A program made the translations under genes and the position numbers. The notes under the pieces were generated by a model. It was not told where the DNA came from. It searched no databases and was given only the letters and a program-made list of their open reading frames with translations. Of a DNA stretch of 64,000 bases, positions 1 through 64,000 are shown in pieces. The stretch is taken from assembly GCF_900110465.1 (NCBI RefSeq), contig NZ_FODV01000005.1, positions 186,001-250,000 on the forward strand. Direction: 5' to 3'. Within the stretch, counting starts at the first letter, position 1. Each line of letters starts with the position of its first letter. The stretch comes from Halogranum amylolyticum (GTDB taxonomy: Archaea > Halobacteriota > Halobacteria > Halobacteriales > Haloferacaceae).

Positions 1-160
1 AGCCCGGATACGCCAACGGCGTCATCAGCCGTCCGTCGACGCTGCCGGCGGCGAGAGGGAGCACGAGGAACGCGAACGTCGCGAGGACGGCCGGGCCGGC
101 GAACAGTCGCCGAAGCACGCCGACGTCGATCGAGTCGGTCGAGTCGCCCACCTCGGTCAC
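1..160 (-). CDS. Partial membrane protein (N-terminal part only)
   Basis: Reading the minus strand, a GTG start at 160 opens a frame that runs off the left edge of the window. The visible 53 residues hold a short polar N-terminus and one hydrophobic segment at about residues 22-40, so it is likely a membrane protein. The start overlaps the stop of the upstream hydrolase gene as GTGA, which points to translational coupling and a shared operon. The family cannot be named from this fragment. Confidence 0.6.
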   Translation of the reverse strand, partial: MTEVGDSTDSIDVGVLRRLFAGPAVLATFAFLVLPLAAGSVDGRLMTPLAYPG

Positions 161-966
161 CGTGCGTCACCTCCCTCGCGGCGTTCGATGCCGTGACTCG
201 CCAACAGTTGCTCGGCGAGACTGGCCGTCCAGTGAGCGGCGGTCCGAGGGTCGAGGAGGAACTTCGTCGACTCGATCAGGTAGCCCGGTTTGCCGAGGTC
301 GGCCGTCACCTTGTGCATCAGGAGGGGGGCGTCGCCGTCGACGAGGTTGCCGTGTTTGTACCGGTGGTACGGCATGTACCACGGGACGACCCGGCCGTTG
401 ACGGTGTCGACCGCCTCCCGAGCGTGGCCAGGTGCGGGGTCGACGCTGCTCGGGAAGACCACCTGTCCGACGAAGCTCTCGTGGGTGCGGTAGATCCCCT
501 TCGAGGAGTGAAGATCGAGTACGACGTCCGGGTCGGTGTCGGCGACGAGTCCCCACAGCGCCCGGGCGAGTTCCGTGTTCGGTTCCGACCCCGGCGGGAA
601 CTGACGGTTGAAGTCGCCGTTGTCGTTCTTCCGGGTGTTGCGCTGGATGGCCGGTCGGTTCGCCTTCGGGACGGCGACGATGCGGCCAGCCCGGATGTCC
701 CACGAGGCGACGTCGGTGGCCGCCCGGTAGCCGCTCGGCTCGTCGCCGTGCATCCCGCCGACCACGAACGCCGTCGGCCCGTCTTCGGGGGCGTCGACGG
801 TGACGGTCTCCGTCTCGTAAGGCGTCCCCGCGAGTAGCGTCGACGTCGTCCGCTCGGCTACTCGCGGTTCGTTCTGTGTTGCCGACACAGTGCCCGTCAC
901 ACCGACCGCGGCGGCGACGCCGCCGAGTGTCGCTGTCGCCCGTTCGAGGAACGTCCGTCGTCTCAT
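157..966 (-). CDS. Secreted AspA/AstE-type (M14-like) zinc hydrolase
   Basis: A 269-residue protein of the succinylglutamate desuccinylase/aspartoacylase group. The motif GGMHGDEPSGY gives zinc ligands His73 and Glu76, VVLDLHSS gives His153, and DFNRQFP supplies the Asn-Arg pair that usually binds substrate carboxylates. The N-terminus MRRRTFLERA followed by a hydrophobic stretch is a Tat signal, so the enzyme should work outside the cytoplasm; the substrate is unknown. I chose the ATG at 966 because it starts the Tat signal, follows a purine-rich GAGAGG sequence, and has a TATA-like box at 991-1000. An upstream in-frame ATG at 1146 would add 60 residues of non-protein-like sequence. It overlaps the next gene by the GTGA junction. 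Confidence 0.8.
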   Translation of the reverse strand: MRRRTFLERATATLGGVAAAVGVTGTVSATQNEPRVAERTTSTLLAGTPYETETVTVDAPEDGPTAFVVGGMHGDEPSGYRAATDVASWDIRAGRIVAVPKANRPAIQRNTRKNDNGDFNRQFPPGSEPNTELARALWGLVADTDPDVVLDLHSSKGIYRTHESFVGQVVFPSSVDPAPGHAREAVDTVNGRVVPWYMPYHRYKHGNLVDGDAPLLMHKVTADLGKPGYLIESTKFLLDPRTAAHWTASLAEQLLASHGIERREGGDAR

Positions 967-990
967 CGTCCTCTCTTCCCACCGAGGGGT

Positions 991-1000
991 CAATATTATC
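991..1000 (-). promoter_or_regulatory. TATA-like promoter box of the zinc hydrolase gene
   Basis: The minus strand reads GATAATATTG 25-34 nt upstream of the ATG at 966, the usual distance for a haloarchaeal leaderless or short-leader promoter. Confidence 0.5.
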
Positions 1001-1188
1001 GGGCGACTAAGCCCCGCGTCCGCACTCGTCGGAGCCATCGGACTCCGCGCAACGTCCGCAGTCGTGCTATTTGTTGTCGTGGTTCGTGGCCGTGGCTCCC
1101 GTTCACAGTCCCTCGAACGAGCCGTTACAGTCTCTCGAACGGACACGTTAGCACATAGCTTGATGCGAGTTCCGTCCGACTAGTATGG

Positions 1189-2901
1189 GTGTACTCCGAG
1201 TCCTTCCCCCTCGCCGCCGTCGTGGTCGTTCTCCTCGTCGCCTCCGTAGGAACGCCGCTGTTCGGGCCGGTCGTCGGCGATGTCCTCGCACGGGAGACGG
1301 TCGAGAGTCAGGAGAGTCAGGCGAATCAGACGAGCCAAGAGAGCCAGGAGAACCAGGAGAGCGGACCCGACGATCCACCCGTCGAGGCCTGGATACGGAC
1401 CTACGGCGGACCGAGAGACGACCGTGGAGCCCTCGTCGTTCGCCTCGACGACGGTTATCTCCTCGCGGCGTCGACCCGCTCGTTCGGGCAGGCCACCGGG
1501 AGTCGCGGAGATCTGTGGCTGGTTCGACTCGACGAGGAGGGACGAGAGCAGTGGGCGCGACCGTACGGCACCGGGAGCGACGAATCACCCCGTGCGTTGC
1601 TCGTGACCGAGCGGGGGTACTTCCTCGCTGGCGAGATCGGCACGGTCGAGGGAGTCGAACTCTACGGTCTCGACGCCGACGGAGCGATCGAGTGGTCCCG
1701 GCTCTACGGCGTCGGTACCGGTGTCGGAGATGCGGTTCTACGCGACGACGGCTATCTGCTCGTCGGTCAGCGCATCACGGGTAACGGTTCGCAGCCGGCG
1801 GCCGTCGTCGCCGTCGACGACGTTGGTCGCTTTACGGAAATTCGGAACTACACCGGCCGACCGGCGGCGAAAGAGCGTTTCACCGACGTGATCGAGACGA
1901 CGAACGGGACGGTGCTCGTCGTCGGCGAAAGCGACCGCAGTGAGGGCGACGTCAGAGCGTGGGCGGTCGAACTTACGCCGGAGGGCGAGCCGCTGTGGCG
2001 CGAACTGATCGGGAGCCCGAGCGTCGAGGCCCGGACCACGAGCGTGGTCGAGCTCCCCGACGGGGATTACCTCCTCGTCGGAACGCAGACACGAAACCGG
2101 GTCGCCGCCGGATGGGCGGCACGGCTCGACGGGACGACTGGGACACTCCAGTGGCGTCGAAGCTACGACGAGGTGACGGTCGAAGACGTCGTCGTCGACG
2201 AGGGCGGCGTGTTACTCGTGGGGAGCTACCGCGAGGGGCGGAGCGCCACGACCGACGCGCTCGTCCTCGCGCTCGACGACCGCGGCCGGGAACGGTGGCG
2301 ACAGACGTACGGCGGCGACGGCAACGACGTGTTCGCGGCCGTCGAATCGACCGAGACGGGTCACCTCTTGGTTGGCTGGACCAGTTCGACCGGTGCGGGC
2401 CGTGACGACGTCTACGCTGTCGCCGTCGACCCGTCCATCCACGCTCGCGACCTCGCCACGTCGGCGACGACGGTCGACTCGGGAGAGACGATACAAGTTT
2501 CGGCGACGATCGTGAACCGCGGCGACCAGCGCCGGAGTCACCAGACGACGCTCCGCGTCGACGGGGACTCTCGAGAGACGAAGCCTGTCGTCGTTCCACC
2601 CGGTGAAGAGCGTTCCGTCTCTTTCGAACTGAGCTTCGAAGAACCGGGGAGCTACGCCGTCGCCGTCGACGGACTCACGCCGATTTCGGTGACGGTCGAC
2701 GCGACTCCGACGGCGACGCCCGAGTCGACGCCGACTGTGACTCCGACGGCGACACCCACGCCCGAACCGACGCCGTCACCGACATCCGCACCGACCACCG
2801 AGACGACGAGTCCCGGGTTCGGGGTCGTCGTGGGCGTGGCGGCGGTGGTCGGTGTGTTGTTGCTCGTCGTCCTCCGTCAACCGTCGCAGTCGGAGAAGTG
2901 A
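1189..2901 (+). CDS. PGF-CTERM surface protein with beta-propeller repeats
   Basis: A 570-residue secreted protein. Residues 1-30 are a signal peptide starting at GTG 1189. Residues about 55-400 hold some seven repeats built around a WxRxYGG.xxD core, typical of propeller-type repeats. Residues about 405-500 look like a CARDB/Ig-like domain. A Thr/Pro linker follows, then SPGFGVVVGVAAVVG and a final Arg, the PGF-CTERM signal that archaeosortase ArtA processes for lipid anchoring. The protein should therefore sit on the outer cell surface. No catalytic motif is visible and the ligand is unknown. An ATG at 1185 is out of frame, so GTG is used. Confidence 0.8.
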   Translation: MYSESFPLAAVVVVLLVASVGTPLFGPVVGDVLARETVESQESQANQTSQESQENQESGPDDPPVEAWIRTYGGPRDDRGALVVRLDDGYLLAASTRSFGQATGSRGDLWLVRLDEEGREQWARPYGTGSDESPRALLVTERGYFLAGEIGTVEGVELYGLDADGAIEWSRLYGVGTGVGDAVLRDDGYLLVGQRITGNGSQPAAVVAVDDVGRFTEIRNYTGRPAAKERFTDVIETTNGTVLVVGESDRSEGDVRAWAVELTPEGEPLWRELIGSPSVEARTTSVVELPDGDYLLVGTQTRNRVAAGWAARLDGTTGTLQWRRSYDEVTVEDVVVDEGGVLLVGSYREGRSATTDALVLALDDRGRERWRQTYGGDGNDVFAAVESTETGHLLVGWTSSTGAGRDDVYAVAVDPSIHARDLATSATTVDSGETIQVSATIVNRGDQRRSHQTTLRVDGDSRETKPVVVPPGEERSVSFELSFEEPGSYAVAVDGLTPISVTVDATPTATPESTPTVTPTATPTPEPTPSPTSAPTTETTSPGFGVVVGVAAVVGVLLLVVLRQPSQSEK

Positions 2902-2981
2902 GAGTATCGGATTGGCAGTCTAGCTCCGTGAGACTGTCGCGCTGAACATGTCTTATGGATGTCGATCGTTCGGAAAACGGA

Positions 2982-3056
2982 TGGGCGCTACAGGATTTGA
3001 ACCCGTGACAACTTGGTCCGAAGCCAAGCACTCTGTCCAGACTGAGCTAAGCGCCC
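2982..3056 (-). tRNA. tRNA-Arg (anticodon TCG)
   Basis: The minus strand folds as a full cloverleaf. The acceptor stem is GGGCGCT/AGCGCCC, the D stem GCTC/GAGT, the anticodon stem CTTGG/CCAAG around loop CTTCGGA (anticodon TCG, read as Arg CGA), and the T arm ACGGG-TTCAAAT-CCTGT. The discriminator base is A and no CCA is encoded. There is no intron. A T-rich run lies just past the 3' end at about 2974-2978 and may end transcription. Confidence 0.95.
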
Positions 3057-3133
3057 TCACTCCTTCGTACGGGGAGGTCTGATTTTAAACCCCCGGATTT
3101 CGTTCGGCGATGGGGATCGGACACACGCGACAG

Positions 3134-4420
3134 TCAGACAGCCGTACTGAGATGCGACACCGGAAGTTCAGACTCGTCGAGACGGAGGCGTCGCGCCAGT
3201 ACGTCGACGGTTATCGTCCGCGCCATCGACGTACTCTCCCCGCGAGTCGTTCCCTGGAGATGTCGCTCGCCGGGAATCGTCCCGTCCGTCTGCTCGTCGA
3301 CGAACCGCCGAAGCTCCCCTCGCGTCGTCGGTTCCGCCTCGGCCGCTAGCTCGCCGAGTCGCGTCAGTTCGAGGTGTGTCTCCACTGTCGCGGCCAGATA
3401 CCGCTCGGCGGTTTCGACGGGGTCTGTTACCGAGGGGACCGTCGAGAGGTAGCGCGCGGCGGCCGAGTCGTCGACGTCGACGTGATCCGTCACCCACTCG
3501 CGGATCGTCTCGGCGTCGGCGTCGGTCGAGAGGTCGTCTCGGGCGTCCGCACAGAGCGTCGCTTCCTCGGCGGCGACGTCGTGGAAGACGTCGCCGACGA
3601 CGACGGTGTCTGCACCGGCATCGAGCATCGCCTGTGCGTGCTCCCGAGAGTCGAGTCCGCCGCCGTACCAGAGTCGCGACCAGTCGAGGCTGTCTGCGAC
3701 GGCCGATAGGATGTCGGCTGCTTCGTCGCCGCCGTAGGTGCCGGAGTACTCCAGGTAGACGAGTTCGCTCTCGAGGTGTCGCTCGGCGGCCATCGCGTGC
3801 TGTTTCGCCGCGTCCGCCGCGAGCAGGTCGTCTTCCTCGACGTTCGCTTCGCGAGCGGCTGCGCTGTCGGGGTTCTGGATGACGTAGGCCTCGAACACCG
3901 CCTCCGAGAGCAGCAGCGAGGTGGCGACGTTCGCGAGCGCGTCGAGCACGCGGTCCGGCGTCCACCACGGGAGTTTCTCCGCGAGCATCGACGGCGTGAG
4001 TTCCTCGCGGATGTACTCGGTTCCTTTTCCGAGCGTGCCGACGAGCGACTCGGAGTCGCCGTTGAGCACTTCGGGGATGGCGATGAACGCGGCGGCCTCG
4101 CGGGTGCGTTCGGTGACGTGTCGCGCCTCGCTGGGTTCGTGGAAGGCGGGGACCGAGAGCGGTTCGAGGAGCGCGAACGTCTCTTCGGTGTTCCGCGCGG
4201 TGACGTCGCTCGACCCGCCGACGGAGACGGCGCTCGTGTGTCGAAGGAAGAGTGGGTAGAGCAGCGGGAGTTTCTTCGCGTTCTCGGGGTCGAGTTTGGT
4301 GACGTGGGTCCACTCTCTCGGAACCGGATTGGTGTCGAACGGGCCGACCGTCCGGCCGACGATGCCGACCGTGTCGACCAGTCGACCGACGCCGCGCGCG
4401 AACTCGTCGAAGGAAACCAT
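3134..4420 (-). CDS. GGGP-synthase/PcrB-family protein with long C-terminal extension
   Basis: A 428-residue protein whose first 280 residues match the (S)-3-O-geranylgeranylglyceryl phosphate synthase/PcrB TIM barrel: HVTKLDPENAKK near residue 40, AAFIAIPEVLNG near 110, LVYLEYSGTYGG near 220, then LWYGGGLDSREHAQAM and GADTVVVGD for phosphate binding. The family joins glycerol-1-phosphate to a prenyl diphosphate in archaeal lipid synthesis. Usual members have about 230-250 residues; this one carries about 150 extra C-terminal residues of unknown role, and its barrel is longer in the middle, so a changed substrate or a non-enzymatic role is possible. A TATA-like box at 4445-4452 lies 28 nt before the ATG, fitting leaderless transcription. 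Confidence 0.7.
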   Translation of the reverse strand: MVSFDEFARGVGRLVDTVGIVGRTVGPFDTNPVPREWTHVTKLDPENAKKLPLLYPLFLRHTSAVSVGGSSDVTARNTEETFALLEPLSVPAFHEPSEARHVTERTREAAAFIAIPEVLNGDSESLVGTLGKGTEYIREELTPSMLAEKLPWWTPDRVLDALANVATSLLLSEAVFEAYVIQNPDSAAAREANVEEDDLLAADAAKQHAMAAERHLESELVYLEYSGTYGGDEAADILSAVADSLDWSRLWYGGGLDSREHAQAMLDAGADTVVVGDVFHDVAAEEATLCADARDDLSTDADAETIREWVTDHVDVDDSAAARYLSTVPSVTDPVETAERYLAATVETHLELTRLGELAAEAEPTTRGELRRFVDEQTDGTIPGERHLQGTTRGESTSMARTITVDVLARRLRLDESELPVSHLSTAV

Positions 4421-4580
4421 CAGTTCAACTGCACGGAGCAGCGAGTAAATAGCTCGCGAATCGGTCGTGAGTTCCGGGACGACGGCGGCCTATCTCGGCT
4501 CGCCCCTTCTCGGCTCACCTCGTATGGTCGCCGGCGCGTTCACAACCCCTATTAGTGGCTGGTCGTGTACCACACAACCA
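4421..4580. promoter_or_regulatory. Divergent promoter region
   Basis: This 160-nt gap separates two divergent genes. The minus-strand box CTATTTAC (4445-4452) serves the GGGPS-like gene and the plus-strand box CCCTATTAG (4547-4555) lies about 27 nt before the ATG at 4581. Both genes therefore appear leaderless and could be co-controlled. Confidence 0.5.
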
Positions 4581-5702
4581 ATGCAGGATGTAGCCGTCAC
4601 GGCACGGTCACGAGTGCCGCCCATCGCTCGGGCGTTTCTCCGCTACGTCGGTCGGTCTCCCGACCCCGGAGTGGTACCCGTCCTCTTGCTTCGCTCCGAG
4701 GTCGACGCCGACATCGACGCGATGACCGAACGGATGTTCAGCGACGTCGAGGTCGAACTCGAGCGTGCGCTCGCGGCGGGCGAGATCGAGACGGTCGACG
4801 TGGGCACGGCGGTTCGGTTCGACTACGACACTCGACTCGTCCTGCCGGCGCTTCTGACGCTCGGTCGCCTCTGTCTGCTCGCCAACGACGTTCCGCTCCT
4901 CCGTCACGTCCGCGACGTCGACGAGGAGCTCGCCCGCGAGAGCAGGACGACGACCTACAACATCGTCCAGGCGCTCGTCGACGGCGACATGCGCGACGCC
5001 ATCAACGACGAGGAGTACGAGGACTTCGAGACGAACGCACGGCCGAAGTCCCGCGTCGCCGCACGCGCACAGGAACGCCTGTCGGAGAACGTCAGCTGCT
5101 GGTTCGAGAGCCCCGACACGCCTGCAGCCGTCCGCGAACACTACGAACACGCCGTCGGTCTCTCGGAGGGACACCAGGACGACGACGAACGGTTCCGCGA
5201 CCTGCTCGAGCGGTATCACGCCGCCGAGGGAGAAGATCGGTCGACCATCGCCGACGAGATTCGCGACTCCTACAAGTTCGCCGAGTCGGCGGACACGCTC
5301 GAGCTGTTCGACGACGACCAGTCGCTGCCGTACTTCCTCACCCAGTATCTCCGCGTCGGCATCCTCTACGAGGACATGCTGAACATGTACGAGGCCGACC
5401 TCGACGTCGACCTCGGACACGAGTTCAAGCGGGCGATCGTCCTCATGGTCATCGCGGCACAGGTCGGCCTCGACGACACGGACGACTACCCGGAGGACCG
5501 TCGGACGCAGCTGACGCCGGTGACGGCGGAGTTGAACCTCGCGGCCGACCAGGAGACGGGCGTCGCGAACCTCCGCGACGTCGTCGTCGAGTATCTCGAC
5601 CGGGCCGAAGCCTGTTCGCCCGACCATCTGACCAGCATGGCGATCGAGTTCATCCGACAGCAGTCGCTCGACCGGTTGGCAGCGCTACCGACGAGCGAGT
5701 AA
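4581..5702 (+). CDS. Unrecognised acidic, all-helical protein with Asp-rich motifs
   Basis: A 373-residue soluble-looking protein that I cannot assign to a family. Predicted content is almost all alpha helix. Two Asp-rich stretches stand out: RDVDEELARESR with YNIVQALVDGD after it (residues 111-136), and AAQVGLDDTDDYPEDRR (292-308). They loosely recall the first and second Asp-rich motifs of trans-prenyl diphosphate synthases, which is suggestive because the divergent neighbour is GGGPS-like; spacing (about 186 residues) is longer than usual, so this is only a resemblance. The ATG at 4581 was chosen because a TATA-like box sits 27 nt upstream; an in-frame ATG at 4467 lies upstream of that box. 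Confidence 0.65.
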   Translation: MQDVAVTARSRVPPIARAFLRYVGRSPDPGVVPVLLLRSEVDADIDAMTERMFSDVEVELERALAAGEIETVDVGTAVRFDYDTRLVLPALLTLGRLCLLANDVPLLRHVRDVDEELARESRTTTYNIVQALVDGDMRDAINDEEYEDFETNARPKSRVAARAQERLSENVSCWFESPDTPAAVREHYEHAVGLSEGHQDDDERFRDLLERYHAAEGEDRSTIADEIRDSYKFAESADTLELFDDDQSLPYFLTQYLRVGILYEDMLNMYEADLDVDLGHEFKRAIVLMVIAAQVGLDDTDDYPEDRRTQLTPVTAELNLAADQETGVANLRDVVVEYLDRAEACSPDHLTSMAIEFIRQQSLDRLAALPTSE

Positions 5703-5936
5703 AGGGCCCGAGATTTGACCGTTCCGACGGCGTCGTCGACACCGAGTCGCCTCCGGGACGTCCTCCGGCGGCGAGACACTCCGGTCCGACGTCGGGAGCC
5801 AGTAGTGTGTACCGATAGCTCTATCAAAAAGAATATTACCGACTCACCGTATTTTCTTATCAGTTGATGACTCCCGCCGATGCGGAGCGGTGTGTAGTCG
5901 GTCCGCGACGAGCGGGTGGTTCGGCGGTGACTGCCG

Positions 5937-6548
5937 ATGTATGACCTCCGTCCGACGTTCGACGCCGAGGTCGAGCCGGGAACGAACGTCCTCGTCACTG
6001 GCCCGCCGTTGACGGGAAAGCGGTCGCTCGCACTCGACGTCCTCGCGGCGGGGACGCGCGCGGACGAGGGGGCGATCGTCGTCACGACGAAAGACAGCGG
6101 CGAGCGTCTCCTCGGCGACTACGCGAAACGGACTCCCCACGAGGGGAAGCCGGTGGCCGTCGTCGACTGCGTCTCCCGCCAGCAGGGCGTCGGCGACCTC
6201 CGCGACGACGACCGGATCAAGTACGCCTCGTCGCCGGTCGACATGACCGGAATCGGGATCAAACTCTCGGAGTTCCTCCAGGCGTTCTATCAGGAACAGC
6301 GGATCGAACGCAACCGCATCCTGGTCCACTCGCTGTCGACGCTCCTGATGTACTCGAACCTCCAGACGGTGTTCCGCTTCCTCCACGTGTTCACGGGTCG
6401 GGTCCAGAGCGTGAACGGGCTCGGACTGTTCTGTATCGACGCGAGCGCTCACGACGAACAGACGATGAACACGCTCAAACAGCTGTTCGACGGCATCGTC
6501 ACGACGGCCGAAGACGAACCGCCGTCGATCCGACTCGCCAGCGACTGA
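5937..6548 (+). CDS. RecA/KaiC/RAD55-like ATPase-fold protein, degenerate P-loop
   Basis: A 203-residue single-domain protein of the RecA superfamily as found in many haloarchaea. The P-loop region VTGPPLTGKRSLA (residues about 20-32) keeps the GxxxxGK frame but has Arg where Ser/Thr normally binds magnesium. The strands IVVTTKD, VAVVDC, RILVHSLSTLL and LGLFCIDAS match the KaiC/GvpD/RAD55 core, with no canonical Walker B acidic pair. It is likely a regulatory or nucleotide-sensing relative rather than a recombinase. GGTGA at 5926-5930 is a well-spaced ribosome binding site before ATG 5937, and AT-rich promoter sequence lies at 5850-5862, so this gene probably has a leader of about 55 nt. Confidence 0.7.
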   Translation: MYDLRPTFDAEVEPGTNVLVTGPPLTGKRSLALDVLAAGTRADEGAIVVTTKDSGERLLGDYAKRTPHEGKPVAVVDCVSRQQGVGDLRDDDRIKYASSPVDMTGIGIKLSEFLQAFYQEQRIERNRILVHSLSTLLMYSNLQTVFRFLHVFTGRVQSVNGLGLFCIDASAHDEQTMNTLKQLFDGIVTTAEDEPPSIRLASD

Positions 6549-6549
6549 A

Positions 6550-6616
6550 GTCGAGTGGCGGCGATGACGACGTCGAATGGCAGCGATGACGACGTCGAAT
6601 GGCAGCGATAGTCGAC
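6550..6616. repeat. Three tandem copies of a 22-bp repeat
   Basis: Units at 6550-6571, 6572-6593 and 6594-6616 share the frame GTCGAnTGGCnGCGATgACG. They start one base after the stop codon of the RecA-like gene and end about 55 nt before the next gene. Copies differ at only a few bases, so the array is recent. No function is evident. Confidence 0.8.
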
Positions 6617-6670
6617 GCTGTCTCGTGAGCGCGCGAACCCTTTTTGTCTCCACTCGCCCTTTGCGACGGT

Positions 6671-7093
6671 ATGCCGCTCACGAGTGACGAGGAACTCCGC
6701 TCGCTGTTCGATCTCGAGACGATCGCCGTCGTCGGCTGTTCGACGACGCCCGGCAAGGCCGCACACGAGATCCCGGCGTACCTCCAACGTCACGGATACG
6801 AGATCGTCCCCGTCAACCCCTTCGCCGACGAGGTCCTCGGCAAGCGGGCGTACGACTCGCTGGACGAGGTCGAACGCTCGGTCGACCTGGTGAACGTGTT
6901 TCGACCGAGCGAGGCGGTGCCCGGCGTCGTCGACGACGTCCTCGCACGTCACGAGGAACACGCCGACGTACAGGCGCTCTGGCTCCAACTCGGCATCACA
7001 CACGACGAGGCGGTCGCTCGCGCCGAGGAAGCGGGGCTCCGCGTCGTGCAGGACAGATGTATGAAGGTGGAACACCAGCGGCTGCTGGAGTGA
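6671..7093 (+). CDS. CoA-binding domain protein (YccU-type)
   Basis: A 140-residue Rossmann-fold protein. The N-terminal IAVVGCSTTPGKAAHEIP (residues 16-33), VPVNPFADEVLG and LVNVFRPSEAVPGVV are the conserved strands and loops of the CoA-binding domain also found in succinyl-CoA synthetase alpha; QDRCMKVEH near the C-terminus is typical of the stand-alone YccU type. These proteins bind CoA or acyl-CoA, with an uncertain cellular role. A TATA-like CTTTTTGTC at about 6638-6646 is 27 nt before ATG 6671, so the mRNA is probably leaderless. Confidence 0.85.
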   Translation: MPLTSDEELRSLFDLETIAVVGCSTTPGKAAHEIPAYLQRHGYEIVPVNPFADEVLGKRAYDSLDEVERSVDLVNVFRPSEAVPGVVDDVLARHEEHADVQALWLQLGITHDEAVARAEEAGLRVVQDRCMKVEHQRLLE

Positions 7094-7132
7094 ACGTCAG
7101 CGTTTTCTCACTGTGGTCGGAGAGTTTCACAC

Positions 7133-8499
7133 GTGGCCGTCCGACTCCTCCACTACTCGGATCTCGAACGCGCGTTCGACGACCCGAAACACGCCGCACG
7201 CGTCGCCGCCGTCGTCGGCGAGCGACGCTGTCCGGGAACGCTCGTCCTCGGAACGGGCGACAACACCGCCCCGAGCGTCCTCGGCGTCGAGAGCGACGGA
7301 CGGCAGGCGCTGGACTTCTTCAACGCGGTCGGCACCGACTTCGAGACGTTCGGCAACCACGAGTTCGACCACGGACTCGACGCCGCGCGCGCGTTGGTCC
7401 GCGGCGCACCCAACGAGTGGCTCACGGCAAACATCTTCGAGGACGACGGACGGCGGTTCGGCCACCCCCACACCGCCCCGTGGACCGTCGCCGACGTCGA
7501 AGGCACTCGCGTCGGCCTCGTCGGCGTGACGACCGCGGAGACGCCGCTGTCGGACCCCAGAGCGACGTCGCTCACCATCACCGACCCCGTCGACGCCGCG
7601 ACCGAGGCGATCGCCGACCTCCGGGCGTCGGAGCCGGCGGTGGCGTTCGTCGTCGTCCTCGCTCACGTCGGCGACGAACGACTCGCAGACGCCGTCGACG
7701 CCGACGTCGTCCTCGACGGTCACCGTCACGACCCGGTCGTCTCTCGACACGGCGACACCTGTTACGTTCGGACCGGGGCCGGCGGGGAGCGGCTGACCGA
7801 GGTGCAACTCACGGCCGACGAAGCGCCGATCGTCGAGCCACACATCGTCGGCGAGGCGTCCGTCACGCCCGACGAGAGTCTCGAACAGGCGCTCGCGACT
7901 CGCATCGCGGTCACCGGACTCGACGAGGTGGTCACCCGCCTCGACGACCCTATCGAGCGGACCGACGTCACGGTCAACTGCGCGGAGAGCCCCCTCGGTA
8001 ACGCCGTCGCCGACGCGATCCGTTGGGCGCCGACGCCGACGCCGCCGTCGTCCCCGCCGGCGGGTTCCGCACCGGACCCGCCCTGTTCGGGGAGGTGACG
8101 GCGTTCGATCTCCGACGAGTGGCGCCGTTCGACGACGAGTTCCGCGTCGTCAGCTGCACGGGCGCGGACCTCCGTGCTGCCGTCCACGACCTCTCGCTCG
8201 CCGACGTCTGTGCGGACGCCCCCGAGGCCTGTTTCGGACACGTCAGCGGGATGCACGTCGTGTGGGACGACGACCGTTCGACGCTCTGCGAACTCTCCGT
8301 CGGCGGCGACCCCGTCGCTCCGGATCAGGAGTACACGCTCGCCACCGTCGCGTACTTCCTGCGGACGAACCGCCGACTCACGGCGGTCGGACCCGGCGAC
8401 GTCGTCGACAGCTACGCTGGCGAACATCCGCTCGTCGCTACGCTCGCTACGTCGGTCTCGACCCGCAGACCGACGGACGGATCGAACGGCCGACGTTGA
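7133..8499 (+). pseudogene. 5'-nucleotidase/UDP-sugar hydrolase family gene, single-base frameshift
   Basis: The first frame (GTG at 7133) encodes the metallophosphatase domain: LLHYSDLERAF, TLVLGTGDNTAP, FETFGNHEFDHG and VVLDGHRHDPV are the metal-binding blocks. The frame is lost near 8027-8030. From there the +1 frame to 8499 encodes the C-terminal 5'-nucleotidase domain (VVPAGGFRTG, FGHVSGMHVVW, YTLATVAYFL). Restoring one base would join them as RWAADADAAVVPAGGF and give about 455 residues, normal for the family. The surrounding GCGCCGACGCCGACGCCGCC run is prone to indels, so this could be a sequencing error as easily as a true pseudogene. A TTTTCTC box at about 7103 suits a leaderless start. 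Confidence 0.8.
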
Positions 8500-8603
8500 C
8501 AGAGCAGGAGCGACCCGCGTCCGGCCGGTCGCGAGAGACCCCCGACTGAGACGGTCGTCGTCGAGCGTCCGAGATGCCGACGGCGAGGGCGACGGCCGGC
8601 GAC

Positions 8604-9584
8604 CTACCCCTCCCACTGCTCGTAGTCGTCGTAGACGCCCTTCGAGAGATATCGCTCGCTGGAGTCGGGGAAGACCGTCGCGACCGTGTCGAACGGGGCG
8701 TCGATCTCGTCGTCGCGGATCTCCCAAGCGACCTGCTGGGCGACGACGCTGTTGGCCGCGGCGCTCGACGCGACCAGCTGTCCCTCCTCGCGGGCGAGCC
8801 GCTGCATCTCCGCGTGCGTGTCCCGGTCGGCCACCTGCACGACGTCGTCGACGAGGTCGGCGTCGAACAGTTCGTTGGTCGCCGGATCGTGGGTACCGAT
8901 CCCCTCCGTCTTGTACTCGCCTTCTTCGACGTCGCGGCCCTGCAGCGTCGAGTAGAGCGAGCCTTCGGGTTCGACGGCGACGACGTAGGTGTCCGCGTGG
9001 AGTTCGCGACCGTAGCGCGCCATCCCCATCAGCGTCCCCGCGGTGCCACAGCCGGCGACGAGCGCACCGACCTCGCCGTCGAGTGCGTCGTAGATCTCGG
9101 GTGCGGTCGTCTCGTAGTGCGCCTCGACGTTGAGCGGGTTCTTGAACTGCTGGGGGACGACGGCGTCGTCGAGTTCCTCGGCGAGTTCGTGTGCGCGGTC
9201 GATGGCACCACCCATCCCGTCCTCGGAGGGCGTGTTGACGACGGTCGCACCGAGCGCGCGCATCAGTTGCTGTTTCTCGACGCTGAAGCGTTCGGGGACG
9301 ACGAACACCGCCTCGAGGTCGAGTCGACCGGCGGCGACGGCGATGCCGATGCCGGTGTTGCCCGCCGTCGGTTCGATCACCGTCCCACCGGGCGAGAGCG
9401 TCCCCTCGGCGAGCATCTGTTCGAGCATGTACTTCCCGATCCGGTCTTTGATGCTGGCACCGGGGTTGAACGACTCCAGTTTCGCGTAGACCGGAACGTC
9501 GTCGGGGGCGGCGTGGAGGGAGACGAGCGGCGTCTCACCGATAGTCTCTAAGACGGACGCGAGCGGTTCCCGATGGGTCGTCAT
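8604..9584 (-). CDS. cysK: PLP-dependent cysteine synthase / cystathionine beta-synthase family
   Basis: A 326-residue fold-type II PLP enzyme. NPGASIKDR carries the PLP lysine (Lys46), EPTAGNTGIG is the substrate-carboxylate loop, AGCGTAGTLMG is the phosphate-binding glycine loop, and TVFPDSSERYLSK near the end is standard for O-acetylserine sulfhydrylase and CBS. It most likely makes cysteine from O-acetylserine or O-phosphoserine plus sulfide; the CBS activity cannot be excluded from sequence. Length matches the family. The minus-strand box CGTTAAGG near 9610 is 27 nt upstream of ATG 9584. Confidence 0.85.
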   Translation of the reverse strand: MTTHREPLASVLETIGETPLVSLHAAPDDVPVYAKLESFNPGASIKDRIGKYMLEQMLAEGTLSPGGTVIEPTAGNTGIGIAVAAGRLDLEAVFVVPERFSVEKQQLMRALGATVVNTPSEDGMGGAIDRAHELAEELDDAVVPQQFKNPLNVEAHYETTAPEIYDALDGEVGALVAGCGTAGTLMGMARYGRELHADTYVVAVEPEGSLYSTLQGRDVEEGEYKTEGIGTHDPATNELFDADLVDDVVQVADRDTHAEMQRLAREEGQLVASSAAANSVVAQQVAWEIRDDEIDAPFDTVATVFPDSSERYLSKGVYDDYEQWEG

Positions 9585-9673
9585 TACGGTGGCAAATGTT
9601 GCCCCGTCCCCTTAACGTTGTTATCCTCGTCTCGCGTCGCTCACGGGAGAGCGTCGCGGGTCGATGGGGCGGA

Positions 9674-10036
9674 CTACTGACCGTCCGACGTGGACGGCGT
9701 CTCCGTCGAATCGGCCGACTGGTCGGTCTCGCTGCCGTCTTCGGCAGCAGTAGCGGCGTCGGCGCTGTCGCCAGCCAGCGAGTCGTCTTCGGCCTCGGCG
9801 ATGTGGGCTTCTGCCGTCACGGAGTCGAGGTCGATACCCTGCTCTTTGGCGAGCGCCTCCAGGATCGCGCGCTGCTCGGCGCTCTCGGCTTCGAGCGCCT
9901 CGACGCGGTCTCTGGTCCCACTGACCGTCTCCTGCATCTCTTTGATCTGATCGCGGAGCTCGTTGAGTCGCTTGTAGAGTTCCTCCGCCATGTCCGCGAT
10001 TCGCTGGACCTTCTTCGCCGTGCTTCCGAGTCCCAT
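9674..10036 (-). CDS. Small coiled-coil haloarchaeal protein (DUF5798-like)
   Basis: A 120-residue acidic protein. Residues 1-75 start with MGLGSTAKKVQRIADMAEEL and form a long heptad-type coiled coil (LYKRLNELRDQIKEMQETV); residues 80-120 are a low-complexity Asp/Ser/Thr/Ala tail. I recognise the N-terminus as a conserved family confined to haloarchaea, function unknown. It lies alone between cysteine synthase and halocyanin, all on the minus strand. Confidence 0.75.
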   Translation of the reverse strand: MGLGSTAKKVQRIADMAEELYKRLNELRDQIKEMQETVSGTRDRVEALEAESAEQRAILEALAKEQGIDLDSVTAEAHIAEAEDDSLAGDSADAATAAEDGSETDQSADSTETPSTSDGQ

Positions 10037-10090
10037 AGGCGAACGTACACGTGCTCCCTTGTGTGCGTTCCGGCTTTCCGGCCGACCACG

Positions 10091-10756
10091 TCAGCGACGT
10101 GACTGCGACTCCTCGCCAGTCTCCTGTTCGCCGTAGTCGCCGCCGTACTTCAGGAAAAAGTAAGCGAGCGCGACCACCGAGACGAACGCCGTCGTCGTCG
10201 CGACGGCGAGCGACCTCGCGGAGTCGGGCACCGACGGGAGGTCGACGGCGGGTTCCGGCTGTGCGCCACCCGCGACGACCGAGAGTTCGGCGATCATCCC
10301 GACCGACTCGTGGGGGATACAGAAGTAGCCGTAGTCGCCCTCGACCTCGAAGGTGTGGCTGTACTCCTCGCCGCCGGCGACGTCCCCCCGCTGGGGGTAG
10401 CCGCCCCGAGCGGCCGACTCGCCGTCGAAGTCACCGCTGGCGAAGAACTCGGCGTCCTCTGGGATCTCGTCCTCGTACGCGGTGACGCTGTGACCGACCG
10501 TGCCGACGTTCACCCACCGGACCGTGTCTCCGGGGGCGATGGTCAACTCGTCGGGGTCGAACACGAGGCCGTCGGTCATATCGACGGTGTGAGTCGTTCC
10601 CCCGCCGTCCTCCTGTGCGGCGGCGGATCCTGCGCTGCCGGCCACCGTCGCCGCGGCAGCGGCCCCTCCTGTCACGCCTCGGAGGAACGCACGGCGGGTC
10701 GTTCCGGAGGCGGTGGCGGATGCACGACGACGACTCTCGTTCGTAGGGGACTCCAT
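10091..10756 (-). CDS. Halocyanin-type blue copper protein, membrane anchored
   Basis: A 221-residue plastocyanin-fold electron carrier. TRRAFLRG (residues 20-27) with a hydrophobic stretch is a Tat signal. The copper ligands are His89 in VGHSV and Cys146, His149, Met154 in YFCIPHESVGM. One C-terminal helix (about 187-205) and a short charged tail anchor it to the membrane with the copper domain outside. Halocyanins shuttle electrons in the respiratory chain; the exact partner is not shown by the context. The minus-strand box GTTTATTCC at about 10781-10789 lies close to -27 of ATG 10756. Confidence 0.9.
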   Translation of the reverse strand: MESPTNESRRRASATASGTTRRAFLRGVTGGAAAAATVAGSAGSAAAQEDGGGTTHTVDMTDGLVFDPDELTIAPGDTVRWVNVGTVGHSVTAYEDEIPEDAEFFASGDFDGESAARGGYPQRGDVAGGEEYSHTFEVEGDYGYFCIPHESVGMIAELSVVAGGAQPEPAVDLPSVPDSARSLAVATTTAFVSVVALAYFFLKYGGDYGEQETGEESQSRR

Positions 10757-11132
10757 AGGTACGTGATACGGCCCGGAGGGGAATAAACGTCACCTCGGTG
10801 AACAGAGCCGCCGCTCACTCGTCCGTGGCCCAACTGCGCCGTCTCCGGAGATATCGACTGAGACATCTGAATCGTTGATTGTCGCTCACTTCGACACGTA
10901 CAACATCTGTCAGAAGGCTGGGCGAGTTGGTGACCGCTCTCGAACGTGAGTTCAGAGCGGGCTTCCGCAGGGTGTTCTACGGCGACTTCCGGGCCCGCGA
11001 GTCTACCGGCGCCGACGCGGACGAGACGACGCTCGAACGCTGTACCGGGGCCGAACCGCTGTGTGAACACGCGGTAGCGGCGAAAGAGCGCATCACCGGT
11101 GCGCTTTTGCGCTCCCCATCGCACGTTTCGCC
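10757..11132. other. 376-nt spacer; possible ORF remnant at 10930-11157
   Basis: The halocyanin promoter lies at the left end and the surE box (GCTTTTGCG, about 11103) at the right end. Between them, the plus-strand frame from GTG 10930 to 11157 reads VTALEREFRAGFRRVFYGD and stays acidic with strong G/C in third positions for about 60 codons, which looks protein-like. It has no promoter at the expected distance, overlaps the surE start and matches nothing I recognise, so it may be a gene remnant or chance. Confidence 0.25.
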
Positions 11133-11915
11133 ATGGGCAGAACCCGCATCTTGCTGACCAACGACGACGGTATCGAGAGCGTTGGCTTCCGCGCACTCTA
11201 CGACGTCCTCGACGAGGTCGCCGACGTGACGGCCGTCGCGCCCGCAGACGACAAGAGCGCCGTCGGCCGGGCGATGTCCCACGAGGCCGCCGTCGAAGAA
11301 CACGAACTCGGGTACGCCATCCACGGGACGCCCGCCGACTGCACCGTCGCGGGACTCGAGGCGCTCTGTCCCGACACCGATCTGGTCGTCGCCGGCTGCA
11401 ACAAGGGTGCGAACCTCGGTGCGTACGTGCTCGGGCGGTCGGGGACGGTCAGCGCCGCCGTCGAGGCGGCCTTCTTCGACGTCCCCGCGATGGCGGTCTC
11501 GCTCTACGTTCCGGGCGGGACCGGCGAGTGGCACGAGAAGGCGACCGACCCCGGAGACTACCGGGAGGCGACCGACGCCGCGGTCTTCCTCGCAGAACAC
11601 GCCGTCGACGCGGGCGTCTTCGAGCAGGCGGACTATCTGAACGTCAACGCGCCGATGCCGGGCGACGACCCGGCGGAGATGGCGATCACCGCACCGTCGA
11701 CGCTGTACGACATGACGGCCGAACACGAGAACGCGACCGTCCGGCTGGTCGACCGCATCTGGGACCGGATGCGCGACGACGACCTTCCGGACCCCGAGGG
11801 GACTGACCGTCGCGCCATCGTCGACGGGAAGGTTAGCGTTTCGCCGCTGACCGCACCCCACACCACCGAACACCACGAGTCGCTGGACGCGCTGGCGGAG
11901 ACGTACCGGACGTAG
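11133..11915 (+). CDS. surE: 5'/3'-nucleotidase SurE
   Basis: A 260-residue member of the SurE survival-protein phosphatases. ILLTNDDGIESVGF gives the catalytic Asp pair (residues 12-13), VAPADDKSAVGRAMS the second conserved block, IHGTPADCTVAGL and VVAGCNKGANLG the third (Cys-Asn-Lys in place of the more common SGINxG). It dephosphorylates nucleoside monophosphates in the cytoplasm. A TATA-like GCTTTTGCG ends about 24 nt before ATG 11133, consistent with a leaderless mRNA. Confidence 0.9.
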   Translation: MGRTRILLTNDDGIESVGFRALYDVLDEVADVTAVAPADDKSAVGRAMSHEAAVEEHELGYAIHGTPADCTVAGLEALCPDTDLVVAGCNKGANLGAYVLGRSGTVSAAVEAAFFDVPAMAVSLYVPGGTGEWHEKATDPGDYREATDAAVFLAEHAVDAGVFEQADYLNVNAPMPGDDPAEMAITAPSTLYDMTAEHENATVRLVDRIWDRMRDDDLPDPEGTDRRAIVDGKVSVSPLTAPHTTEHHESLDALAETYRT

Positions 11916-12012
11916 ACGGAACTCGGGGAACGCACGTCGAACCGGTAAGCGGACGGTCCACTAATTACGCCAGTACCAAGGAATATATCCGGGCGAACGT
12001 GTTTCCACAACT

Positions 12013-12693
12013 ATGCAGCAGCCATTCGTCGAGTTGCTACAGGCCAACGCACGACACGCCGACGAGTTCCAGTCGAAGTTCGACGACGTACAGGACAGCC
12101 AGCGTCCCGAGGTCGTCACCGTCTGCTGTTCGGACTCGCGGGTCCTCCAAGACCGGATGTGGGAGAACGACGAACCGGGACGGATCTTCACCTGTGGGAA
12201 CATCGGTAACCGTGTCGTCCAGCAGACCGAGTCCGGCACGGTCGTCTCCGGCGACGTGCTCTACCCGATCGAACACACCGGGACGAACGTCGCCGTCGTC
12301 GTCGGCCACACGGGATGTGGCGCGGTGACGGCGACGTACGACGCACTCACCGACGGCGTCTCCGAACTGGCGGGCATCGAACACTGTCTCGACCTGCTGA
12401 AACCGCAGCTCGAACCGGGTCTCGAACTGCTCCCCGACGACGTCGACCGGGCGGGGTCGATCAACCGCCTCGTCGAGTACAACGTCGACCGGCAGGTCGA
12501 GTTCCTCCGCGAGAGCGACGACGTCCCCGACGACGTCGAGGTCGTCGGCGTCGTTTACGACTTCCAGGACGTGTACTCGGGCCGTCGCGGCGAAGTTCAC
12601 GTGATCAACGTCGACGGCGAGACGGACGTCGAGACGCTGCGGGACGACAACCCCGAGGTCGACTCGCGGATCGAGCGCCTCTGGGAGTACTGA
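12013..12693 (+). CDS. can: Beta-class carbonic anhydrase
   Basis: A 226-residue enzyme that interconverts CO2 and bicarbonate. VTVCCSDSRV holds the first zinc Cys and the Asp-Arg dyad, and VVVGHTGCGAVTATY gives the remaining zinc His and Cys. IFTCGNIGNRV and VVGVVYDFQDVYSG are also family blocks. The box AATATATCC at about 11981-11989 lies 27 nt before ATG 12013. It faces the CapA-type gene tail to tail. Confidence 0.92.
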   Translation: MQQPFVELLQANARHADEFQSKFDDVQDSQRPEVVTVCCSDSRVLQDRMWENDEPGRIFTCGNIGNRVVQQTESGTVVSGDVLYPIEHTGTNVAVVVGHTGCGAVTATYDALTDGVSELAGIEHCLDLLKPQLEPGLELLPDDVDRAGSINRLVEYNVDRQVEFLRESDDVPDDVEVVGVVYDFQDVYSGRRGEVHVINVDGETDVETLRDDNPEVDSRIERLWEY

Positions 12694-12735
12694 GCGTCGT
12701 CGCAGTCGCGGTCGCAGTTGCTCGTGAAGCGTCGC

Positions 12736-14888
12736 CTACTCCAGACGAATCCACTCGATCGCACTCTGTTCTTCCCCGGCGGGCGCCACGAGTTCGACGG
12801 TCGCCTCGCCGTCCACTCGGAGGTGGTCGTACCGTTGCCCGCCGTCGCTGTCGCTCCACTCGACGAGTCGCAACTCGTCGAACCGCACGGTGCTGTCGCC
12901 GTCCTCCGGCGGGGACAGTCGAAGGTAGAAGTCGACGTACTCGGCGTCGACCGGAGGTTCGAACTCCCGGTGGAGACGTCCCCACTCGTCGCCCGTCCCG
13001 TCGAGGTCGAAGCTCCGTTCACGCAGTGCGTCGCCGCCGTCGACTCGTACCACCGCCACAGCAGTTCCAGCCCCTCCGAGGATCCATACTGGTACTGTCC
13101 GGTCAGCGTGAGCGGGCCGTCTATGGGAATCCGGTCGATCGGCGAAAGGATCGCGCGCTGTTCGTCACCCGCCTCGCGTGTCAGTCGGACTCCCCCGGAG
13201 CCGTCTCGTCCGACTCCGCGACCACTCGCGTCGTCGCCGCGTCCGAACCGCCACAGCGGCCCCTCGTACCGGCGCTCGTCCACGTCGGGGTCGTCGAAGT
13301 CACCGGTCGGCAACAGGTCGACGCCGAGTTCGATCTCGTCGGCACCGTCGACGACCGACCGAGCCCACCCCGACTCCCGGGCGAGTATCGTCCCGTCGCC
13401 CTCGACCGTCCTCTGGTCGGTTCGCCGGTCGTGCTCGGCGTCTCGTCGATACTGGAACGTCGAGCGGCCGAGATCGAACTCATCGGAGGAGAGGGCGGCC
13501 GTCCGACGGAGCTGGGCTAGTCCGGGTTCCGCGACGACACCCTTCGGGACGTAGCCCTCGACGAGCAGCGGGTCGAGGTACGCTCTCCGGACGCCGCTCT
13601 CCGTGACGTGGACCGTCAGCAGGTACGACTGAAACGTCTCCCACAAGTTCTGATCGAACACGAGGTTGCCGAGCGACCACGCGACGAGTGTCGAGTCGTA
13701 GAACTCGAGACCGCCCGTGACGTGTGGGTGATGGTTGACGACAAGATCCGCCCCCGCCGCACTCGCCGTCTCGGTCAGATCTCGGACCGTCTCGGTCGGC
13801 GTCCGCTGGTACTCGCTCCCGCCGTGTATCTGGACGACGGTGACGTCGGCGTTCCGTGCGGTCTCCCGGACGGCCGTTTCGAGACGGTCGGCGGTCGCCT
13901 CGGCCGCGCCGACGTCACCCGAGAACTGCAGTGTCTCCGTCGCTCCGTCGTCGGTCGACCGAGAGAGCGAGTGTTCGATCGACCGATCGCTGTCGGCCGA
14001 CCAGTCGACGGTGTACTGACTTCCGGTCACCGTCGTACACGAGAGCATGCCGACCGTCAACCCCTCACGTTCCAGATAGGCCGGTTTCCATGCCTGTTCG
14101 CTACTCTGACCAGCCCCGGAGTAGGCGAGGTCAGCCGAGTCCAGTGTCTGTTCCGTCTCCGTGAACCCGGGCGTCAGCGCGTCGAAGACGTGGTTGTTGC
14201 CGAGTGCGACGTAGTCGACGCCCGCGTCCACGAGCGCGGGTGCGGCGGCCGGATCCGAGACGAACGAGTACTTCTTGTTCGGATGTCGCCACTCGGTCGT
14301 CGTGAGTGCGGTCTCGAGGTTCACCGAGGTGACGTCGGCCTGTTGCAGGAGCGGCCGGACGTAGCTCAGTATCTCCTTGTGATCGGCGCGGCGCTCCAAG
14401 GAGTCGATTCTGAACCGCTGGCTGAGCGAGTCGTCGTTCTCCTCGTAGAAGCGCCGTCCGAACATCACGTCGCCGCCGAAGCTCATCGAGACGGTTCCCT
14501 CGCGAGGCGTCAGTTCGACGCGAAGCGGCGTATCGGGTGCGGCAGCGACGGTCCGACCGACGTGGGCCGACTCGCTCACCTGTACCCAGACGCGCTCCCC
14601 GCCCGTCTCGAGCGTGAACGCTCCTCGCTCGTTCGTCGTGGTCTGTGCGATCGTCTCCGAACCGCGAACGGTCGCACTCACGGTCGCTCCGTCGAGCGGG
14701 TCGCCGGTCGTCCGCAACACGCGTCCCTCCACGACCGACGGTCCCAGTCGGGACGACGTCGCCGTCTCGGTTCCCGACGGCGTGGTCGCCGAGTCGTCTG
14801 ATCGCTGTTCCCCACAACCCGCCAACCCCGCTGTGACCCCGAGACTCGACAGCCGAACGAACTCCCCTCTCGAGATGTTGTATTTCAT
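12736..14888 (-). pseudogene. CapA-family lipoprotein gene with single-base frameshift
   Basis: The frame starts at ATG 14888 with a lipoprotein signal ending in a LAGC lipobox, then a carboxypeptidase-regulatory-like repeat (VVEGRVLRTTGDPLDGATV, about residues 50-125) and a CapA/metallophosphoesterase domain: MSFGGDVMFGRR, VNLETAL, ALGNNHVFDAL, VVQIHGGSEYQRTP, VNHHPHVTGG. CapA proteins act in polyanion or polyglutamate capsule chemistry or as surface phosphoesterases. Near 13071-13074 a CCCC run (GGGG on the coding strand) shifts the frame; from about 13060 to 12736 the proper continuation AVVRVDGGDALRERSFDLD encodes a C-terminal beta-sandwich. One missing G explains it. Unshifted, the original frame reads Ser/Arg-rich noise to 12597, overlapping the carbonic anhydrase gene. 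Real mutation and homopolymer read error are both possible. Confidence 0.8.
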
Positions 14889-15220
14889 ACATCAAACTGA
14901 TGACCGACTCGCAAAGACGTTGTCTTATCGAGACCTCGATTGCCGGTCGGAGCGACAGCCGACCCGACCGCGCCGCTGTAGTGTCGTGAGTCACTCGTTC
15001 GTGTTCGTCGTTCTCGTCTGGTCTCCCGACCCAGTGAGCCGCGAGTGAGAGTTCCGTGTACCCCGGTTCGATGACCGAGTAGGGTACAGACGACCATGCG
15101 GAGTTTCGTTGGTTCGGACAGATGGGACTAGTTTGCGACTCGAATCTCCGATCCGTACTCTCCAGCCAGTGCGACATAGTGTTAATAGTTTTATAAATAC
15201 TTGGCGAGCGTAGCCTGCTC
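14889..15220. other. 332-nt divergent spacer
   Basis: No convincing gene on either strand. The right end holds the strong AT-rich promoter of the CPBP protease gene: GTTTTATAAATACTTGG at about 15188-15204, centred 27 nt before its ATG. Base composition shifts toward AT here, at the start of the accessory stretch. Confidence 0.6.
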
Positions 15221-16027
15221 ATGGATACAATCGTCGAGCGTCGCCCATTGATATTCACCCTCGGAATCGGAGTAGGAATCATCGCGCTGGCAGTCGTCAG
15301 TCGCCTCGTGCTTGCACCGTTGCTTCCTCAGCTTACGCGTGAAGGTATCGGCCTTTTGCTGAATTGGATTTTTGTCGCGTTCAGTATCGGCCTCGTCTCG
15401 TGGCTCGGGTGGTGGGACAAGGTTCGGCTCACCGCACCCGCCAACCGCCGTGCGCTCGTCTATCTGCTTCCGTTCGCAGCGATAGTGTTCCTACCGATCG
15501 TCTTCGGGATGGCCGTTCCCGAGGTCGCGCTAATCGAGGGAGAGACGCTTCCCGCTTGGGCAACCATCGTCCTCATCGTCGTTGGTGTTGCGCTGGGGGC
15601 CGCCATCTCCGAGGAACTGCTCTACCGTGGTGTGCTACTTCGTGCCCTCGAACCCCGTGGTCGCCTGTATGCCGGCGTTGTGACGGCAACAGTGTTCGGT
15701 CTGACCCACGTTTCGCAGATTGTCCTTGGCGCACCCGTCATGGAGTGGCTCGTCACCATGTTCCTGATAATTCCGACGGGAATCGGTCTCGCGGCAGTCA
15801 CGTTCCGGCTGGAGAGCCTGTGGCCGCTCGTCGTGTGGCACTTCGCTGTCGATAGTACGTCCCTACACGCCGCCAGTATGCCGACGGCGTACGTCGCTAG
15901 CCTCCTCGGACTTACGGTGCTGGTCGGCGCGATGGGCATCTGGCTCCTCCGACACGACGATAAGGCAGCTCGACCCGACGCCCGAAACGACCTCGCAAGT
16001 GCGGTCATCGACTCGGATTCGAGCTGA
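15221..16027 (+). CDS. CPBP-family intramembrane metalloprotease
   Basis: A 268-residue protein with about eight membrane helices. The three CPBP (CAAX protease/Abi) motifs are present: EELLYRGVLL (residues about 134-143), FGLTHVSQ (about 163-170) and VVWHFAVD (about 204-211), whose Glu and His residues would bind the metal. Members cleave prenylated proteins in eukaryotes; in prokaryotes they process membrane peptides or give bacteriocin self-immunity, and the substrate here is unknown. The gene uses more A/T-ending codons than its left neighbours. A TATAAATA box is centred 27 nt before ATG 15221, so the mRNA should be leaderless. Confidence 0.85.
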   Translation: MDTIVERRPLIFTLGIGVGIIALAVVSRLVLAPLLPQLTREGIGLLLNWIFVAFSIGLVSWLGWWDKVRLTAPANRRALVYLLPFAAIVFLPIVFGMAVPEVALIEGETLPAWATIVLIVVGVALGAAISEELLYRGVLLRALEPRGRLYAGVVTATVFGLTHVSQIVLGAPVMEWLVTMFLIIPTGIGLAAVTFRLESLWPLVVWHFAVDSTSLHAASMPTAYVASLLGLTVLVGAMGIWLLRHDDKAARPDARNDLASAVIDSDSS

Positions 16028-16410
16028 AGTCGTCTCTGTAAATGTATCGCCCTGCATCAGTATGGAGATCCAGATCTGTTAGACGCTACCTGCTCTCGCG
16101 CCACTCGACTTTGCTCAGGCGGCTGAAATCCGCAACGTAAACGAGAGAAACGAAGCCGTTTTTGCGCTTGAAACGCCGAAAAACGCAGGGCGAGGGTGAG
16201 AAGACGACGCCGAATACAGGCGACAGCGGGTGGCGGTCGGTGGTCCTAAGCACGGTTCCGAGCATCTCCTCGGATACGCCACGAGAATAGACGTCTGCCG
16301 CTCTTACTCATAGAGATTATCGGAGGAGTTCATCGCTTACTCATCCGGCAACCGTTTCTCGTGGATTGCTAATCCAGACGAAGAGCCACGGTTGGCGACG
16401 ATAATCCCTA
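16028..16410. other. 383-nt spacer holding repeat copy A
   Basis: No gene is visible. The stretch contains copy A of the chorismate-mutase-end repeat (16086-16136) and AT-richer sequence without strong coding signal. It separates the convergent CPBP and CNNM genes. Confidence 0.6.
16086..16136 (-). repeat. Degenerate copy A of the chorismate mutase 3' end
   Basis: Read on the minus strand it encodes SKVEWRESR and a stop, a degraded version of the LNKVEQRxxR end of chorismate mutase. It matches copy B (18121-18171) at 44 of 51 bases, all seven differences being transitions. It lacks the downstream sequence shared by copy B and the real gene. Read as a remnant of an attachment-type site or duplicated gene end. 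Confidence 0.7.
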
Positions 16411-17742
16411 TCAGTCCACCGCTGCGTCATCGATATCTCTTTGGTGGACTCGTACCGTCGAAATACGGGTCCCCTCGACGCTCGTTACCTCAACCACGTG
16501 ATCGTCGATCTCGACGCGGTCGCCGAGTTCTGGCGCGCGGTTGAGCTGTCCGAGCACTAATCCGCCGATCGTTTCGACCTCTTCGCTTTCGAAGTCCACA
16601 TCGAGGGTGTCGTTAACGTTCGACAACGAGACTCCCCCGTCGATGTCGTACATTCCGTCGTCGCGCCGGCGTATCGAGGGTTCGCGCTCGTCGAGGTCGA
16701 ACCCGTCTCGAAGGTCTCCGACGAGGGCCTCGACGATGTCTTCGACCGTTGCAATCCCCTCGAACGCTCCCCACTCGTCGATGACGCCGGCTATCTGCTG
16801 GCGATCCTCTCTGAACTGTATCAGGAGATCGCTGATCGTCATCGTCTCCGGAACGATGAGGATCTCGCGGGCGATGTCACCGACTCTCTCTGCATCCCCG
16901 TCGTCTATCTCTGCTCGCAGCACGTCCTTGACGTCCACGAATCCGACCACTTGGTCGCCGTCGTTGGCATCGAGAACCGGATAGCGCGTGTGACCGGCCT
17001 CGAAGACGGTCGACTGAAGTTCGGATAGCGTGGCATCCGCCGGAACGCTCACCACGTCCGGTCGGGGGACCATGACCTCTCGCACCACGGTGTCGTCGAG
17101 ATCGAAGACCCGCTCGATCATCGTCACTTCTGCCACGTCGATGTCTCCTTCCTCGCCGGATCGGGAAAGCACTCGAAGGAGCTCCCGTTCGCCGAGCGTC
17201 TCGTCCGTTTCGGAGGCGGGCGGCACGCCGATCGACCGCGTGAACGCGTTGGCCGTCCCGTTGAAGACGACGATCCCGGGATAGAGGATGTAATAGAAGA
17301 TCTTCATCGGCGGGGCCAGGAACAGCGAGAGTCGCTCGGTCTTGGCGATTGCAAGCGTCTTCGGCGCGAGCTCACCGAAGACGACGTGGAGGAACGTGAT
17401 GAGACTGAAGCCGACCGCGAAGGCGACGAGATGGATGAGATTCGCCGGGAGAATCGGTTCCAAAACGGGTTCGATGAGCGACGCCACGGCGGGTTCGCCG
17501 ACCCATCCCAGTCCCAGAGAAGCGATGGTGATGCCGAGCTGCGTCGTCGCGAGATAGTCGTCGAGGTTTGCCATCACTTCCTGGAGCGTCCCCGCGCCAG
17601 GTCGCCCCTCCTCGACGAGCTGTTCGACCGACGTTCCCCGTATCCGAACGAAAGCGAACTCAGCAGCGACGAAAAACCCGTTCAGAACCACGAGAATCAG
17701 TGCAGCGACGAGTTGTGCCGCCGAGATAACGACGTTTACCAT
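16411..17742 (-). CDS. CNNM/CorC-type transporter with CBS pair (DUF21-CBS-CorC_HlyC)
   Basis: A 443-residue membrane protein. Residues 1-190 form the CNNM (DUF21) membrane domain with VVLNGFFVAAEFAFVRIR and FLHVVFGELAPKTLAI. Two CBS repeats follow (MVPRPDVVSVPADATLSEL and ILIVPETMTISDLL), then a CorC_HlyC domain with VETIGGLVLGQL and ELGDRVEIDDHVVEV. The family moves magnesium, cobalt or sodium, with nucleotide sensing by the CBS pair. ATG 17742 opens directly on the first helix. An in-frame ATG at 17796 with an AT-rich box at about 17806-17817 is an alternative, and the open frame further upstream to 18078 is not protein-like. It lies between repeat copies A and B. Confidence 0.85.
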   Translation of the reverse strand: MVNVVISAAQLVAALILVVLNGFFVAAEFAFVRIRGTSVEQLVEEGRPGAGTLQEVMANLDDYLATTQLGITIASLGLGWVGEPAVASLIEPVLEPILPANLIHLVAFAVGFSLITFLHVVFGELAPKTLAIAKTERLSLFLAPPMKIFYYILYPGIVVFNGTANAFTRSIGVPPASETDETLGERELLRVLSRSGEEGDIDVAEVTMIERVFDLDDTVVREVMVPRPDVVSVPADATLSELQSTVFEAGHTRYPVLDANDGDQVVGFVDVKDVLRAEIDDGDAERVGDIAREILIVPETMTISDLLIQFREDRQQIAGVIDEWGAFEGIATVEDIVEALVGDLRDGFDLDEREPSIRRRDDGMYDIDGGVSLSNVNDTLDVDFESEEVETIGGLVLGQLNRAPELGDRVEIDDHVVEVTSVEGTRISTVRVHQRDIDDAAVD

Positions 17743-18298
17743 CGGTGCTTCCGAAAAGTACTGCCGTTCGATTGTAGTGCGTCCATATCTCTGCATCTCG
17801 TTCCATTTACTAAAAGCATCTAAAGAGTCCTCGAGTGGTCGAGTGCCGTCGGTAGCGAACCGAACCAGTAGACGTCGTGGGGGATAATGGGCACGAATTC
17901 TCGTGACGCATCGATTGGATAGCGAATCACGCAATAGACAGGTCCGCGAATGGATGCCCGCGAATAGTTCGGCAATCGCCGCAAGGTCACTCTTCGATTC
18001 AGTGCCCCAGACGACTATAGAACCGTGTTCTCGTTCCCGGTCGTAGAACGAAAGAGCAACAGCTGGAAAGATAATCAATCAACCGTCTGGCAAGAGAACC
18101 TCTGGAACGCCTGAATTCGTCTACCTGCTCTCGCGCTGTTCGACCTTGTTCAGGTGGCTGAAATCCGTAACACTTTCAGCCGAAATTAATCGGTCGCTCC
18201 GTCTCAGATCCGAAGAAAACGGTCGAAACAGCGCCTCATGGATCGCTGTATATAAACAAATGACTCGTGGAGAAGAAAGCCCCACTGTTATTGGTGCT
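17743..18298. other. 556-nt spacer holding repeat copy B
   Basis: No gene supported. It carries the CNNM promoter area, repeat copy B (18102-18171) and, from 18175, AT-rich sequence before the 3' end of the Bat-type regulator gene. Confidence 0.6.
18102..18171 (-). repeat. Degenerate copy B of the chorismate mutase 3' end
   Basis: On the minus strand the frame reads HLNKVEQRESR and a stop (CTA at 18121-18123), closely matching the end of the real chorismate mutase (LNKVEQRSKR, stop at 21894). The similarity continues about 17 nt past the stop: AACGCCTGAATTCG here against AACGCCCGAATTCG at 21879-21892. Such a gene-end duplicate with flanking sequence is what site-specific integration at a gene 3' end leaves behind. 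Confidence 0.75.
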
Positions 18299-18991
18299 TC
18301 AGGAGACGATTCCTTTCAACACGCGAGCCTCGATTTTCTGGAGATGTTCGCCGACGGTCCCGACCGAGAGACCCATCTGGTCGGCGATATCGCGGTGGGT
18401 CGCTTTTCGCGGAACGTCGTAGTAGCCAAGGTCGAGAGCGACGTCCAACACCTCTCGCTGACGGTCAGTCAACAACGACACGACGTTACCCCCGACCTCC
18501 GGATAGGCACCAATGCGTTCTACAGTGACGTCGAGTTCCGCCGGAACGTCGGCGAGGGCTTTCTGTAATGCGCCGTTCGTCTCACCGATCATCGTCACTC
18601 GGAGACCTCCATGTTCGGCGCCCTTGATGGGGAAATCGAAGAACACCCCGTGAGTGCGCGGCAGTTCCAAAAATCGTTTTATTTCCGGTGGCGGTCGAGC
18701 ATGTACGAATACGAGTCCGCTTCGGCTTCCCTGGCCGGAGATGCTATAGCCGAGCACGTCTGCGTCCTCTTCCAACAATGTTCTCGCTCGCTCTAGGTCC
18801 CCCCGTAATTTACCGAACAGGACGACGGTTCCGTCTTCCAGCACGTTGAGGTGATAGACACGTTCTCTTTCGAACTCGGAATCCGTACCAAACATCCGAT
18901 ACGCGATGTGGGGTTCGTTTCGTTGCCCGAGGGTAAAGGTGAGTGCCCTCATGCGTTGTCCGTTTTCCCGTTCGTCGTTCTCCGAACGCAT
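18299..18991 (-). CDS. Bat-type HTH-10 transcriptional regulator
   Basis: A 230-residue regulator of the haloarchaeal bacterio-opsin-activator group. Residues about 15-165 form the Bat-like sensing domain of alpha-beta repeats. Residues 175-228 are the HTH-10 domain, with LTDRQREVLDVALDLGYYDV and THRDIADQMGLSVGTVGEHL as the recognition helix-turn-helix. The box TTAATATAC at about 19016-19024 sits 29 nt before ATG 18991, so I keep this start rather than the in-frame ATG 13 codons later. It diverges from the DoxX-monooxygenase operon across 87 nt and is its most likely regulator. Confidence 0.85.
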   Translation of the reverse strand: MRSENDERENGQRMRALTFTLGQRNEPHIAYRMFGTDSEFERERVYHLNVLEDGTVVLFGKLRGDLERARTLLEEDADVLGYSISGQGSRSGLVFVHARPPPEIKRFLELPRTHGVFFDFPIKGAEHGGLRVTMIGETNGALQKALADVPAELDVTVERIGAYPEVGGNVVSLLTDRQREVLDVALDLGYYDVPRKATHRDIADQMGLSVGTVGEHLQKIEARVLKGIVS

Positions 18992-19078
18992 AGACTCACT
19001 TTCGATCGCTGCTCCGTATATTAACTCCCGATAATGCTCGGCAGCATTTGAATATTCGTATCCGCCGTATGGCCATCT
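18992..19078. promoter_or_regulatory. Divergent promoter between regulator and DoxX operon
   Basis: Two TATA-like boxes lie back to back: GTTAATATAC (minus strand, about 19015-19024) for the regulator and GAATATTCG (plus strand, 19050-19058) for the DoxX gene. GAATATTC is itself a palindrome. The short gap suggests that the regulator controls both directions. Confidence 0.55.
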
Positions 19079-19540
19079 ATGAGTACAAAGAAGGGAACTC
19101 GAACCGAAGACAACGAGCGTTATGATGCCGGACTAGAACCACTCGGCCTCGGTGAACGACTCCTGGATACCGTCTCATCGCTACTAGGAGTAGTGATGCT
19201 ACTCAGCGGTGGCTCCAAACTCGCCGGTGTGGACCGTCAAGTCCAGAGTTTCGAACACTGGGGGTATCCGCAGTGGTTCCGGCTGGTTACCGGAACCGTC
19301 GAAGCGGTCGGTGGTCTTGGACTGTTAGCTGGTCGGGGACGACCAGTATTCGGCGTCGTGGGCGGCGGACTTACCGTCGGTACGATGGTGGGTGCGGTTT
19401 ATACAGAACTCGTCCGTGCACCCGACTCGTCGTCAAATCCTCTTCGGCCAGCCGCGTTGTTGATCGGAGGATTGCTAGCGACCGGACGGGCCTGGGAGCG
19501 AGTAAAGGAGGAGTGGAATCGGGAGGGACGCCGTGACTGA
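19079..19540 (+). CDS. DoxX-family membrane protein
   Basis: A 153-residue protein with a charged N-terminus and four predicted helices. LLGVVMLLSGGSKLAG, VTGTVEAVGGLGLLAGRG and GGGLTVGTMVGAVYTELV match the DoxX/DoxD helical fold, whose members include thiosulfate:quinone oxidoreductase subunits and redox-stress proteins. The exact activity is not readable. The next gene starts 8 nt before this one ends, so they are translated together. Confidence 0.75.
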   Translation: MSTKKGTRTEDNERYDAGLEPLGLGERLLDTVSSLLGVVMLLSGGSKLAGVDRQVQSFEHWGYPQWFRLVTGTVEAVGGLGLLAGRGRPVFGVVGGGLTVGTMVGAVYTELVRAPDSSSNPLRPAALLIGGLLATGRAWERVKEEWNREGRRD

Positions 19541-21275
19541 TTCCGTCACGAGCGAGACGGAGGTACTGATCGTGGGTTCGGGTCCCACCGGATTGACCAC
19601 GGCCATTGAACTTCGTCGGCACGGCGTCGACTGCCGACTCATCGAGAAGGAAGACAGCTCCGTAGAAACTTCACGGGCGCTGGCGATTCAGCCCAGAACG
19701 CTTCAAGCGTTCGAGGACATGGGTGTCTTGGACGAAGTATTGGAGGAGGGAGTTCGCGTCACCGACGCAACCGCCTACGATGACGACGAATCGTTGTTCC
19801 ATCTCGACATGGACAATGTTCGGCCTCCGTCTCCGTATCCGTTCATCTGGTTCCTTCCGCAGAACCACACCGAGCAAATCCTCGGTCATCGACTCAACGA
19901 ATTGGGCGGTGAAATCGAATTCGATCGCGAACTCGTCGGGTTCGGTCAATGGGACGACAGGGTCGCCGCGACTGTCCGACACCGCGAGGACGGCAAAGAG
20001 CAGACCGAGGAGATCACAGCGAACTGGCTTATAGGAAGCGACGGTGCGCACAGTCACGTTCGGGAGACGCTCGGTCTCGAACTTGAGGGTGTGACGACAG
20101 AACAGGAAGTCCTAGTCGCCGATGCGAAGGCCGATTGGAAGCTCCCTAACACCGAAGCGTCCATCTGGTTCCACGAAGAGGGTGTCGTGGCCGTCCTACC
20201 GATGCCGGGCGAGGACCTCTGGCGGTTGTTCATCGACGTGACACCCATCCCACAGGCGGAGCGACCGGATGCGACTATCGACGTTCTCCAGCGATTGCTC
20301 CGGGAGCGGACGATCCACCGGAACGTCACACTTCAGGATGCTCCGTGGACATCCAACTTCGTCGCCAATCAGCGCATGGTGTCACGCTACCGCAGTGGTC
20401 GAGTGTTCCTGGCGGGGGACTCCGCACACATCCACAACCCGCTCGGAGGATTGGGGATGAATCTGGGCATCCAAGATGCGTACAATCTTGGGTGGAAGCT
20501 CGCCCTCGTCTGCGGAGGAGACGCCTCGGACGCGCTACTCGACACCTACGAGGAGGAGCGAAAACCCATTGCGAAGACAGTACTCGATAAGACGGGTGCG
20601 TCCGGCTCGGTACTCGTCACCGCGAACCCGCTCGTGAAGACGATTCGGAACACGGCTCTCCCTCGTGTGCTCCGGTCCAGTAGGATACAGGCGCGAATCC
20701 TACGAGCGATGACCCAACTCGACGACACTTACCGAGGGAGTTCGCTTGCTGCCGTTCACGTCGACTCACCGCTCGCGGGTCTCCTGAATTCGACGGTAGA
20801 ACGAGAGGTACGCGATCTTCTCGAAGATTCGTGGCGTGCGCCGAAGGCTGGCGAACGCGTTCTCGATGGATCTTGCCGCTATCTGAACGGGACCGAGACA
20901 TCGTTGTACGACGAGATTCACGAACAAACAGGCTTCGTACTCCTGTTGTTTGCAGGCGACGGAACTGCCGAAGTCGACTCGATGGTTCACCTCGCCGAGG
21001 AACTGACCGATTTCGGCGGTCTCGAACTTCACCAGTACGTAGTCATCTCGGACGATGAAAGGGATGTTTCAGAGAGCCCAGTCGTCTCCGTACTGGTCGA
21101 CGAAGATGGCCAGCTCCACTCGCAGTACGATGCCCACGTTCCGACCCTCTATCTGGTTCGACCCGACGACTACGTGGGATTCCGGAGCCAGCCGCCACAC
21201 GCCGCTTCCCTCACGGCGTATCTTTCCAATCGTCTCCACGTGGGTGACGACGACCGCGAGGTCGATCTGAGGTAG
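19533..21275 (+). CDS. FAD-dependent aromatic monooxygenase (PHBH-like)
   Basis: A 580-residue class A flavoprotein hydroxylase. EVLIVGSGPTGLTTAIELR (residues 9-27) is the FAD dinucleotide fold, NWLIGSDGAHSHVRE the DG motif for FAD and NAD(P)H, and RVFLAGDSAHIHNPLGGLG the GD motif. The C-terminal 170 residues form the thioredoxin-like domain seen in phenol hydroxylase and rifampicin/tetracycline monooxygenases. It would hydroxylate a phenolic or polyketide-like compound with O2 and NAD(P)H; the substrate is unknown. It starts at GTG 19533 inside the DoxX gene and is followed after 2 nt by a membrane protein gene. It lies in the accessory island. Confidence 0.85.
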   Translation: MTDSVTSETEVLIVGSGPTGLTTAIELRRHGVDCRLIEKEDSSVETSRALAIQPRTLQAFEDMGVLDEVLEEGVRVTDATAYDDDESLFHLDMDNVRPPSPYPFIWFLPQNHTEQILGHRLNELGGEIEFDRELVGFGQWDDRVAATVRHREDGKEQTEEITANWLIGSDGAHSHVRETLGLELEGVTTEQEVLVADAKADWKLPNTEASIWFHEEGVVAVLPMPGEDLWRLFIDVTPIPQAERPDATIDVLQRLLRERTIHRNVTLQDAPWTSNFVANQRMVSRYRSGRVFLAGDSAHIHNPLGGLGMNLGIQDAYNLGWKLALVCGGDASDALLDTYEEERKPIAKTVLDKTGASGSVLVTANPLVKTIRNTALPRVLRSSRIQARILRAMTQLDDTYRGSSLAAVHVDSPLAGLLNSTVEREVRDLLEDSWRAPKAGERVLDGSCRYLNGTETSLYDEIHEQTGFVLLLFAGDGTAEVDSMVHLAEELTDFGGLELHQYVVISDDERDVSESPVVSVLVDEDGQLHSQYDAHVPTLYLVRPDDYVGFRSQPPHAASLTAYLSNRLHVGDDDREVDLR

Positions 21276-21277
21276 CT

Positions 21278-21772
21278 ATGGCGCTCGAACTCGTATCCGG
21301 GGTAATCCTCTCACTGTTCACGTTCGGGACCGCGATCTTCTACATCCTCTCCCGAATCGAGCGGTTCGTGTTGGCGTTGGCGTTCGACGAGGAGACGGAC
21401 ACAGTCGAGGATGACGACGTGCGGTTCGTCCATCGAGTACTGAAGCACCTCATCCCCATCCTCCCTCCGTCGTACGGTTTCGTGATGCTATTCGGAACGC
21501 TCGCTCTCCTCTATCAGGGATTCGAACGCGGATGGGATCGGACCTCGGTGGTGATTATTTCATACTACTGGGGCATTTCAGGCTACTCCCTCGTGTTCGG
21601 AGATATCGTCGGAGCAGTAAACCGAGTGAAAAACACGTCGAGCGACGCAGATATCGGATCAGTGCGACGTGGCGTACGGGAACTCGTCGTTCAGCACCAC
21701 CTCGGACTCGCTGCGAACGTCGGCGTCGTCGTCCTGGAATTCATCTTCATTGTTTGGCTCTCTCCCATGTAA
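21278..21772 (+). CDS. Unknown four-helix membrane protein
   Basis: A 164-residue membrane protein with helices at about residues 5-25, 60-80, 88-108 and 140-160 and an acidic loop after the first. No family recognised. ATG 21278 lies 2 nt after the monooxygenase stop, so it is the last gene of the DoxX-monooxygenase operon. Confidence 0.7.
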   Translation: MALELVSGVILSLFTFGTAIFYILSRIERFVLALAFDEETDTVEDDDVRFVHRVLKHLIPILPPSYGFVMLFGTLALLYQGFERGWDRTSVVIISYYWGISGYSLVFGDIVGAVNRVKNTSSDADIGSVRRGVRELVVQHHLGLAANVGVVVLEFIFIVWLSPM

Positions 21773-21874
21773 GAGTGAAATGGAGGGTTTTCGATTTGCA
21801 CCCTTACTAATCGAGCGAGAAAAGCAAGCGCAGCTACCCGAAGAATATTTCGCTACTAGTGGTCGATAGAGTCC

Positions 21875-21926
21875 CTGAAACGCCCGAATTCGACTACCGC
21901 TTGCTTCTTTGTTCGACCTTGTTCAA
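21875..21926 (-). repeat. Copy C: intact chorismate mutase 3' end and flank
   Basis: This is the original of the gene-end repeat. It spans the last ten codons of chorismate mutase and about 19 nt beyond the stop. TGTTCGACCTTGTTCA (21910-21925) and GAATTCG (21886-21892) are identical in copy B. The accessory stretch begins directly at this point. Confidence 0.7.
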
Positions 21927-22184
21927 CTCGATGAGCAACCGGAAGATCGCCTTCACGAGATTCGCGTCGACCTCGAACCGTTCGGCGTTCTCGCCGGCAC
22001 GTTCCATCACACGGTCCTCCTGTGACTCGTCGGTCGTCGGCAAGTCCTGCTCTTCTTTTACTTGTGCGACAGTATCGGCGACGTAGGTGCGCCGTGCGAT
22101 GAGTTCGACGATCTCGCGGTCGATGTCTTCGATCTCTTCTCGCAGTTCGTCCAGGTTCATATCTTCGGGTCGTGGCTGTGTCAT
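21894..22184 (-). CDS. Chorismate mutase (AroQ class)
   Basis: A 96-residue all-helical enzyme turning chorismate into prephenate for Phe/Tyr synthesis. LDELREEIEDIDREIVELIARR is shortened here to its key parts: the helix-1 Arg of LREEI, the Lys of VAQVKEEQ, and the C-terminal helix with IELNKVEQR. ATG 22184 overlaps the shikimate kinase TGA (ATGA), so the two are translated together and both serve aromatic amino acid synthesis. Its 3' end is the repeated sequence described for copies A and B. Confidence 0.9.
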   Translation of the reverse strand: MTQPRPEDMNLDELREEIEDIDREIVELIARRTYVADTVAQVKEEQDLPTTDESQEDRVMERAGENAERFEVDANLVKAIFRLLIELNKVEQRSKR

Positions 22185-23032
22185 AGGATCCGTGCTCCGT
22201 CGTTTCGCGTCGTAGTCAGTCGGGTCGCACCGTCGCGTTCACTCCACCGGTCTTCGAGGTCCTCCAGGTTCGCTCGTTCGCCGACGGCGACGACGCTCGG
22301 GCCGGTTCCCGACAACGAGACACCGTCGACGTGGGGCATCGCCTCGACGGCGGTGTCCGTCGGGAAGTCGAGTGCGGCCGAGAACGCCAGCCCGTTGACG
22401 GTCATCGCCTCGCCGTACCGACCGTCGAGTGCGAGGTCCGCGACGAGGTGGGCCATCGGCGCGACCTGTTTACAGCGGTCGACGTCGGCGTCGGCGGAGA
22501 ACGCCCGCTCCGGCGGCGTCCAGACGAGGACGTCCCAGTCGATCTGCTCGCGGGAGAGCAGATCATCGGTGGAGTTGTCCGTCACCGTGACGCCGCCGAG
22601 CATGCTCGCCGAGGCGTCGTCGAACGCGCCGGTGGCGGTGACGCCGGCGTCGCGAGCGGCCTGTACGCCGAGTCGACAGGCGTCCGCCCGGTCGAGTGCG
22701 TCCTCGGCGTCGAGCGCCGAGAGCGTCGCCAGCACCGTCGCGTTCGCGGCCGCGCTGGAACTCTTGAGTCCGGCGGCCATCGGGAGATCGCTCTCCGTGC
22801 GGACGTGGCCGCCCTCTCCGTCGCCGTACTCGGCGACGACGAGTTCGACGCAGCGCTCGATCAGTCGCGTGTCGGCGTCGGGTGCGCCGTCGATCTCGCC
22901 GGTCACCTCGCCGCTTCCGTCCAGTTCGACGGTCGCCCGCGTCTCGGCGTCGATCGCGAAAGCCGACCCGACACCGGTCGCGAGGGCGTTCAACACGGTG
23001 GCTGCCCCGAGGGCGGCCGCTCGGCCGTTCAT
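22181..23032 (-). CDS. aroK: Archaeal (GHMP-type) shikimate kinase
   Basis: A 283-residue GHMP-superfamily kinase. DLPMAAGLKSSSAAANAT (about residues 88-105) is the ATP-binding P-G-L-x-S-S-A loop and SLSGTGPSVVAVG the C-terminal GHMP motif; GAFDDASASMLGG is diagnostic of archaeal shikimate kinase. It phosphorylates shikimate in the aromatic pathway. ATG 23032 was chosen at the family's usual N-terminus (MNGRAAALGAATVLNALATG); the open frame upstream to 23218 overlaps the next gene's promoter. Confidence 0.92.
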   Translation of the reverse strand: MNGRAAALGAATVLNALATGVGSAFAIDAETRATVELDGSGEVTGEIDGAPDADTRLIERCVELVVAEYGDGEGGHVRTESDLPMAAGLKSSSAAANATVLATLSALDAEDALDRADACRLGVQAARDAGVTATGAFDDASASMLGGVTVTDNSTDDLLSREQIDWDVLVWTPPERAFSADADVDRCKQVAPMAHLVADLALDGRYGEAMTVNGLAFSAALDFPTDTAVEAMPHVDGVSLSGTGPSVVAVGERANLEDLEDRWSERDGATRLTTTRNDGARIL

Positions 23033-23186
23033 ACCCAGAGACTGCCAAGCACCGCAATAGGTGTGGCGGTCCCTGCCGTATTCGCCCCCGGTCGTCGGGT
23101 TCCCGTCCGCCAGTCCGCACCGGACGCCAGCGAGTACACACCGTCGAGACGCGACGCTTTTCCGCACTCCCCCGGTAGCGTCGGAC

Positions 23187-23618
23187 ATGAGCGCACGCAA
23201 CGACGTGGCACCGAGCACGCTCGGGGTCGAACTCCGCGAGGAGGGTGTCGTCGTCGAGTATCTCGACGGTCGGACGACGCTCTACCGCGGGGTCCCACAG
23301 AAGGTCACCGACACGCTGAGAACCGGCCCCGGCAAGGAGACGCACATTCTCGTCACCGACCCGACGGAGACCGAGGGCGTGTTGATGTATGTCAACGACC
23401 TCAAGACTCACGACGACATCCTCGAACAGAGCGGCGTCGGACGAGTCATCCTGAACCCCGACGAGGAGGAGGAGCTGTTCCCCGGCGTCACCGTCCACCG
23501 GACGGGCGGGATGCGCAACGAGGTCGCCGCCGACCCCGAGGTCGCCCGCGGCCGCGTGTTCGTCTTCGTCGAGGACGACTGGGGCGAGCAGAGCTACGAG
23601 TTCGTCGCCGAGGACTGA
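23187..23618 (+). CDS. Conserved haloarchaeal protein (DUF5796-like)
   Basis: A 143-residue acidic, mostly beta protein starting MSARNDVAPSTLGVELREEG, with the conserved YRGVPQKV and DDWGEQSYEFVAED ends. I recognise it as a conserved haloarchaeal family of unknown function. ATG 23187 follows a GCTTTT box at about -27. The next small gene starts 2 nt after its stop, so they form an operon. Confidence 0.75.
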   Translation: MSARNDVAPSTLGVELREEGVVVEYLDGRTTLYRGVPQKVTDTLRTGPGKETHILVTDPTETEGVLMYVNDLKTHDDILEQSGVGRVILNPDEEEELFPGVTVHRTGGMRNEVAADPEVARGRVFVFVEDDWGEQSYEFVAED

Positions 23619-23620
23619 CC

Positions 23621-23854
23621 GTGGCGCTCCGCAAACGGTGGCGTGCGCTGGACCGCTCGACGGTCGGGAGCGCGCCCGACCGCTTCGGTTACTACGAACT
23701 CGGCGACTCGGACGGCGCCGTCGTCGACAGCGGCGTCGGCGTCCTCCGCGACGCGCTGAAGGACGCCCTCGGTTACAGCAGTGCGGAGAAGGTCCGGTGG
23801 GCGGAGGCGACGTCGCGCGAGCACGCCGAGCGACTCGCCGACGAACACCGGTAG
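23621..23854 (+). CDS. Small conserved haloarchaeal protein (77 aa)
   Basis: GTG 23621 opens a 77-residue frame beginning VALRKRWRALDRSTVGSAP and including DRFGYYELGDSDG and SAEKVRWAEATSREHAERLA. It resembles a small haloarchaeal family without a known function (I believe a DUF7508-type domain). It lies 2 nt after the DUF5796-like gene and is cotranscribed with it. Confidence 0.65.
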   Translation: MALRKRWRALDRSTVGSAPDRFGYYELGDSDGAVVDSGVGVLRDALKDALGYSSAEKVRWAEATSREHAERLADEHR

Positions 23855-23871
23855 CTCCGAGCGACCCGCCG

Positions 23872-24012
23872 TCACCACCAGTACGACGGTGAGCCGGAGT
23901 CGCCGTCACAGCACTCCTCGTGCTGCTCCGCGTCCATCTCGGAGTCGACGAGGAGCCCGCATTTCTCGCAGCGGTACCACGTCATCCGGTCGAGTTCTGT
24001 CGTGGCGACCAT
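23872..24012 (-). CDS. Small zinc-finger-like protein (46 aa)
   Basis: ATG 24012 starts a 46-residue protein MVATTELDRMTWYRCEKCG followed by HEECCD near the end. The CxxC and later HxxCC set is a probable single zinc site. It matches a widespread haloarchaeal micro-protein family (DUF7128-like). A GTATAGCTG stretch at about 24036 lies near -27. Function unknown; possibly nucleic-acid or protein binding. Confidence 0.7.
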   Translation of the reverse strand: MVATTELDRMTWYRCEKCGLLVDSEMDAEQHEECCDGDSGSPSYWW

Positions 24013-24157
24013 GGTGTGAGATGGGTTGGCACGAGGTATAGCTGTTATCCAGTTCGGGTGACAGAGCGAGGGGCCGGCCGGTGCGGTCGGAGGCGTGACG
24101 GACGCCGGACAGACGCGCTGGGGAAGCGTAAAGTCCCGGCCACGCCAACCGGGTGAC

Positions 24158-26335
24158 ATGAGCGACGAGACGGCGCTCGAACTCACCGTTCGAGGCGCCG
24201 AGAAACGAGACGCGGGCAGGGGGATCGCCAGACTGCCCGAGGGGGCACGTCAGCGACTCGGCGTGCTCAGTGGCGACACGGTCGTCATCGAGGGGGAACG
24301 CGAGACGGTCGCGAAGGTGTGGCCCGCCCGCGGCGGTGCGGGAGAGGGGAGCATCCAGATCGACGCCGACACCCGGACGAACGCCGGGGTGAAGATCAGC
24401 GAGACGGTTCGCGTCCGACAACAGGCCGTCGACGAGGCGGTCGCAGTCACCCTCGCGGCCCCCGACGACCTCGGTTACGACGACGCCGACCTCGTCCGCC
24501 AGAGCGTCAAGCGCGACCTGCAGGACCGGCCGCTCCACCAGGGCGAACGCGTCCGCATCGAGCGGTTGGGCGGAAGCGCGTTCGTCGTCACGAAGACCGT
24601 CCCCGACGGGACGGTCCGCGTCACCGACGACACGAACGTGACGGTGACTCGTAAGTCGAAGGCCTCCGAGACCGTCAGCAAGGCGGTCGACAGCGTCACG
24701 GGCGGCGGGTCGACCTCGGAGACCGAGGACCGCACCGGCGTCACCTACGAGGACATCGGCGGGCTCGACGAGGAGCTCGACCTCGTCCGCGAGATGATCG
24801 AACTCCCCCTCTCCGAGCCGGAGGTGTTCGCTCGCCTCGGCATCGAACCGCCGAAAGGCGTGCTGCTGCACGGCCCGCCAGGGACCGGCAAGACGCTCAT
24901 CGCGAAGGCCGTCGCCAACGAGGTCGACGCCACCTTCATCACCGTCTCGGGCCCCGAGATCATGTCGAAGTACAAGGGGGAGTCCGAGGAAAAGTTGCGG
25001 GAGAAGTTCGAGGAGGCCGAGGCCAACTCGCCGGCGATCGTCTTCTTCGACGAGATCGACTCCATCGCGGGCAAGCGCGACGACGGCGGCGACGTCGAGA
25101 ACCGCGTCGTCGGCCAACTGCTCACCCTCATGGACGGGTTGGACGCCCGCGGCGACCTCATCGTCATCGGCGCGACGAACCGCGTCGACTCGCTGGACCC
25201 CGCACTCCGCCGCGGCGGCCGCTTCGACCGCGAGATCGAGATCGGCGTCCCCGGCGAGACGGGTCGCCGCGAGATCCTCGACGTCCACATCCGCCGGATG
25301 CCGCTGGCCGAGGACGTCGACGTCGACCGCATCGCCTCGCGAACCCACGGGTTCGTCGGTGCCGACCTCGAGTCACTGGCGAAGGAGGCCGCGATGACCG
25401 CACTCCGGCGCGTCCGGCGGGACGGCGAGCGCGTCCCGCTCGACGAACTCGAGGTCACCCGCTCGGACTTCGAGGCCGCGATGGCTTCCGTCGAACCGAG
25501 CGCGATGCGCGAGTACGTCGCCGAGACGCCGACGACGACGTTCGAGAACGTCGGCGGCCTGCAAGACGCGAAAGACACGCTCGAACGCGCCGTCACGTGG
25601 CCGCTGACCTACGCGCCGCTGTTCGAGTCTGCCAACACCGAACCCCCCTCCGGCGTCCTGCTCTACGGCCCGCCGGGGACGGGGAAGACGCTGCTGGCCC
25701 GCGCCATCGCCGGCGAGAGCGGCGTCAACTTCATCCACGTCGCCGGCCCGGAGCTCTTGGACCGCTACGTCGGCGAGTCCGAGAAAGCGGTGAGAGAGGT
25801 GTTCGAGCGTGCGCGACAGGCCGCGCCGGCGATCGTCTTCTTCGACGAGATCGACGCCGTCGCCACCAGCCGCGACAGCATGGGGAGCGACTCCGGCGTC
25901 GGCGAACGCGTCGTCTCGCAGCTCCTCACCGAACTCGACCGCCTGACCGACAACCCCAACCTCGTCGTGCTCGCGGCCACCAACCGCCGCGACGCACTCG
26001 ACCCCGCACTCCTCCGACCCGGCCGGCTGGAGTCACACGTCGAGGTTCCCGCCCCGGACCACGCCGCGCGGCGGGCTATCCTGGGCGTCCACACCCGCGA
26101 CAAACCGCTCGCCGACGACGTCGACCTCGACGAGCTCGCCGGGCAGTTAGAAGGGTATTCGGGGGCTGATCTGACGGCTATCTGTCGAGAAGCGGCGATG
26201 TCCGCGATCCGGGAGGTAGCAGACGCCTACGAGACACCCGAGGAGGCGAACGAACACCGCGACGAGGTGCTGATTCGACGGGACCACTTCGACGCCGCCG
26301 TCGAGTCGGTACGGCCGTCGCTCGGCGCGGTCTGA
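24158..26335 (+). CDS. cdc48: Cdc48/VAT-type AAA+ ATPase
   Basis: A 725-residue protein with the VAT layout. Residues 1-190 are the N-domain (double-psi barrel, [19 protein letters not shown]). The D1 AAA module has Walker A GPPGTGKT near residue 240 and [19 protein letters not shown] as Walker B; the D2 module has GPPGTGKT near 505 and [16 protein letters not shown]. Both have Arg fingers and sensor Asn residues (GATNR, AATNR). It unfolds proteins, feeding the archaeal proteasome. ATG 24158 lies about 27 nt after GCGTAAAGTC. The C-terminus is acidic without an HbYX end (it ends SLGAV). Confidence 0.92.
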
Positions 26336-26362
26336 GACCGGGCGACGCTCACGTCGAGCGTC

Positions 26363-27106
26363 TCACTCCTTCTCTAACACCGCTCGGTAGTGACCGCCCG
26401 TCGGTCTCTCGTGGACTTCGCCGACCGACCACGGCGTCCCGACGGTCGCATCCCGCAGTCGCTCCGGACCGAACAGCACGAACGAGAGCGTCCGCCCGAC
26501 GAGTCGTTCGCCGTCGCGGTCGTACTCGAAGTGGAACGCCCGGCGCGCGACGCCGTCGCGGGGGTCCGGCCGGTAACCGATCATCTCGGCGGCGTCGACG
26601 TGCCGGGGGTCGTAGCTGTCGACGACGGCGACGGCCGCCTCGTCGGTGACGTACCCGAGCTTCGAGAGCAGCGACGAGACGCCCGCGAGCGACCCCGCGA
26701 GACCGAGTTGCGTCCCGTACATCCACGCGGATCGGAACCGGTCGCGCGGGAACGCCATCTCGAACATGTCGGCGACGACGGCGTCCTTGACGCCGCGCTC
26801 GCGGGCGGCCTCGACGGCTCCGGGACTCACGTCGAAGGCGACGACGTCGTCGACGCGCTCCTGCAGGTACAGCGCGTGGTTGCCCGCGCCACAGCCGACG
26901 TCGACGACCGGCCCCGCCAGCGAGTCGAGGAGCCGTCTCGTCGCCCCTCTCCACTGCTCCGGGTCGCCGAAGTAGTTCTCGCGAACGTGGGCGTCGACCG
27001 TCTCCGCGCCGTCGACGTAGCGACACTCACCTCGGAGACCGCCGCGCTGGTAGTCGCGCATCGCCACTCCGAGCGCGTCCGCGTCCGTATCCACGTCTGT
27101 CGACAT
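26363..27106 (-). CDS. Class I SAM-dependent methyltransferase
   Basis: A 247-residue protein. VVDVGCGAGNHALYLQ (about residues 67-82) is motif I, VVAFDVSPGAVEAAR motif II with the ribose-binding acid, and DAVVADMFEMAFP motif III. The C-terminal half (HFEYDRDGERLVGR, LLFGPERL-like end) suggests a small-molecule methyltransferase, substrate unknown. Start at ATG 27106. Between its TATA box (27131-27138) and the start lies a perfect 8-bp inverted repeat, a likely operator. Confidence 0.8.
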   Translation of the reverse strand: MSTDVDTDADALGVAMRDYQRGGLRGECRYVDGAETVDAHVRENYFGDPEQWRGATRRLLDSLAGPVVDVGCGAGNHALYLQERVDDVVAFDVSPGAVEAARERGVKDAVVADMFEMAFPRDRFRSAWMYGTQLGLAGSLAGVSSLLSKLGYVTDEAAVAVVDSYDPRHVDAAEMIGYRPDPRDGVARRAFHFEYDRDGERLVGRTLSFVLFGPERLRDATVGTPWSVGEVHERPTGGHYRAVLEKE

Positions 27107-27138
27107 GGTGTGAGATCTTTCCTCACACCACATAAATC
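27107..27138 (-). promoter_or_regulatory. Promoter with perfect inverted-repeat operator
   Basis: GGTGTGAG (27107-27114) and CTCACACC (27122-27129) form a perfect inverted repeat with a 7-nt spacer, directly beside the TATA-like box GATTTATG (minus strand, 27131-27138). A protein bound here would block transcription of the methyltransferase gene. Confidence 0.5.
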
Positions 27139-27234
27139 TGTCACGACGCTAGTCGACACCACATCACACCCCTCACGTCCGGGATGTTGCACTCGTCGCC
27201 GGATATATGAGGATGCGTCACAGTTTGCCAGCCA

Positions 27235-27627
27235 ATGGAGAACCAGTTGCTTCCCGAGAAGGCCAAAGATCGTCTCACGCGAACCTGCCGGACCGCCGTC
27301 GGCGACAGTCTGCGGTCGCTTACCTACATCAACCGCTTCGACTACGAACAGGTGTATCTCCGCGGCGACCTCGAACGCGACGCCGACCTCAACTCCTTCA
27401 TCGGCAACGAGTGGCACGACTTCAAGATGACACAGGACGCCTACCGTGGATCCGAACTCGGGGACTACCGCTACACGATCCGCGTCTTCGAGAACGGCTA
27501 TCTCGTCCGCATCACCATCGAGGACTCGGGCGTGTTCATCACGACCGACGGGATCACGATGCAGGACTTCGAGGCGCTGTCGAAGGCAGTCGAGGAAGTG
27601 CTCGACGAGTGGGCGGTCGCCGAGTAA
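27235..27627 (+). CDS. Conserved haloarchaeal protein (DUF7522-like)
   Basis: A 130-residue protein starting MENQLLPEKAKDRLTRTCR, with the well-conserved middle LTYINRFDYEQVYLRGDLE and C-terminal beta-rich GYLVRITIEDSGVFITTDG. I recognise it as a conserved haloarchaeal family of unknown function. GGATATATGA at 27201-27210 is a clear TATA box 27 nt before ATG 27235. Confidence 0.75.
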   Translation: MENQLLPEKAKDRLTRTCRTAVGDSLRSLTYINRFDYEQVYLRGDLERDADLNSFIGNEWHDFKMTQDAYRGSELGDYRYTIRVFENGYLVRITIEDSGVFITTDGITMQDFEALSKAVEEVLDEWAVAE

Positions 27628-27687
27628 CGGAGACAGTCCGTCACGAGAGACGTCTTTTCCAAGTAGTTTGCGCGCCTAGAGAATGGT

Positions 27688-28698
27688 ATGAGCACGAGAG
27701 AGCCGGGCGACGAATGTCGGCTCGCCGCGGCCGCGCTACAGCGGTTCCCCGCCGAGGTCGCGATCCTCGACGTCGACGGCGAGATCGTCTCGACGAACCT
27801 GGCGTGGCGAGCGTTCGCAGAGGCGAACGGCTACCGCGGCGACGTCGAGATGGTCGGCGTGAACTATCTCGACGTCTGTGACGCCGCTGCCGCTGCAGAC
27901 GGCGACGCGGCGGTGGCAGCGACGGGACTTCGTGCGGTGTTCGCCGGGAGACGCGACGGGTTCGACTTCGAGTATCCCTGTCACAGCCCCGACGAGCGAC
28001 GCTGGTTTCTCATGCGGGCGGTCCCGTTCACCGTCGACGGCGGACGCTACGTCCTCGTCTCCCATCTGAACGTCACGGAACGGAAACTCGCCGAACTGGA
28101 CGTCAGAGAGCGGACGACACAGTTGGAGGGCATCGCGACGCTCCTCTCGGAGGACGTCCAGCGGGAGCTGTCGACGGCGCTGGGGCGGGCGGTGCTGCTC
28201 AACCGCGAACTCGGCACTGCACGGAGTATCGACCTCGAAGGCTCGTTACACCGCGTGAACGCGCTACTCACCGACGCGCTCGCCCTGCTCACGGGTGAAG
28301 ACGTCGACCTCGTCTCGGTCGACCTCGAAGCCAGCGCGAAGGCCGCCTGGCGCAAGGTCGACACGCTCGATGCGACGCTCACCGTCGACGCCACCGGGGT
28401 CCTCGCCGCCGACGTCGGGTTGCTCGGCCGCCTGTTCCAACATCTGTTCGAGTGCGCGCTCGTCCTCGGCGGGACCGACGTCCACGTCTCTGTCGGCACG
28501 AACGGCGACGGGCTCCACGTCGAGTTCGATCGCGAGCAGGCGGTGTCGACCACGGTCGACGGCCGCTCGACCGCCGACTGCGTCGAGTCGAACGTCGCGG
28601 TCGCCTCGCGGATCGCCGAGGTCCACGGCTGGACCCTCACCACCGACGCCGACGGGACGGTACGGTACGAGGTGTCGGGCGTCGAGTGGCGGACCTGA
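27688..28698 (+). CDS. PAS protein with degraded histidine-kinase core
   Basis: A 336-residue cytoplasmic protein. Residues 15-135 form a PAS domain (AILDVDGEIVSTNLAWRAF, YVLVSHLNVTERKLAE). Residues 140-330 have the length and helical pattern of a DHp-HATPase_c unit, but the H-box region (LSEDVQRELSTALGRAVLL) has no phospho-acceptor His. The N-box reads LGRLFQHLFECALVLGG instead of ENLxxNAxxH, and the G boxes are absent. It is therefore unlikely to bind ATP or autophosphorylate, and may work as a PAS sensor or a partner of an active kinase. AAGTAGTTTG (27661-27670) is at -27 of ATG 27688. Confidence 0.75.
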   Translation: MSTREPGDECRLAAAALQRFPAEVAILDVDGEIVSTNLAWRAFAEANGYRGDVEMVGVNYLDVCDAAAAADGDAAVAATGLRAVFAGRRDGFDFEYPCHSPDERRWFLMRAVPFTVDGGRYVLVSHLNVTERKLAELDVRERTTQLEGIATLLSEDVQRELSTALGRAVLLNRELGTARSIDLEGSLHRVNALLTDALALLTGEDVDLVSVDLEASAKAAWRKVDTLDATLTVDATGVLAADVGLLGRLFQHLFECALVLGGTDVHVSVGTNGDGLHVEFDREQAVSTTVDGRSTADCVESNVAVASRIAEVHGWTLTTDADGTVRYEVSGVEWRT

Positions 28699-28710
28699 GA
28701 GTCGCCGATT

Positions 28711-29247
28711 TCAGTACTGGACGACCGCGTTGACGATGCCCGCGGTCTGACCGACGCCGACGAGCGCGAGCGCGAGGAGCGTCGGGTCCGTGCCGGCGAG
28801 GAGCGCCGAGACCGGTCCGGCGAGTGTCGCGTCCAGAAACACCACTGCACCGAGCGCCGAGAGCACGCCGCCGCCGGTGTAGACGCCCGGCGACTCGTCG
28901 GGCGGGAGCAGCCGGCCGGTGTAGACGAGCGCGACGGCAGGGACGAGCATCCATCCGAACACCGTCGCCCGCAACAGTGTCTCGCTGCCGTTCGTGACGA
29001 GGGCGTACGTCCCGACGAGCGTGATGCCCAGCCCGGCCACGATGACGGCTAGCCACGCCCGCAAGACGGGATGTTCGCGCATATCTCCCCACGAGAGCGC
29101 GGCGAAGGCGAAGAGGAGGACGTCCATCACGAGATGTGCGACGAGCACCGTGCGCGGTTCGAGCAGTCGGAGGTGGGCCGCGGTCGCGAACGTCCACGCC
29201 AGTGGAACGAGCACGACCGGCCCGGTCTCTCGGAGCCGTCTGAGCAT
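28711..29247 (-). CDS. Six-helix membrane protein, unknown function
   Basis: A 178-residue hydrophobic protein with six predicted helices (VVLVPLAWTFATAAHLRLL near the start, AWLAVIVAGLGITLVGTYAL, VLSALGAVVFLDATLAG, and others). No family recognised. ATG 29247 lies 52 nt downstream of the lhr stop on the same strand, so it may be read from the lhr transcript. Confidence 0.7.
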   Translation of the reverse strand: MLRRLRETGPVVLVPLAWTFATAAHLRLLEPRTVLVAHLVMDVLLFAFAALSWGDMREHPVLRAWLAVIVAGLGITLVGTYALVTNGSETLLRATVFGWMLVPAVALVYTGRLLPPDESPGVYTGGGVLSALGAVVFLDATLAGPVSALLAGTDPTLLALALVGVGQTAGIVNAVVQY

Positions 29248-29299
29248 CGGCGGCTGTTCGGGCGGGGTGCAAAAGAGTGTGCGTGTCGAGACGGGCGAG

Positions 29300-32140
29300 T
29301 CAGTCCCAGAACGACTTGGTCCGCGCGAACTGCCGCTCCTGTGCGAGGATGTCCCGGTAGAAGTCGTCCTCGTCCTCCCGTAGCTTCGCGATGATGCGTG
29401 CGGCGTTGTGCGGGCCGACACCGCGAGCGGCCAGCGCGACGACCGCCTGTTTGCCGTGGCTCTGGACGAGGTTCGCCGACCGCGAGGCTCGCTGGACGAG
29501 TTCCGCCTGTTCCTCGTCGCGGGCCTGCGACTGCACCGCCTGGACGGTGTCGTCGTCCCACGGGTTCAGCGCCGCGATACGCGTCGACTCGCACTCGGGA
29601 CATCTCGGCTGGTCGGGGACGCGCCGCACCTTCGTCTTCCGCGACCACTCCCCACAGTGCAGACAGACCAGGATGACGCGGTCGTTCCGGATACGCTCGC
29701 GAACCGTCTCGATGACGCTCGCGTCGGCGTTCTCGGGGACGAGGAAGTCCCGTCCGCTGGAGGAGCCGGCGGTGCCGACGGGCGTGCGCTCGCGGGCGAC
29801 GACGAGGTCGATCTCGCCCGACCGCATCGCTTCGAGCACCTCGACGGTCTCCGCGACCGCGAGGTCGGTGTGAAACACCTCTCTGACCGCTTCGTCGTAG
29901 ACGGGCGTGTCCTGCAGCGCCGCGAGCAGTCGGTCGCCGCCGAACCGTTTCCGCCCCTGATACCGCTTCAGCGACCCGAACTTCGCGGCGATCTGCGCGA
30001 GGGTGAACTTCAGCGAGTCGGCGTTCTTCAGGGCGAGTTCGAGCAGCCCCTCGACGTGTGCGGGGTCGGTCGTCTCGAGCACCTCGACGAACGTGTTGGG
30101 CCCGACTTTGGGCGGCACCTCGAACTCGATTCGGTAGGGGTCGGTCTCCATCCCGACCGACGACCCGGTGCGCTGGGCGACGAGCGCCGAGAGCAGTCGT
30201 CCGAGCGTCTCGTTGACTTTGTGACCGAAACAGGCGTTGACGACGACGGTCCGACCCTGCCCCTCGATCACGACGCGGTCGTGTGTCGGCATCGGCGTCC
30301 CCGTCTCCGCCTGGCGTTCGAGCAGTTCCAGTGCCTCGCTGGCGGTGTACTCGTCGGTCGGATAGCGCCGGACGAACTCGCGGGCGACCGACTGCCGCGG
30401 CGCGCCGCGGTCGAACTGCGGCCCCGCGACGGCCCGCATCTCGCCGACCTCCTGAGCGACCGCTTTCGGGACGGGTATCTCCGACCCGACCCACGAGGGG
30501 ACCTCGCCCGCGGGGTCCTCGATGGGTGCGACGTTCACCTGCCCCTCCTCCTCGTCGATGTCGTTGATGCGCCACATCTCGCCACGTTGAATGAACACCT
30601 CGCCTGGTTCCGCGAAGTTGACGACGAACTTCTCGTCGAGCGTGCCGATCTGCTGGCGTGAGGAGATGTCGTAGACCTCGTAGGTCTCCTCGTCGGGGAT
30701 CATCGAGAGGTTGGCGTAGAAGTACTGCCACGTGCCGCCGGACTTCTCCAGCAGGTCTTTCTCCTCGTCGAGCCACAGGAGACGATTGCCGTGGAGTTCA
30801 CGGACGACCTCACGGAACTGTTCCTCCGAGAGGTCGCGGAACGGGTAGGCGTCGGTGAGCAGGTCGTACGTCTCGCGGGCGCTCACTTCGCCGTGGTCCA
30901 TCACGCAGCCGACGATCTGGTTGGCGACGACGTCGAGACTGCCGTGGTGGATGTGCGCCGGTTCGACCTCGCCGGCCTCGGCGCGGCGGGCGATGGCCAG
31001 CGCCTCGAACGTGTCGTCGGCGTCGCTGGTGACGACCGTCCCCTCGCTGACGACGCCCATCCGGTGACCTGCACGGCCGACGCGCTGGAGCAGGCGGGCG
31101 ACCTCCCGCGGGCTGCCGTACTGGACGACGTGGTCGACCCGCCCCACGTCGATGCCGAGCTCCATCGACGACGTACAGACGAGTCCGTCGAGCGCGCCCG
31201 ACTTGAACGCGTCTTCGACCTCGATGCGGGCCTCCTTCGACAGCGACCCGTGGTGGACGCCGACGGGCGTGTCGAGCTTCTTGAACCGCGACCCCAGCGC
31301 CTCGGCGGTCTGGCGGGTGTTGACGAAGACGAGCGTCGAGGTGTGTTCCTCGACGACGTCGCGGATGGTCCGGACGTGGCTGGCTATCTCGGCGTCGGTC
31401 GCCAACTTCCCGGCGAGTCGTTCGTCCTCGTCGGTGATCTCGGGGTGCGTGACGGTGAAGTCGACGCGGTTGTCGACGTCGACCTCGACGACGTCGAACG
31501 GGCGGCCGCCGGTGAGAAATCTCCCGACCTCCTCGGGGGCTCCGACGGTCGCCGAGAGGCCGACGCGCTGGTAGTCGCCCGCGAGTTGGCCGAGTCGTTC
31601 GAAGGCGACGGTCAACTGTGCGCCGCGCTTCGAGGAGGCGAGTTCGTGGACCTCGTCGACGACGACGTGGTGGACGTCCGACAGCGCCCGTCGCAACTTC
31701 TTGCCCGTCAGCATCGCCTGCAGCGTCTCGGGGGTCGTGACGAGGACGTCCGGCGGGTCGTCCGCCTGTTTCCCGCGCTGGTACTGCGTGGTGTCGCCGT
31801 GGCGGACGTCGACGTCGAGATCGAGGTAGTCGCCCCACCAGTCGAGGCGTTCGCGCATGTCGCGGTTGAGCGCCCGCAGCGGCGTGATGTAGAGCGCGGA
31901 GATGCCGAAGCGGTCGTCGGCCTCCGCTATCGAGTCGAACACCGGCAACATCGCGGTCTCCGTCTTCCCCGTCCCGGTGGGGGCGATGACGAGCGCGTCG
32001 GTCCCGGCGGCGAGCGGCGGGATCGCCCGGCGCTGTGGCTCGGTCGGTGTAGAGAACCCCCGTTCGGAGAGCGCCGACCGGACGGACGGACCGAGATGCG
32101 TGAACGCGTCGGCGTCGTCGCCGACCTGCGAGTCCGACAT
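29300..32140 (-). CDS. lhr: Lhr-type DNA/RNA helicase
   Basis: A 946-residue superfamily 2 helicase. Motifs: Q-type TPTEPQRRAIPP, Walker A APTGTGKTETAM, DEVHELASSKRGAQL (Walker B), SATVGAPEEV, SSMELGIDVGRVD and QRVGRAGHRMG. The Lhr-specific winged-helix and beta-barrel core follows, then a C-terminal zinc ribbon (CLHCGEW and CPECEST) and an HhH-like RGVGPHNAARIIAKLRE. Lhr helicases act in DNA repair and replication restart. ATG 32140 is the start just before the QVGDDADAF N-terminus; the frame extends 36 codons further upstream without support. Confidence 0.9.
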   Translation of the reverse strand: MSDSQVGDDADAFTHLGPSVRSALSERGFSTPTEPQRRAIPPLAAGTDALVIAPTGTGKTETAMLPVFDSIAEADDRFGISALYITPLRALNRDMRERLDWWGDYLDLDVDVRHGDTTQYQRGKQADDPPDVLVTTPETLQAMLTGKKLRRALSDVHHVVVDEVHELASSKRGAQLTVAFERLGQLAGDYQRVGLSATVGAPEEVGRFLTGGRPFDVVEVDVDNRVDFTVTHPEITDEDERLAGKLATDAEIASHVRTIRDVVEEHTSTLVFVNTRQTAEALGSRFKKLDTPVGVHHGSLSKEARIEVEDAFKSGALDGLVCTSSMELGIDVGRVDHVVQYGSPREVARLLQRVGRAGHRMGVVSEGTVVTSDADDTFEALAIARRAEAGEVEPAHIHHGSLDVVANQIVGCVMDHGEVSARETYDLLTDAYPFRDLSEEQFREVVRELHGNRLLWLDEEKDLLEKSGGTWQYFYANLSMIPDEETYEVYDISSRQQIGTLDEKFVVNFAEPGEVFIQRGEMWRINDIDEEEGQVNVAPIEDPAGEVPSWVGSEIPVPKAVAQEVGEMRAVAGPQFDRGAPRQSVAREFVRRYPTDEYTASEALELLERQAETGTPMPTHDRVVIEGQGRTVVVNACFGHKVNETLGRLLSALVAQRTGSSVGMETDPYRIEFEVPPKVGPNTFVEVLETTDPAHVEGLLELALKNADSLKFTLAQIAAKFGSLKRYQGRKRFGGDRLLAALQDTPVYDEAVREVFHTDLAVAETVEVLEAMRSGEIDLVVARERTPVGTAGSSSGRDFLVPENADASVIETVRERIRNDRVILVCLHCGEWSRKTKVRRVPDQPRCPECESTRIAALNPWDDDTVQAVQSQARDEEQAELVQRASRSANLVQSHGKQAVVALAARGVGPHNAARIIAKLREDEDDFYRDILAQERQFARTKSFWD

Positions 32141-32219
32141 TGGTCTGGTTAGTGGGCGGGCGCGATTAAGCGCACCGTTCGCGGTCGGTGTGGCCGTCGT
32201 CGCCGACCGGGAACGACGT

Positions 32220-32351
32220 TCAGAAGTCGAGGAACCGCGCCACCGCACCGAGGATGAAGATGATGAGACCGAGCACCGACAGTCCGGGGATCGGGAGTCC
32301 GAAGACGGTGAGCGCGGCGCCGATCAACATGACGATGGTAGATGCTTTCAT
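32220..32351 (-). CDS. Small two-helix membrane protein (43 aa)
   Basis: ATG 32351 opens 43 residues: MKASTIVMLIGAALTVFGLP, a short turn (IPGLS) and VLGLIIFILGAVARFLDF. It matches the many haloarchaeal micro-proteins made of one hairpin of two helices. No function known. It lies just upstream of lhr on the same strand. Confidence 0.6.
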   Translation of the reverse strand: MKASTIVMLIGAALTVFGLPIPGLSVLGLIIFILGAVARFLDF

Positions 32352-32490
32352 CACCCGCCGATTCGCCGCCACGACAGGAATGGGTTGTGGCCGCCTGAGG
32401 GATAGTGCCGACGCGCCCACGGTTAGCCGAGACAGACCACCCGGTCGGACAGAACACGGGTTGATACTCGTCGCGGACCATGCTCTACGT

Positions 32491-32796
32491 ATGAGTAAAG
32501 TCACCACACTCGGCGAACTGGACGTCTTCGACCACGTCCGGGTTCTGCTCACCGACGACACCGAGATCGAGGGCCGAGCGACCGCGATCGACTACGTCCC
32601 GGACGAGCGCCTCCGACTCGAACTCCGGCCGCGACACTCCGGGGTCCGCTACGAACTCTCGGCCGAACACGGTGGGTCGCGCTGGAGTCCGGTTCGGGTC
32701 CGACGGTGCGACACCGAGGCCGACGCCGTCGAGTGGGAGAGCCTCGGGAACGTGGGTGGCGTCTCGGTGCGACCGGACACGTCGGCGTCCGTGTGA
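32491..32796 (+). CDS. Unknown small protein, Sm-like beta pattern (101 aa)
   Basis: ATG 32491 starts a 101-residue acidic protein. FDHVRVLLTDDTEIEGRAT and RLRLELRPRHSGVRYELS alternate like a small beta barrel, loosely recalling Sm-type folds, but I do not recognise the family. TTGATACTC at 32461-32469 is near -27. Confidence 0.55.
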   Translation: MSKVTTLGELDVFDHVRVLLTDDTEIEGRATAIDYVPDERLRLELRPRHSGVRYELSAEHGGSRWSPVRVRRCDTEADAVEWESLGNVGGVSVRPDTSASV

Positions 32797-32830
32797 GACC
32801 GCGGTCGTCCCGTCCCGAACTGTCGACCGA

Positions 32831-33595
32831 CTACACCCGTCGGTAGTCGCCGAGTCGCGTCCCGTCGAGGAGATACGCCTCGCCGTCGACGAGCGCTTCG
32901 GGCAGGAACGGCGCGAGGAACCCCTGCCCCTCGACGTTCACCCACGTCCCGCCCGAGCGGTCGTTGAACGCCGGGAAGACGACGAGCTCCGGGTCGTTCC
33001 ACTCGAGCTCCGAGACGTCGACGCCGAGCCCCTCGGCGAACGCCGCGCTGTCGAGCGACCCGCGGAGCCACGCCTGTTCGACGCGGCTACCACCGACCGA
33101 GTCGGTGAGTTTCACTGCCGGATGCTCGTGGCCGACGCAGACCGTCTCGGCCGACAGCACGGCCTCGCTCGGCCACGTGTGACCGTGGAGGACGCCGACG
33201 TCGCCGAAGCGTGCGCCGTCGCCGGGAGTCACCTCGACGCGGTCGCCGAACGCCGCGGCGACGCCGCCGTCGTGGTTCCCCTTCGCGAGCGTCAACGGGA
33301 CGCGGGCGGTGACCGCATCGACGAGCGTCTCCAACTCCTCGCGTTCGTCGCCGCGCGGGTCGCCGATGCGGTGGCCCAGGTCGCCGAGGACGACGAGGCG
33401 GTCCGCGCGACTGCGGTCGAGGAGCGACAGCAGGCGCTCGCGGCGGCTGTCGGCGTTGCTCGCGAGTTCGACGCCGCGCTCGTAGCGCAGCGCCGTCTCG
33501 ATGCCGCAGTGGACGTCGGCGACGACGAGCGCACGCTCGCCGCCGAAGTCGGCGACTGCGGCGGGTTCGCCGGGAAGCGGTTCGACCGCGGTCAT
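32831..33595 (-). CDS. rpe: RPA-associated metallophosphoesterase
   Basis: A 254-residue calcineurin-like phosphoesterase. LVVADVHCG, VVLGDLGHRIGD, KGNHDGG and VLHGHTWP plus VCVGHEHP are the five metal-binding blocks. In Haloferax volcanii the rpa1 operon is known to contain rpa1, rpap1 and rpe in this order, and the same order is present here: this ATG lies 12 nt after the rpap1 stop. The substrate is unknown; a role beside single-stranded-DNA binding is inferred from the operon. Confidence 0.88.
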   Translation of the reverse strand: MTAVEPLPGEPAAVADFGGERALVVADVHCGIETALRYERGVELASNADSRRERLLSLLDRSRADRLVVLGDLGHRIGDPRGDEREELETLVDAVTARVPLTLAKGNHDGGVAAAFGDRVEVTPGDGARFGDVGVLHGHTWPSEAVLSAETVCVGHEHPAVKLTDSVGGSRVEQAWLRGSLDSAAFAEGLGVDVSELEWNDPELVVFPAFNDRSGGTWVNVEGQGFLAPFLPEALVDGEAYLLDGTRLGDYRRV

Positions 33596-33607
33596 CGGGT
33601 CATCGAC

Positions 33608-35386
33608 TCAGATTGCCTTCAGCTGCCCCTCGTCGGGTTCGTAACACTGCCCGCCCATCAGCGCGTCTTGGATAGCGTTCTCGACGTCGCCGGGGTCGGC
33701 ACCGTACTGCTCGACGACCGCCGCGACGACGGCGTCGTGGTCCGCCCCGTCGCCGTCGTCGAGTTCGTCCATCGCCTCGACGGCGGCGGCTTCGAGGTCG
33801 ACGTCCGCGGCGGACGCGTCGGTCTCCGACTCCGTTGCGTCGGTCTCCTCGCTCACGCTGCCGTCCGTCGAGTCGGAGACGTCTTCGACGTCCGCCTCGG
33901 GAGCGTTCGCCGAGTCGTTGGCTGCCTCCTCGTCGATCTCCGCCTGCAGGTCGTCGGCGTCCGGGACGTCGATGTCGGCCTCGCCGGGGTCGTTAACCTC
34001 GCTTCCGGTGGAGAACTCGGTGCCGAACTCCGCTTCGACCTCCTGTCGCTCCTCTTCGGGGAGCTCGTACATCCCGTCCGAGGACTCCTCGTCGGCCGTC
34101 GCGGGGTCGTCGCCATCGGTGGCGTCGTCGCCGTCGGTGGCGTCGAAGTCGCCGAGACCGCTGTCCGCCGTCTCTTCGACTCCGTCGTCGAAGTCGCCGA
34201 GTCCGGTGTCGTCGGCTGAATCGACGCTCTCGGTCGTCTCGACGCTCTCTTCGCTCACGGCGTCGTCCGTCGTGTCTCCGACGTCGTCGGTCGGGGCGGC
34301 GGCCTCTGCCGGTTCCGCGGCGCCGCTCGTCTCGTCGACGACGCTGTCGGTCGAGGCGGTCGCGTCGCTCGGTTCGGCGACGGCCTCCGTCGGGTCCGTC
34401 GCGTCCTCGGTTCCGGTCGCGGCGTCGTCTGCGGCCTCGCCGTCGACGGTCTCCGTCCCGGCGTCGCCGACCTCGACCGCCTCGGCCGGTTCCGCGGCGA
34501 CGTCGGACTCCGCCTCGGCGGCGTCGTCGACGAGCGTCTCCGTCGACGCCGTCGAGTCGCTCGTCGCGGCGACCGGTGACTCCTCGGCGTTGGCGTCGGC
34601 GTCGACGTCGATCTCTGGGGGTGTCTCCCGCTCGGGTGCGTCCGCGAGATCGACGGCCGGCAGCGGGCCGAGCGTCGCGTCGCCGCCCTCGCCGGGCGCG
34701 ACGTCGAGCGAACGGACCTCGTCGCGGTCGCCCGCGACGACCTCCAGCGCGTCGACGGCAAGTCGCCGAACGGCTTCGAGGTAGGCGCGCGTGGTGCCGT
34801 AGTGGTCGATCGCCAGCGGGATGCCCGACGCCAGCGACGGGGCGACGCCGCGGGCTTCGAGTTCGGCCGCGAGCGCGTCGCCGCGGGCGTCGGAGTCGAG
34901 CGCCTCGGCGAAGACGGCGACGCGTTCGAGCGTCGCCTCCGCCGTCGTGACGACCCAGCGGTCGCGGGTGTCGGCGTCGACGTCGTTGAGGCTCTCCGGG
35001 CGGACGGAGGTGTACACGCGGTTCGAGTCCTCCGGTTCGAACGTCCGGGCCTTCCCCGTCAGCGCGAGGAACGCCGGCGGCGTCGTCCGGTCGAGATACG
35101 CCATCTCGTCCGGTTGGTACTGGCCGGCGTAGGTGACGAACGCGCCCGTCGGGTCGGCGATACGACCTCTGAGAACGTCCTCGTTGACGTCCTCCTTCTC
35201 GGTGAGCACGCCCACCGCGAACAGGCGGTTGACGCGCGCGCCGGTCGGCGTGACGACGTAGTTCGGGGCGCGTTCCTCGTCGCTCTCGGAGTACGACAGC
35301 GAGGCGTCGTCGAACTCCGCGGCGAACAGGCGGTGGGCGACCTCGCGTCGGCCCGGACCGTTGTCGTTGGAATCTGTCGAACTCAT
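33608..35386 (-). CDS. rpap1: RPA-associated protein Rpap1
   Basis: A 592-residue protein. Residues 1-225 form the OB-fold domain (RREVAHRLFAAEFDDASLSY, NRLFAVGVLTEKEDV, VTYAGQYQPDEMAYLD). Residues about 230-520 are an extremely acidic low-complexity linker of Asp, Glu, Ala, Ser and Thr. Residues 530-592 form a small helical domain ending CYEPDEGQLKAI, likely winged-helix. Rpap1 binds Rpa1 and is needed for its function in Haloferax. ATG 35386 overlaps the rpa1 stop as ATGA. The linker is coded by near-repetitive GC-rich DNA, a place where assembly length errors are possible. Confidence 0.88.
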   Translation of the reverse strand: MSSTDSNDNGPGRREVAHRLFAAEFDDASLSYSESDEERAPNYVVTPTGARVNRLFAVGVLTEKEDVNEDVLRGRIADPTGAFVTYAGQYQPDEMAYLDRTTPPAFLALTGKARTFEPEDSNRVYTSVRPESLNDVDADTRDRWVVTTAEATLERVAVFAEALDSDARGDALAAELEARGVAPSLASGIPLAIDHYGTTRAYLEAVRRLAVDALEVVAGDRDEVRSLDVAPGEGGDATLGPLPAVDLADAPERETPPEIDVDADANAEESPVAATSDSTASTETLVDDAAEAESDVAAEPAEAVEVGDAGTETVDGEAADDAATGTEDATDPTEAVAEPSDATASTDSVVDETSGAAEPAEAAAPTDDVGDTTDDAVSEESVETTESVDSADDTGLGDFDDGVEETADSGLGDFDATDGDDATDGDDPATADEESSDGMYELPEEERQEVEAEFGTEFSTGSEVNDPGEADIDVPDADDLQAEIDEEAANDSANAPEADVEDVSDSTDGSVSEETDATESETDASAADVDLEAAAVEAMDELDDGDGADHDAVVAAVVEQYGADPGDVENAIQDALMGGQCYEPDEGQLKAI

Positions 35387-36669
35387 GCGCCCACCTCCTC
35401 TGTCGAGACGACCGCAAGCAGTTCGCGGGCGCGCTCTGCGGGGTCGTCGTCGGACTCGACGAACTCGTCGGCGTCGAGGTTTGCGCCGTACTCGTCGACC
35501 GAGAGGTTGCCGCGGACGCGGAACTCGCGGCCGACGATCTCTTCGCGGATGTCGTCGGCGACGACCTCCTTGTCCATCGCCTCGCGTGCGGCCTCCTTCG
35601 CGTCGGCGACGTCGCCGCCGTAGATCTCCTCGGTGAGCTCGGCGTCGAGGACGACCGTGACGGTGTCGCTGCCGTCGTCGAGAATCCCTTTCACGCGCAG
35701 GTCGTCTTCGCCCTCGACCGCGCCGTGGCTCCGACACTGACCGTTCTGGATGACGCGCGCACACTCCGGACAGCGTTCGATGAGCCCGGAGCCGTCGCGG
35801 ACGGCGATCAGGTTGCCGACGACTTCCACGTCGAACATCCCGCCGGTGTCGACGGCCTCGCGGATGTCGAGTCGCGGTGCGGACTCCTTGACTTCGACCG
35901 GCGTCGGAAGTTCGGTGACCGTCGTGAACTCCGAGAGGTTGATCGAGGGGACGCCGCGGAACTCGCGGATGTAGACGTCCTCGATCCGGAGGCTCGCACC
36001 CTCCGAGAGCTCCTCGTGTGGGTTCCAGTCGGTGAAGGGGAGTCGTGCGCTCTCGTCGCTGAGGACGCCCGAGAGGATCTCCGTCTCCCCGTCGCGGCCG
36101 TCGATGGTCCGCTCTTCGACCTCCAGCACCTGCACCTCGACGTTGCGGCCGCGGTCGCCGGGTTCGAGGTCGATGAGGTCGGCGTCGCCGCCGACGGGGT
36201 AGTCGACCGCGACAGACTCGTCGGCCATCGCGACGGTCGTGCTGTCGTTGAGGTTCAGTTCGGGGTTGCCGTCCCACTCGCGGACGTTGGCGTTGCCGAC
36301 GGTGACGGAGTCGCCGGCCTCGAAGCCGAAGTCCTGCCACGAGGTGTACGAGAGCTTCCCCGTCTCGTCGGCGAGTTCGCCCTCGCGGATGGTGATGTCG
36401 TCGCCCTGATACCTGATCGTGCGGGTGCCGACGGTGAGCACCGTCGCCGTCACGTTGACGCTGCCGTCCTCGGGCGTCACGTCGGCGACGTCCTTCGTCG
36501 ACGGGGAGGACCCGCCGCCGCTGCCACCACCGTGTTTTCGTCGGATACTCTGCTTGGCCTCGTCCAGCGGGACGCTGTACTGTACGAGGTTCTCCAGATC
36601 GCTCTTGACCTCCTCTTTGTCAACGCCGAGAGCGGAGGCGAGCTCCTCGGCATGGTCGTCTAACTGCAT
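35383..36669 (-). CDS. rpa1: Replication protein A, Rpa1
   Basis: A 428-residue single-stranded-DNA-binding protein. After a helical N-terminus (MQLDDHAEELASALGVDKEE) come three OB folds at about residues 70-150, 170-265 and 280-400; the third contains a zinc finger ERCPECARVIQNGQCRSHG. It protects and organises ssDNA in replication and repair. First gene of the rpa1-rpap1-rpe operon. ATG 36669 is the family start. Confidence 0.92.
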   Translation of the reverse strand: MQLDDHAEELASALGVDKEEVKSDLENLVQYSVPLDEAKQSIRRKHGGGSGGGSSPSTKDVADVTPEDGSVNVTATVLTVGTRTIRYQGDDITIREGELADETGKLSYTSWQDFGFEAGDSVTVGNANVREWDGNPELNLNDSTTVAMADESVAVDYPVGGDADLIDLEPGDRGRNVEVQVLEVEERTIDGRDGETEILSGVLSDESARLPFTDWNPHEELSEGASLRIEDVYIREFRGVPSINLSEFTTVTELPTPVEVKESAPRLDIREAVDTGGMFDVEVVGNLIAVRDGSGLIERCPECARVIQNGQCRSHGAVEGEDDLRVKGILDDGSDTVTVVLDAELTEEIYGGDVADAKEAAREAMDKEVVADDIREEIVGREFRVRGNLSVDEYGANLDADEFVESDDDPAERARELLAVVSTEEVGA

Positions 36670-36732
36670 CGGAAACGGCTTCGGCCTCGTGGGATAAAAA
36701 GTATCGCTCACAGCAGGCGGTACGACGCGCGG

Positions 36733-36796
36733 GGTCGACCACGACCGTCTCACGGCGAGAGGTCGACCACGACCGTCTCACGGCGAGAGGTCGACC
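36733..36796. repeat. 28-bp tandem duplication at a gene end
   Basis: A 28-bp unit (36733-36760 and 36761-36788) is present in two perfect copies plus 8 bases of a third. It includes the stop codon (36778-36780) of the LVIVD-repeat gene, so an extra untranslated copy of the last codons and stop lies just downstream. Confidence 0.85.
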
Positions 36797-38052
36797 TCCG
36801 GTCCCGTCGGTCGAGCGTCGCCCTCGAACGCGGGTGGTCGTCTACTGCCCCTGTCGGCGTGGAGGAAGACGAGTCCGCCACCGATGTCGCTGCCGACGGT
36901 GAACCCACGGGCCTGTACCGCCGTCCAGAACGACGACCCTTCCGCCGCGTAGTGGCCGACTCGCTCCGGGGTCGCGGGGTCGGTGACGTCGAAGACTGCG
37001 ACACCGCCGTCGTACCACGACGTGTGCAGGCGGTTCTCGGTGACGTCGAAGTTGTGGGAGGTTCGGAAGACGTCGAGGTTCGGTGGTGCGATGCGCGTGA
37101 GTTCGAACGGGTCGTCGGGGTCGGAGACGTCGAACACCTTGATACCGCCGTAGTCGTGGTGGTCCGGGTCCTCGACGTACTCACCCGGGAACGTCTCCGC
37201 ACCGACGTAGACGTACCGACCCTCCGGAGACGGCTGGACGTAGTGGGCGTTTCCGGGGGAAGTGAGGTACCGTTCGAGCGGGAACGACCCAGAGAATTCC
37301 TCGTCGCCCTTCGGTGCTGCGCCGAACTGCGACACTGTCTGAGGGTCGCTCGGATCGGAGACGTCGGCGACGACCGTCCCCGCGTCCCAGAAGGCCTGAT
37401 AGAGGCGGTCGTCTTGGACGTAGACGTCGTGACAGGGACTCGTCCCACTCGTCGCGTAACCCGAAAAGTGGTCTCTGAGTCGATACTCGCCGACTTTGAC
37501 CGGGGCCGTCGGATCGCTCACGTCGACGACCTCGGTCCGCGCCTCGCTGAAGGGGTAGTCACTCGACTCGTTGACGGTGAGATAGGCGTACTCTCCGTCG
37601 AGGAAGTTGTTGTGGATGCCGTGACCAGCGTCGTAGAACCCCAGTTCCTCGGGAGTCGTGGGGTCGCTCACGTCGACGAGCGTGACGCCGGAGCCCTCGT
37701 TGCTCGCGAGACTCGCAAGGTCTCCGTCGACCTTGACGTCGAGAATGCCGCCGACTTCTCCCTCGTCAGGGTCGCTCGCGTCGAGTCGAGCGACGACCTC
37801 TGGGCGGGCAGGGTTGCGCCAGTCGACGACTGCGAGACCACTCCCGGTCGCGACGTAGACGTAGTTTCCCTGCGTGACCGCTTCGAGCGCACCGTCGACT
37901 GCGACGTCGCTGAACAGTCGCAGTCGACCCTCGTTCGCCGCCGTACCGTCTCCACCCTCCTCGCCGTGGGCGTTGACACTCCCAGCCAGTCCCGATGCTA
38001 CCAGCGAGCTACCGAACGCTTTGAGCGCAGTCCGTCTGTCTATTGATGTCAT
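36778..38052 (-). CDS. Secreted LVIVD-repeat beta-propeller protein
   Basis: A 424-residue protein. DRRTALKAF at residues 5-13 plus a hydrophobic run is a Tat signal, so it is exported. The rest is built of LVIVD-type repeats (GLAVVDWRNPARPEVVARL, VTLVDVSDPTTPEELGFY, IKVFDVSDPDDPFELTRI, VAVFDVTDPATPERVGHY), forming a propeller likely used for binding or cell-surface contact. A His-containing GHGIHNNF resembles propeller metal sites. A GGAG ribosome binding site lies 3 nt before ATG 38052 and TTTTAATAC at about 38079-38086 is the TATA box. Its end is tandemly duplicated. Confidence 0.85.
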   Translation of the reverse strand: MTSIDRRTALKAFGSSLVASGLAGSVNAHGEEGGDGTAANEGRLRLFSDVAVDGALEAVTQGNYVYVATGSGLAVVDWRNPARPEVVARLDASDPDEGEVGGILDVKVDGDLASLASNEGSGVTLVDVSDPTTPEELGFYDAGHGIHNNFLDGEYAYLTVNESSDYPFSEARTEVVDVSDPTAPVKVGEYRLRDHFSGYATSGTSPCHDVYVQDDRLYQAFWDAGTVVADVSDPSDPQTVSQFGAAPKGDEEFSGSFPLERYLTSPGNAHYVQPSPEGRYVYVGAETFPGEYVEDPDHHDYGGIKVFDVSDPDDPFELTRIAPPNLDVFRTSHNFDVTENRLHTSWYDGGVAVFDVTDPATPERVGHYAAEGSSFWTAVQARGFTVGSDIGGGLVFLHADRGSRRPPAFEGDARPTGPEVDLSP

Positions 38053-38209
38053 ATCTCCAACTAGATTCCGAACCGCTCCAGTATTAAAATTTTCCTGTAA
38101 TGTCAAATCTTGGGGACTCTCGCTGAGTCAATACTGTCGTTCCGACAGACGGGTCGTTCTCGTTGCACCGGTACGAACTGCTAAGTGCCCCGCGCGTCCA
38201 CTCCCGGGC

Positions 38210-38551
38210 ATGCCCGAGGAGTTCGACTGTTCGATGCGCGTGGCCGACGGGAAGACGGAGATAACGATCACGGGAACGCAGGAGGCGGCCGTCGTCGTCC
38301 GCTCGGAAAGCGGCGAGCGGATCTACCTGCCGCCAGAGGGGTTCGACGTCGACGCCGACCTGGACAGTCCGTACCAGTCGGCGCGGAGCGACAGTCCGTA
38401 TCAGTCCGTGCCGGACGACAGCCCCTACCAGTCGGTCCCCGACGACAGTCCGTACCAGTCGATCCGACGCGGGCCTGGCGTCACGAAGACGAGCGACGGG
38501 TTCCGCATCGTCCACAGCGAGAAAGTGACCGAGTACTGCGTCTATCGGTAG
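38210..38551 (+). CDS. Small protein with four DSPYQS repeats
   Basis: A 113-residue protein. Residues 1-50 look like a small beta domain (MRVADGKTEITITGTQEAAV). Residues 52-87 are four 9-residue repeats with DSPYQS as the constant part (DSPYQSARS, DSPYQSVPD twice, DSPYQSIRR). A C-terminal beta segment DGFRIVHSEKVTEYCVYR follows. I do not recognise a function; the tyrosine and serine-rich repeats could bind a partner or be modified. No signal peptide. Confidence 0.7.
   Translation: MPEEFDCSMRVADGKTEITITGTQEAAVVVRSESGERIYLPPEGFDVDADLDSPYQSARSDSPYQSVPDDSPYQSVPDDSPYQSIRRGPGVTKTSDGFRIVHSEKVTEYCVYR
38363..38470 (+). repeat. In-frame 27-bp repeat, four copies
   Basis: Four 27-bp units (38363, 38390, 38417, 38444) encode the DSPYQS repeats. 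The DNA varies at third positions while the protein stays fixed (TAC/TAT, AGT/AGC, CCG/CCC), which indicates selection on the peptide. Confidence 0.85.
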
Positions 38552-38579
38552 ACCGCCCGAGTCAGTCAGTCCGACCCGC

Positions 38580-39650
38580 TTAGTAGTCGCCCGCGGCGAC
38601 CTTCTCGTAGACGTCGATCGTCTCGTCGACCACTTCGTTCCAGGTGCGCGGTTCGTACTCCGGCGGTCCCTTGCGGGCGCGTTCGAGCCCCTTCTCGATG
38701 CCGCCGGCGATCGACTCGGAGTCGATCTCGACCTCGACGACACAGTCCTCCGGCAGACACTCGATGACGCCGGCGGGCGTCGAGACGACGTGCGTCCCCG
38801 CCGCGAGCGCCTCGGTGACGGTGATGCCGAACGGTTCCGACAGCGATGGCGAGACGAACACGTCCGCGGAGGCGTAGTAGTCGCCGAGCTGCTCCTCGGG
38901 GATGTAGCCGACGAACTCGACTTGATCTTCGACGCCGAGCAGTTCGACGAACTTCTTCAACTGTTCGGTCAAATGACCCTTCCCGCCGACGACGAGCGTC
39001 ACGTCGGGGTTCCGGAGCTTCTTCATCGCGTAGATGAGATGCGAGATCCCCTTCTGGTCGGTGTGTCGCCCGACGAAGAACAACATCTCGCCGTCGATTC
39101 CCAACTCCGCTTTCATGTCGCGGCCGCCGAACTCCGGTTCGGTGAACCCGTTGTGGACGACGTGGGAGTCGCCGCCGTACTCGCGCTTCAGTTTGTCCGC
39201 CAGCAGATGGCTGACGGAGATGAGGAAGTCCGAGCGGTTAGTCACGCGCTGTTCGGTCTCGACCTCCCGCTGGGGCGGGTCGACGTTCCGATCCGAGGAG
39301 AGCGAGTGGAACGACGTGATCCACTTGACATCCTCGTCGCTCTGCTGTGCTCGCGACCCCGGACCGTAGCCGAACCAGTCGTGGGTGTGGACGACGTCGA
39401 AGTCGTCCTCGGCGGCCTTCTCGGCGAACCGCTTGCTCAGCCGGCCGATGCGAGTGATGATGTCGCCGTCGCCCGTGGCGACCCCCTCGATGTTCTCGCG
39501 ACCCTCCGGCGCGTACTCCGTGGGGAGAATCAACTGCGCGTCGACGTCGTCGCGCGCTTCCATCCGATCGAACACTTCGCCGACGTGGGTGTCCAACCCG
39601 CCCGTCACGTTCGGCGGGTATCCCCACCCGAGCATCAACACTCGAACCAT
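38580..39650 (-). CDS. Glycosyltransferase family 4/5-type (GT-B), glycogen-synthase-like
   Basis: A 356-residue cytoplasmic GT-B enzyme. MLGWGYPPNVTGGLDTHV is the N-terminal sugar-nucleotide motif, FDVVHTHDWFG and ISVSHLLADKL belong to the N-domain, and LFFVGRHTDQKGISHLI, VVGGKGHLTEQL and VSPSLSEPFGITVTEALA are the C-domain with the catalytic E-x7-E pair. It would transfer a sugar from NDP- or ADP-sugar to an unknown acceptor. CTTTTAAATAA (39674-39684) is an excellent TATA box 27 nt before ATG 39650: a leaderless gene. Confidence 0.88.
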   Translation of the reverse strand: MVRVLMLGWGYPPNVTGGLDTHVGEVFDRMEARDDVDAQLILPTEYAPEGRENIEGVATGDGDIITRIGRLSKRFAEKAAEDDFDVVHTHDWFGYGPGSRAQQSDEDVKWITSFHSLSSDRNVDPPQREVETEQRVTNRSDFLISVSHLLADKLKREYGGDSHVVHNGFTEPEFGGRDMKAELGIDGEMLFFVGRHTDQKGISHLIYAMKKLRNPDVTLVVGGKGHLTEQLKKFVELLGVEDQVEFVGYIPEEQLGDYYASADVFVSPSLSEPFGITVTEALAAGTHVVSTPAGVIECLPEDCVVEVEIDSESIAGGIEKGLERARKGPPEYEPRTWNEVVDETIDVYEKVAAGDY

Positions 39651-39847
39651 GTTGCCCTACGTTGCCTGCGGGATTATTTAAAAGCCCGCCTCGGTACGGG
39701 ATTCGCCGCCAGTGAGCCGACGGCGGACGGTCGCTGCGTCCCGCGACCACGGAGCCGGGACCCGAGACGTGTGAGACGTCGTCCGCAGGTCTGAACTCGT
39801 GTCGAAGCACCGAAAACCGTTTTCTCCCCCCGCGCGACCACCCATCT

Positions 39848-40513
39848 ATGCACGTCGTCGTCAACGCCGCGACGAGCGTCGACGGGAAGCTCTCCTCGCG
39901 GCGGCGCGAGCAGATCGAGATCAGCGGTCCGGAGGACTTCGACCGGATGGACCGCCTCCGGGCGGCGGCCGACGCAGTGATGGTCGGCGTCGGCACCGTC
40001 CTCGCCGACGATCCCCACCTCACGCTGGACGTCGAGGACCGCCGCGTCCAGCGACTCCGGAACGGCCGTCCCGGCAACCCGGCCCGCGTCGTCGCCGACT
40101 CGCGCGCCCGGACGCCGACCGACGCGCGGATCCTCGACGACGAGGCGACGACCTACCTCCTCGTCGCAGACATCGCCCCCGACGACCGAGTCGAGGCGCT
40201 CGAGGCGACGGGAGGCGTCGTCCTCCGGGCGGGCGACGAACGCGTCGACCTCGCGGCCGGGTTCGAGGCGCTCGAGAGCCACGACGTCGAGCGGGTCATG
40301 GTCGAGGGCGGCGGCGAGATCGTCTTCTCGCTGTTCGAGGCGGGACTCGTCGACGAACTCTCCCTGTACGTCGGGTCGCTCGTCATTGGCGGTCGGGACG
40401 CGCCGACGCTGGCCGACGGCGAGGGGTTCGTCGACGTCGACGAGTTCCCGCGGCTGGAGTTGACCGACGTCGAGCGACTTGACGACGGCGTCGTCCTCCA
40501 CTACGCGGTGTGA
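39848..40513 (+). CDS. arfC: 2,5-diamino-6-ribosylaminopyrimidinone 5'-phosphate reductase
   Basis: A 221-residue reductase of archaeal riboflavin/F420 synthesis. MHVVVNAATSVDGKLSSR, MVGVGTVLADDPHLT and VMVEGGGEIVFSLFEAGLVDE (shortened) are the RibD-C/DHFR-like blocks: NADPH site, substrate loop and the GGG motif. It reduces the ribosylamino side chain to ribitylamino. CCGTTTTCTC at about 39819-39828 is at -25 of ATG 39848. Confidence 0.9.
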   Translation: MHVVVNAATSVDGKLSSRRREQIEISGPEDFDRMDRLRAAADAVMVGVGTVLADDPHLTLDVEDRRVQRLRNGRPGNPARVVADSRARTPTDARILDDEATTYLLVADIAPDDRVEALEATGGVVLRAGDERVDLAAGFEALESHDVERVMVEGGGEIVFSLFEAGLVDELSLYVGSLVIGGRDAPTLADGEGFVDVDEFPRLELTDVERLDDGVVLHYAV

Positions 40514-40641
40514 GTCGGTGTCTCTCGGTTTCGATACCACCCGAGTCGGTCGCCGCCGTCCACGAACCGCTCGGAGGCGGTCGTGCACACCGCCGACATA
40601 CCTGCTCAATAGTTAAGCCCGTCCCATCAGTAGATGGGGGC

Positions 40642-40977
40642 ATGAGCGAAACCGAGGCGACCGGAACGCCGATTCACGTCGAAGACGAAGCCCACCTCGA
40701 ACGACTCGTCGACGAGAACGACGTCGTCCTCGTCGACTTCTACGCCGACTGGTGTGGCCCGTGTAAGATGCTCGAGCCGACGCTCGAGGAGATCGCCGCC
40801 GAGACCGACGCCGTCGTCGCCAAGGTCGACATCGAGGAGCTACAGGAGTTCGCCCAGTCGCAGGGGATCCGCTCGGTGCCGACGCTGAAGTTCTTCGCGA
40901 ACGGCGAGGAGGCGAAGACGGTCGTCGGCGTCCAAGACAAAGCCGATCTCGTCGACGTCGTCGAACAGCTCGGCTAG
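40642..40977 (+). CDS. trxA: Thioredoxin
   Basis: A 111-residue thioredoxin with the active site DWCGPCK (Cys38, Cys41), the buried Asp in VVLVDFYADW and the cis-Pro in IRSVPTLKFF. It reduces protein disulfides in the cytoplasm. Box CAATAGTTAAG (40609-40619) is at -27 and GGGGG lies just before ATG 40642. Confidence 0.93.
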   Translation: MSETEATGTPIHVEDEAHLERLVDENDVVLVDFYADWCGPCKMLEPTLEEIAAETDAVVAKVDIEELQEFAQSQGIRSVPTLKFFANGEEAKTVVGVQDKADLVDVVEQLG

Positions 40978-41073
40978 CCGGTCGACGCTCCCCGTCGGTC
41001 ACCGATTCTTCGGACGCGGAGTGTCGAGAGCGACGGCGACTGGAGAGTAGCGACGCGAATCGTCGACGGCCGT

Positions 41074-41214
41074 TCAGTCGACTCGGTCGAACTCGACCGT
41101 GTGATCCGACTCGGTGACGTGGCTGTCGACGAGTTGTTCGGCGGCGGTCTCGGTGTCGACGAGCGACTCGACGTTGCAGTCGCGGCAGACGACGTGGTAG
41201 ACTGTGGTGGCCAT
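41074..41214 (-). CDS. Small zinc-finger-like protein (46 aa)
   Basis: The minus strand from ATG 41214 encodes 46 residues: MATTVYHVVCRDCNVESLVD, then acidic helix and HVTESDHTVEF to the stop at 41074. A CxxC pair with two later His residues suggests one zinc site. It resembles the haloarchaeal micro-protein at 23872-24012 in size and N-terminus (MVATT/MATT, then the CxxC). Function unknown. Confidence 0.65.
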   Translation of the reverse strand: MATTVYHVVCRDCNVESLVDTETAAEQLVDSHVTESDHTVEFDRVD

Positions 41215-41314
41215 GACTCGCCCGGACCAACGGCGACGGCGAGGTTAAGTAATCTCTGCCTTATCGGCGTTTAGCACCCACCAAAACACCGTCTACACCC
41301 GTATCGAGGGGTCG

Positions 41315-41632
41315 TCAGAACGGGACGTCGGAGAACGTCTCGTCGTCGCTACCGCCGTCGCCGCGGTCGTGTGCCCACATCCCCGTCCCGGCGTGGACCT
41401 CGCTGAGTTCGTCGAACTCGGCGAGCATCCGACGCTTCAGCGCCTGGATCGTCATCGGCGAGATGCCACAGCCCGAACAGGCGCCGGTCAGCGAGATCCA
41501 CACCTCGCCCGTCTCCTCGTCGACGGCGTCGACACCGGCGTCGCCGCCGTGCAGCTGAATCTGTGGGAAGTTCCGCATCACGAACCGCTCGATCCGTGCT
41601 TCGAGACTCTCCCCGGGGGACGTCGTGCTCAT
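41315..41632 (-). CDS. NifU C-terminal-type iron-sulfur scaffold protein
   Basis: A 105-residue protein whose core [20 protein letters not shown] and [19 protein letters not shown] carries the CxxC of the NifU/Nfu domain, which holds a [4Fe-4S] cluster for delivery to client proteins. ATG 41632 follows a GATATAGCG box at about -27; an in-frame GTG is directly before it at 41635. Confidence 0.88.
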
Positions 41633-41770
41633 CACCCGAGAGAGGCGGGAGGGCGATATAGCGTTTCGCGTCCCTCGATCGACGGACGACCGGTCTCCGT
41701 CGAAACCACGGCCAGTGCGTTGTTTCGAGTGTCAAAACAGCTATACCGAGATTGTCTGTTATTGTCTGTC

Positions 41771-42925
41771 ATGGATTACGCACTCTCCGAGGAGCATCGC
41801 GCCATCCAAGAGGAGGTCCGGCGGTTCGCCGAGAACGAGATCGCGCCCGTCGCGAGCGAGTACGACCGAGCGGAGAAGTACCCGTACGAGATCGTCGAGA
41901 AGGCTGCCGAGATGGGGCTGACGGGGGCACACTTCCCGGTCGAGTACGGTGGTGTCGGCTACTCGTCGTTGGAGAACGCGCTCGTCACCGAGGAGCTGTT
42001 CGCGGTCGACCCAGGGATCGGACTGTGTATCACGAGCGCTGGATTCGGTGCGGAGGCCATCGTCGAGTTCGGCACCGACGAGCAGAAAGAGCGGTATCTC
42101 CCGCCGATCACCGAAGGCGAGGCGGTGATGGGCGCAGCCATCAGCGAACCGCTGGCTGGCTCCGACGTGACCGCTGTCTCGACGCGTGCCGAGAGAGACG
42201 GCGACGAGTGGGTGATAGACGGCAACAAGATGTGGATCACTAACGGGAGCGTCGGCGACTACTTCGTCGTGATGTGTCAGACCGACCCCGACGCCGACGA
42301 CCGCTACTCGGGGTTCTCACAGATCGTCGTCGAAGCCGACCGCGACGGGTTCGAGGCCGACAAGATAACCGGGAAGCTCGGCATCCGCGCGAGCGACACG
42401 GCCGAGCTCCGATTCGACGGTGTGCGCGTCCCCGAGGAGAACCTCGTGGGCACCGAAGGGATGGGGTTTCTCCAACTGATGCAGTTCTTCGACGAGACCC
42501 GCACCGCCGTCGCAGCGCAGGGCGTCGGCATCGCCAAGGGGGCCTGCGAACGCGCCCTCGACTACGCACAGGAGCGAGAGCAGTTCGGGCGCTCCATCGG
42601 CGAGTTCCAGGCGATACAGCACAAGCTCGCCGACGTGCACATCCGGACGGAGGCGGCCAGACAGCTGACCTACAAGTCGGCGTGGAGCGTCGACAACGAC
42701 GAGGGACAGCTGACCGCCCTCGCGTCGATGGCCAAGGAGTTCGCCTCGCGGGTCGCCACCGACGCGGCCGACGAGGCCGTCCAGATCTACGGCGGGTCCG
42801 GCTACGTCGACGACTACGACGTCGAGCGGCTCTACCGCGACGCGAAGATCACGCAGATCTACGAGGGAACCTCGGAGATCCAGAAGAACATCGTCGCCCG
42901 CGAGCTGCTCGGGAAGGGGTTCTGA
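41771..42925 (+). CDS. acd: Acyl-CoA dehydrogenase
   Basis: A 384-residue FAD enzyme. [19 protein letters not shown] is the FAD/substrate block, [14 protein letters not shown] follows, and [16 protein letters not shown] at the end contains the catalytic Glu. It oxidises acyl-CoA to enoyl-CoA. GCTATACCG at 41739-41747 is at -27 of ATG 41771, so the mRNA is leaderless. A paralogue lies at 62068-63216. Confidence 0.93.
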
Positions 42926-42999
42926 GCACGAAGGGAGCGTCGACCGATTCGTGTCAGCGTCGGGGAGAGCTTTTAACGTCGGAGGTGGTATCCCGTCGT

Positions 43000-43725
43000 A
43001 TGATTTCACTCGACGAAGCCGTGACGGCACGACTCGAATCGCACGGTGCCCGGTTCGAGGTGCTCATCGACCCCGACGCGGCGCTGGCGATGAAACGCGA
43101 CGAGTTCGAGGGCGAACTGGAAGAGGTCATCGCCGCCGAGGACGTCTTCGAGGACGCCTCTCGCGGGGACCGCCCCGCCGAGAGCGACCTGGAGAAGGTG
43201 TTCGGGACGACGGACCCGATGGAGATCATCCCCGAAGTCGTCAAACGCGGGGAGATCCAGATCACCGCCGAACAGCGCCGCGAGATGCAAGAGCAGAAGC
43301 GCAAACAGCTCATCACGCGCATCACGCGCAACGCGGTGAACCCGCAGATGGACGACGCGCCCCACCCACCGGAGCGTATCGAGCGCGCACTGGAGGAGGC
43401 GGGGTTCAGGATCGACCCGATGGAGCCGGTCGAGACGCAGGTCGACGACGCGCTCGACGCGCTCCGCCCGGTGATCCCCATCCGCTTCGCCGAGGTCACC
43501 ATCGCGGTCAACCTCCCCGCGGAGTACGCCGGGAGCGCGCAGGCTCGCGTCCGAAAGTTCGGCGACCTCGAACGCGAGGAGTGGCAGAACGACGGCTCGT
43601 GGGTCGGCGTGCTGACGTTCCCCGCAGGGATGCAGAACGACTTCTACGACCTCGTCAACGACCTGACCAGCGGCGAGGCGGAGACCCGCGTCGTCAAGGA
43701 CAAAGACGACCTCAACGTTCGGTAG
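43000..43725 (+). CDS. sdo1: Ribosome maturation protein SBDS/SDO1
   Basis: A 241-residue protein with the three SBDS domains: N-terminal FYSH ([39 protein letters not shown]), central helical ([20 protein letters not shown]) and C-terminal ferredoxin-like ([19 protein letters not shown]). It aids release of the anti-association factor from the large ribosomal subunit. GCTTTTAACG (42969-42978) is at -27 of ATG 43000. Confidence 0.93.
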
Positions 43726-43885
43726 CCGCAACGTCCGGTGCCGTCACCTCGCTCGGCCGAAGATCCCACTCTCGGCAGTGCTGGAGTAGCCAGCGACTCA
43801 CGATAGAAGCGTGCGGAAGACAGTTCTGTGTCGGTTCGAACGAATCAGCCAGCAGTGACGTGGAGTGTGCCGGTCGAGACGCGGT

Positions 43886-44170
43886 CTACTGGATGTGGCC
43901 TTCGCGGCGGAGCTGGTCTGCGTCCTGCCCCGTGTAGCGCCACTCGATGTTGGCCTTCTCGTCCTGCCAGTCCCACGGTTCGATGAGGACGACGTCGTCC
44001 TCGTTGATCCAGGTCCGGTACTTCATACGACCGGGGATCCGGCCAAGTCGCTCCTTCCCGTCCTGGCAGCGGAGGCGAACGTGGTTTCCACCGAGCATCT
44101 CGGTCACGACGGCGAACATCTCGTCACTGTTGGGCATCCGAAGGTTCCGACGCCCTGATTCTTCACTCAC
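43886..44170 (-). CDS. eif1A: Translation initiation factor aIF-1A
   Basis: A 94-residue S1/OB-fold protein: [40 protein letters not shown] and [19 protein letters not shown] are the aIF-1A core. It binds the small ribosomal subunit A site during initiation. The start is GTG 44170, with GATTTAACC (minus strand, 44193-44201) at -27. Confidence 0.93.
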
Positions 44171-44376
44171 AGGTTATATGGGAGACGGAGACGGTTAAAT
44201 CATTGGAGACGAGAGGTACCGTGTAACACGCGGGCCGGACGGTCGACTGGCGTGTCGAGACCCGAAATGCCGGCTGAGAGCAGGGACGAGGGTCGTGGCC
44301 CACTCGTGAGTGTTGATATCACGGTTCGAACAACCGTTATCAATCGGCGATATCGGAGTGTAATATCCGGGGCCGT

Positions 44377-44397
44377 CAGTGCACATCGACTGCACTG
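44377..44397. promoter_or_regulatory. Inverted repeat upstream of Bat-type regulator
   Basis: CAGTGCA (44377-44383) and TGCACTG (44391-44397) form a perfect 7-bp inverted repeat with a 7-nt spacer, between the TATA-like GTAATATCC (44360-44368) and the start at 44410/44413. The position over the probable transcription start suits an autoregulatory operator. Confidence 0.5.
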
Positions 44398-44412
44398 TCG
44401 CTTCCGACCGTG

Positions 44413-45051
44413 ATGTACACTGCCGAGTTCACCACCGACTGTTCGATACTGAAGGATGCGTTGCGCGCCGCGCCCACAATGCGCGTCGAGCACGTCGACG
44501 ACCGGATGGTCCGAGACGGGCCGATCAAGCTCCTGTTCTGGGCCAACGGCGGCGAGTTCGACGCGTTCGAGCGAGGCCTCGACGAGGACCCCACCGTCGC
44601 CGACGTCCGGACGCTCACCGTCGAGGAGACGCGCCGTCTGTACCGTGTGAACTACACGGCGCGAGGCGAGTGTGAGTCGTTCACGACGCTGATCACTGAC
44701 CTCGACGGGACGTTCGTCGACGGCGTCGTCACTGCCGATCAGGTGTGGATGCGGATCCGGTTCCCCGACCACGAGGCGGTCAGAGCGTTCGCCGACTGGT
44801 TCCGAAAGCGAGATAGAACGTTCACGCTCGACGCGCTCTACGAGGAGACCACGTCGGCCGAGACGGCGGCGTCCGACCTCACCGACTCCCAACGGCAAGC
44901 GCTCGCACTCTCGCACGAGCGGGGCTACTTCGAGATCCCGCGGGGGACGACCGGAGCGGAGCTCGACGTCTCCCAACAGGCGCTCTCCGAACGGCTCCGT
45001 CGGGGAATCAGTACGAGCCTCGAGCGGGCCGGACTCCCCGCTCAGGACTGA
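44413..45051 (+). CDS. Bat-type HTH-10 transcriptional regulator
   Basis: A 212-residue haloarchaeal regulator. Residues 1-150 form the Bat-associated sensing domain (EFTTDCSILKDALRAAP, WMRIRFPDHEAVRAFADWF); residues 155-205 the HTH-10 domain (LTDSQRQALALSHERGYFEI, GAELDVSQQALSERLRRG). Targets unknown. ATG 44413 is directly preceded by an in-frame GTG at 44410; either may start. The upstream inverted repeat suggests self-control. Confidence 0.85.
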   Translation: MYTAEFTTDCSILKDALRAAPTMRVEHVDDRMVRDGPIKLLFWANGGEFDAFERGLDEDPTVADVRTLTVEETRRLYRVNYTARGECESFTTLITDLDGTFVDGVVTADQVWMRIRFPDHEAVRAFADWFRKRDRTFTLDALYEETTSAETAASDLTDSQRQALALSHERGYFEIPRGTTGAELDVSQQALSERLRRGISTSLERAGLPAQD

Positions 45052-45085
45052 TCGGACGCCGAATCCACGACGAGCTATCCGTGAG

Positions 45086-45421
45086 CTATCCTTTCTTGAA
45101 CCCCAGGAGGAAGCCGGCGGCGAACCCGCCGGAGATCGACAGCGTCGAGAGGATCGTCATCACCCAGTCCGGCGGCGCGCCAGTGGCGGCGCTCTCGCTC
45201 GTCTTCAGGAGCCCCGAGGTGAGCTTCTCCCAGTCGACGCTGAGGATCTCGCGCGACTCGAGGAACTTGAACAGCGCGAGTTCGAGGCCAACGAGGACGG
45301 CGATCACCTTGGCTACCTTTTTAGCGGCGAAACCGACGATGCCGCCGACGATCGCCCCCGACCCCGCCTCGACGCCGAGCTGTCGGAAGTCGATCGCGAT
45401 GGGGAGGTCCGCTTGTATCAT
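45086..45421 (-). CDS. FUN14-family membrane protein
   Basis: A 111-residue protein with three helices. GSGAIVGGIVGFAAKKVAKV, VLVGLELALFKFLESREIL and STLSISGGFAAGFLLGFKKG match the FUN14 family, small membrane proteins of unknown role in archaea. ATG 45421 was chosen over a longer frame because GTCTTAACAG (minus strand, 45443-45452) is a TATA-like box at -27. Confidence 0.8.
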   Translation of the reverse strand: MIQADLPIAIDFRQLGVEAGSGAIVGGIVGFAAKKVAKVIAVLVGLELALFKFLESREILSVDWEKLTSGLLKTSESAATGAPPDWVMTILSTLSISGGFAAGFLLGFKKG

Positions 45422-45579
45422 AGTCACGTATCTGTCACTCTCTGTTAAGACCTTTGTGCTGAGTCGGGCGATAGCTGTTCGAAGGAGAAACAGGTCTGTA
45501 AGAAGTAAAATAAAAGAGGAGAGACACTCAGCTGTCGAGAGCGGTCGTACTCCCGAACGGTCGCCGGGAAGCTTCAAGA

Positions 45580-46014
45580 GTGACGGTGACCTACGCGCGA
45601 GTATGGAACGGACAGACGAACGCGAGGTGGGGTGCCCCCACCCCTGAGGTGGTGGGCGTCGACATCAGCGGCCGCCACGAGGAGGCCGGCGAGTATCTGA
45701 TGGTCGCCGCCGCCGTCCACGCCGTCGTCGACTCGACACGTATCCGCAGCATCGAAGGGATGGGGTTCGCCACCAGCCGCGCCCAGCCGACGCTGGACGC
45801 GACGCTGGCGGTCGTCGCCGACGCCGTCGCGGAACTCCCGACGGCCCCCGACGGCCCCGTCGTCGCCGAGCACGGTGAGTTCTACGAAGAGCCGACAGAA
45901 CGCGTCGGTCTGGAGTTCCAACCAGCGTTCAAGTACATCGAGAGCATAGCGGAACGCGAAACCGTGCAGGCCGCACACCACGCCGCGTACGCCGCCCGAA
46001 AGTTACTACTATAA
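45580..46014 (+). CDS. DUF2209-family protein, start uncertain
   Basis: The conserved part begins VVGVDISGRHEEAGEYLMVA and continues with VAEHGEFYEEPTERVGLEF and FKYIESIAERETVQAAHHAA, a family found in methanogens and haloarchaea (RNase H-like fold suggested by the VVGVDISGRH opening). Family members start close to VVGVDIS, so GTG 45649 or 45652 may be the true start; GTG 45580 adds 23 residues without known match. An ATG at 45603 is out of frame and ends at 45647. The region around 45626-45652 can form two competing hairpins. hflX follows after 4 nt. Confidence 0.75.
   Translation: MTVTYARVWNGQTNARWGAPTPEVVGVDISGRHEEAGEYLMVAAAVHAVVDSTRIRSIEGMGFATSRAQPTLDATLAVVADAVAELPTAPDGPVVAEHGEFYEEPTERVGLEFQPAFKYIESIAERETVQAAHHAAYAARKLLL
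45626..45652 (+). promoter_or_regulatory. Two mutually exclusive hairpins over a possible start codon
   Basis: GGTGGGG-TGC-CCCCACC (45626-45642) and CCACC-CCTGA-GGTGG (45638-45652) share the CCACC arm, so only one can form. The second hides GAGGTG and the GTG start candidates at 45649 and 45652. This could control translation of the DUF2209 gene, or be the remains of an IS200/IS605-type end. Confidence 0.4.
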
Positions 46015-46018
46015 CACC

Positions 46019-47320
46019 ATGACAGGGACGAAAGCAGTCGTCGCAAAGCGCGTCGACGCCGGAACAGCCGACCTCGAAGAGATCACCGACCTCGCCAACG
46101 CCGCGGGCTACGACGTCGTCGGATCGCTCACGCAGACCCGCGAGGAGGACGCCGCCTACGGATTCGGGAAGGGGAAAGTCGACGAACTTGCCGCGCTGGT
46201 CAGAGAGACTGGTGCGACCACCGTCGTCGTCGACAACCGCCTCGGCCCATATCAGACGTACAACATCGGACAGAAGCTCCCCGAGAGGGCCGAGGTGGTC
46301 GACCGGTTCACGCTCATCCTCGACATCTTCGGTCAGCGTGCTCAGACCCGGAAGGCGCAGCTCCAGGTCGAACTCGCGGAGCTACGCTACGAACTGCCGC
46401 GAGCCGCCGCGAAGGCGAGTCTCGCCAAGCGCGACGAGCGACCCGGGTTCATGGGGCTCGGCGAGTACGACGAGAGCCGTGAGCGCGACATCAAGGCACA
46501 GATCTCCAACATCAAGCAGGAGCTGGACGCCATCGCCGACAAGGAGGAGACGCGCCGCGCCGAACGCCGCGAGTCCGGTTTCGACCTCGTCGCGCTGGCG
46601 GGTTACACCAACGCGGGGAAGTCGACGCTGATGCGTCGCCTCGCCGCGGACCTCGACGTCGACGAGAACGAGGAGCTCCATCCGGACCTCGACACGACCG
46701 CCGAGTCGGAGGATATGCTCTTCACGACGCTCGGGACGACCACCCGCCGGGCGGACACGGGGATGCGGAACGTGCTCCTGACCGACACGGTCGGGTTCAT
46801 CTCCGATCTGCCCCACTGGCTGGTCGAGTCGTTCCAGTCGACGCTGGACTCGGTCTACCGTGCGGACCTCGTCTTGCTCGTCGTCGACGCCAGCGAGTCG
46901 GTCCAGGAGATCCGCGAGAAGCTCGTCACCTGCCACGACACGCTGTACGAGCGCAACGAGGCACCTATCGTGACGGTGCTGAACAAGATCGACAAGGTCG
47001 ACGACGAGAAGCTGGAGGAGAAGATGCAGGCGCTGACGGCGCTCGCGCCCAGCCCCGTCGCCGTCTCGGGACTCACCGGCGAGAACGTCGACGAACTGTG
47101 TCGCCGCATCGAAGCCGAGTTGCCCGCGTGGCACGAGGAACGACTGATGCTGCCGATGACCGACGAGACGATGAGCGTCGTCTCGTGGATCCACGACCAC
47201 GGCCACGTCGACGAGGAGGAGTACACCGACGAGAACGTCCTCATCGACTTCAAGGCTCGCCCGGAGATCGTCGAGAAGGCACGGTCGAAAGCCGCCGACC
47301 TGTCGGTAGCGACGAACTAA
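46019..47320 (+). CDS. hflX: Ribosome-associated GTPase HflX
   Basis: A 433-residue GTPase. The N-terminal HflX domain has TREEDAAYGFGKGKVDEL and VVVDNRLGPYQTYNIG; a coiled coil (RAQTRKAQLQVELAELRYEL) follows. The G domain has G1 GYTNAGKST (about residue 197), G3 DTVGFI, G4 NKID and G5 VSGLTGEN. It acts on ribosomes under stress. ATG 46019 lies 4 nt after the upstream stop, so both are cotranscribed. Confidence 0.93.
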   Translation: MTGTKAVVAKRVDAGTADLEEITDLANAAGYDVVGSLTQTREEDAAYGFGKGKVDELAALVRETGATTVVVDNRLGPYQTYNIGQKLPERAEVVDRFTLILDIFGQRAQTRKAQLQVELAELRYELPRAAAKASLAKRDERPGFMGLGEYDESRERDIKAQISNIKQELDAIADKEETRRAERRESGFDLVALAGYTNAGKSTLMRRLAADLDVDENEELHPDLDTTAESEDMLFTTLGTTTRRADTGMRNVLLTDTVGFISDLPHWLVESFQSTLDSVYRADLVLLVVDASESVQEIREKLVTCHDTLYERNEAPIVTVLNKIDKVDDEKLEEKMQALTALAPSPVAVSGLTGENVDELCRRIEAELPAWHEERLMLPMTDETMSVVSWIHDHGHVDEEEYTDENVLIDFKARPEIVEKARSKAADLSVATN

Positions 47321-47326
47321 GCTGCG

Positions 47327-47842
47327 CTACTCCGCCTCGTCGACCGCTCGCTTCTCCTTCGAGACGACCTCGACGTCCGTGATACGCGTCCCGGGGTACT
47401 GTCCCTCCTCGTCTTTCTCTGCGGCCTTCACCATATCCCAGACGACGTTGAGACCGGTCGTCACGCCCTCCAGCGCCTCCATCTCACAGCCGGTCTTGCC
47501 GGTCGTCTCGACGGCGACGTCGAGCACGACGTGGTCCTCGCGCACGTCGAAAGTCGTGTCGACGTTCGTGATGGGGATCTGGTGACACATCGGGATCGTC
47601 TCCCACGTGTGTTTGACCGCCTGGATCGCGCCGATCCGGGCGGTGGCGAGCACGTCGCCCTTCCCGATCTCGTCGGCCTGGATAGCCTCGACCGTCGACG
47701 GCTGGAGGTGGATCATGCCGCGGGCGATCGCCCGGCGAGCGGTGTCGGGTTTCGCGCCCACGTCGACCATCTGGACGTTCCCCTCGGCGTCGGTGTGAGT
47801 CAACTCCTCCGTCCCACTCGGGTCGTCGCTCGGGTCACTCAT
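47327..47842 (-). CDS. moaC: Cyclic pyranopterin monophosphate synthase MoaC
   Basis: A 171-residue molybdenum cofactor enzyme. VDVGAKPDTARRAIARG, TIPMCHQIPITNVDTTFD and GCEMEALEGVTTGLNVVWDM hold the conserved catalytic Lys/His/Glu/Asp set; KDEEGQYPGTRITDVEVVSK ends the fold. With MoaA it turns GTP into cPMP. ATG 47842 overlaps the nnr stop by 8 nt, so the genes are coupled. Confidence 0.93.
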   Translation of the reverse strand: MSDPSDDPSGTEELTHTDAEGNVQMVDVGAKPDTARRAIARGMIHLQPSTVEAIQADEIGKGDVLATARIGAIQAVKHTWETIPMCHQIPITNVDTTFDVREDHVVLDVAVETTGKTGCEMEALEGVTTGLNVVWDMVKAAEKDEEGQYPGTRITDVEVVSKEKRAVDEAE

Positions 47843-49280
47843 CGTCCTCACCCTCGCCCCAGAGCGCCCGCGGCAGTTCGTCCAGGATGTCCGACGCCAG
47901 CAGTCCGCTGTGGCGGTCGTCGAGCAGTTCGGCGGCCGTCCCGTTGGCGAAGGGGGCGAGGCACGCGGCGTCGAACGGGTCGTGGGAGGCGAGAAGTGCC
48001 GCGGTGATGCCCGCGAGCACGTCACCCGTCCCGCCGACGGTCATCCCGCGCGTGCCGGCCCGACAGACGCGCGTCGTCTCGCCGTCGCTGACGACGTCGT
48101 ACTTCCCCTTCGCGAGGACGACGTGTCCGAGCTCGGCGGCGAACGACTCGATCTCGTCGGCGTGCTCGCGGAGGTCGTCGACGTCCGGCCCCCCCATCTC
48201 GGCGAGTTCGTGACTGTTGGGCGTACAGACGAGCGTCGCGTCGGTCTCCACCTCGGGGACGACCGAGAGTGCGTCGGCGTCGACGACGACCGGCCCCTCG
48301 AACCGAGCGAGGAACTGACGGGCCGCCTCCATCGTCTCGTCGTGCGTCCCGAGACCCGGTCCGAGGACGACCACGTCGTCGTGGCTCTCGGCCGTGTCCA
48401 CGAGGTCGTCGATCTGGTCGGGCGTCAGATGGTCGCCGTCGTACGGTTGGACGATGAGGTCCTCCGCGTAGCCCGCGAGCACGTCGAAGATGCTGTCGGG
48501 ACAGGCGACGAACGAGAGGTCCGCGCCCGCTCGGAGCGCGGCCTGCGCGCTCAGCGCCGGCGCACCGGTGTAGGGACCGCCGCCGACGACGAACACCCGC
48601 CCGTTCTCGCCTTTGGTGTCGCCGCCGACGCCCGCGAGGATCCGGCGGTCGCCGGGGCCGACGAACCGCTCTGCGGCCGCGGGGATGCCGATGTCGGCGA
48701 CGGTGACCTCGGCGTCGAGATCGGTCAACCCCGGCTTCGTGTCGTGGAAGGTGACGACGCGGTCGGCCTCGACGGCCCCCTCGGCGGCCTCGCCGGTGTC
48801 CGCGTCGACGCCGGAGGGGACGTCGACGGCGACGACCGTCGCGTCGACCTCGTTGACCGCACGAGCGGCCGACGCCTCCGGTTCCCGGAGCGATCCGGTG
48901 ATGCCGGTGCCGAGCATCGCGTCGACGACGACGTCCGGTTCGCCGAGGTCGAGGTCCCGGGAGTCGCGGACGACGGTGATGTCGGCCTCGGCCGCTTCGA
49001 GTGCCTCCCAGTTCTCGCGGGCGACGTCGGTCGTAATCGTCTCGGGGCGGCCGAGGAGGTGGACCGTCACGTCGTACTCCTTCAGGAAGCGGGCGGCGAC
49101 GAAGGCGTCGCCGCCGTTGTTGCCGCGACCGGCGACGACGGCGACCGTCGCGCCGGGGTCTGCGGTCTCGCGGACCACGCGGGCGACGGCGTTCCCGCTC
49201 GACTCCATCAGTTGCTTCTGGGGGACGCCCAGCGCCGCCGCGTTGCGGTCGACGACGGCCATGCGTTCGGCGGTTATCAT
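47835..49280 (-). CDS. nnr: Bifunctional NAD(P)H-hydrate epimerase/dehydratase Nnr
   Basis: A 481-residue fusion. Residues 1-205 are the YjeF-N epimerase (GRGNNGGDAFVAARFL, VDAMLGTGITGSLREP, VAVDVPSGVDADTG). Residues 215-481 are the ADP-dependent dehydratase with a ribokinase fold (VVVLGPGLGTHDETM, VVVDADALSVV, KGKYDVV, GTRGMTVGGTGDVLAGI). It repairs hydrated NAD(P)H. ATG 49280 has the minus-strand box GAGATTAACAC (49302-49312) at -27. Confidence 0.93.
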   Translation of the reverse strand: MITAERMAVVDRNAAALGVPQKQLMESSGNAVARVVRETADPGATVAVVAGRGNNGGDAFVAARFLKEYDVTVHLLGRPETITTDVARENWEALEAAEADITVVRDSRDLDLGEPDVVVDAMLGTGITGSLREPEASAARAVNEVDATVVAVDVPSGVDADTGEAAEGAVEADRVVTFHDTKPGLTDLDAEVTVADIGIPAAAERFVGPGDRRILAGVGGDTKGENGRVFVVGGGPYTGAPALSAQAALRAGADLSFVACPDSIFDVLAGYAEDLIVQPYDGDHLTPDQIDDLVDTAESHDDVVVLGPGLGTHDETMEAARQFLARFEGPVVVDADALSVVPEVETDATLVCTPNSHELAEMGGPDVDDLREHADEIESFAAELGHVVLAKGKYDVVSDGETTRVCRAGTRGMTVGGTGDVLAGITAALLASHDPFDAACLAPFANGTAAELLDDRHSGLLASDILDELPRALWGEGEDDE

Positions 49281-49416
49281 GTGCCGGGGTTCGCTCGGAC
49301 GAGTGTTAATCTCTCTGGGTAACCGAGTGACTGCCGTCCGTGTGTGGGTTGCTGTCACCGGGCACACGAGCAGTCGAGTCGCAACGTTTGACCACCCGCT
49401 CGACGAAGCGAAACCA

Positions 49417-50607
49417 GTGACTAGCCGACTGTTCGGGACGCTCTGCGGGTTCGTCTTCCTCGTCAACTTCGGCAGAGTCGCCTTCGCGCCGCTCGTCGAA
49501 CCGCTCCGGACGGAGTTCGGTATCGGGTCGGCCGCCGTCGGCCTCGTCATCTCGCTCGTCTGGTGGGGGTCGGCGCTGCCGCGCATCCCCGTCGGTGTGC
49601 TCCTGACGCGCGTGCCGCGACACCGGGTCGTCCTCGGAACTGGCGTGCTTCTGACGGCGGCCGCCGCGTTCACCGCGTCGGCGACGTCGCTCCTGACGCT
49701 CCAACTGGGAGCGTTCTGCATCGGTCTCGCCTCGGGGGCGTACTTCGTCTCGGCGGTCCCGCTGCTCGGCGAACTCTACCCGGAGTCGGTCGGCCGGGTC
49801 GTCGGCATCCACGGGATGGCGAGCCAGCTCGCGGCGGTCGTCGTGCCGACGGTCGCCGTCTGGCTGCTCTCGCAGGCGACGTGGCGGGCGGTGTTCTGGC
49901 TGCTGACGGCCGCGGCGGCCGTCGTGACGCTCGCGCTCGCCGTCGTCGCCGACGGCGACACGGTGCCCGAGAACGCCGACGCCGACCGCGACTTCCTGGC
50001 GGCGCTGACACACTGGCGCACCATCCTGCTCGGCGTGGTGATGGTCGCCGCGCTCGGTTTCGTCTGGCAGGGACTGTTCAACTTCTACGTCGAGTACATG
50101 ACGACGGTGAAAGGGCTGTCGCCGACGACGGCCGGGACGATGCTGACGGTCGTCTTCGCGGCCGGCGTCCCCGCGTTCTGGTTGAGCGGCCGACTCGCCG
50201 ACCGCCTGCCGAACGTCCCCTACGTCCTCGCGATCCACCTCGCGTTCGTCGTCTGTCTCGTCGCGCTGACGCTCGTCTCCTCGCGGGCGGCGCTGTTCGC
50301 GGTCACGGCGGCGATCGGTTACGTCGTCCACAGCCTCTTTCCGGCGCTCGACACCTACGTCCTGGGCGTGCTGCCGGCCGACAACCGGGCGGCCGCCTAC
50401 GCCGTCTTCAGCGGGACCGCGCTCCTCCTCGAGGCGGGCGGAAGCGGGACGCTCGGCTATCTCCGGGAGGTCGGTCTCGGGTTCGACGTCGTCTTCCTCG
50501 CCGCTGCGGGCGGCCTCACCGCCGTTCTCCTCGGTCTCACGGCACTGTACGTCCTCGACGCGTTCCCACGACCCGCAGCAGAACCGACCGACGCGAGCGT
50601 CTCCTAA
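49417..50607 (+). CDS. Major facilitator superfamily transporter
   Basis: A 396-residue protein with about twelve helices. GFVFLVNFGRVAFAPLVEPL starts helix 1, RIPVGVLLTRVPRHRVVLG is the loop 2-3 MFS signature, and WLSGRLADRLPNV the equivalent in the second half. The substrate cannot be named. GTG 49417 begins the first helix; the open frame upstream runs over nnr on the other strand and is not coding. ACGTTTGACC at 49384-49393 is near -27. Confidence 0.88.
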   Translation: MTSRLFGTLCGFVFLVNFGRVAFAPLVEPLRTEFGIGSAAVGLVISLVWWGSALPRIPVGVLLTRVPRHRVVLGTGVLLTAAAAFTASATSLLTLQLGAFCIGLASGAYFVSAVPLLGELYPESVGRVVGIHGMASQLAAVVVPTVAVWLLSQATWRAVFWLLTAAAAVVTLALAVVADGDTVPENADADRDFLAALTHWRTILLGVVMVAALGFVWQGLFNFYVEYMTTVKGLSPTTAGTMLTVVFAAGVPAFWLSGRLADRLPNVPYVLAIHLAFVVCLVALTLVSSRAALFAVTAAIGYVVHSLFPALDTYVLGVLPADNRAAAYAVFSGTALLLEAGGSGTLGYLREVGLGFDVVFLAAAGGLTAVLLGLTALYVLDAFPRPAAEPTDASVS

Positions 50608-50690
50608 CCGATCTGTCGTCCGTACTCTCTGTTTCGACGTGTGTTAACGGATTCCGAAGGGTTTACTTCGTCGCCGTATAATGAAGGGAT

Positions 50691-51293
50691 ATGTCAGGGC
50701 TGCTACCGTCTGACACGCAGCCGTCTCAGAAGCGGGACGGTGACCTCCGCGTGCTCTGGCTCGACGACGAGGAGTCGGACCAACTCATCAGTTCGCTCTC
50801 CTCGGAGACAGCCCGCTCCATTCTCACCGCGCTTCACGAGGCTCCCGCGACGGCCTCGGAACTCTCCGAGACGGTCGACACCTCGCTCCAGAACATCCGA
50901 CACCACCTGACGAACCTGCAGGACGCCGGGTTGATACAGGTCACCGACACGCGATACTCGGTGAAAGGGCGGGAGATGAACGTCTACGCGCCGACCGACG
51001 ATTCGCTCGTCGTCTGCGTCGGGCGGGAAGACGACCGATCGACGTTCCTGGACTCGTTGCGACGGTTGCTCGGGACGGTGGCGGTGCTCGGAGTTGCGAG
51101 TCTCCTCGTCCAGTTCGCCTTCGGGACGAGCGTCGTCGACGTCGGCGGCCCGGGGACCGCCCCTCGCGTCGGCGACAGCGTCGGCGGCGCGACCGGACCG
51201 CTCCTCGGACTGCTGCCGCCCGGTGCGGCGTTCCTCCTCGGCGGGTTGCTCGTCCTCGCCGTGGTCGCCGTCTGGGATCATCGACGGAGGTGA
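50691..51293 (+). CDS. Membrane-tethered winged-helix (ArsR-like) regulator
   Basis: A 200-residue protein. Residues 30-110 are a winged helix: LISSLSSETARSILTALHEA, TASELSETVDTSLQNIRHHL (recognition helix) and LIQVTDTRYSVKGREMNVY. Residues 123-140 and 170-195 are two membrane helices, so the DNA-binding domain faces the cytoplasm from the membrane. GGGTTTACTT (50659-50668) is at -27 of ATG 50691. The Asp-less subtilase gene starts at the next base after its stop, so the pair is coexpressed. Confidence 0.82.
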   Translation: MSGLLPSDTQPSQKRDGDLRVLWLDDEESDQLISSLSSETARSILTALHEAPATASELSETVDTSLQNIRHHLTNLQDAGLIQVTDTRYSVKGREMNVYAPTDDSLVVCVGREDDRSTFLDSLRRLLGTVAVLGVASLLVQFAFGTSVVDVGGPGTAPRVGDSVGGATGPLLGLLPPGAAFLLGGLLVLAVVAVWDHRRR

Positions 51294-52736
51294 GTGGATG
51301 ACGGCGAGGCGAACCAGGGGTGGGCGGGTGTGAGCCAGCGCCCGCGACGAGTCGCCGTCCACGTGGTACTCGCACTCCTGTTCGCGTCGACCTTCGCAGC
51401 CCCCGCGCTCACGCAGTCGTCGATGCCGGGCGACGCCACCCTCGGCGGTCCCTCTCAGTACGACGACCTCCTTGTCATGCAACGCGGCGCGATACAGGCG
51501 TCGATCGAGGCGCGGACCACCGTCGACGACCCCCGAGAGTCGATCGCCGGGCTCCACAGCGAGGGCAGTCGCGGCACCGACGGCGTGCGTGCGATCCGTG
51601 CCGACGAACTGCACAGACGGGGGATCACCGGTGAAGACGTGAAAGTAGGCGTCGTCGGCAGCGCGTTCGACGCCGACAACGCCGCCATCGCCGACCGCGT
51701 CGCCGGCCACTACCGCGCCGACGAGGGACGTCGTACCACGCAGACCGCACACGACACAGCCGTCGCCGAGGTGGTCACCCGGACCACCCCGGACGCGGCG
51801 CTCTATCTCGCCGGCGTCGGCGACAGTCCCACCCCGCGGTCGTACGCCGACGCCGTCGACTGGCTGGTCGAGCAGGACGTCGACGTCATCGTCGACTCGG
51901 GAAGCTACTTCGCGCCGACGACCGGCGAGATGAACCGCATCTCGGCGGCCGCCGAGCGCGCGTCCGACCGGGGCGTTGTCTTCGTGACGTCGGCGGGCAA
52001 CTACGCCAACCGTCACTGGGCCGGCGTCGCCGACGGCGAGGAGTGGGTCTCGTTCGCGCCCGACTCCGAGTCGAACGCCCTCGCCGGCGGCGACGTGACG
52101 AGCGGGCGCGTCTCGCTGAATCTCTACTGGAACAGTTCGGCGGACTACGACCTCTATCTCTACCGGAAGACGCCCGGCGAGGATCCGGTCGTCGCGAAGT
52201 CAACGACGCGACAGGACGGCGAGAACGCCTCGTCCGTCGAGACGGTCGACGCCGTCGTCCCGAAGGGAGTCTACTACGTCGGCGTCTACACCCACGAGGA
52301 CGCGGCCGACGAGACACAGCTCCGTCTGTTCTCTTCACACCACTCGCTGACGTATACGACGGCGGCGGGCAGCATGGTCGCGCCGGCGACGAGCGAGCGC
52401 GTCATCACCGTCGGTGCGCTCGACGCGAAGAGCGGTCACGTTCGAGCGTACAGCTCACAGGACCGGACCGGCACGCTGCCCGACGTCACGGCTCCCGACG
52501 GCGTCGAGACGACGGCCGCCGGAACGTTCTACGGCACGTCTGCGGCGGCTCCGTACGTCGCGGGGTCGGCCGCACTCGTGAAGTCACGCGACGGCGAACT
52601 CTCTCCGAAACAGGTCGAACAGCTGCTCGAGGCGACCGCACGCGAGACGGAGCACGGCCGTCAGATCGACGCGCTCGCGGCGGTCGAAGCCGCCTCGTCG
52701 GAGAACGTCACTGCTCGTGTCGGCCACGGGTCGTGA
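51294..52736 (+). CDS. Secreted S8 subtilase-fold protein lacking the catalytic Asp
   Basis: A 480-residue protein with a signal peptide (VHVVLALLFASTFAAPAL). The subtilase fold is clear: the first strand reads VKVGVVGSAFDADN, where family members have V-I-D-[ST]-G, so the Asp is Gly. The His block is TAHDTAVAEVV (His kept, next Gly replaced by Asp), the oxyanion Asn is in VFVTSAGN, and the nucleophile Ser is in FYGTSAAAPYVAGSAAL. A prepeptidase-like beta domain (LNLYWNSSADYDLYLYRK) is inserted between the Asn and Ser blocks. It may be a weak protease or a binding protein. Start GTG 51294 abuts the regulator's stop; GTG 51330 would put the signal peptide nearer the N-terminus. Confidence 0.8.
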   Translation: MDDGEANQGWAGVSQRPRRVAVHVVLALLFASTFAAPALTQSSMPGDATLGGPSQYDDLLVMQRGAIQASIEARTTVDDPRESIAGLHSEGSRGTDGVRAIRADELHRRGITGEDVKVGVVGSAFDADNAAIADRVAGHYRADEGRRTTQTAHDTAVAEVVTRTTPDAALYLAGVGDSPTPRSYADAVDWLVEQDVDVIVDSGSYFAPTTGEMNRISAAAERASDRGVVFVTSAGNYANRHWAGVADGEEWVSFAPDSESNALAGGDVTSGRVSLNLYWNSSADYDLYLYRKTPGEDPVVAKSTTRQDGENASSVETVDAVVPKGVYYVGVYTHEDAADETQLRLFSSHHSLTYTTAAGSMVAPATSERVITVGALDAKSGHVRAYSSQDRTGTLPDVTAPDGVETTAAGTFYGTSAAAPYVAGSAALVKSRDGELSPKQVEQLLEATARETEHGRQIDALAAVEAASSENVTARVGHGS

Positions 52737-52825
52737 CCCGACCCGCCCCGACGTTCACCCGGTTCACCCCGACGTTCATCACGGTGGCGACTGTCGGAGT
52801 TAGTAGATGAGACGGCCAGAGTCGG

Positions 52826-53248
52826 GTGGGATCTGACGTGCGCGGACGACACCGTTGGTGGCAGCGTCACCCGTCGACCCGCCGCGAACGGCGCATCGAG
52901 GAGTACTGGAGTTGGCTGGCCGTCTCGCTGTTCTTGCTCGTGACGGTCGATCTCCTGACCTCGATCGCTGCGGCCGCGGTCGTCGGCGTCGGCGCGGAGA
53001 GCAACCCGCTGATGGCGTGGCTCCTTCGGCAGGAGCTGCCAGTGCTCGTCGGCGTCCACGTGGCGGTGGTGGTACTCGTCAGCGTGTCTTTCGCCGGGGT
53101 GGTACGGATGCTCCGGCGGACACCCGACCCGCACGCTCGCTACTTCGCGTTCGGAATCGAACTCTGGCTCGGGTCGTTGCTCGCCGTCGGCCTGTTCGTC
53201 TTCGCGAACAACCTCTCGGTCGTCGTCCACGGAGCGAGCCTCCTGTGA
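52826..53248 (+). CDS. Three-helix membrane protein (DUF5658-like)
   Basis: A 140-residue protein with an Arg/Trp-rich N-terminus and helices at about residues 30-55, 68-95 and 108-135. LVTVDLLTSIAAAAVVGVGAE with ESNPLMAW is the conserved part of a haloarchaeal membrane family I believe is DUF5658. GTG 52826 is used; GTG 52838 is an equal alternative. It follows the subtilase gene by 89 nt on the same strand. Confidence 0.65.
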   Translation: MGSDVRGRHRWWQRHPSTRRERRIEEYWSWLAVSLFLLVTVDLLTSIAAAAVVGVGAESNPLMAWLLRQELPVLVGVHVAVVVLVSVSFAGVVRMLRRTPDPHARYFAFGIELWLGSLLAVGLFVFANNLSVVVHGASLL

Positions 53249-53323
53249 CCGAACCAGAGTTTTTGTGTGAAGCCGCGACCACGCTCCGATACAGCTAACC
53301 ATGGCTACGAGCGAGGAAACGTC

Positions 53324-55696
53324 GTGACCTGGAAGTCGGTGTTCGGCCACGCGGAGCCGTATCCGGAGCAGGCAGAGGGGATCGAGACCACCATCGAGAC
53401 CGCATCACGCGGCGGGTTCACGGTGCTCGAAGGCGCCTGCGGCACTGGCAAGACCATGCTCGCGCTCACCGCGGGCATCGACCGCGTACGCGATCCCGAC
53501 TCCGACTACGAGCGAGTGGTCGTCCTCACGAGCGTCAAACAGCAACTGCGACAGTTCGAGGACGACCTCCGGACGATAAACGAGAACCTCCCCGACGACT
53601 GGCGACCCGTCTCCGGGTTGACGCTCGTCGGCAAGGCCGACGTCTGTCCCTACAGTCGCGAGCGCGTCGCCGGTGTCGACGAGACGAACGTCTACGACCG
53701 CTGTGAGGGACTCCGCGAGCGGACGCGAAACCTCGTCGGCGACGGCGGCGACACCACCGCGGCGTCGCTCGTCTCGCAGGCGCGACAGGCCCAGACCGGC
53801 CTCGCCGACTCGGGGGCGGGCGGCCCGGACTACCTCGAGACTGCGGGCGATCCGACGCCCTACCTTCCAGAGACCCCCGAGTACGGCGACACGGAGTTCT
53901 GCCCCTTCTACGCGCAGTTCCTCGACGACCTGCCGGAGGACGGCGACCCCGTCGAGGCGGTGCCGTTCGACTTCGCCGACCGGGGGCTGCTCGAACCCGA
54001 CGACCTCGTGTCGCTGTCGGCGGGGTTCGGAACCTGTCCGCATTCGATGATGGGGGCGGTTCTCCCTCACGTCGAAGTCGTCGTCGGCAACTACTACCAC
54101 GCGTTCGACCCGACGACGGCGTCGACGTTCACCGGTGCGCTTCTCGACGACTCGACGTTCCTCGTCTGCGACGAGGCGCACATGCTGGAACCGCGGGTCC
54201 GCGACCTCGTCAGCGACGCTGTCGGCGACGTGAGTCTCCGTGACGCCGAGTCCGAACTGACACGCGTCATCCAGCCCCTCGAGTTCGACGACGAGAGCGC
54301 GACGTCGACGGCCGACGCCGATCTCGTTCGCGCGGAACTCGAGGAGTCGGACGTCACGCTCGCCGAACTGAAGGAGCTCCGGCAGTTCCTCGACGACCTG
54401 CGCGAGGAACTGGACCGCCGAGTGAAAGCACAGCTCGACCGCGTCCAACCCGACTGGCGGGCCGACCTGACGCGACTGGAGGACCACGAACTCCCGCTTC
54501 GAGACCCCGAGGAACCCGCGACCGACGAGATAACCGAGTGGGCACAGGATGCGGGGTACGACGGCGGCGTCTGGGCGCGTGCCGAGATACTCGGCTCCGT
54601 CGTCGCACGGGTGCTGAACTCCGCCGAGGAGGAGGACAAGAAACGCGCTACACCCGGCGTCGGCCGCGTCCTCGGCGAGTGGTACCGGCAGGACCACGAG
54701 CGATACTTCCGCGAGATCGAGTTGGAGCGGACGTGGGACGAGACACAGCCCCCCGACTCGTGGCGACGGGCCTACAACGCGCGTCTCGCACTCCACAATT
54801 GCGTGCCGAGCGACGCCATCGGCAGCCAGTTGGCCGAGTTCGGAGGTGGCGTGTTGATGAGCGCGACGCTCGAACCGCTCGACGTGTTCCGTCGCGTCTC
54901 CGGCCTCGACTATCTGGAGGAGGAGGGACGGCCGGTCGTCGAGCGGACGTTCGGACTGGGGTTCCCTCCGGAGAACCGTGCGAGTTTCGCCGTCGACGCG
55001 CCGAAGTTCACCTACGGCAACCGAGGGTCGCCGGGCGAGGAGAACGCGACGCGGCAGGTGTACGCCGACGCGGTCTGTGAGGTGGCCCGTCGTTCTGGAA
55101 ACGTCCTCGTCGGGATGCCGAGCTACAGCGAGGCTGAGTGGATCGCGGGCGTCCTCCGCGACCGACTCGACAAACCCGTGCTCGTCGACGAGTCGAGCGA
55201 CGACGTCGTCACCGAGTCGCTGAAGACGGAGTTCTTCGGCGGCGACGACAAGGTGCTCGTGACCAGCCTCCGAGGAACGCTCACGGAGGGTGTCGACTAC
55301 CGCGGCGACCGTCTCGCGGCTGCCGTCGTCTGCGGCGTCCCCATCATCAACACGTCGAGTCCACGGACGAGAGCCGTCAAGACGGCGTACGACCGGGAGT
55401 TCGGATCGGTGCCCGCGAGCGACGCGGGTAGTGGTTCGCAGGGCGGGGCAGCGTCCCGAAGCGGGTTCGAGACGGCGCTGACAGTGCCGGCTGTCCGGAA
55501 GGCGCGGCAGGCGATCGGTCGGGTCATCCGGGGGGCCGACGAAGTGGGCGTCCGCGTGTTCGTCGACGCCCGCTACGCCCGCGACTCGTGGAACAGCGTC
55601 CGCGAGTACCTCCCCGCCCAGGAGCGCGAGGAGTTCACCGCCGTCAGTACGGACATGCTGTCGTTCGCCCTCGATCAGTTCTGGGACGACCGCTGA
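53324..55696 (+). CDS. Rad3/XPD-type DNA helicase
   Basis: A 790-residue superfamily 2 helicase of the Rad3/XPD/DinG group. Walker A is [13 protein letters not shown], the DEAH box is VCDEAHML, and motif VI is [19 protein letters not shown]. Four Cys ([31 protein letters not shown]) fit the family's [4Fe-4S] cluster. It unwinds DNA 5' to 3' in repair. GTG 53324 gives the family start [28 protein letters not shown] at about 53290-53301 lies at -27. An ATG at 53300 opens a short out-of-frame peptide. Confidence 0.9.
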
Positions 55697-55829
55697 CCCG
55701 CGCGCCGGACTTGCCGGGTACGAGGACGTCCGCAACTACGACGGGTCGTGGACCGAGTGGGGGAACCTCATCCGGTCGCCCATCGCGGTCGGCGAGGAGG
55801 ACGAGGAGAACGAGGAGAACGATGACTGA
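55692..55829 (+). pseudogene. Remnant of a thiosulfate sulfurtransferase (rhodanese) 3' end
   Basis: In the frame ending at TGA 55827-55829 the sequence reads [18 protein letters not shown] followed by LIRSPIAVG and an acidic tail. That is the characteristic C-terminus of two-domain rhodaneses, including the conserved YDGSWxEW motif. Only about 46 codons remain, beginning inside the end of the helicase gene; the catalytic Cys domain is missing. This is a leftover from a deletion that brought the helicase gene next to the rhodanese end. Confidence 0.75.
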
Positions 55830-55850
55830 ACGGTCTCGGCGACAGAACCG

Positions 55851-56888
55851 TCAGGGAAGCAGGAAGTAGAAGAAGACGAGATAGCTCCCGACCAGGATGC
55901 CGCCGTCGACGCGGGTGACGTCCCGGTTGCGGAGCATGAGTGCGATGACCCCGAAGGTGAAACCGATGAGCACCGGGAAGTCGAACGTGATCGTGTCGAC
56001 CGGAACCTTCAGTGGCACCATCAGGGCGAGGGCGCCCAGTACGGCGAGGATGTTGTAGATGTTCGATCCGACGACGTTGCCGATGCTGAACTCGGACTCG
56101 CCGCGTATCGCACTGACGACCGAGGCGGCGAGTTCCGGGAGCGACGTCCCGAAGGCGAGGACGGTCAGACCGACGAACCGGGGGCCGAAACCGAGTTCGA
56201 CGAGCGCCCCCTGTCCGCCTTGGATGAGCCACCGCGACCCGAGGAGGAGGAGGAGGAGACCACCGGCGAGTCGCAGCGCGTCCGCGAGTCGGGGGTCGAC
56301 CTCTTCGTCGAGGTCGACCTCGTCGGACTCGACGGGACCCTCGGACTGGCGCATCCGATGGAACAGGTAGGCGGTAAACGCCGCCAAGAGGAGGAGAAAG
56401 ACGCCGCCGTCGAACCGCCCGAGTCGTCCGTCGAGACCCAGTCCGACGAGCACCACGGCAGCAGCGACCATGAAGGGGACGTGCTCTTTGAACACGGCGT
56501 CGTCGACCGAGAGCGGTCGGATGAGGGCGGCGATGCCGAGGACGAGACCGATGTTGGCGATGTTCGATCCGACGATAGCGCCGAGTCCGAGACTCGACGA
56601 GTGGTCGATACCCGAGAGGATGGCGACGAACAGTTCGGGCGTGGTCGTCGCGAAGGCGACGACGGTGATGCCGACGATGGCGGCTCTGAGCCCGAACCCG
56701 AGCGCGAGTCGAGCCGCGCCGTCGACGAGCAGTTCCGCACCGAGATAGAGCAGTACGATCCCTGCGAGCAAGTAAAGCGAGTGCGTCGAGAGCAGTACGT
56801 CGGTCGCCGACGTCGCGACGCCGGACTGGAGTAACGACGTCGCGTCGGCGGAGACGAGATCGGTTGGGAGACCACCGTAGCGGAACAT
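55851..56888 (-). CDS. Calcium/sodium:cation antiporter (CaCA, YrbG-type)
   Basis: A 345-residue protein of two five-helix repeats. The alpha-1 repeat has GITVVAFATTTPELFVA and GAIVGSNIANIGLVLG, the alpha-2 repeat has GLTVLAFGTSLPELAAS and GNVVGSNIYNILAVLG; the Glu in each PE pair binds the cation. An acidic loop (ESDEVDLDEEVD) lies between the halves. ATG 56888 is favoured by GATTTATGG (minus strand, 56912-56920) at -27; an ATG at 56915 lies within that box. Confidence 0.92.
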   Translation of the reverse strand: MFRYGGLPTDLVSADATSLLQSGVATSATDVLLSTHSLYLLAGIVLLYLGAELLVDGAARLALGFGLRAAIVGITVVAFATTTPELFVAILSGIDHSSSLGLGAIVGSNIANIGLVLGIAALIRPLSVDDAVFKEHVPFMVAAAVVLVGLGLDGRLGRFDGGVFLLLLAAFTAYLFHRMRQSEGPVESDEVDLDEEVDPRLADALRLAGGLLLLLLGSRWLIQGGQGALVELGFGPRFVGLTVLAFGTSLPELAASVVSAIRGESEFSIGNVVGSNIYNILAVLGALALMVPLKVPVDTITFDFPVLIGFTFGVIALMLRNRDVTRVDGGILVGSYLVFFYFLLP

Positions 56889-57019
56889 TACCGTCGGTAG
56901 TCGACAGGAGGCCATAAATCCGGCGTGTCGAGTATCACAACCAACAACGCGAGTGTGTGAAACGAGAACACCCCACACGGTCCGGGCGGCGAGCGAATCC
57001 GGCGAGAGTGACCAACCGT

Positions 57020-57205
57020 TCAGTCGGCGTTCCAGGCGTTTCGGCAGTCGTCGCTACAGAAGTGGTGGTGTCGGATGCGGTCGTCTTCGACCTCGGTGAC
57101 GACGCGATGTGTCGGCGACTGGACGATCTTCGTCCCACAGGTGGCACACTCCGGGGCCGTGCTCTCGTCGACGTCCTCACCGAGCTCTGACGTGGGGTCA
57201 ACCAT
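57020..57205 (-). CDS. Small TRASH-like zinc-binding protein (61 aa)
   Basis: A 61-residue acidic protein with PECATCGTKIVQSPTHRVV and HHHFCSDDCRNAW. The CxxC...CxxxC arrangement is a treble-clef zinc site like the TRASH/MYM group, sometimes used for metal sensing. No neighbouring metal gene except the CaCA antiporter 132 nt downstream on the same strand. Confidence 0.72.
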   Translation of the reverse strand: MVDPTSELGEDVDESTAPECATCGTKIVQSPTHRVVTEVEDDRIRHHHFCSDDCRNAWNAD

Positions 57206-57356
57206 GCTTCGGTACTCTGGGTTCCCATCGCACTTGAATCCGACTTCGACGGCAGTTTTCGGTCGGTAGCGACAGGTAGGTCTCGCTACGTTCGGCTATA
57301 GAGTGCTCTTAGTAGCGATTATGTAGTGACGGCCGAATCTCTATACCGAGTTAGCT

Positions 57357-57569
57357 ATGTCAGGAGCCGACACGGAGTTCACTCGGGCGGGTCGTCGGAC
57401 GGAGACGCGGACCGGACGGGAGTTCGACCTCCACAGCGTCGTCGTCAGCTACGAGGACGGCCCCGACGAGTGTACCATCTATCCCCGTCGTCTCGGTTGT
57501 TACGAGCGGACCGCCACGTGGCTCACGGCGAACGTCGACTGTTTCGTCGACCTCGCGGACGCCCGGTAG
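57357..57569 (+). CDS. Small conserved haloarchaeal protein (DUF7511-like, 70 aa)
   Basis: A 70-residue protein whose core LHSVVVSYEDGPDECTIYP is strongly conserved in haloarchaeal micro-proteins (I believe DUF7511). Function unknown. An AATCTCTATACC box lies at about 57336-57347 before ATG 57357. Confidence 0.68.
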   Translation: MSGADTEFTRAGRRTETRTGREFDLHSVVVSYEDGPDECTIYPRRLGCYERTATWLTANVDCFVDLADAR

Positions 57570-57606
57570 GTCGGAGTCCGTCCGCCAGCGTCTGTCGCGT
57601 CGACGG

Positions 57607-59349
57607 TCAGTCCGTCGACTGTCCGACGTCCGACAGCGTCTGTTGGACCGCCTCCTCGCCGACGGCGGCCGCCAGCGCCTCGAACCCCCGTCGGACCGAC
57701 CGGTCGCCCGCGTTGGCGACGAGACGGGAGACGATGAACTCCGGCGTCGACTTGCCGACCGTGCCGAACCGCGGCTGGTAGTCGACCCGGAGCGCGAGCT
57801 CCTGCGTCAATCCCTCGGCGAAGATGCCGTCGATGCGCGCCTCCGACGGCAGCGGGCTGAGTTCGTCGGCGAGGTGGGTGACGTACACCCCGAGCGCGCC
57901 GCGGTCGACCGTCAGTTGGACCAACCCGTTGAGCAGGTCTGCGGCCCGCCCCGGTTCCGTGATCGCCTCGAACTCGTCGACGAGCATCAGCGCCCGCCCC
58001 TCGTCGGTCAGTGGCGGGACGATGGACTTCAGCGTCGACTCCAGCACGCCGGCGTTGAAACTGGCGTGCCGGCGGTGGAAGACGACGGTGTCGAACCGCC
58101 CTACCTCCGCCGACGACGCGGGGACGGGCAGCCCCATCGCGGTCAACAGCGTCACCTGGCACAGCGTCTCCAGCAGCGTCGTCTTCCCGCCGGAGTTCGC
58201 CCCCGTGAGGACGGAGACGCGGTCACCCGACGGCGGGGCGTTCGCGACTCCCCTCACACCGTGCTCGCCGACGCCGTAGGTGACGGGTTGGACCTCGCCC
58301 TCCAGCAGCAGGTTCCGAGCGTCGACGACCGCGAGTCCGTCGTCGACGAGCGTCGGCCGTCGGAGGTCGTGGGCGACCGCAAACCGCGCAAGCGAGAGGG
58401 AGAAGGCGATGTCGTCGACGGCTGCGACGGCGGCGTCGACGTCCCCGCGGGCCGTCTCGACCGCCTCCGCGAGGTCGGCACGCACCGTCGCTTCCCGGCG
58501 TTCGACCCGCTCGTCGAGGTCCGCCGCCAACGCCCGCAGCGTCGTGCTCACGAAGTCCGCCGCGTCCACCGGGTCGTCGGCAGCGGCGCTCCGAACCTCG
58601 CCACGAGTGAGCTCCGTTTCGCGGGCGACGTACTCGGCGACGCCGTTCTCGAAGTCGTCGAGGCTTCGGACGCCCGAGTCGCGGACGGTGTCGAGGACGT
58701 CGAAGGCGCTGTTGCTGAGCGTCTCCGCCTCCTCGTGTTTCGCGCGCAGTCGGTCGAGCTCGTCGTCGGCACCGTCGACGACGCGGCCGTCCTCGACGTA
58801 GCCGAGCGCACCCGCCGCCTCCCGGAGCGCGTCGGGGTCGACGTCGTCGAGGGCGGCGAACGCGCCGCCGCTCAGCCCCGCCTCTCGGAGGGCGAGTGCG
58901 GCCTCGACGGCGGCGCGTTCGGTCCCCCCACGCTCGTCGTAGCGGGCGAACGCGTCGAGCACCGTCTCGCGGTCGTCTTCGTCCAACTCCTTCCACGCCG
59001 CCGTCGCGTCGAGCACTTCGTCGAGTCGCGACTCGACGGCCGCGCGGTCGGTCAACGGCGTCAACACGCGGATCCGGTCTGCGGCGTGGTCGGTGACGGC
59101 GTACTCGCCGGCGAGCGACAGCAGTTCGTCGTAGACGCTGCGGGCATCGGACGTACCGAGCGTCGCCATCCCCGCGTCCCCGTTCGCTCGCCGGAGGATG
59201 CGGGTCGCTCGTCCACGAGAGACCCCCGCGTCGGCCAGCGCGCGGATGTCGGCCGACTCGATTGCTTCGAGGGCCGCCTCGGTGCCGAGCGTCTGGCGGA
59301 GGCGTTCGCTCGTCTTCGGCCCGACTCCCCAGTAGTCCTCCAGTCGCAT
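57607..59349 (-). CDS. MutS-family ATPase with N-terminal HhH domain
   Basis: A 580-residue protein. Residues 1-55 hold a helix-hairpin-helix (YWGVGPKTSERLRQTLG). The middle 300 residues form the MutS core and clamp helices. The C-terminal ATPase has Walker A LTGANSGGKTTLLETL, Walker B ALMLVDEFEAITEPG and VYVTHLADEL. It lacks the mismatch-recognition domain I, so it is an archaeal MutS-like protein (MutS2/MutS5 type) rather than a canonical repair MutS. ATG 59349. Confidence 0.85.
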   Translation of the reverse strand: MRLEDYWGVGPKTSERLRQTLGTEAALEAIESADIRALADAGVSRGRATRILRRANGDAGMATLGTSDARSVYDELLSLAGEYAVTDHAADRIRVLTPLTDRAAVESRLDEVLDATAAWKELDEDDRETVLDAFARYDERGGTERAAVEAALALREAGLSGGAFAALDDVDPDALREAAGALGYVEDGRVVDGADDELDRLRAKHEEAETLSNSAFDVLDTVRDSGVRSLDDFENGVAEYVARETELTRGEVRSAAADDPVDAADFVSTTLRALAADLDERVERREATVRADLAEAVETARGDVDAAVAAVDDIAFSLSLARFAVAHDLRRPTLVDDGLAVVDARNLLLEGEVQPVTYGVGEHGVRGVANAPPSGDRVSVLTGANSGGKTTLLETLCQVTLLTAMGLPVPASSAEVGRFDTVVFHRRHASFNAGVLESTLKSIVPPLTDEGRALMLVDEFEAITEPGRAADLLNGLVQLTVDRGALGVYVTHLADELSPLPSEARIDGIFAEGLTQELALRVDYQPRFGTVGKSTPEFIVSRLVANAGDRSVRRGFEALAAAVGEEAVQQTLSDVGQSTD

Positions 59350-59425
59350 ACCCGTCTCTGACGTCGCCCCGGGCTTAGTGGTTACCTGTCGCTCGTCGCA
59401 ATGGGTCGGCCGACAAGAGTCGTCG

Positions 59426-59656
59426 CTATCGGACGGGGACGGTCTCGGTCGCCCGCTCCGAGCAGTCGGCGAGGATTCGTGCGAGGAGTCGGACGGCCTC
59501 TTCGTGACGGTCTCGAGACTCGCGCAGCGCCATCGGTGTCACTCCGAGGGCGGCGTACGGTTCGAGATCCGCCGGCGTCGCGACTCCACTCTCGGCGTAC
59601 TCCTCGGCGACCTGCACGAGGAGCGTGTGGAGGTGGATCAGTTCGTTCTTCTTCAC
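59426..59656 (-). CDS. UPF0058-family protein
   Basis: A 76-residue helical protein starting at GTG 59656: KKNELIHLHTLLVQVAEEY, then the conserved YAALGVTPMALRESRDRHEE. This matches UPF0058, small archaeal proteins of unknown role. Confidence 0.8.
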   Translation of the reverse strand: MKKNELIHLHTLLVQVAEEYAESGVATPADLEPYAALGVTPMALRESRDRHEEAVRLLARILADCSERATETVPVR

Positions 59657-59813
59657 TGTGATGCACGTACGTGCTCAGATGGCCTAAGTGGCACGGTACC
59701 CCCTCTTGAGAAGGAGTTTACTCTCTCTGAGAGTGTGAGAGAATCTCCGACTGGCGGTCGGATGGGGAATAGGTCGAACGGAAGAACGGTCGAGCGGGGC
59801 GCAGATCACCGGT

Positions 59814-60614
59814 CTACCACCGGCCGACGAGCGACTCGAACCGCTCGCGGTCGTGGCCGTAGAGGACGGCGGCGTCGTGGCGGCGTTCCAGCTCCTTCAG
59901 CGTCTGGAGGCTCTCGAACCAGTCGCGTTCGCTCCAGAGGAGACCCGGGCCGAGCGGCACCTCCTCGGCGTAGTTGGCGTCGACGTAACACTCGTCGCCG
60001 GCGACGAGCAGCGTCTCGTCGTCCGGCAGATCGACCTTCGCGCCGAGCACGCCGGGCGTGTGTCCCGGCAGGTGGAGGAGTTCGACCCCGTCGACGAGCG
60101 TCCGGCGGTGGCGGTGGACGACCTCCCAGTTCAGGTCGTGGTCGAAGTCGCTCGCGAGGTAGGCGATCGAGCCCTCGGTCGTCTTGGCGCTGTAATAGGC
60201 GAACTTGAGTTCGTCCTCGTGAACGTAGACCGGGACGTCGGTCCCCGCGAACTGTCTGAGACCGCCGGCGTGGTCGAGGTGGAGATGGCTCGTCACGACG
60301 GCGTCGACGTCGTCGAGCGAGTAGCCGACGTCGTTCAGGTCGTCCTCGAGGCGGTGTTCGCCGGCGTCGACGTGTTCGAAGGCGTCGTAGAGCGGTTTTG
60401 GCCAGTACCCGTCGCCCGCGTCGGGGTGCGACCCGGTGTCCCAGAGGATCGTCGCCTCGGGGTGGTCGACGACGGCGTTCCAGACGACGAACTCGACGAT
60501 CTCGTGGTCGGGGTTGGGGTTCTCGGCGTCGGCCATCGCGTAGCCGTCGACGACGTAGTTCCTGTCGGCGTGGACGCGGCCGCGGTCGACGAGCGTGACC
60601 GAGATGTCGGACAT
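59814..60614 (-). CDS. Metallo-beta-lactamase-fold lactonase, AHL-lactonase-like
   Basis: A 266-residue hydrolase. HLHLDHAGG (His110, His112, Asp114, His115) is the dinuclear zinc motif; LHLPGHTPG, LVAGDECY and VLYGHDRE supply the other ligands. The N-terminal VEFVVWNAVVDHPEATILWD and overall length match N-acyl-homoserine lactonases of the AiiA/AttM group, which open lactone rings of signalling molecules; other lactones are possible. GTTAACTG at about 60639-60646 is near -27 of ATG 60614. Confidence 0.82.
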   Translation of the reverse strand: MSDISVTLVDRGRVHADRNYVVDGYAMADAENPNPDHEIVEFVVWNAVVDHPEATILWDTGSHPDAGDGYWPKPLYDAFEHVDAGEHRLEDDLNDVGYSLDDVDAVVTSHLHLDHAGGLRQFAGTDVPVYVHEDELKFAYYSAKTTEGSIAYLASDFDHDLNWEVVHRHRRTLVDGVELLHLPGHTPGVLGAKVDLPDDETLLVAGDECYVDANYAEEVPLGPGLLWSERDWFESLQTLKELERRHDAAVLYGHDRERFESLVGRW

Positions 60615-60703
60615 AACCCCGGTTCGGACGGGACGAGGTTAACTGTTCGTTCGTTGAGAGACTGGCCCAAACACAAAAACGTCACCCGCGCGTTCGGTCG
60701 CGT

Positions 60704-61066
60704 GTGAGCACGGACGAATCCGCGCCGAGCATGGACGAACCGCGCCCGGCCGAGGGGTGGCCGGACAGCCCTCTGACCACGGACGAAGCCCGAGACCTCC
60801 TCGACGAGGACGTCGTCGCGGTGTGGGTGATGGATCACGACGAAGATACGCGAGAGACGGTCCTCACGAAGAACGACCCCAACGACGCCGTCATCGAGCT
60901 CATCCTCGAGACGTCGACGAACTTCCGGATGTACAGCTACACCCACGGCGTCAACGGGACGGCGTGGATGGACTACGGCGAGACCGAGAAAGGAACCGAC
61001 GGCGCGGAGATGATGCTCGACACGCTGGAGAGCTATCACGTGCTCGTCGGCGACCCGGGTCGCTGA
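60704..61066 (+). CDS. Conserved acidic protein, unknown function (120 aa)
   Basis: GTG 60704 opens a 120-residue soluble protein. DDEAR-like helix (LTTDEARDLLDEDVVAVWVM) is followed by LILETSTNFRMYSYTHGVNG and GAEMMLDTLESYHVLVGDP. It looks like a compact alpha-beta domain common to haloarchaea; I cannot name the family with certainty. ATG 60731 is an alternative start. Confidence 0.65.
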   Translation: MSTDESAPSMDEPRPAEGWPDSPLTTDEARDLLDEDVVAVWVMDHDEDTRETVLTKNDPNDAVIELILETSTNFRMYSYTHGVNGTAWMDYGETEKGTDGAEMMLDTLESYHVLVGDPGR

Positions 61067-61133
61067 ACCGTCGGCAGTCGCAGCGAGGAAAAGCGACGAC
61101 GTCAGGCGGTGACGGAAAAACGGTCACCGCCGC

Positions 61134-61949
61134 TCAGATGACGTTCTGGAGGATGCCGCCGTCGACGGCGAGCGCCTGCCCCGTGACGTTGCGGTTCTGC
61201 GCGTAGAAGACGGCGAGGCGACCCATATCCTCGGGCGTCTGGTCGCGACCGAGCGGGATGACCCGCTCGATGGTGTCGGCGTAGTCCTCCTCCAGCGTCG
61301 GCGTGAGCACCTTGTTCCACATCGGCGTGTCGACGATACCGGGGCAGATGGCGTTCACCGTCACGTCGTCGGGGGCCAGTTCCAGCGAGAGCGACTTGGT
61401 GAGCCCGAGTACGGCGTGCTTCGAGGCGCAGTAGTGGCCCAGTCCGGCCGCGCCGATGGTGCCGGCGATGGAGGCGGTGTTGACGATCGTCCCCTCGGAC
61501 TCTTTGAGATGCGGGATCGCCGCCTGCGAGCAGAGGAACACGCCCTTCACGTTCACGTCCATCACCGAGTCCCACTCGGCCTCTTTCATGTCTTCGACCG
61601 GGTCGACCGTGATGATGCCCGCGTTGTTGACGAGGATGTCCAGTTTCCCGAACTCTTCGACCGTCTCGTCGACGAGCGCCTGCACCTGGTCGGCCTTCGT
61701 CACGTCGCACTCGGCGACGTGACCGCGGCGTCCCTCTGCCTCGATCCTGTCGACGACCTCCCGTGCCCGCGTCGCCCCGCTCACCTCGCGCGAGGACTGC
61801 TGGTTGTACTCCGTGTCGAGGACGTCGACGTCGGCGACGACGACGTCACTCCCCGCGGCGGCGAGTTCGACTGCGATCCCCTCGCCGATCTGTCCGCCCG
61901 CACCGGTCACGATCGAAACTGCTCCCTCGAGTGAGTGTTCGGCTACCAT
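61134..61949 (-). CDS. Short-chain dehydrogenase/reductase, FabG-like
   Basis: A 271-residue NAD(P)H enzyme. SIVTGAGGQIGEGIAVELA is the Rossmann Gly motif, LDILVNNAGIITVDP the NNAG motif, NTASIAG the catalytic Ser and HYCASKHAVLGL the YxxxK pair; AICPGIVDTPM follows. The substrate may be a 3-oxoacyl-CoA/ACP or another alcohol; the acyl-CoA dehydrogenase gene just upstream suits fatty acid metabolism. ATG 61949 has GGGAG 3 nt upstream. An extra segment (LDTEYNQQSSREVSGATRAR) after strand 2 is unusual. Confidence 0.87.
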   Translation of the reverse strand: MVAEHSLEGAVSIVTGAGGQIGEGIAVELAAAGSDVVVADVDVLDTEYNQQSSREVSGATRAREVVDRIEAEGRRGHVAECDVTKADQVQALVDETVEEFGKLDILVNNAGIITVDPVEDMKEAEWDSVMDVNVKGVFLCSQAAIPHLKESEGTIVNTASIAGTIGAAGLGHYCASKHAVLGLTKSLSLELAPDDVTVNAICPGIVDTPMWNKVLTPTLEEDYADTIERVIPLGRDQTPEDMGRLAVFYAQNRNVTGQALAVDGGILQNVI

Positions 61950-62067
61950 AGCTCCCACTGAGAGACGCCAACATACGACATAGTCGTTCGTCGTGTCGAT
62001 CAGGACAGTCTTTCGGAACGGAGTTTCGACGGTCGAGAGAAGCGTCGGTGTCGTCGTCTACCGCCGT

Positions 62068-63216
62068 CTACTGTCGCTGGCGGTAGATGAGGTTGCGCTG
62101 GACCGCGTTGGTCCCCTCGTAGATGACTGGGATACGCACGTCGCGGTAGACGCGGGCGATGCGGCGGTCCGTCAGGTTCGAGCGGCCGCCGTGGAGTTGC
62201 ATCCCGCGTTCGGCACACTGGACGGCCGTCTCGGTCGATTTGGTCTTACAGAGCGCCGCCCAGTAGCCGGCGTTGTCGTGGCCTGCGACCTTCTCGGCGG
62301 CCCGCCAGTTGAGCGCCCGGGCGGACTCGAACTCGATGAGCATGTCGGCGAGGTCGTGTTGGACCGCCTGGAACTCAGAGACGTCGCGACCGAAGGCGCT
62401 GCGGTCGTGGACGAACGCCCACGCCTCCTCGATGGCGGCGGCGGCCATGCCGAGGCCGTGGCCGCCGACGACGACGCGACCGTGGTTGAAGAAGTCCGCG
62501 AGCATGTAGAAGCCGCCGCCCTCGCTCCCGATGAGGTTCTCCTCCGGGACGGCACAGTCGTCGAAGACGATGTGAGCCTGTTTGGAGGCGCGCATCCCCA
62601 TCTTCTCGGGGATGTGTTCGGCCTCGTATCCCTCGGTGTCGGTCTCGACGATGAACATCGAGTAGTTGGAGTAGCGGTCCTCCTTGTCGCCGGTCTTCGC
62701 GTAGACGGTGACCCAGTCGGCCTCGACCCCGTTGCCGATCCAGTACTTCTCGCCGTTGAGCACCCACCCTTCGTCGGTCTTCTCGGCGGTCGTGGTCATC
62801 CCGGCGAGGTCCGACCCCGTCTCGGGTTCCGACACGGCGAGACCGGAGATCTGCTCGTTCTCGGCGACGGGGCGGAGGTACTCCTCCTTCTGTTCCTCCG
62901 ACCCGTACTGTTCGACGATCTCACAGCCGAAACTCGCGAGCTGGAGGGTCAGCGCGATGCCGGCGTCGGCCTTGTAGAACTCCTCGGCGATGGCGAGGAT
63001 CTGTTCGAGGTCGTACCCCTTCCCGCCGTACTCCTCGCTGATGTCTTGGGCGACGAGTCCGGCGTCCATCCCGGCCTCGAGGATCTCCCACGGGTACTCG
63101 CCCGTTCGGTAGTACTCCTCTGCGTTCGGTTCGATGTGCTCGGCCGCGAACTCGCGGGCTTGCTGTTTGACGTCACGGGCGTGTTCGGGGACGACGCTGT
63201 CGTCGAGAAGGTCCAT
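62068..63216 (-). CDS. Acyl-CoA dehydrogenase (second copy)
   Basis: A 382-residue FAD enzyme. LAVSEPETGSDLAGMTTTA and KYWIGNGVEADWVTVY are the FAD/substrate blocks and IPVIYEGTNAVQRNLI the catalytic Glu region. It is clearly diverged from the acd gene at 41771, so it likely handles a different acyl-CoA. GGTATTAAATCG (minus strand, 63238-63249) is a strong TATA box at -27 of ATG 63216. Confidence 0.92.
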   Translation of the reverse strand: MDLLDDSVVPEHARDVKQQAREFAAEHIEPNAEEYYRTGEYPWEILEAGMDAGLVAQDISEEYGGKGYDLEQILAIAEEFYKADAGIALTLQLASFGCEIVEQYGSEEQKEEYLRPVAENEQISGLAVSEPETGSDLAGMTTTAEKTDEGWVLNGEKYWIGNGVEADWVTVYAKTGDKEDRYSNYSMFIVETDTEGYEAEHIPEKMGMRASKQAHIVFDDCAVPEENLIGSEGGGFYMLADFFNHGRVVVGGHGLGMAAAAIEEAWAFVHDRSAFGRDVSEFQAVQHDLADMLIEFESARALNWRAAEKVAGHDNAGYWAALCKTKSTETAVQCAERGMQLHGGRSNLTDRRIARVYRDVRIPVIYEGTNAVQRNLIYRQRQ

Positions 63217-63322
63217 GCAACGTGGGTAGAACCCACACGATTTAATACCAAGTGAAATTCTGTGTCCAGGAAAACGAGTTTATTGTTCCAAGCTGTGAAA
63301 CTGCCGGAGTCGTCGAGTGTCG

Positions 63323-64000
63323 TTACTTCACGCCCGGGTTCGCGTCACCGTGCGTCCCGGACTCCGCACCCTCGTTCTCGGCGGTGACGTCGAACGACGT
63401 CGTACTGACACTCACGCCGGGGTTGTCGGGTGCGATGTTGCGGAGGCGCTGGTACGTATATCCGGCGTCGCCGCTGTAGGCCGGGTACTCGTCCTGCATA
63501 AGCGAGACGCTTTCGTACCCACCGTCTGAAGTTGGCTGCTCTTTGAGCAGCACCGTCGTCAGGCGCAGGTGAACGGTCGTCGACTTCGAGTTCCCGTCCG
63601 TCGCGGCGTCGAGTGCCGTCGTGTCACCGACAACGCCGTAGTTGCCGTTGGCGTAGCCCCCAGCGTCCGAACCGAGACTCGCGCCCGTCCAGTGAGCTTC
63701 GTCGGGGTAGGCCGATGCCTCGTCGTAGTAATCGTCCATTCCTTCCTTGTAGAGCACGACTTTCGGTGGCACCTGCTTCGACCCGTCGTTCGGATCGACG
63801 AAGTCGCCGTTACCGTTGATGTCGTAGAACGCCGAGTTTTTCGTCGCGAGCGGAACACGGCCAGTGTCGGGGTAGCGGTCAGACGTTCCGTACTCGGGGA
63901 TAGGACTGCCGTTCTCGTCGCGCTCCGAGAACAGCCACGGTGTCTCACGGTAGACTGGTTTGAATCCCTGGCCTTCGATACCCGCTTCGAGGATGTAGCG
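63323..64000 (-). CDS. Partial secreted/surface protein with Ca-binding-like loop
   Basis: The frame enters at the right edge and ends at 63323, showing the last 225 residues of a larger protein. It is Asp/Gly/Tyr-rich and beta-like (YILEAGIEGQGFKPVYRETP, SVSLMQDEYPAYSGDAGYTY), with a loop DINGNGDFVDPNDG that resembles dockerin or EF-hand calcium sites. There is no C-terminal anchor. The family is not recognised; exported by composition only. Confidence 0.6.
   Translation of the reverse strand, partial: RYILEAGIEGQGFKPVYRETPWLFSERDENGSPIPEYGTSDRYPDTGRVPLATKNSAFYDINGNGDFVDPNDGSKQVPPKVVLYKEGMDDYYDEASAYPDEAHWTGASLGSDAGGYANGNYGVVGDTTALDAATDGNSKSTTVHLRLTTVLLKEQPTSDGGYESVSLMQDEYPAYSGDAGYTYQRLRNIAPDNPGVSVSTTSFDVTAENEGAESGTHGDANPGVK

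Follow-up and report, generated by a model that had tools for sequence, protein, structure and literature searches.

Genes and features of the locus

The window, by which we mean the whole stretch of 64,000 nucleotides of Halogranum amylolyticum DNA that was analysed, carries on its forward strand the genes of a membrane-tethered winged-helix regulator, an exported subtilase and a small membrane protein. The features of this region, with positions counted along the window, are the following:

50653..50668 (+): core-promoter-like element CCGAAGGGTTTACTT, about 30 nt 5' of the regulator ATG, recognized by eye
50691..51293 (+): membrane-tethered winged-helix regulator, 200 aa (HTH_20 and HVO_1552_C in Pfam, AlphaFold2 model)
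50796..50996 (+): winged-helix DNA-binding domain of the regulator, residues 36-102 (Pfam, AlphaFold2 model)
51054..51122 (+): regulator membrane helix 1, approximately residues 122-144 (relatives, AlphaFold2 model)
51123..51215 (+): predicted outer loop of the regulator, residues 145-175, with PRVGD at 158-162 (alignment)
51219..51287 (+): regulator membrane helix 2, approximately residues 177-199 (relatives, AlphaFold2 model)
51330..52736 (+): exported subtilase; the ORF opens at 51294, the start being placed by comparison with Halogranum rubrum
about 51330-51416 (+): signal peptide of the subtilase
51657..51659 (+): subtilase Gly122 codon, at the position of the catalytic Asp32 of subtilisin BPN' (alignment)
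51750..51755 (+): subtilase His153-Asp154, the catalytic His64 and an Asp replacing the usual Gly65 (alignment)
51999..52001 (+): subtilase Asn236, at the position of the oxyanion-hole Asn155 (alignment)
52098..52292 (+): PPC-like beta-sandwich, an insertion in the subtilase after the Asn motif and before the Ser motif (weak Pfam PPC match)
52539..52541 (+): subtilase Ser416, at the position of the nucleophile Ser221, in GTSAAAP (alignment)
52826..53248 (+): DUF5658-like small membrane protein of 140 residues, an optional neighbour (Pfam, below cut-off)
53267..55696 (+): XPD-like helicase, the syntenic right flank, which anchors loci with and without the subtilase as one place

The regulator matches Pfam HTH_20 (E 3.3e-14) and, over residues 111-200, HVO_1552_C (PF24267; E 9.8e-14, 51.8 bits against a cut-off of 27), and its parts stand in the order typical of PF24267 proteins, the HTH domain first and then the HVO_1552_C membrane domain with its two membrane helices. 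Its AlphaFold2 model consists of a winged helix, a helix at residues 113-144, a low-confidence stretch at 152-170 and a helix at 177-199 (mean pLDDT only 69). Pfam and the model bear out the first-pass annotation, made from the sequence alone, which had described a winged-helix protein with two C-terminal membrane helices. By prediction, the protein is a transcription factor carrying a two-helix hairpin and an outer loop, the layout of SREBP. An element similar to CCGAAGGGTTTACTT was found by eye before the regulator in most orthologous loci, and its position about 30 nt ahead of the ATG may imply a leaderless transcript.

The subtilase ORF (51294-52736, +) matches Peptidase_S8 (PF00082) with 76.3 bits against a cut-off of 21.8, in two pieces, the match being split by the inserted beta-sandwich, which scores 21.9 bits with Pfam PPC, under the cut-off of 25.9. 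The confident core of its AlphaFold2 model superposes on solved subtilisins (Z 36, 2.1 A, 251 residues). With a score over the curated cut-off and a subtilisin fold, the protein belongs to the Peptidase S8 fold family, as anticipated when an exported subtilase fold was first proposed for it. That the next gene abuts the regulator stop holds for the ORF, which opens with GTG at 51294 directly after the TGA, but not for the gene, whose probable start is at 51330: because the protein of the closest relative, Halogranum rubrum (L119, L234), begins at the residue matching the window GTG at 51330 (VSQRPRRVAVHVVLALLFASTFAAPALTQ), the gap between the two genes is probably 36 nt, and they are close rather than abutting. 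The genome of the window has an estimated contamination of 10.8% and yields eight Peptidase_S8 matches, two of which are the subtilase gene of the window.

Subtilase and regulator are paired in many haloarchaea

A search of 292 Halobacteria genomes found relatives of the subtilase (E <= 1e-20) in 84 of them, at 97 places in addition to that in the window. Eighty of these loci were read, the 17 left out being the weakest or nearly so (E 9.5e-36 or worse), and in 72 of the 80 the regulator or a homologue adjoins the subtilase on the same strand; 70 of these adjacencies were called by script and two (L057 and L101) by hand, an over-extended reading frame having masked them. The regulator lies upstream of the subtilase in 39 of the 72 loci, as in the window (group A), and downstream in 33 (group B), and the downstream regulators form a clade of their own. 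The group B pairs (L078-L116) constitute a second subtilase-regulator family with reversed gene order, a mostly full triad and the loop motif PASP. The eight loci without an adjacent regulator (L098, L100, L103, L107, L109, L113, L117 and L118) mostly encode much longer subtilases.

Named haloarchaeal records gave a similar picture, the group A pair being present in 28 of 30 loci (L119-L148), with the exceptions of L134, a frame-shifted draft, and L145, which encodes a subtilase of 1497 residues. The regulator was not found beside any of 50 subtilases from bacteria or other archaea (L149-L198). The best 40 regulator matches among the 292 genomes are the group A pairs and the window, and the weaker matches, read at twenty loci (of which L199 and L215 are one and the same place), have no subtilase; three of the twenty are short orthologues of the regulator. 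The regulator and the subtilase are a conserved two-gene module in many haloarchaea, and their coupling is well supported. An apparent fusion of the two in Halolamina pelagica CDK2 (L134, L241) was rejected: the subtilase lies in three frames, helix 2 is frame-shifted, and the case is treated as a draft-assembly artefact.

The first-pass annotation had placed three genes in one unit. This stands for the regulator and the subtilase but not for the third gene, which accompanies the pair in 24 of 56 subtilase-positive loci and also occurs in two of 29 subtilase-less loci (L232 and L233). Because it is found in fewer than half of the former and outlives both hairpin and subtilase in the latter, we regard it as an optional neighbour and not as a core part. 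Its product, a membrane protein, scores 18.5 bits with DUF5658 against a Pfam cut-off of 25.2 and is accordingly termed DUF5658-like. PADLOC matches to defence systems (Csa3/CARF HTH for the regulator, a subtilase model for its partner) reflect shared domains, and the surroundings of the pair contain nothing pointing to defence.

Co-occurrence of the membrane hairpin and the subtilase

Group A loci share one place, with the order MFS gene, regulator, subtilase (where present) and XPD-like helicase. We compared 87 loci at this place, namely 39 from the first sample, eight with short regulators and 40 obtained by a search with the DNA-binding domain; these 40 were picked solely by that domain, before their subtilase status was known. 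Hairpin and subtilase are both present in 56 loci and both absent in 29, and the hairpin occurs alone in two, in line with the coupling of regulator and subtilase suggested in the first-pass annotation. The 29 hairpin-less regulators end at about residue 105-149, and the helicase lies inside the stretch read in 28 of these loci, mostly within about 250 bases of the regulator. Since unpaired paralogues retain the hairpin, its absence is considered a loss. One exception, L267, has a hairpin regulator and, some 3.5 kb from it, only the C-terminal fragment of a subtilase; this fragment sits past inserted, possibly transposase-like genes. The other, L268, has the hairpin only and, at 41% identity, is a paralogue.

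A tree of the DNA-binding domain contains three independent contrasts on well-supported branches, and subtilase presence tracks the hairpin in nearly every pairing; a sign test on these contrasts gives p 0.25 and cannot reach significance because there are only three. The coding end of the hairpin and the subtilase gene being neighbours, a single deletion could remove both. Against such an account speaks the fact that loss of the subtilase alone, the larger target, was observed only in L267. Palindromic GTGATC/GATCAC-like repeats precede the short regulators of one genus (L220, L221, L251-L258, L260 and L261), which are hairpin-less, and are a possible operator.

The outer loop has the consensus P...PRVxD in group A and PASP in group B. 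P158 and R159 are invariant in 24 aligned regulator rows, and no motif stands out in the loops of 18 unpaired paralogues, apart from the start of helix 2. We know of no site-1 site of the form PRVxD. For proteins with 60-70% identity in the DNA-binding domain, mean loop identity is 0.40 in group A (605 pairs) and 0.35 in group B (182 pairs), against 0.19 among the unpaired paralogues (80 pairs), a figure somewhat lowered by the mixture of several families in the paralogue set; at 70-80% identity the values are 0.45, 0.38 and 0.22, respectively. The loop thus shows extra conservation where a subtilase is paired, and, as judged from these alignments, it is about twice as conserved as in the unpaired paralogues.

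The catalytic Asp is replaced in the clade of the window

By alignment, Asp32, His64, Asn155 and Ser221 of subtilisin BPN' correspond to Gly122, His153, Asn236 and Ser416 of the window subtilase. The standard Asp-His-Ser triad with its oxyanion Asn is incomplete there, Gly122 standing at Asp32, and the early observation that His, Asn and Ser are present with Gly at the Asp position was correct. The group A active sites were aligned in 67 rows, including 11 extra named relatives (ten Asp-type and L147) and excluding L241, which is frame-shifted. The positions of His64, Asn155 and Ser221 are retained in all 67 rows. Gly32 is present in 51, of which 43 have Asp beside the catalytic His (HDT, not HGT), and the combinations are Gly32/Asp65 in 43/67, Asp32/Gly65 in 16/67, Gly32/Gly65 in 8/67 and Asp32/Asp65 in 0/67. 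Eleven rows chosen from group B (33 paired loci; L098 is unpaired) gave nine with Asp32/Gly65, one with Gly/Gly and one with Ser/Gly. Among 50 wider relatives, Asp32 is found in 49, the other not being alignable at this position, and Gly65 in all 50. The clade of the window in the tree holds 49 rows, 48 with Gly32, so the Gly is conserved, and the missing Asp32 is, on the aligned sequences, a feature of the clade. The label "Asp-less" used in the first-pass annotation applies to position 32 but is incomplete, because most members have an Asp directly after the catalytic His. Orthologues with an intact Asp and random neighbours had been named there as evidence against a unit; relatives with an intact Asp do exist (16 of the 67 group A rows and the majority of group B), but their neighbours are not random, the same regulator adjoining them.

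One row, L048, has Asp32 and Gly65 and nests inside the Gly32/Asp65 clade (support 92-93). At the 18 columns that separate the two types, it has the Asp-type letter at 32 and 65, the Gly-type letter at 13 and another letter at the remaining three (window residues 207, 215 and 319), where T at 207 and possibly P at 215 are shared with some Asp-type or group B rows. Positions 32 and 65 therefore change together, whichever the direction. The argument that they are coupled is based on L048 and on the absence of Asp32 together with Asp65 from all 78 rows; formal independent-pair tests were not significant, with too few contrasts. The Gly32/Gly65 subtilases (L229, L230, L046, L240, L059, L060, L066 and L147) fall in several separate lineages and are the best candidates for anion dependence or for true pseudoproteases.

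The two types also differ in the number of residues ahead of position 32, which is 150-176 in the Asp32 members (15/16; L048 has 101) and 69-124 in the Gly32/Asp65 members (41/43; starts are over-extended in the remaining two); the clade of the window is thus without the N-terminal extension that the former have. No Pfam match to the Inhibitor_I9 prodomain was obtained in 30 members at E<=0.1, and a profile of the extension gave no solved propeptide in the PDB (best E 0.65). The extension may be called propeptide-like only.

A possible outside-to-inside signalling device

SREBP is a hairpin transcription factor whose luminal loop is cut by site-1 protease, also a subtilase. By analogy, the joint retention or loss of the pair suggests an outside-to-inside signalling device, and we tentatively propose, with slightly less than even confidence, that it is an archaeal analogue of the SREBP/site-1 protease pair, with the outer loop of the regulator as the point at which the subtilase acts. 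The winged-helix domain would lie inside the cell, held by the two-helix hairpin, with a loop of some 30 residues exposed on the outer side. Acting on this loop by direct contact, the exported subtilase would most likely make a slow and specific cut, comparable to that of site-1 protease in the luminal loop of SREBP, after which the regulator would be released or destroyed by a resident membrane protease, for example of the M50/site-2 type. In the clade of the window, the Asp after the catalytic His may either relocate the acid of the triad or make the activity low and conditional; low conditional activity might allow a tethered, matching substrate to be cut while bystanders are spared. In engineered D32G subtilisin, activity is switched on by nitrite or azide, and to a weak degree by 10 mM chloride and formate, and the enzyme has been made substrate-selective (PMC7935941, excerpts), which shows how an Asp-less subtilase can be a conditional and specific protease. 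A signal and target genes of the regulator are presumed parts of the same proposal.

The linkage of the genes in two orders, their joint presence or absence, the conservation of the paired loop, the retention of His, Asn and Ser, and the 32/65 coupling all argue for a signalling module. Cleavage is tentatively preferred to binding without proteolysis, given that Ser, His and Asn do not vary and that most group B members have the full triad. Against it stands the absence of Asp32 from 51 of the 67 group A rows, since loss of Asp32 in subtilisin is known to cost most of the activity. The Gly32 clade, which is also without the N-terminal extension seen in Asp32 members, may therefore no longer be proteolytic. 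The window's genome has five M50 loci, which could make the second cut and of which none is linked to the pair. Haloferax volcanii has four M50 proteins of unknown function (review PMC9263693, excerpts). A general tie between the regulator family and M50 proteases was rejected, most M50 matches in the 12 genomes searched being distant. In these genomes one regulator paralogue, the unpaired hairpin protein of L207 (G068:C1:3271098-3272711), adjoins an M50 (site-2 type) protease gene, and a second has a weak M50 match at a distance of about 3.6 kb.

The main rival of cleavage, which we hold to be rather unlikely, is that the subtilase is a pseudoprotease sensor or ligand that binds an outside signal and the loop and alters DNA binding by contact, without cutting, on the model of the Csp pseudoproteases that relay germinant signals in Clostridioides difficile spores. 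The catalytic Asp missing from 48 of 49 rows of the window's clade and the lost N-terminal extension would fit this, as would the beta-sandwich inserted in the subtilase domain like the jelly roll of the Csp proteins (PMC6636752, excerpts); CspB (4i0w) is the third-ranked Foldseek match, and CspA and CspC are also among the matches. However, the His64, Asn155 and Ser221 positions are kept throughout, whereas CspA and CspC are altered at two triad residues (PMC6636752, excerpts), the coupling of Asp65 to Gly32 suggests compensation and not decay, and group B mostly has the full triad (9/11 rows used).

A further form of the cleavage reading, which we think distinctly unlikely, is that the triad has been rebuilt by the move of Asp32 to 65 and that the Gly32/Gly65 sisters depend on an anion (e.g. 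chloride), as does the engineered D32G enzyme, the subtilase being a salinity- or anion-gated site-1-type protease on the loop of the regulator.

We consider it improbable that the pair is an ordinary regulator with its target, the regulator controlling the adjacent extracellular protease or binding protein while the hairpin senses something else. HTH genes beside their targets are common, and the close spacing and the conserved promoter-like element before the regulator fit co-expression, but this leaves unexplained both the extra conservation of the loop and the loss of the hairpin with the subtilase (29/29 subtilase-less orthologues have short regulators). Decay of a former protease gene kept by chance next to the regulator would account for the lost Asp and N-terminal extension, but it is already disfavoured by conservation and hardly credible given the long intact frames, the invariant His, Asn and Ser in many genera and the joint change at 32 and 65.

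Relation to known systems

The pair resembles the SREBP/site-1 protease (MBTPS1) system of animals in its hairpin transcription factor, short outer (luminal) loop and subtilase partner, and in the several M50 (site-2 type) proteases of the window's genome. It differs in that the archaeal regulator has another DNA-binding fold and that no SCAP-like escort was seen, and no homology is claimed; moreover, the subtilase of the window is without the Asp of an intact-triad, loop-cutting subtilase and without a recognised prodomain, the genes are linked as a pair, and cleavage is presumed. The Csp proteins are signal transducers of the subtilase fold with an inserted beta-sandwich or jelly roll and lost catalytic residues (PMC6636752, excerpts). 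The window subtilase has a similar fold and an insertion; unlike it, the Csp proteins have no membrane regulator partner and keep a prodomain, and CspA and CspC have two changed triad residues where the window subtilase, with Ser and His kept, has one. Engineered anion-triggered subtilisins (D32A/D32G of BPN'), with 3f49, 3bgo and 6ube ranking high among the fold matches to the window subtilase, have the same residue replaced, Asp32 to Gly; they are not natural and retain Gly65, whereas most natural Gly32 members have Asp65.

The window regulator is a member of the HVO_1552_C regulators (PF24267), whose unpaired paralogues are without the conserved loop motif. Both bacteria and archaea are known to possess one-component regulators of the transmembrane type (PMC10269533, excerpts), and ArnR and ArnR1 of Sulfolobus are membrane-bound HTH proteins (PMC6396743); no subtilase partner is mentioned for these or for HVO_1552_C regulators in the material consulted. 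As the first-pass annotation had supposed, no description of the regulator-subtilase pair was found in the open PMC literature, nor of the co-loss with the hairpin, the loop motif or the 32/65 exchange, and no paper on HVO_1552; the domains themselves are known already.

How archaeal membrane-tethered regulators receive outside signals is poorly known, and we are aware of subtilase signalling of the site-1 type only in eukaryotes. If many haloarchaea possess such a system as a linked pair of genes, it could be put to a direct test in a simple cell. The joint change to Gly32 and Asp65 would be an experiment of nature on the oldest catalytic triad of the textbooks, alongside the anion-triggered subtilisins of the laboratory. 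Anion gating, if true, would fit organisms living in molar salt and would provide an archaeal counterpart of SREBP signalling.
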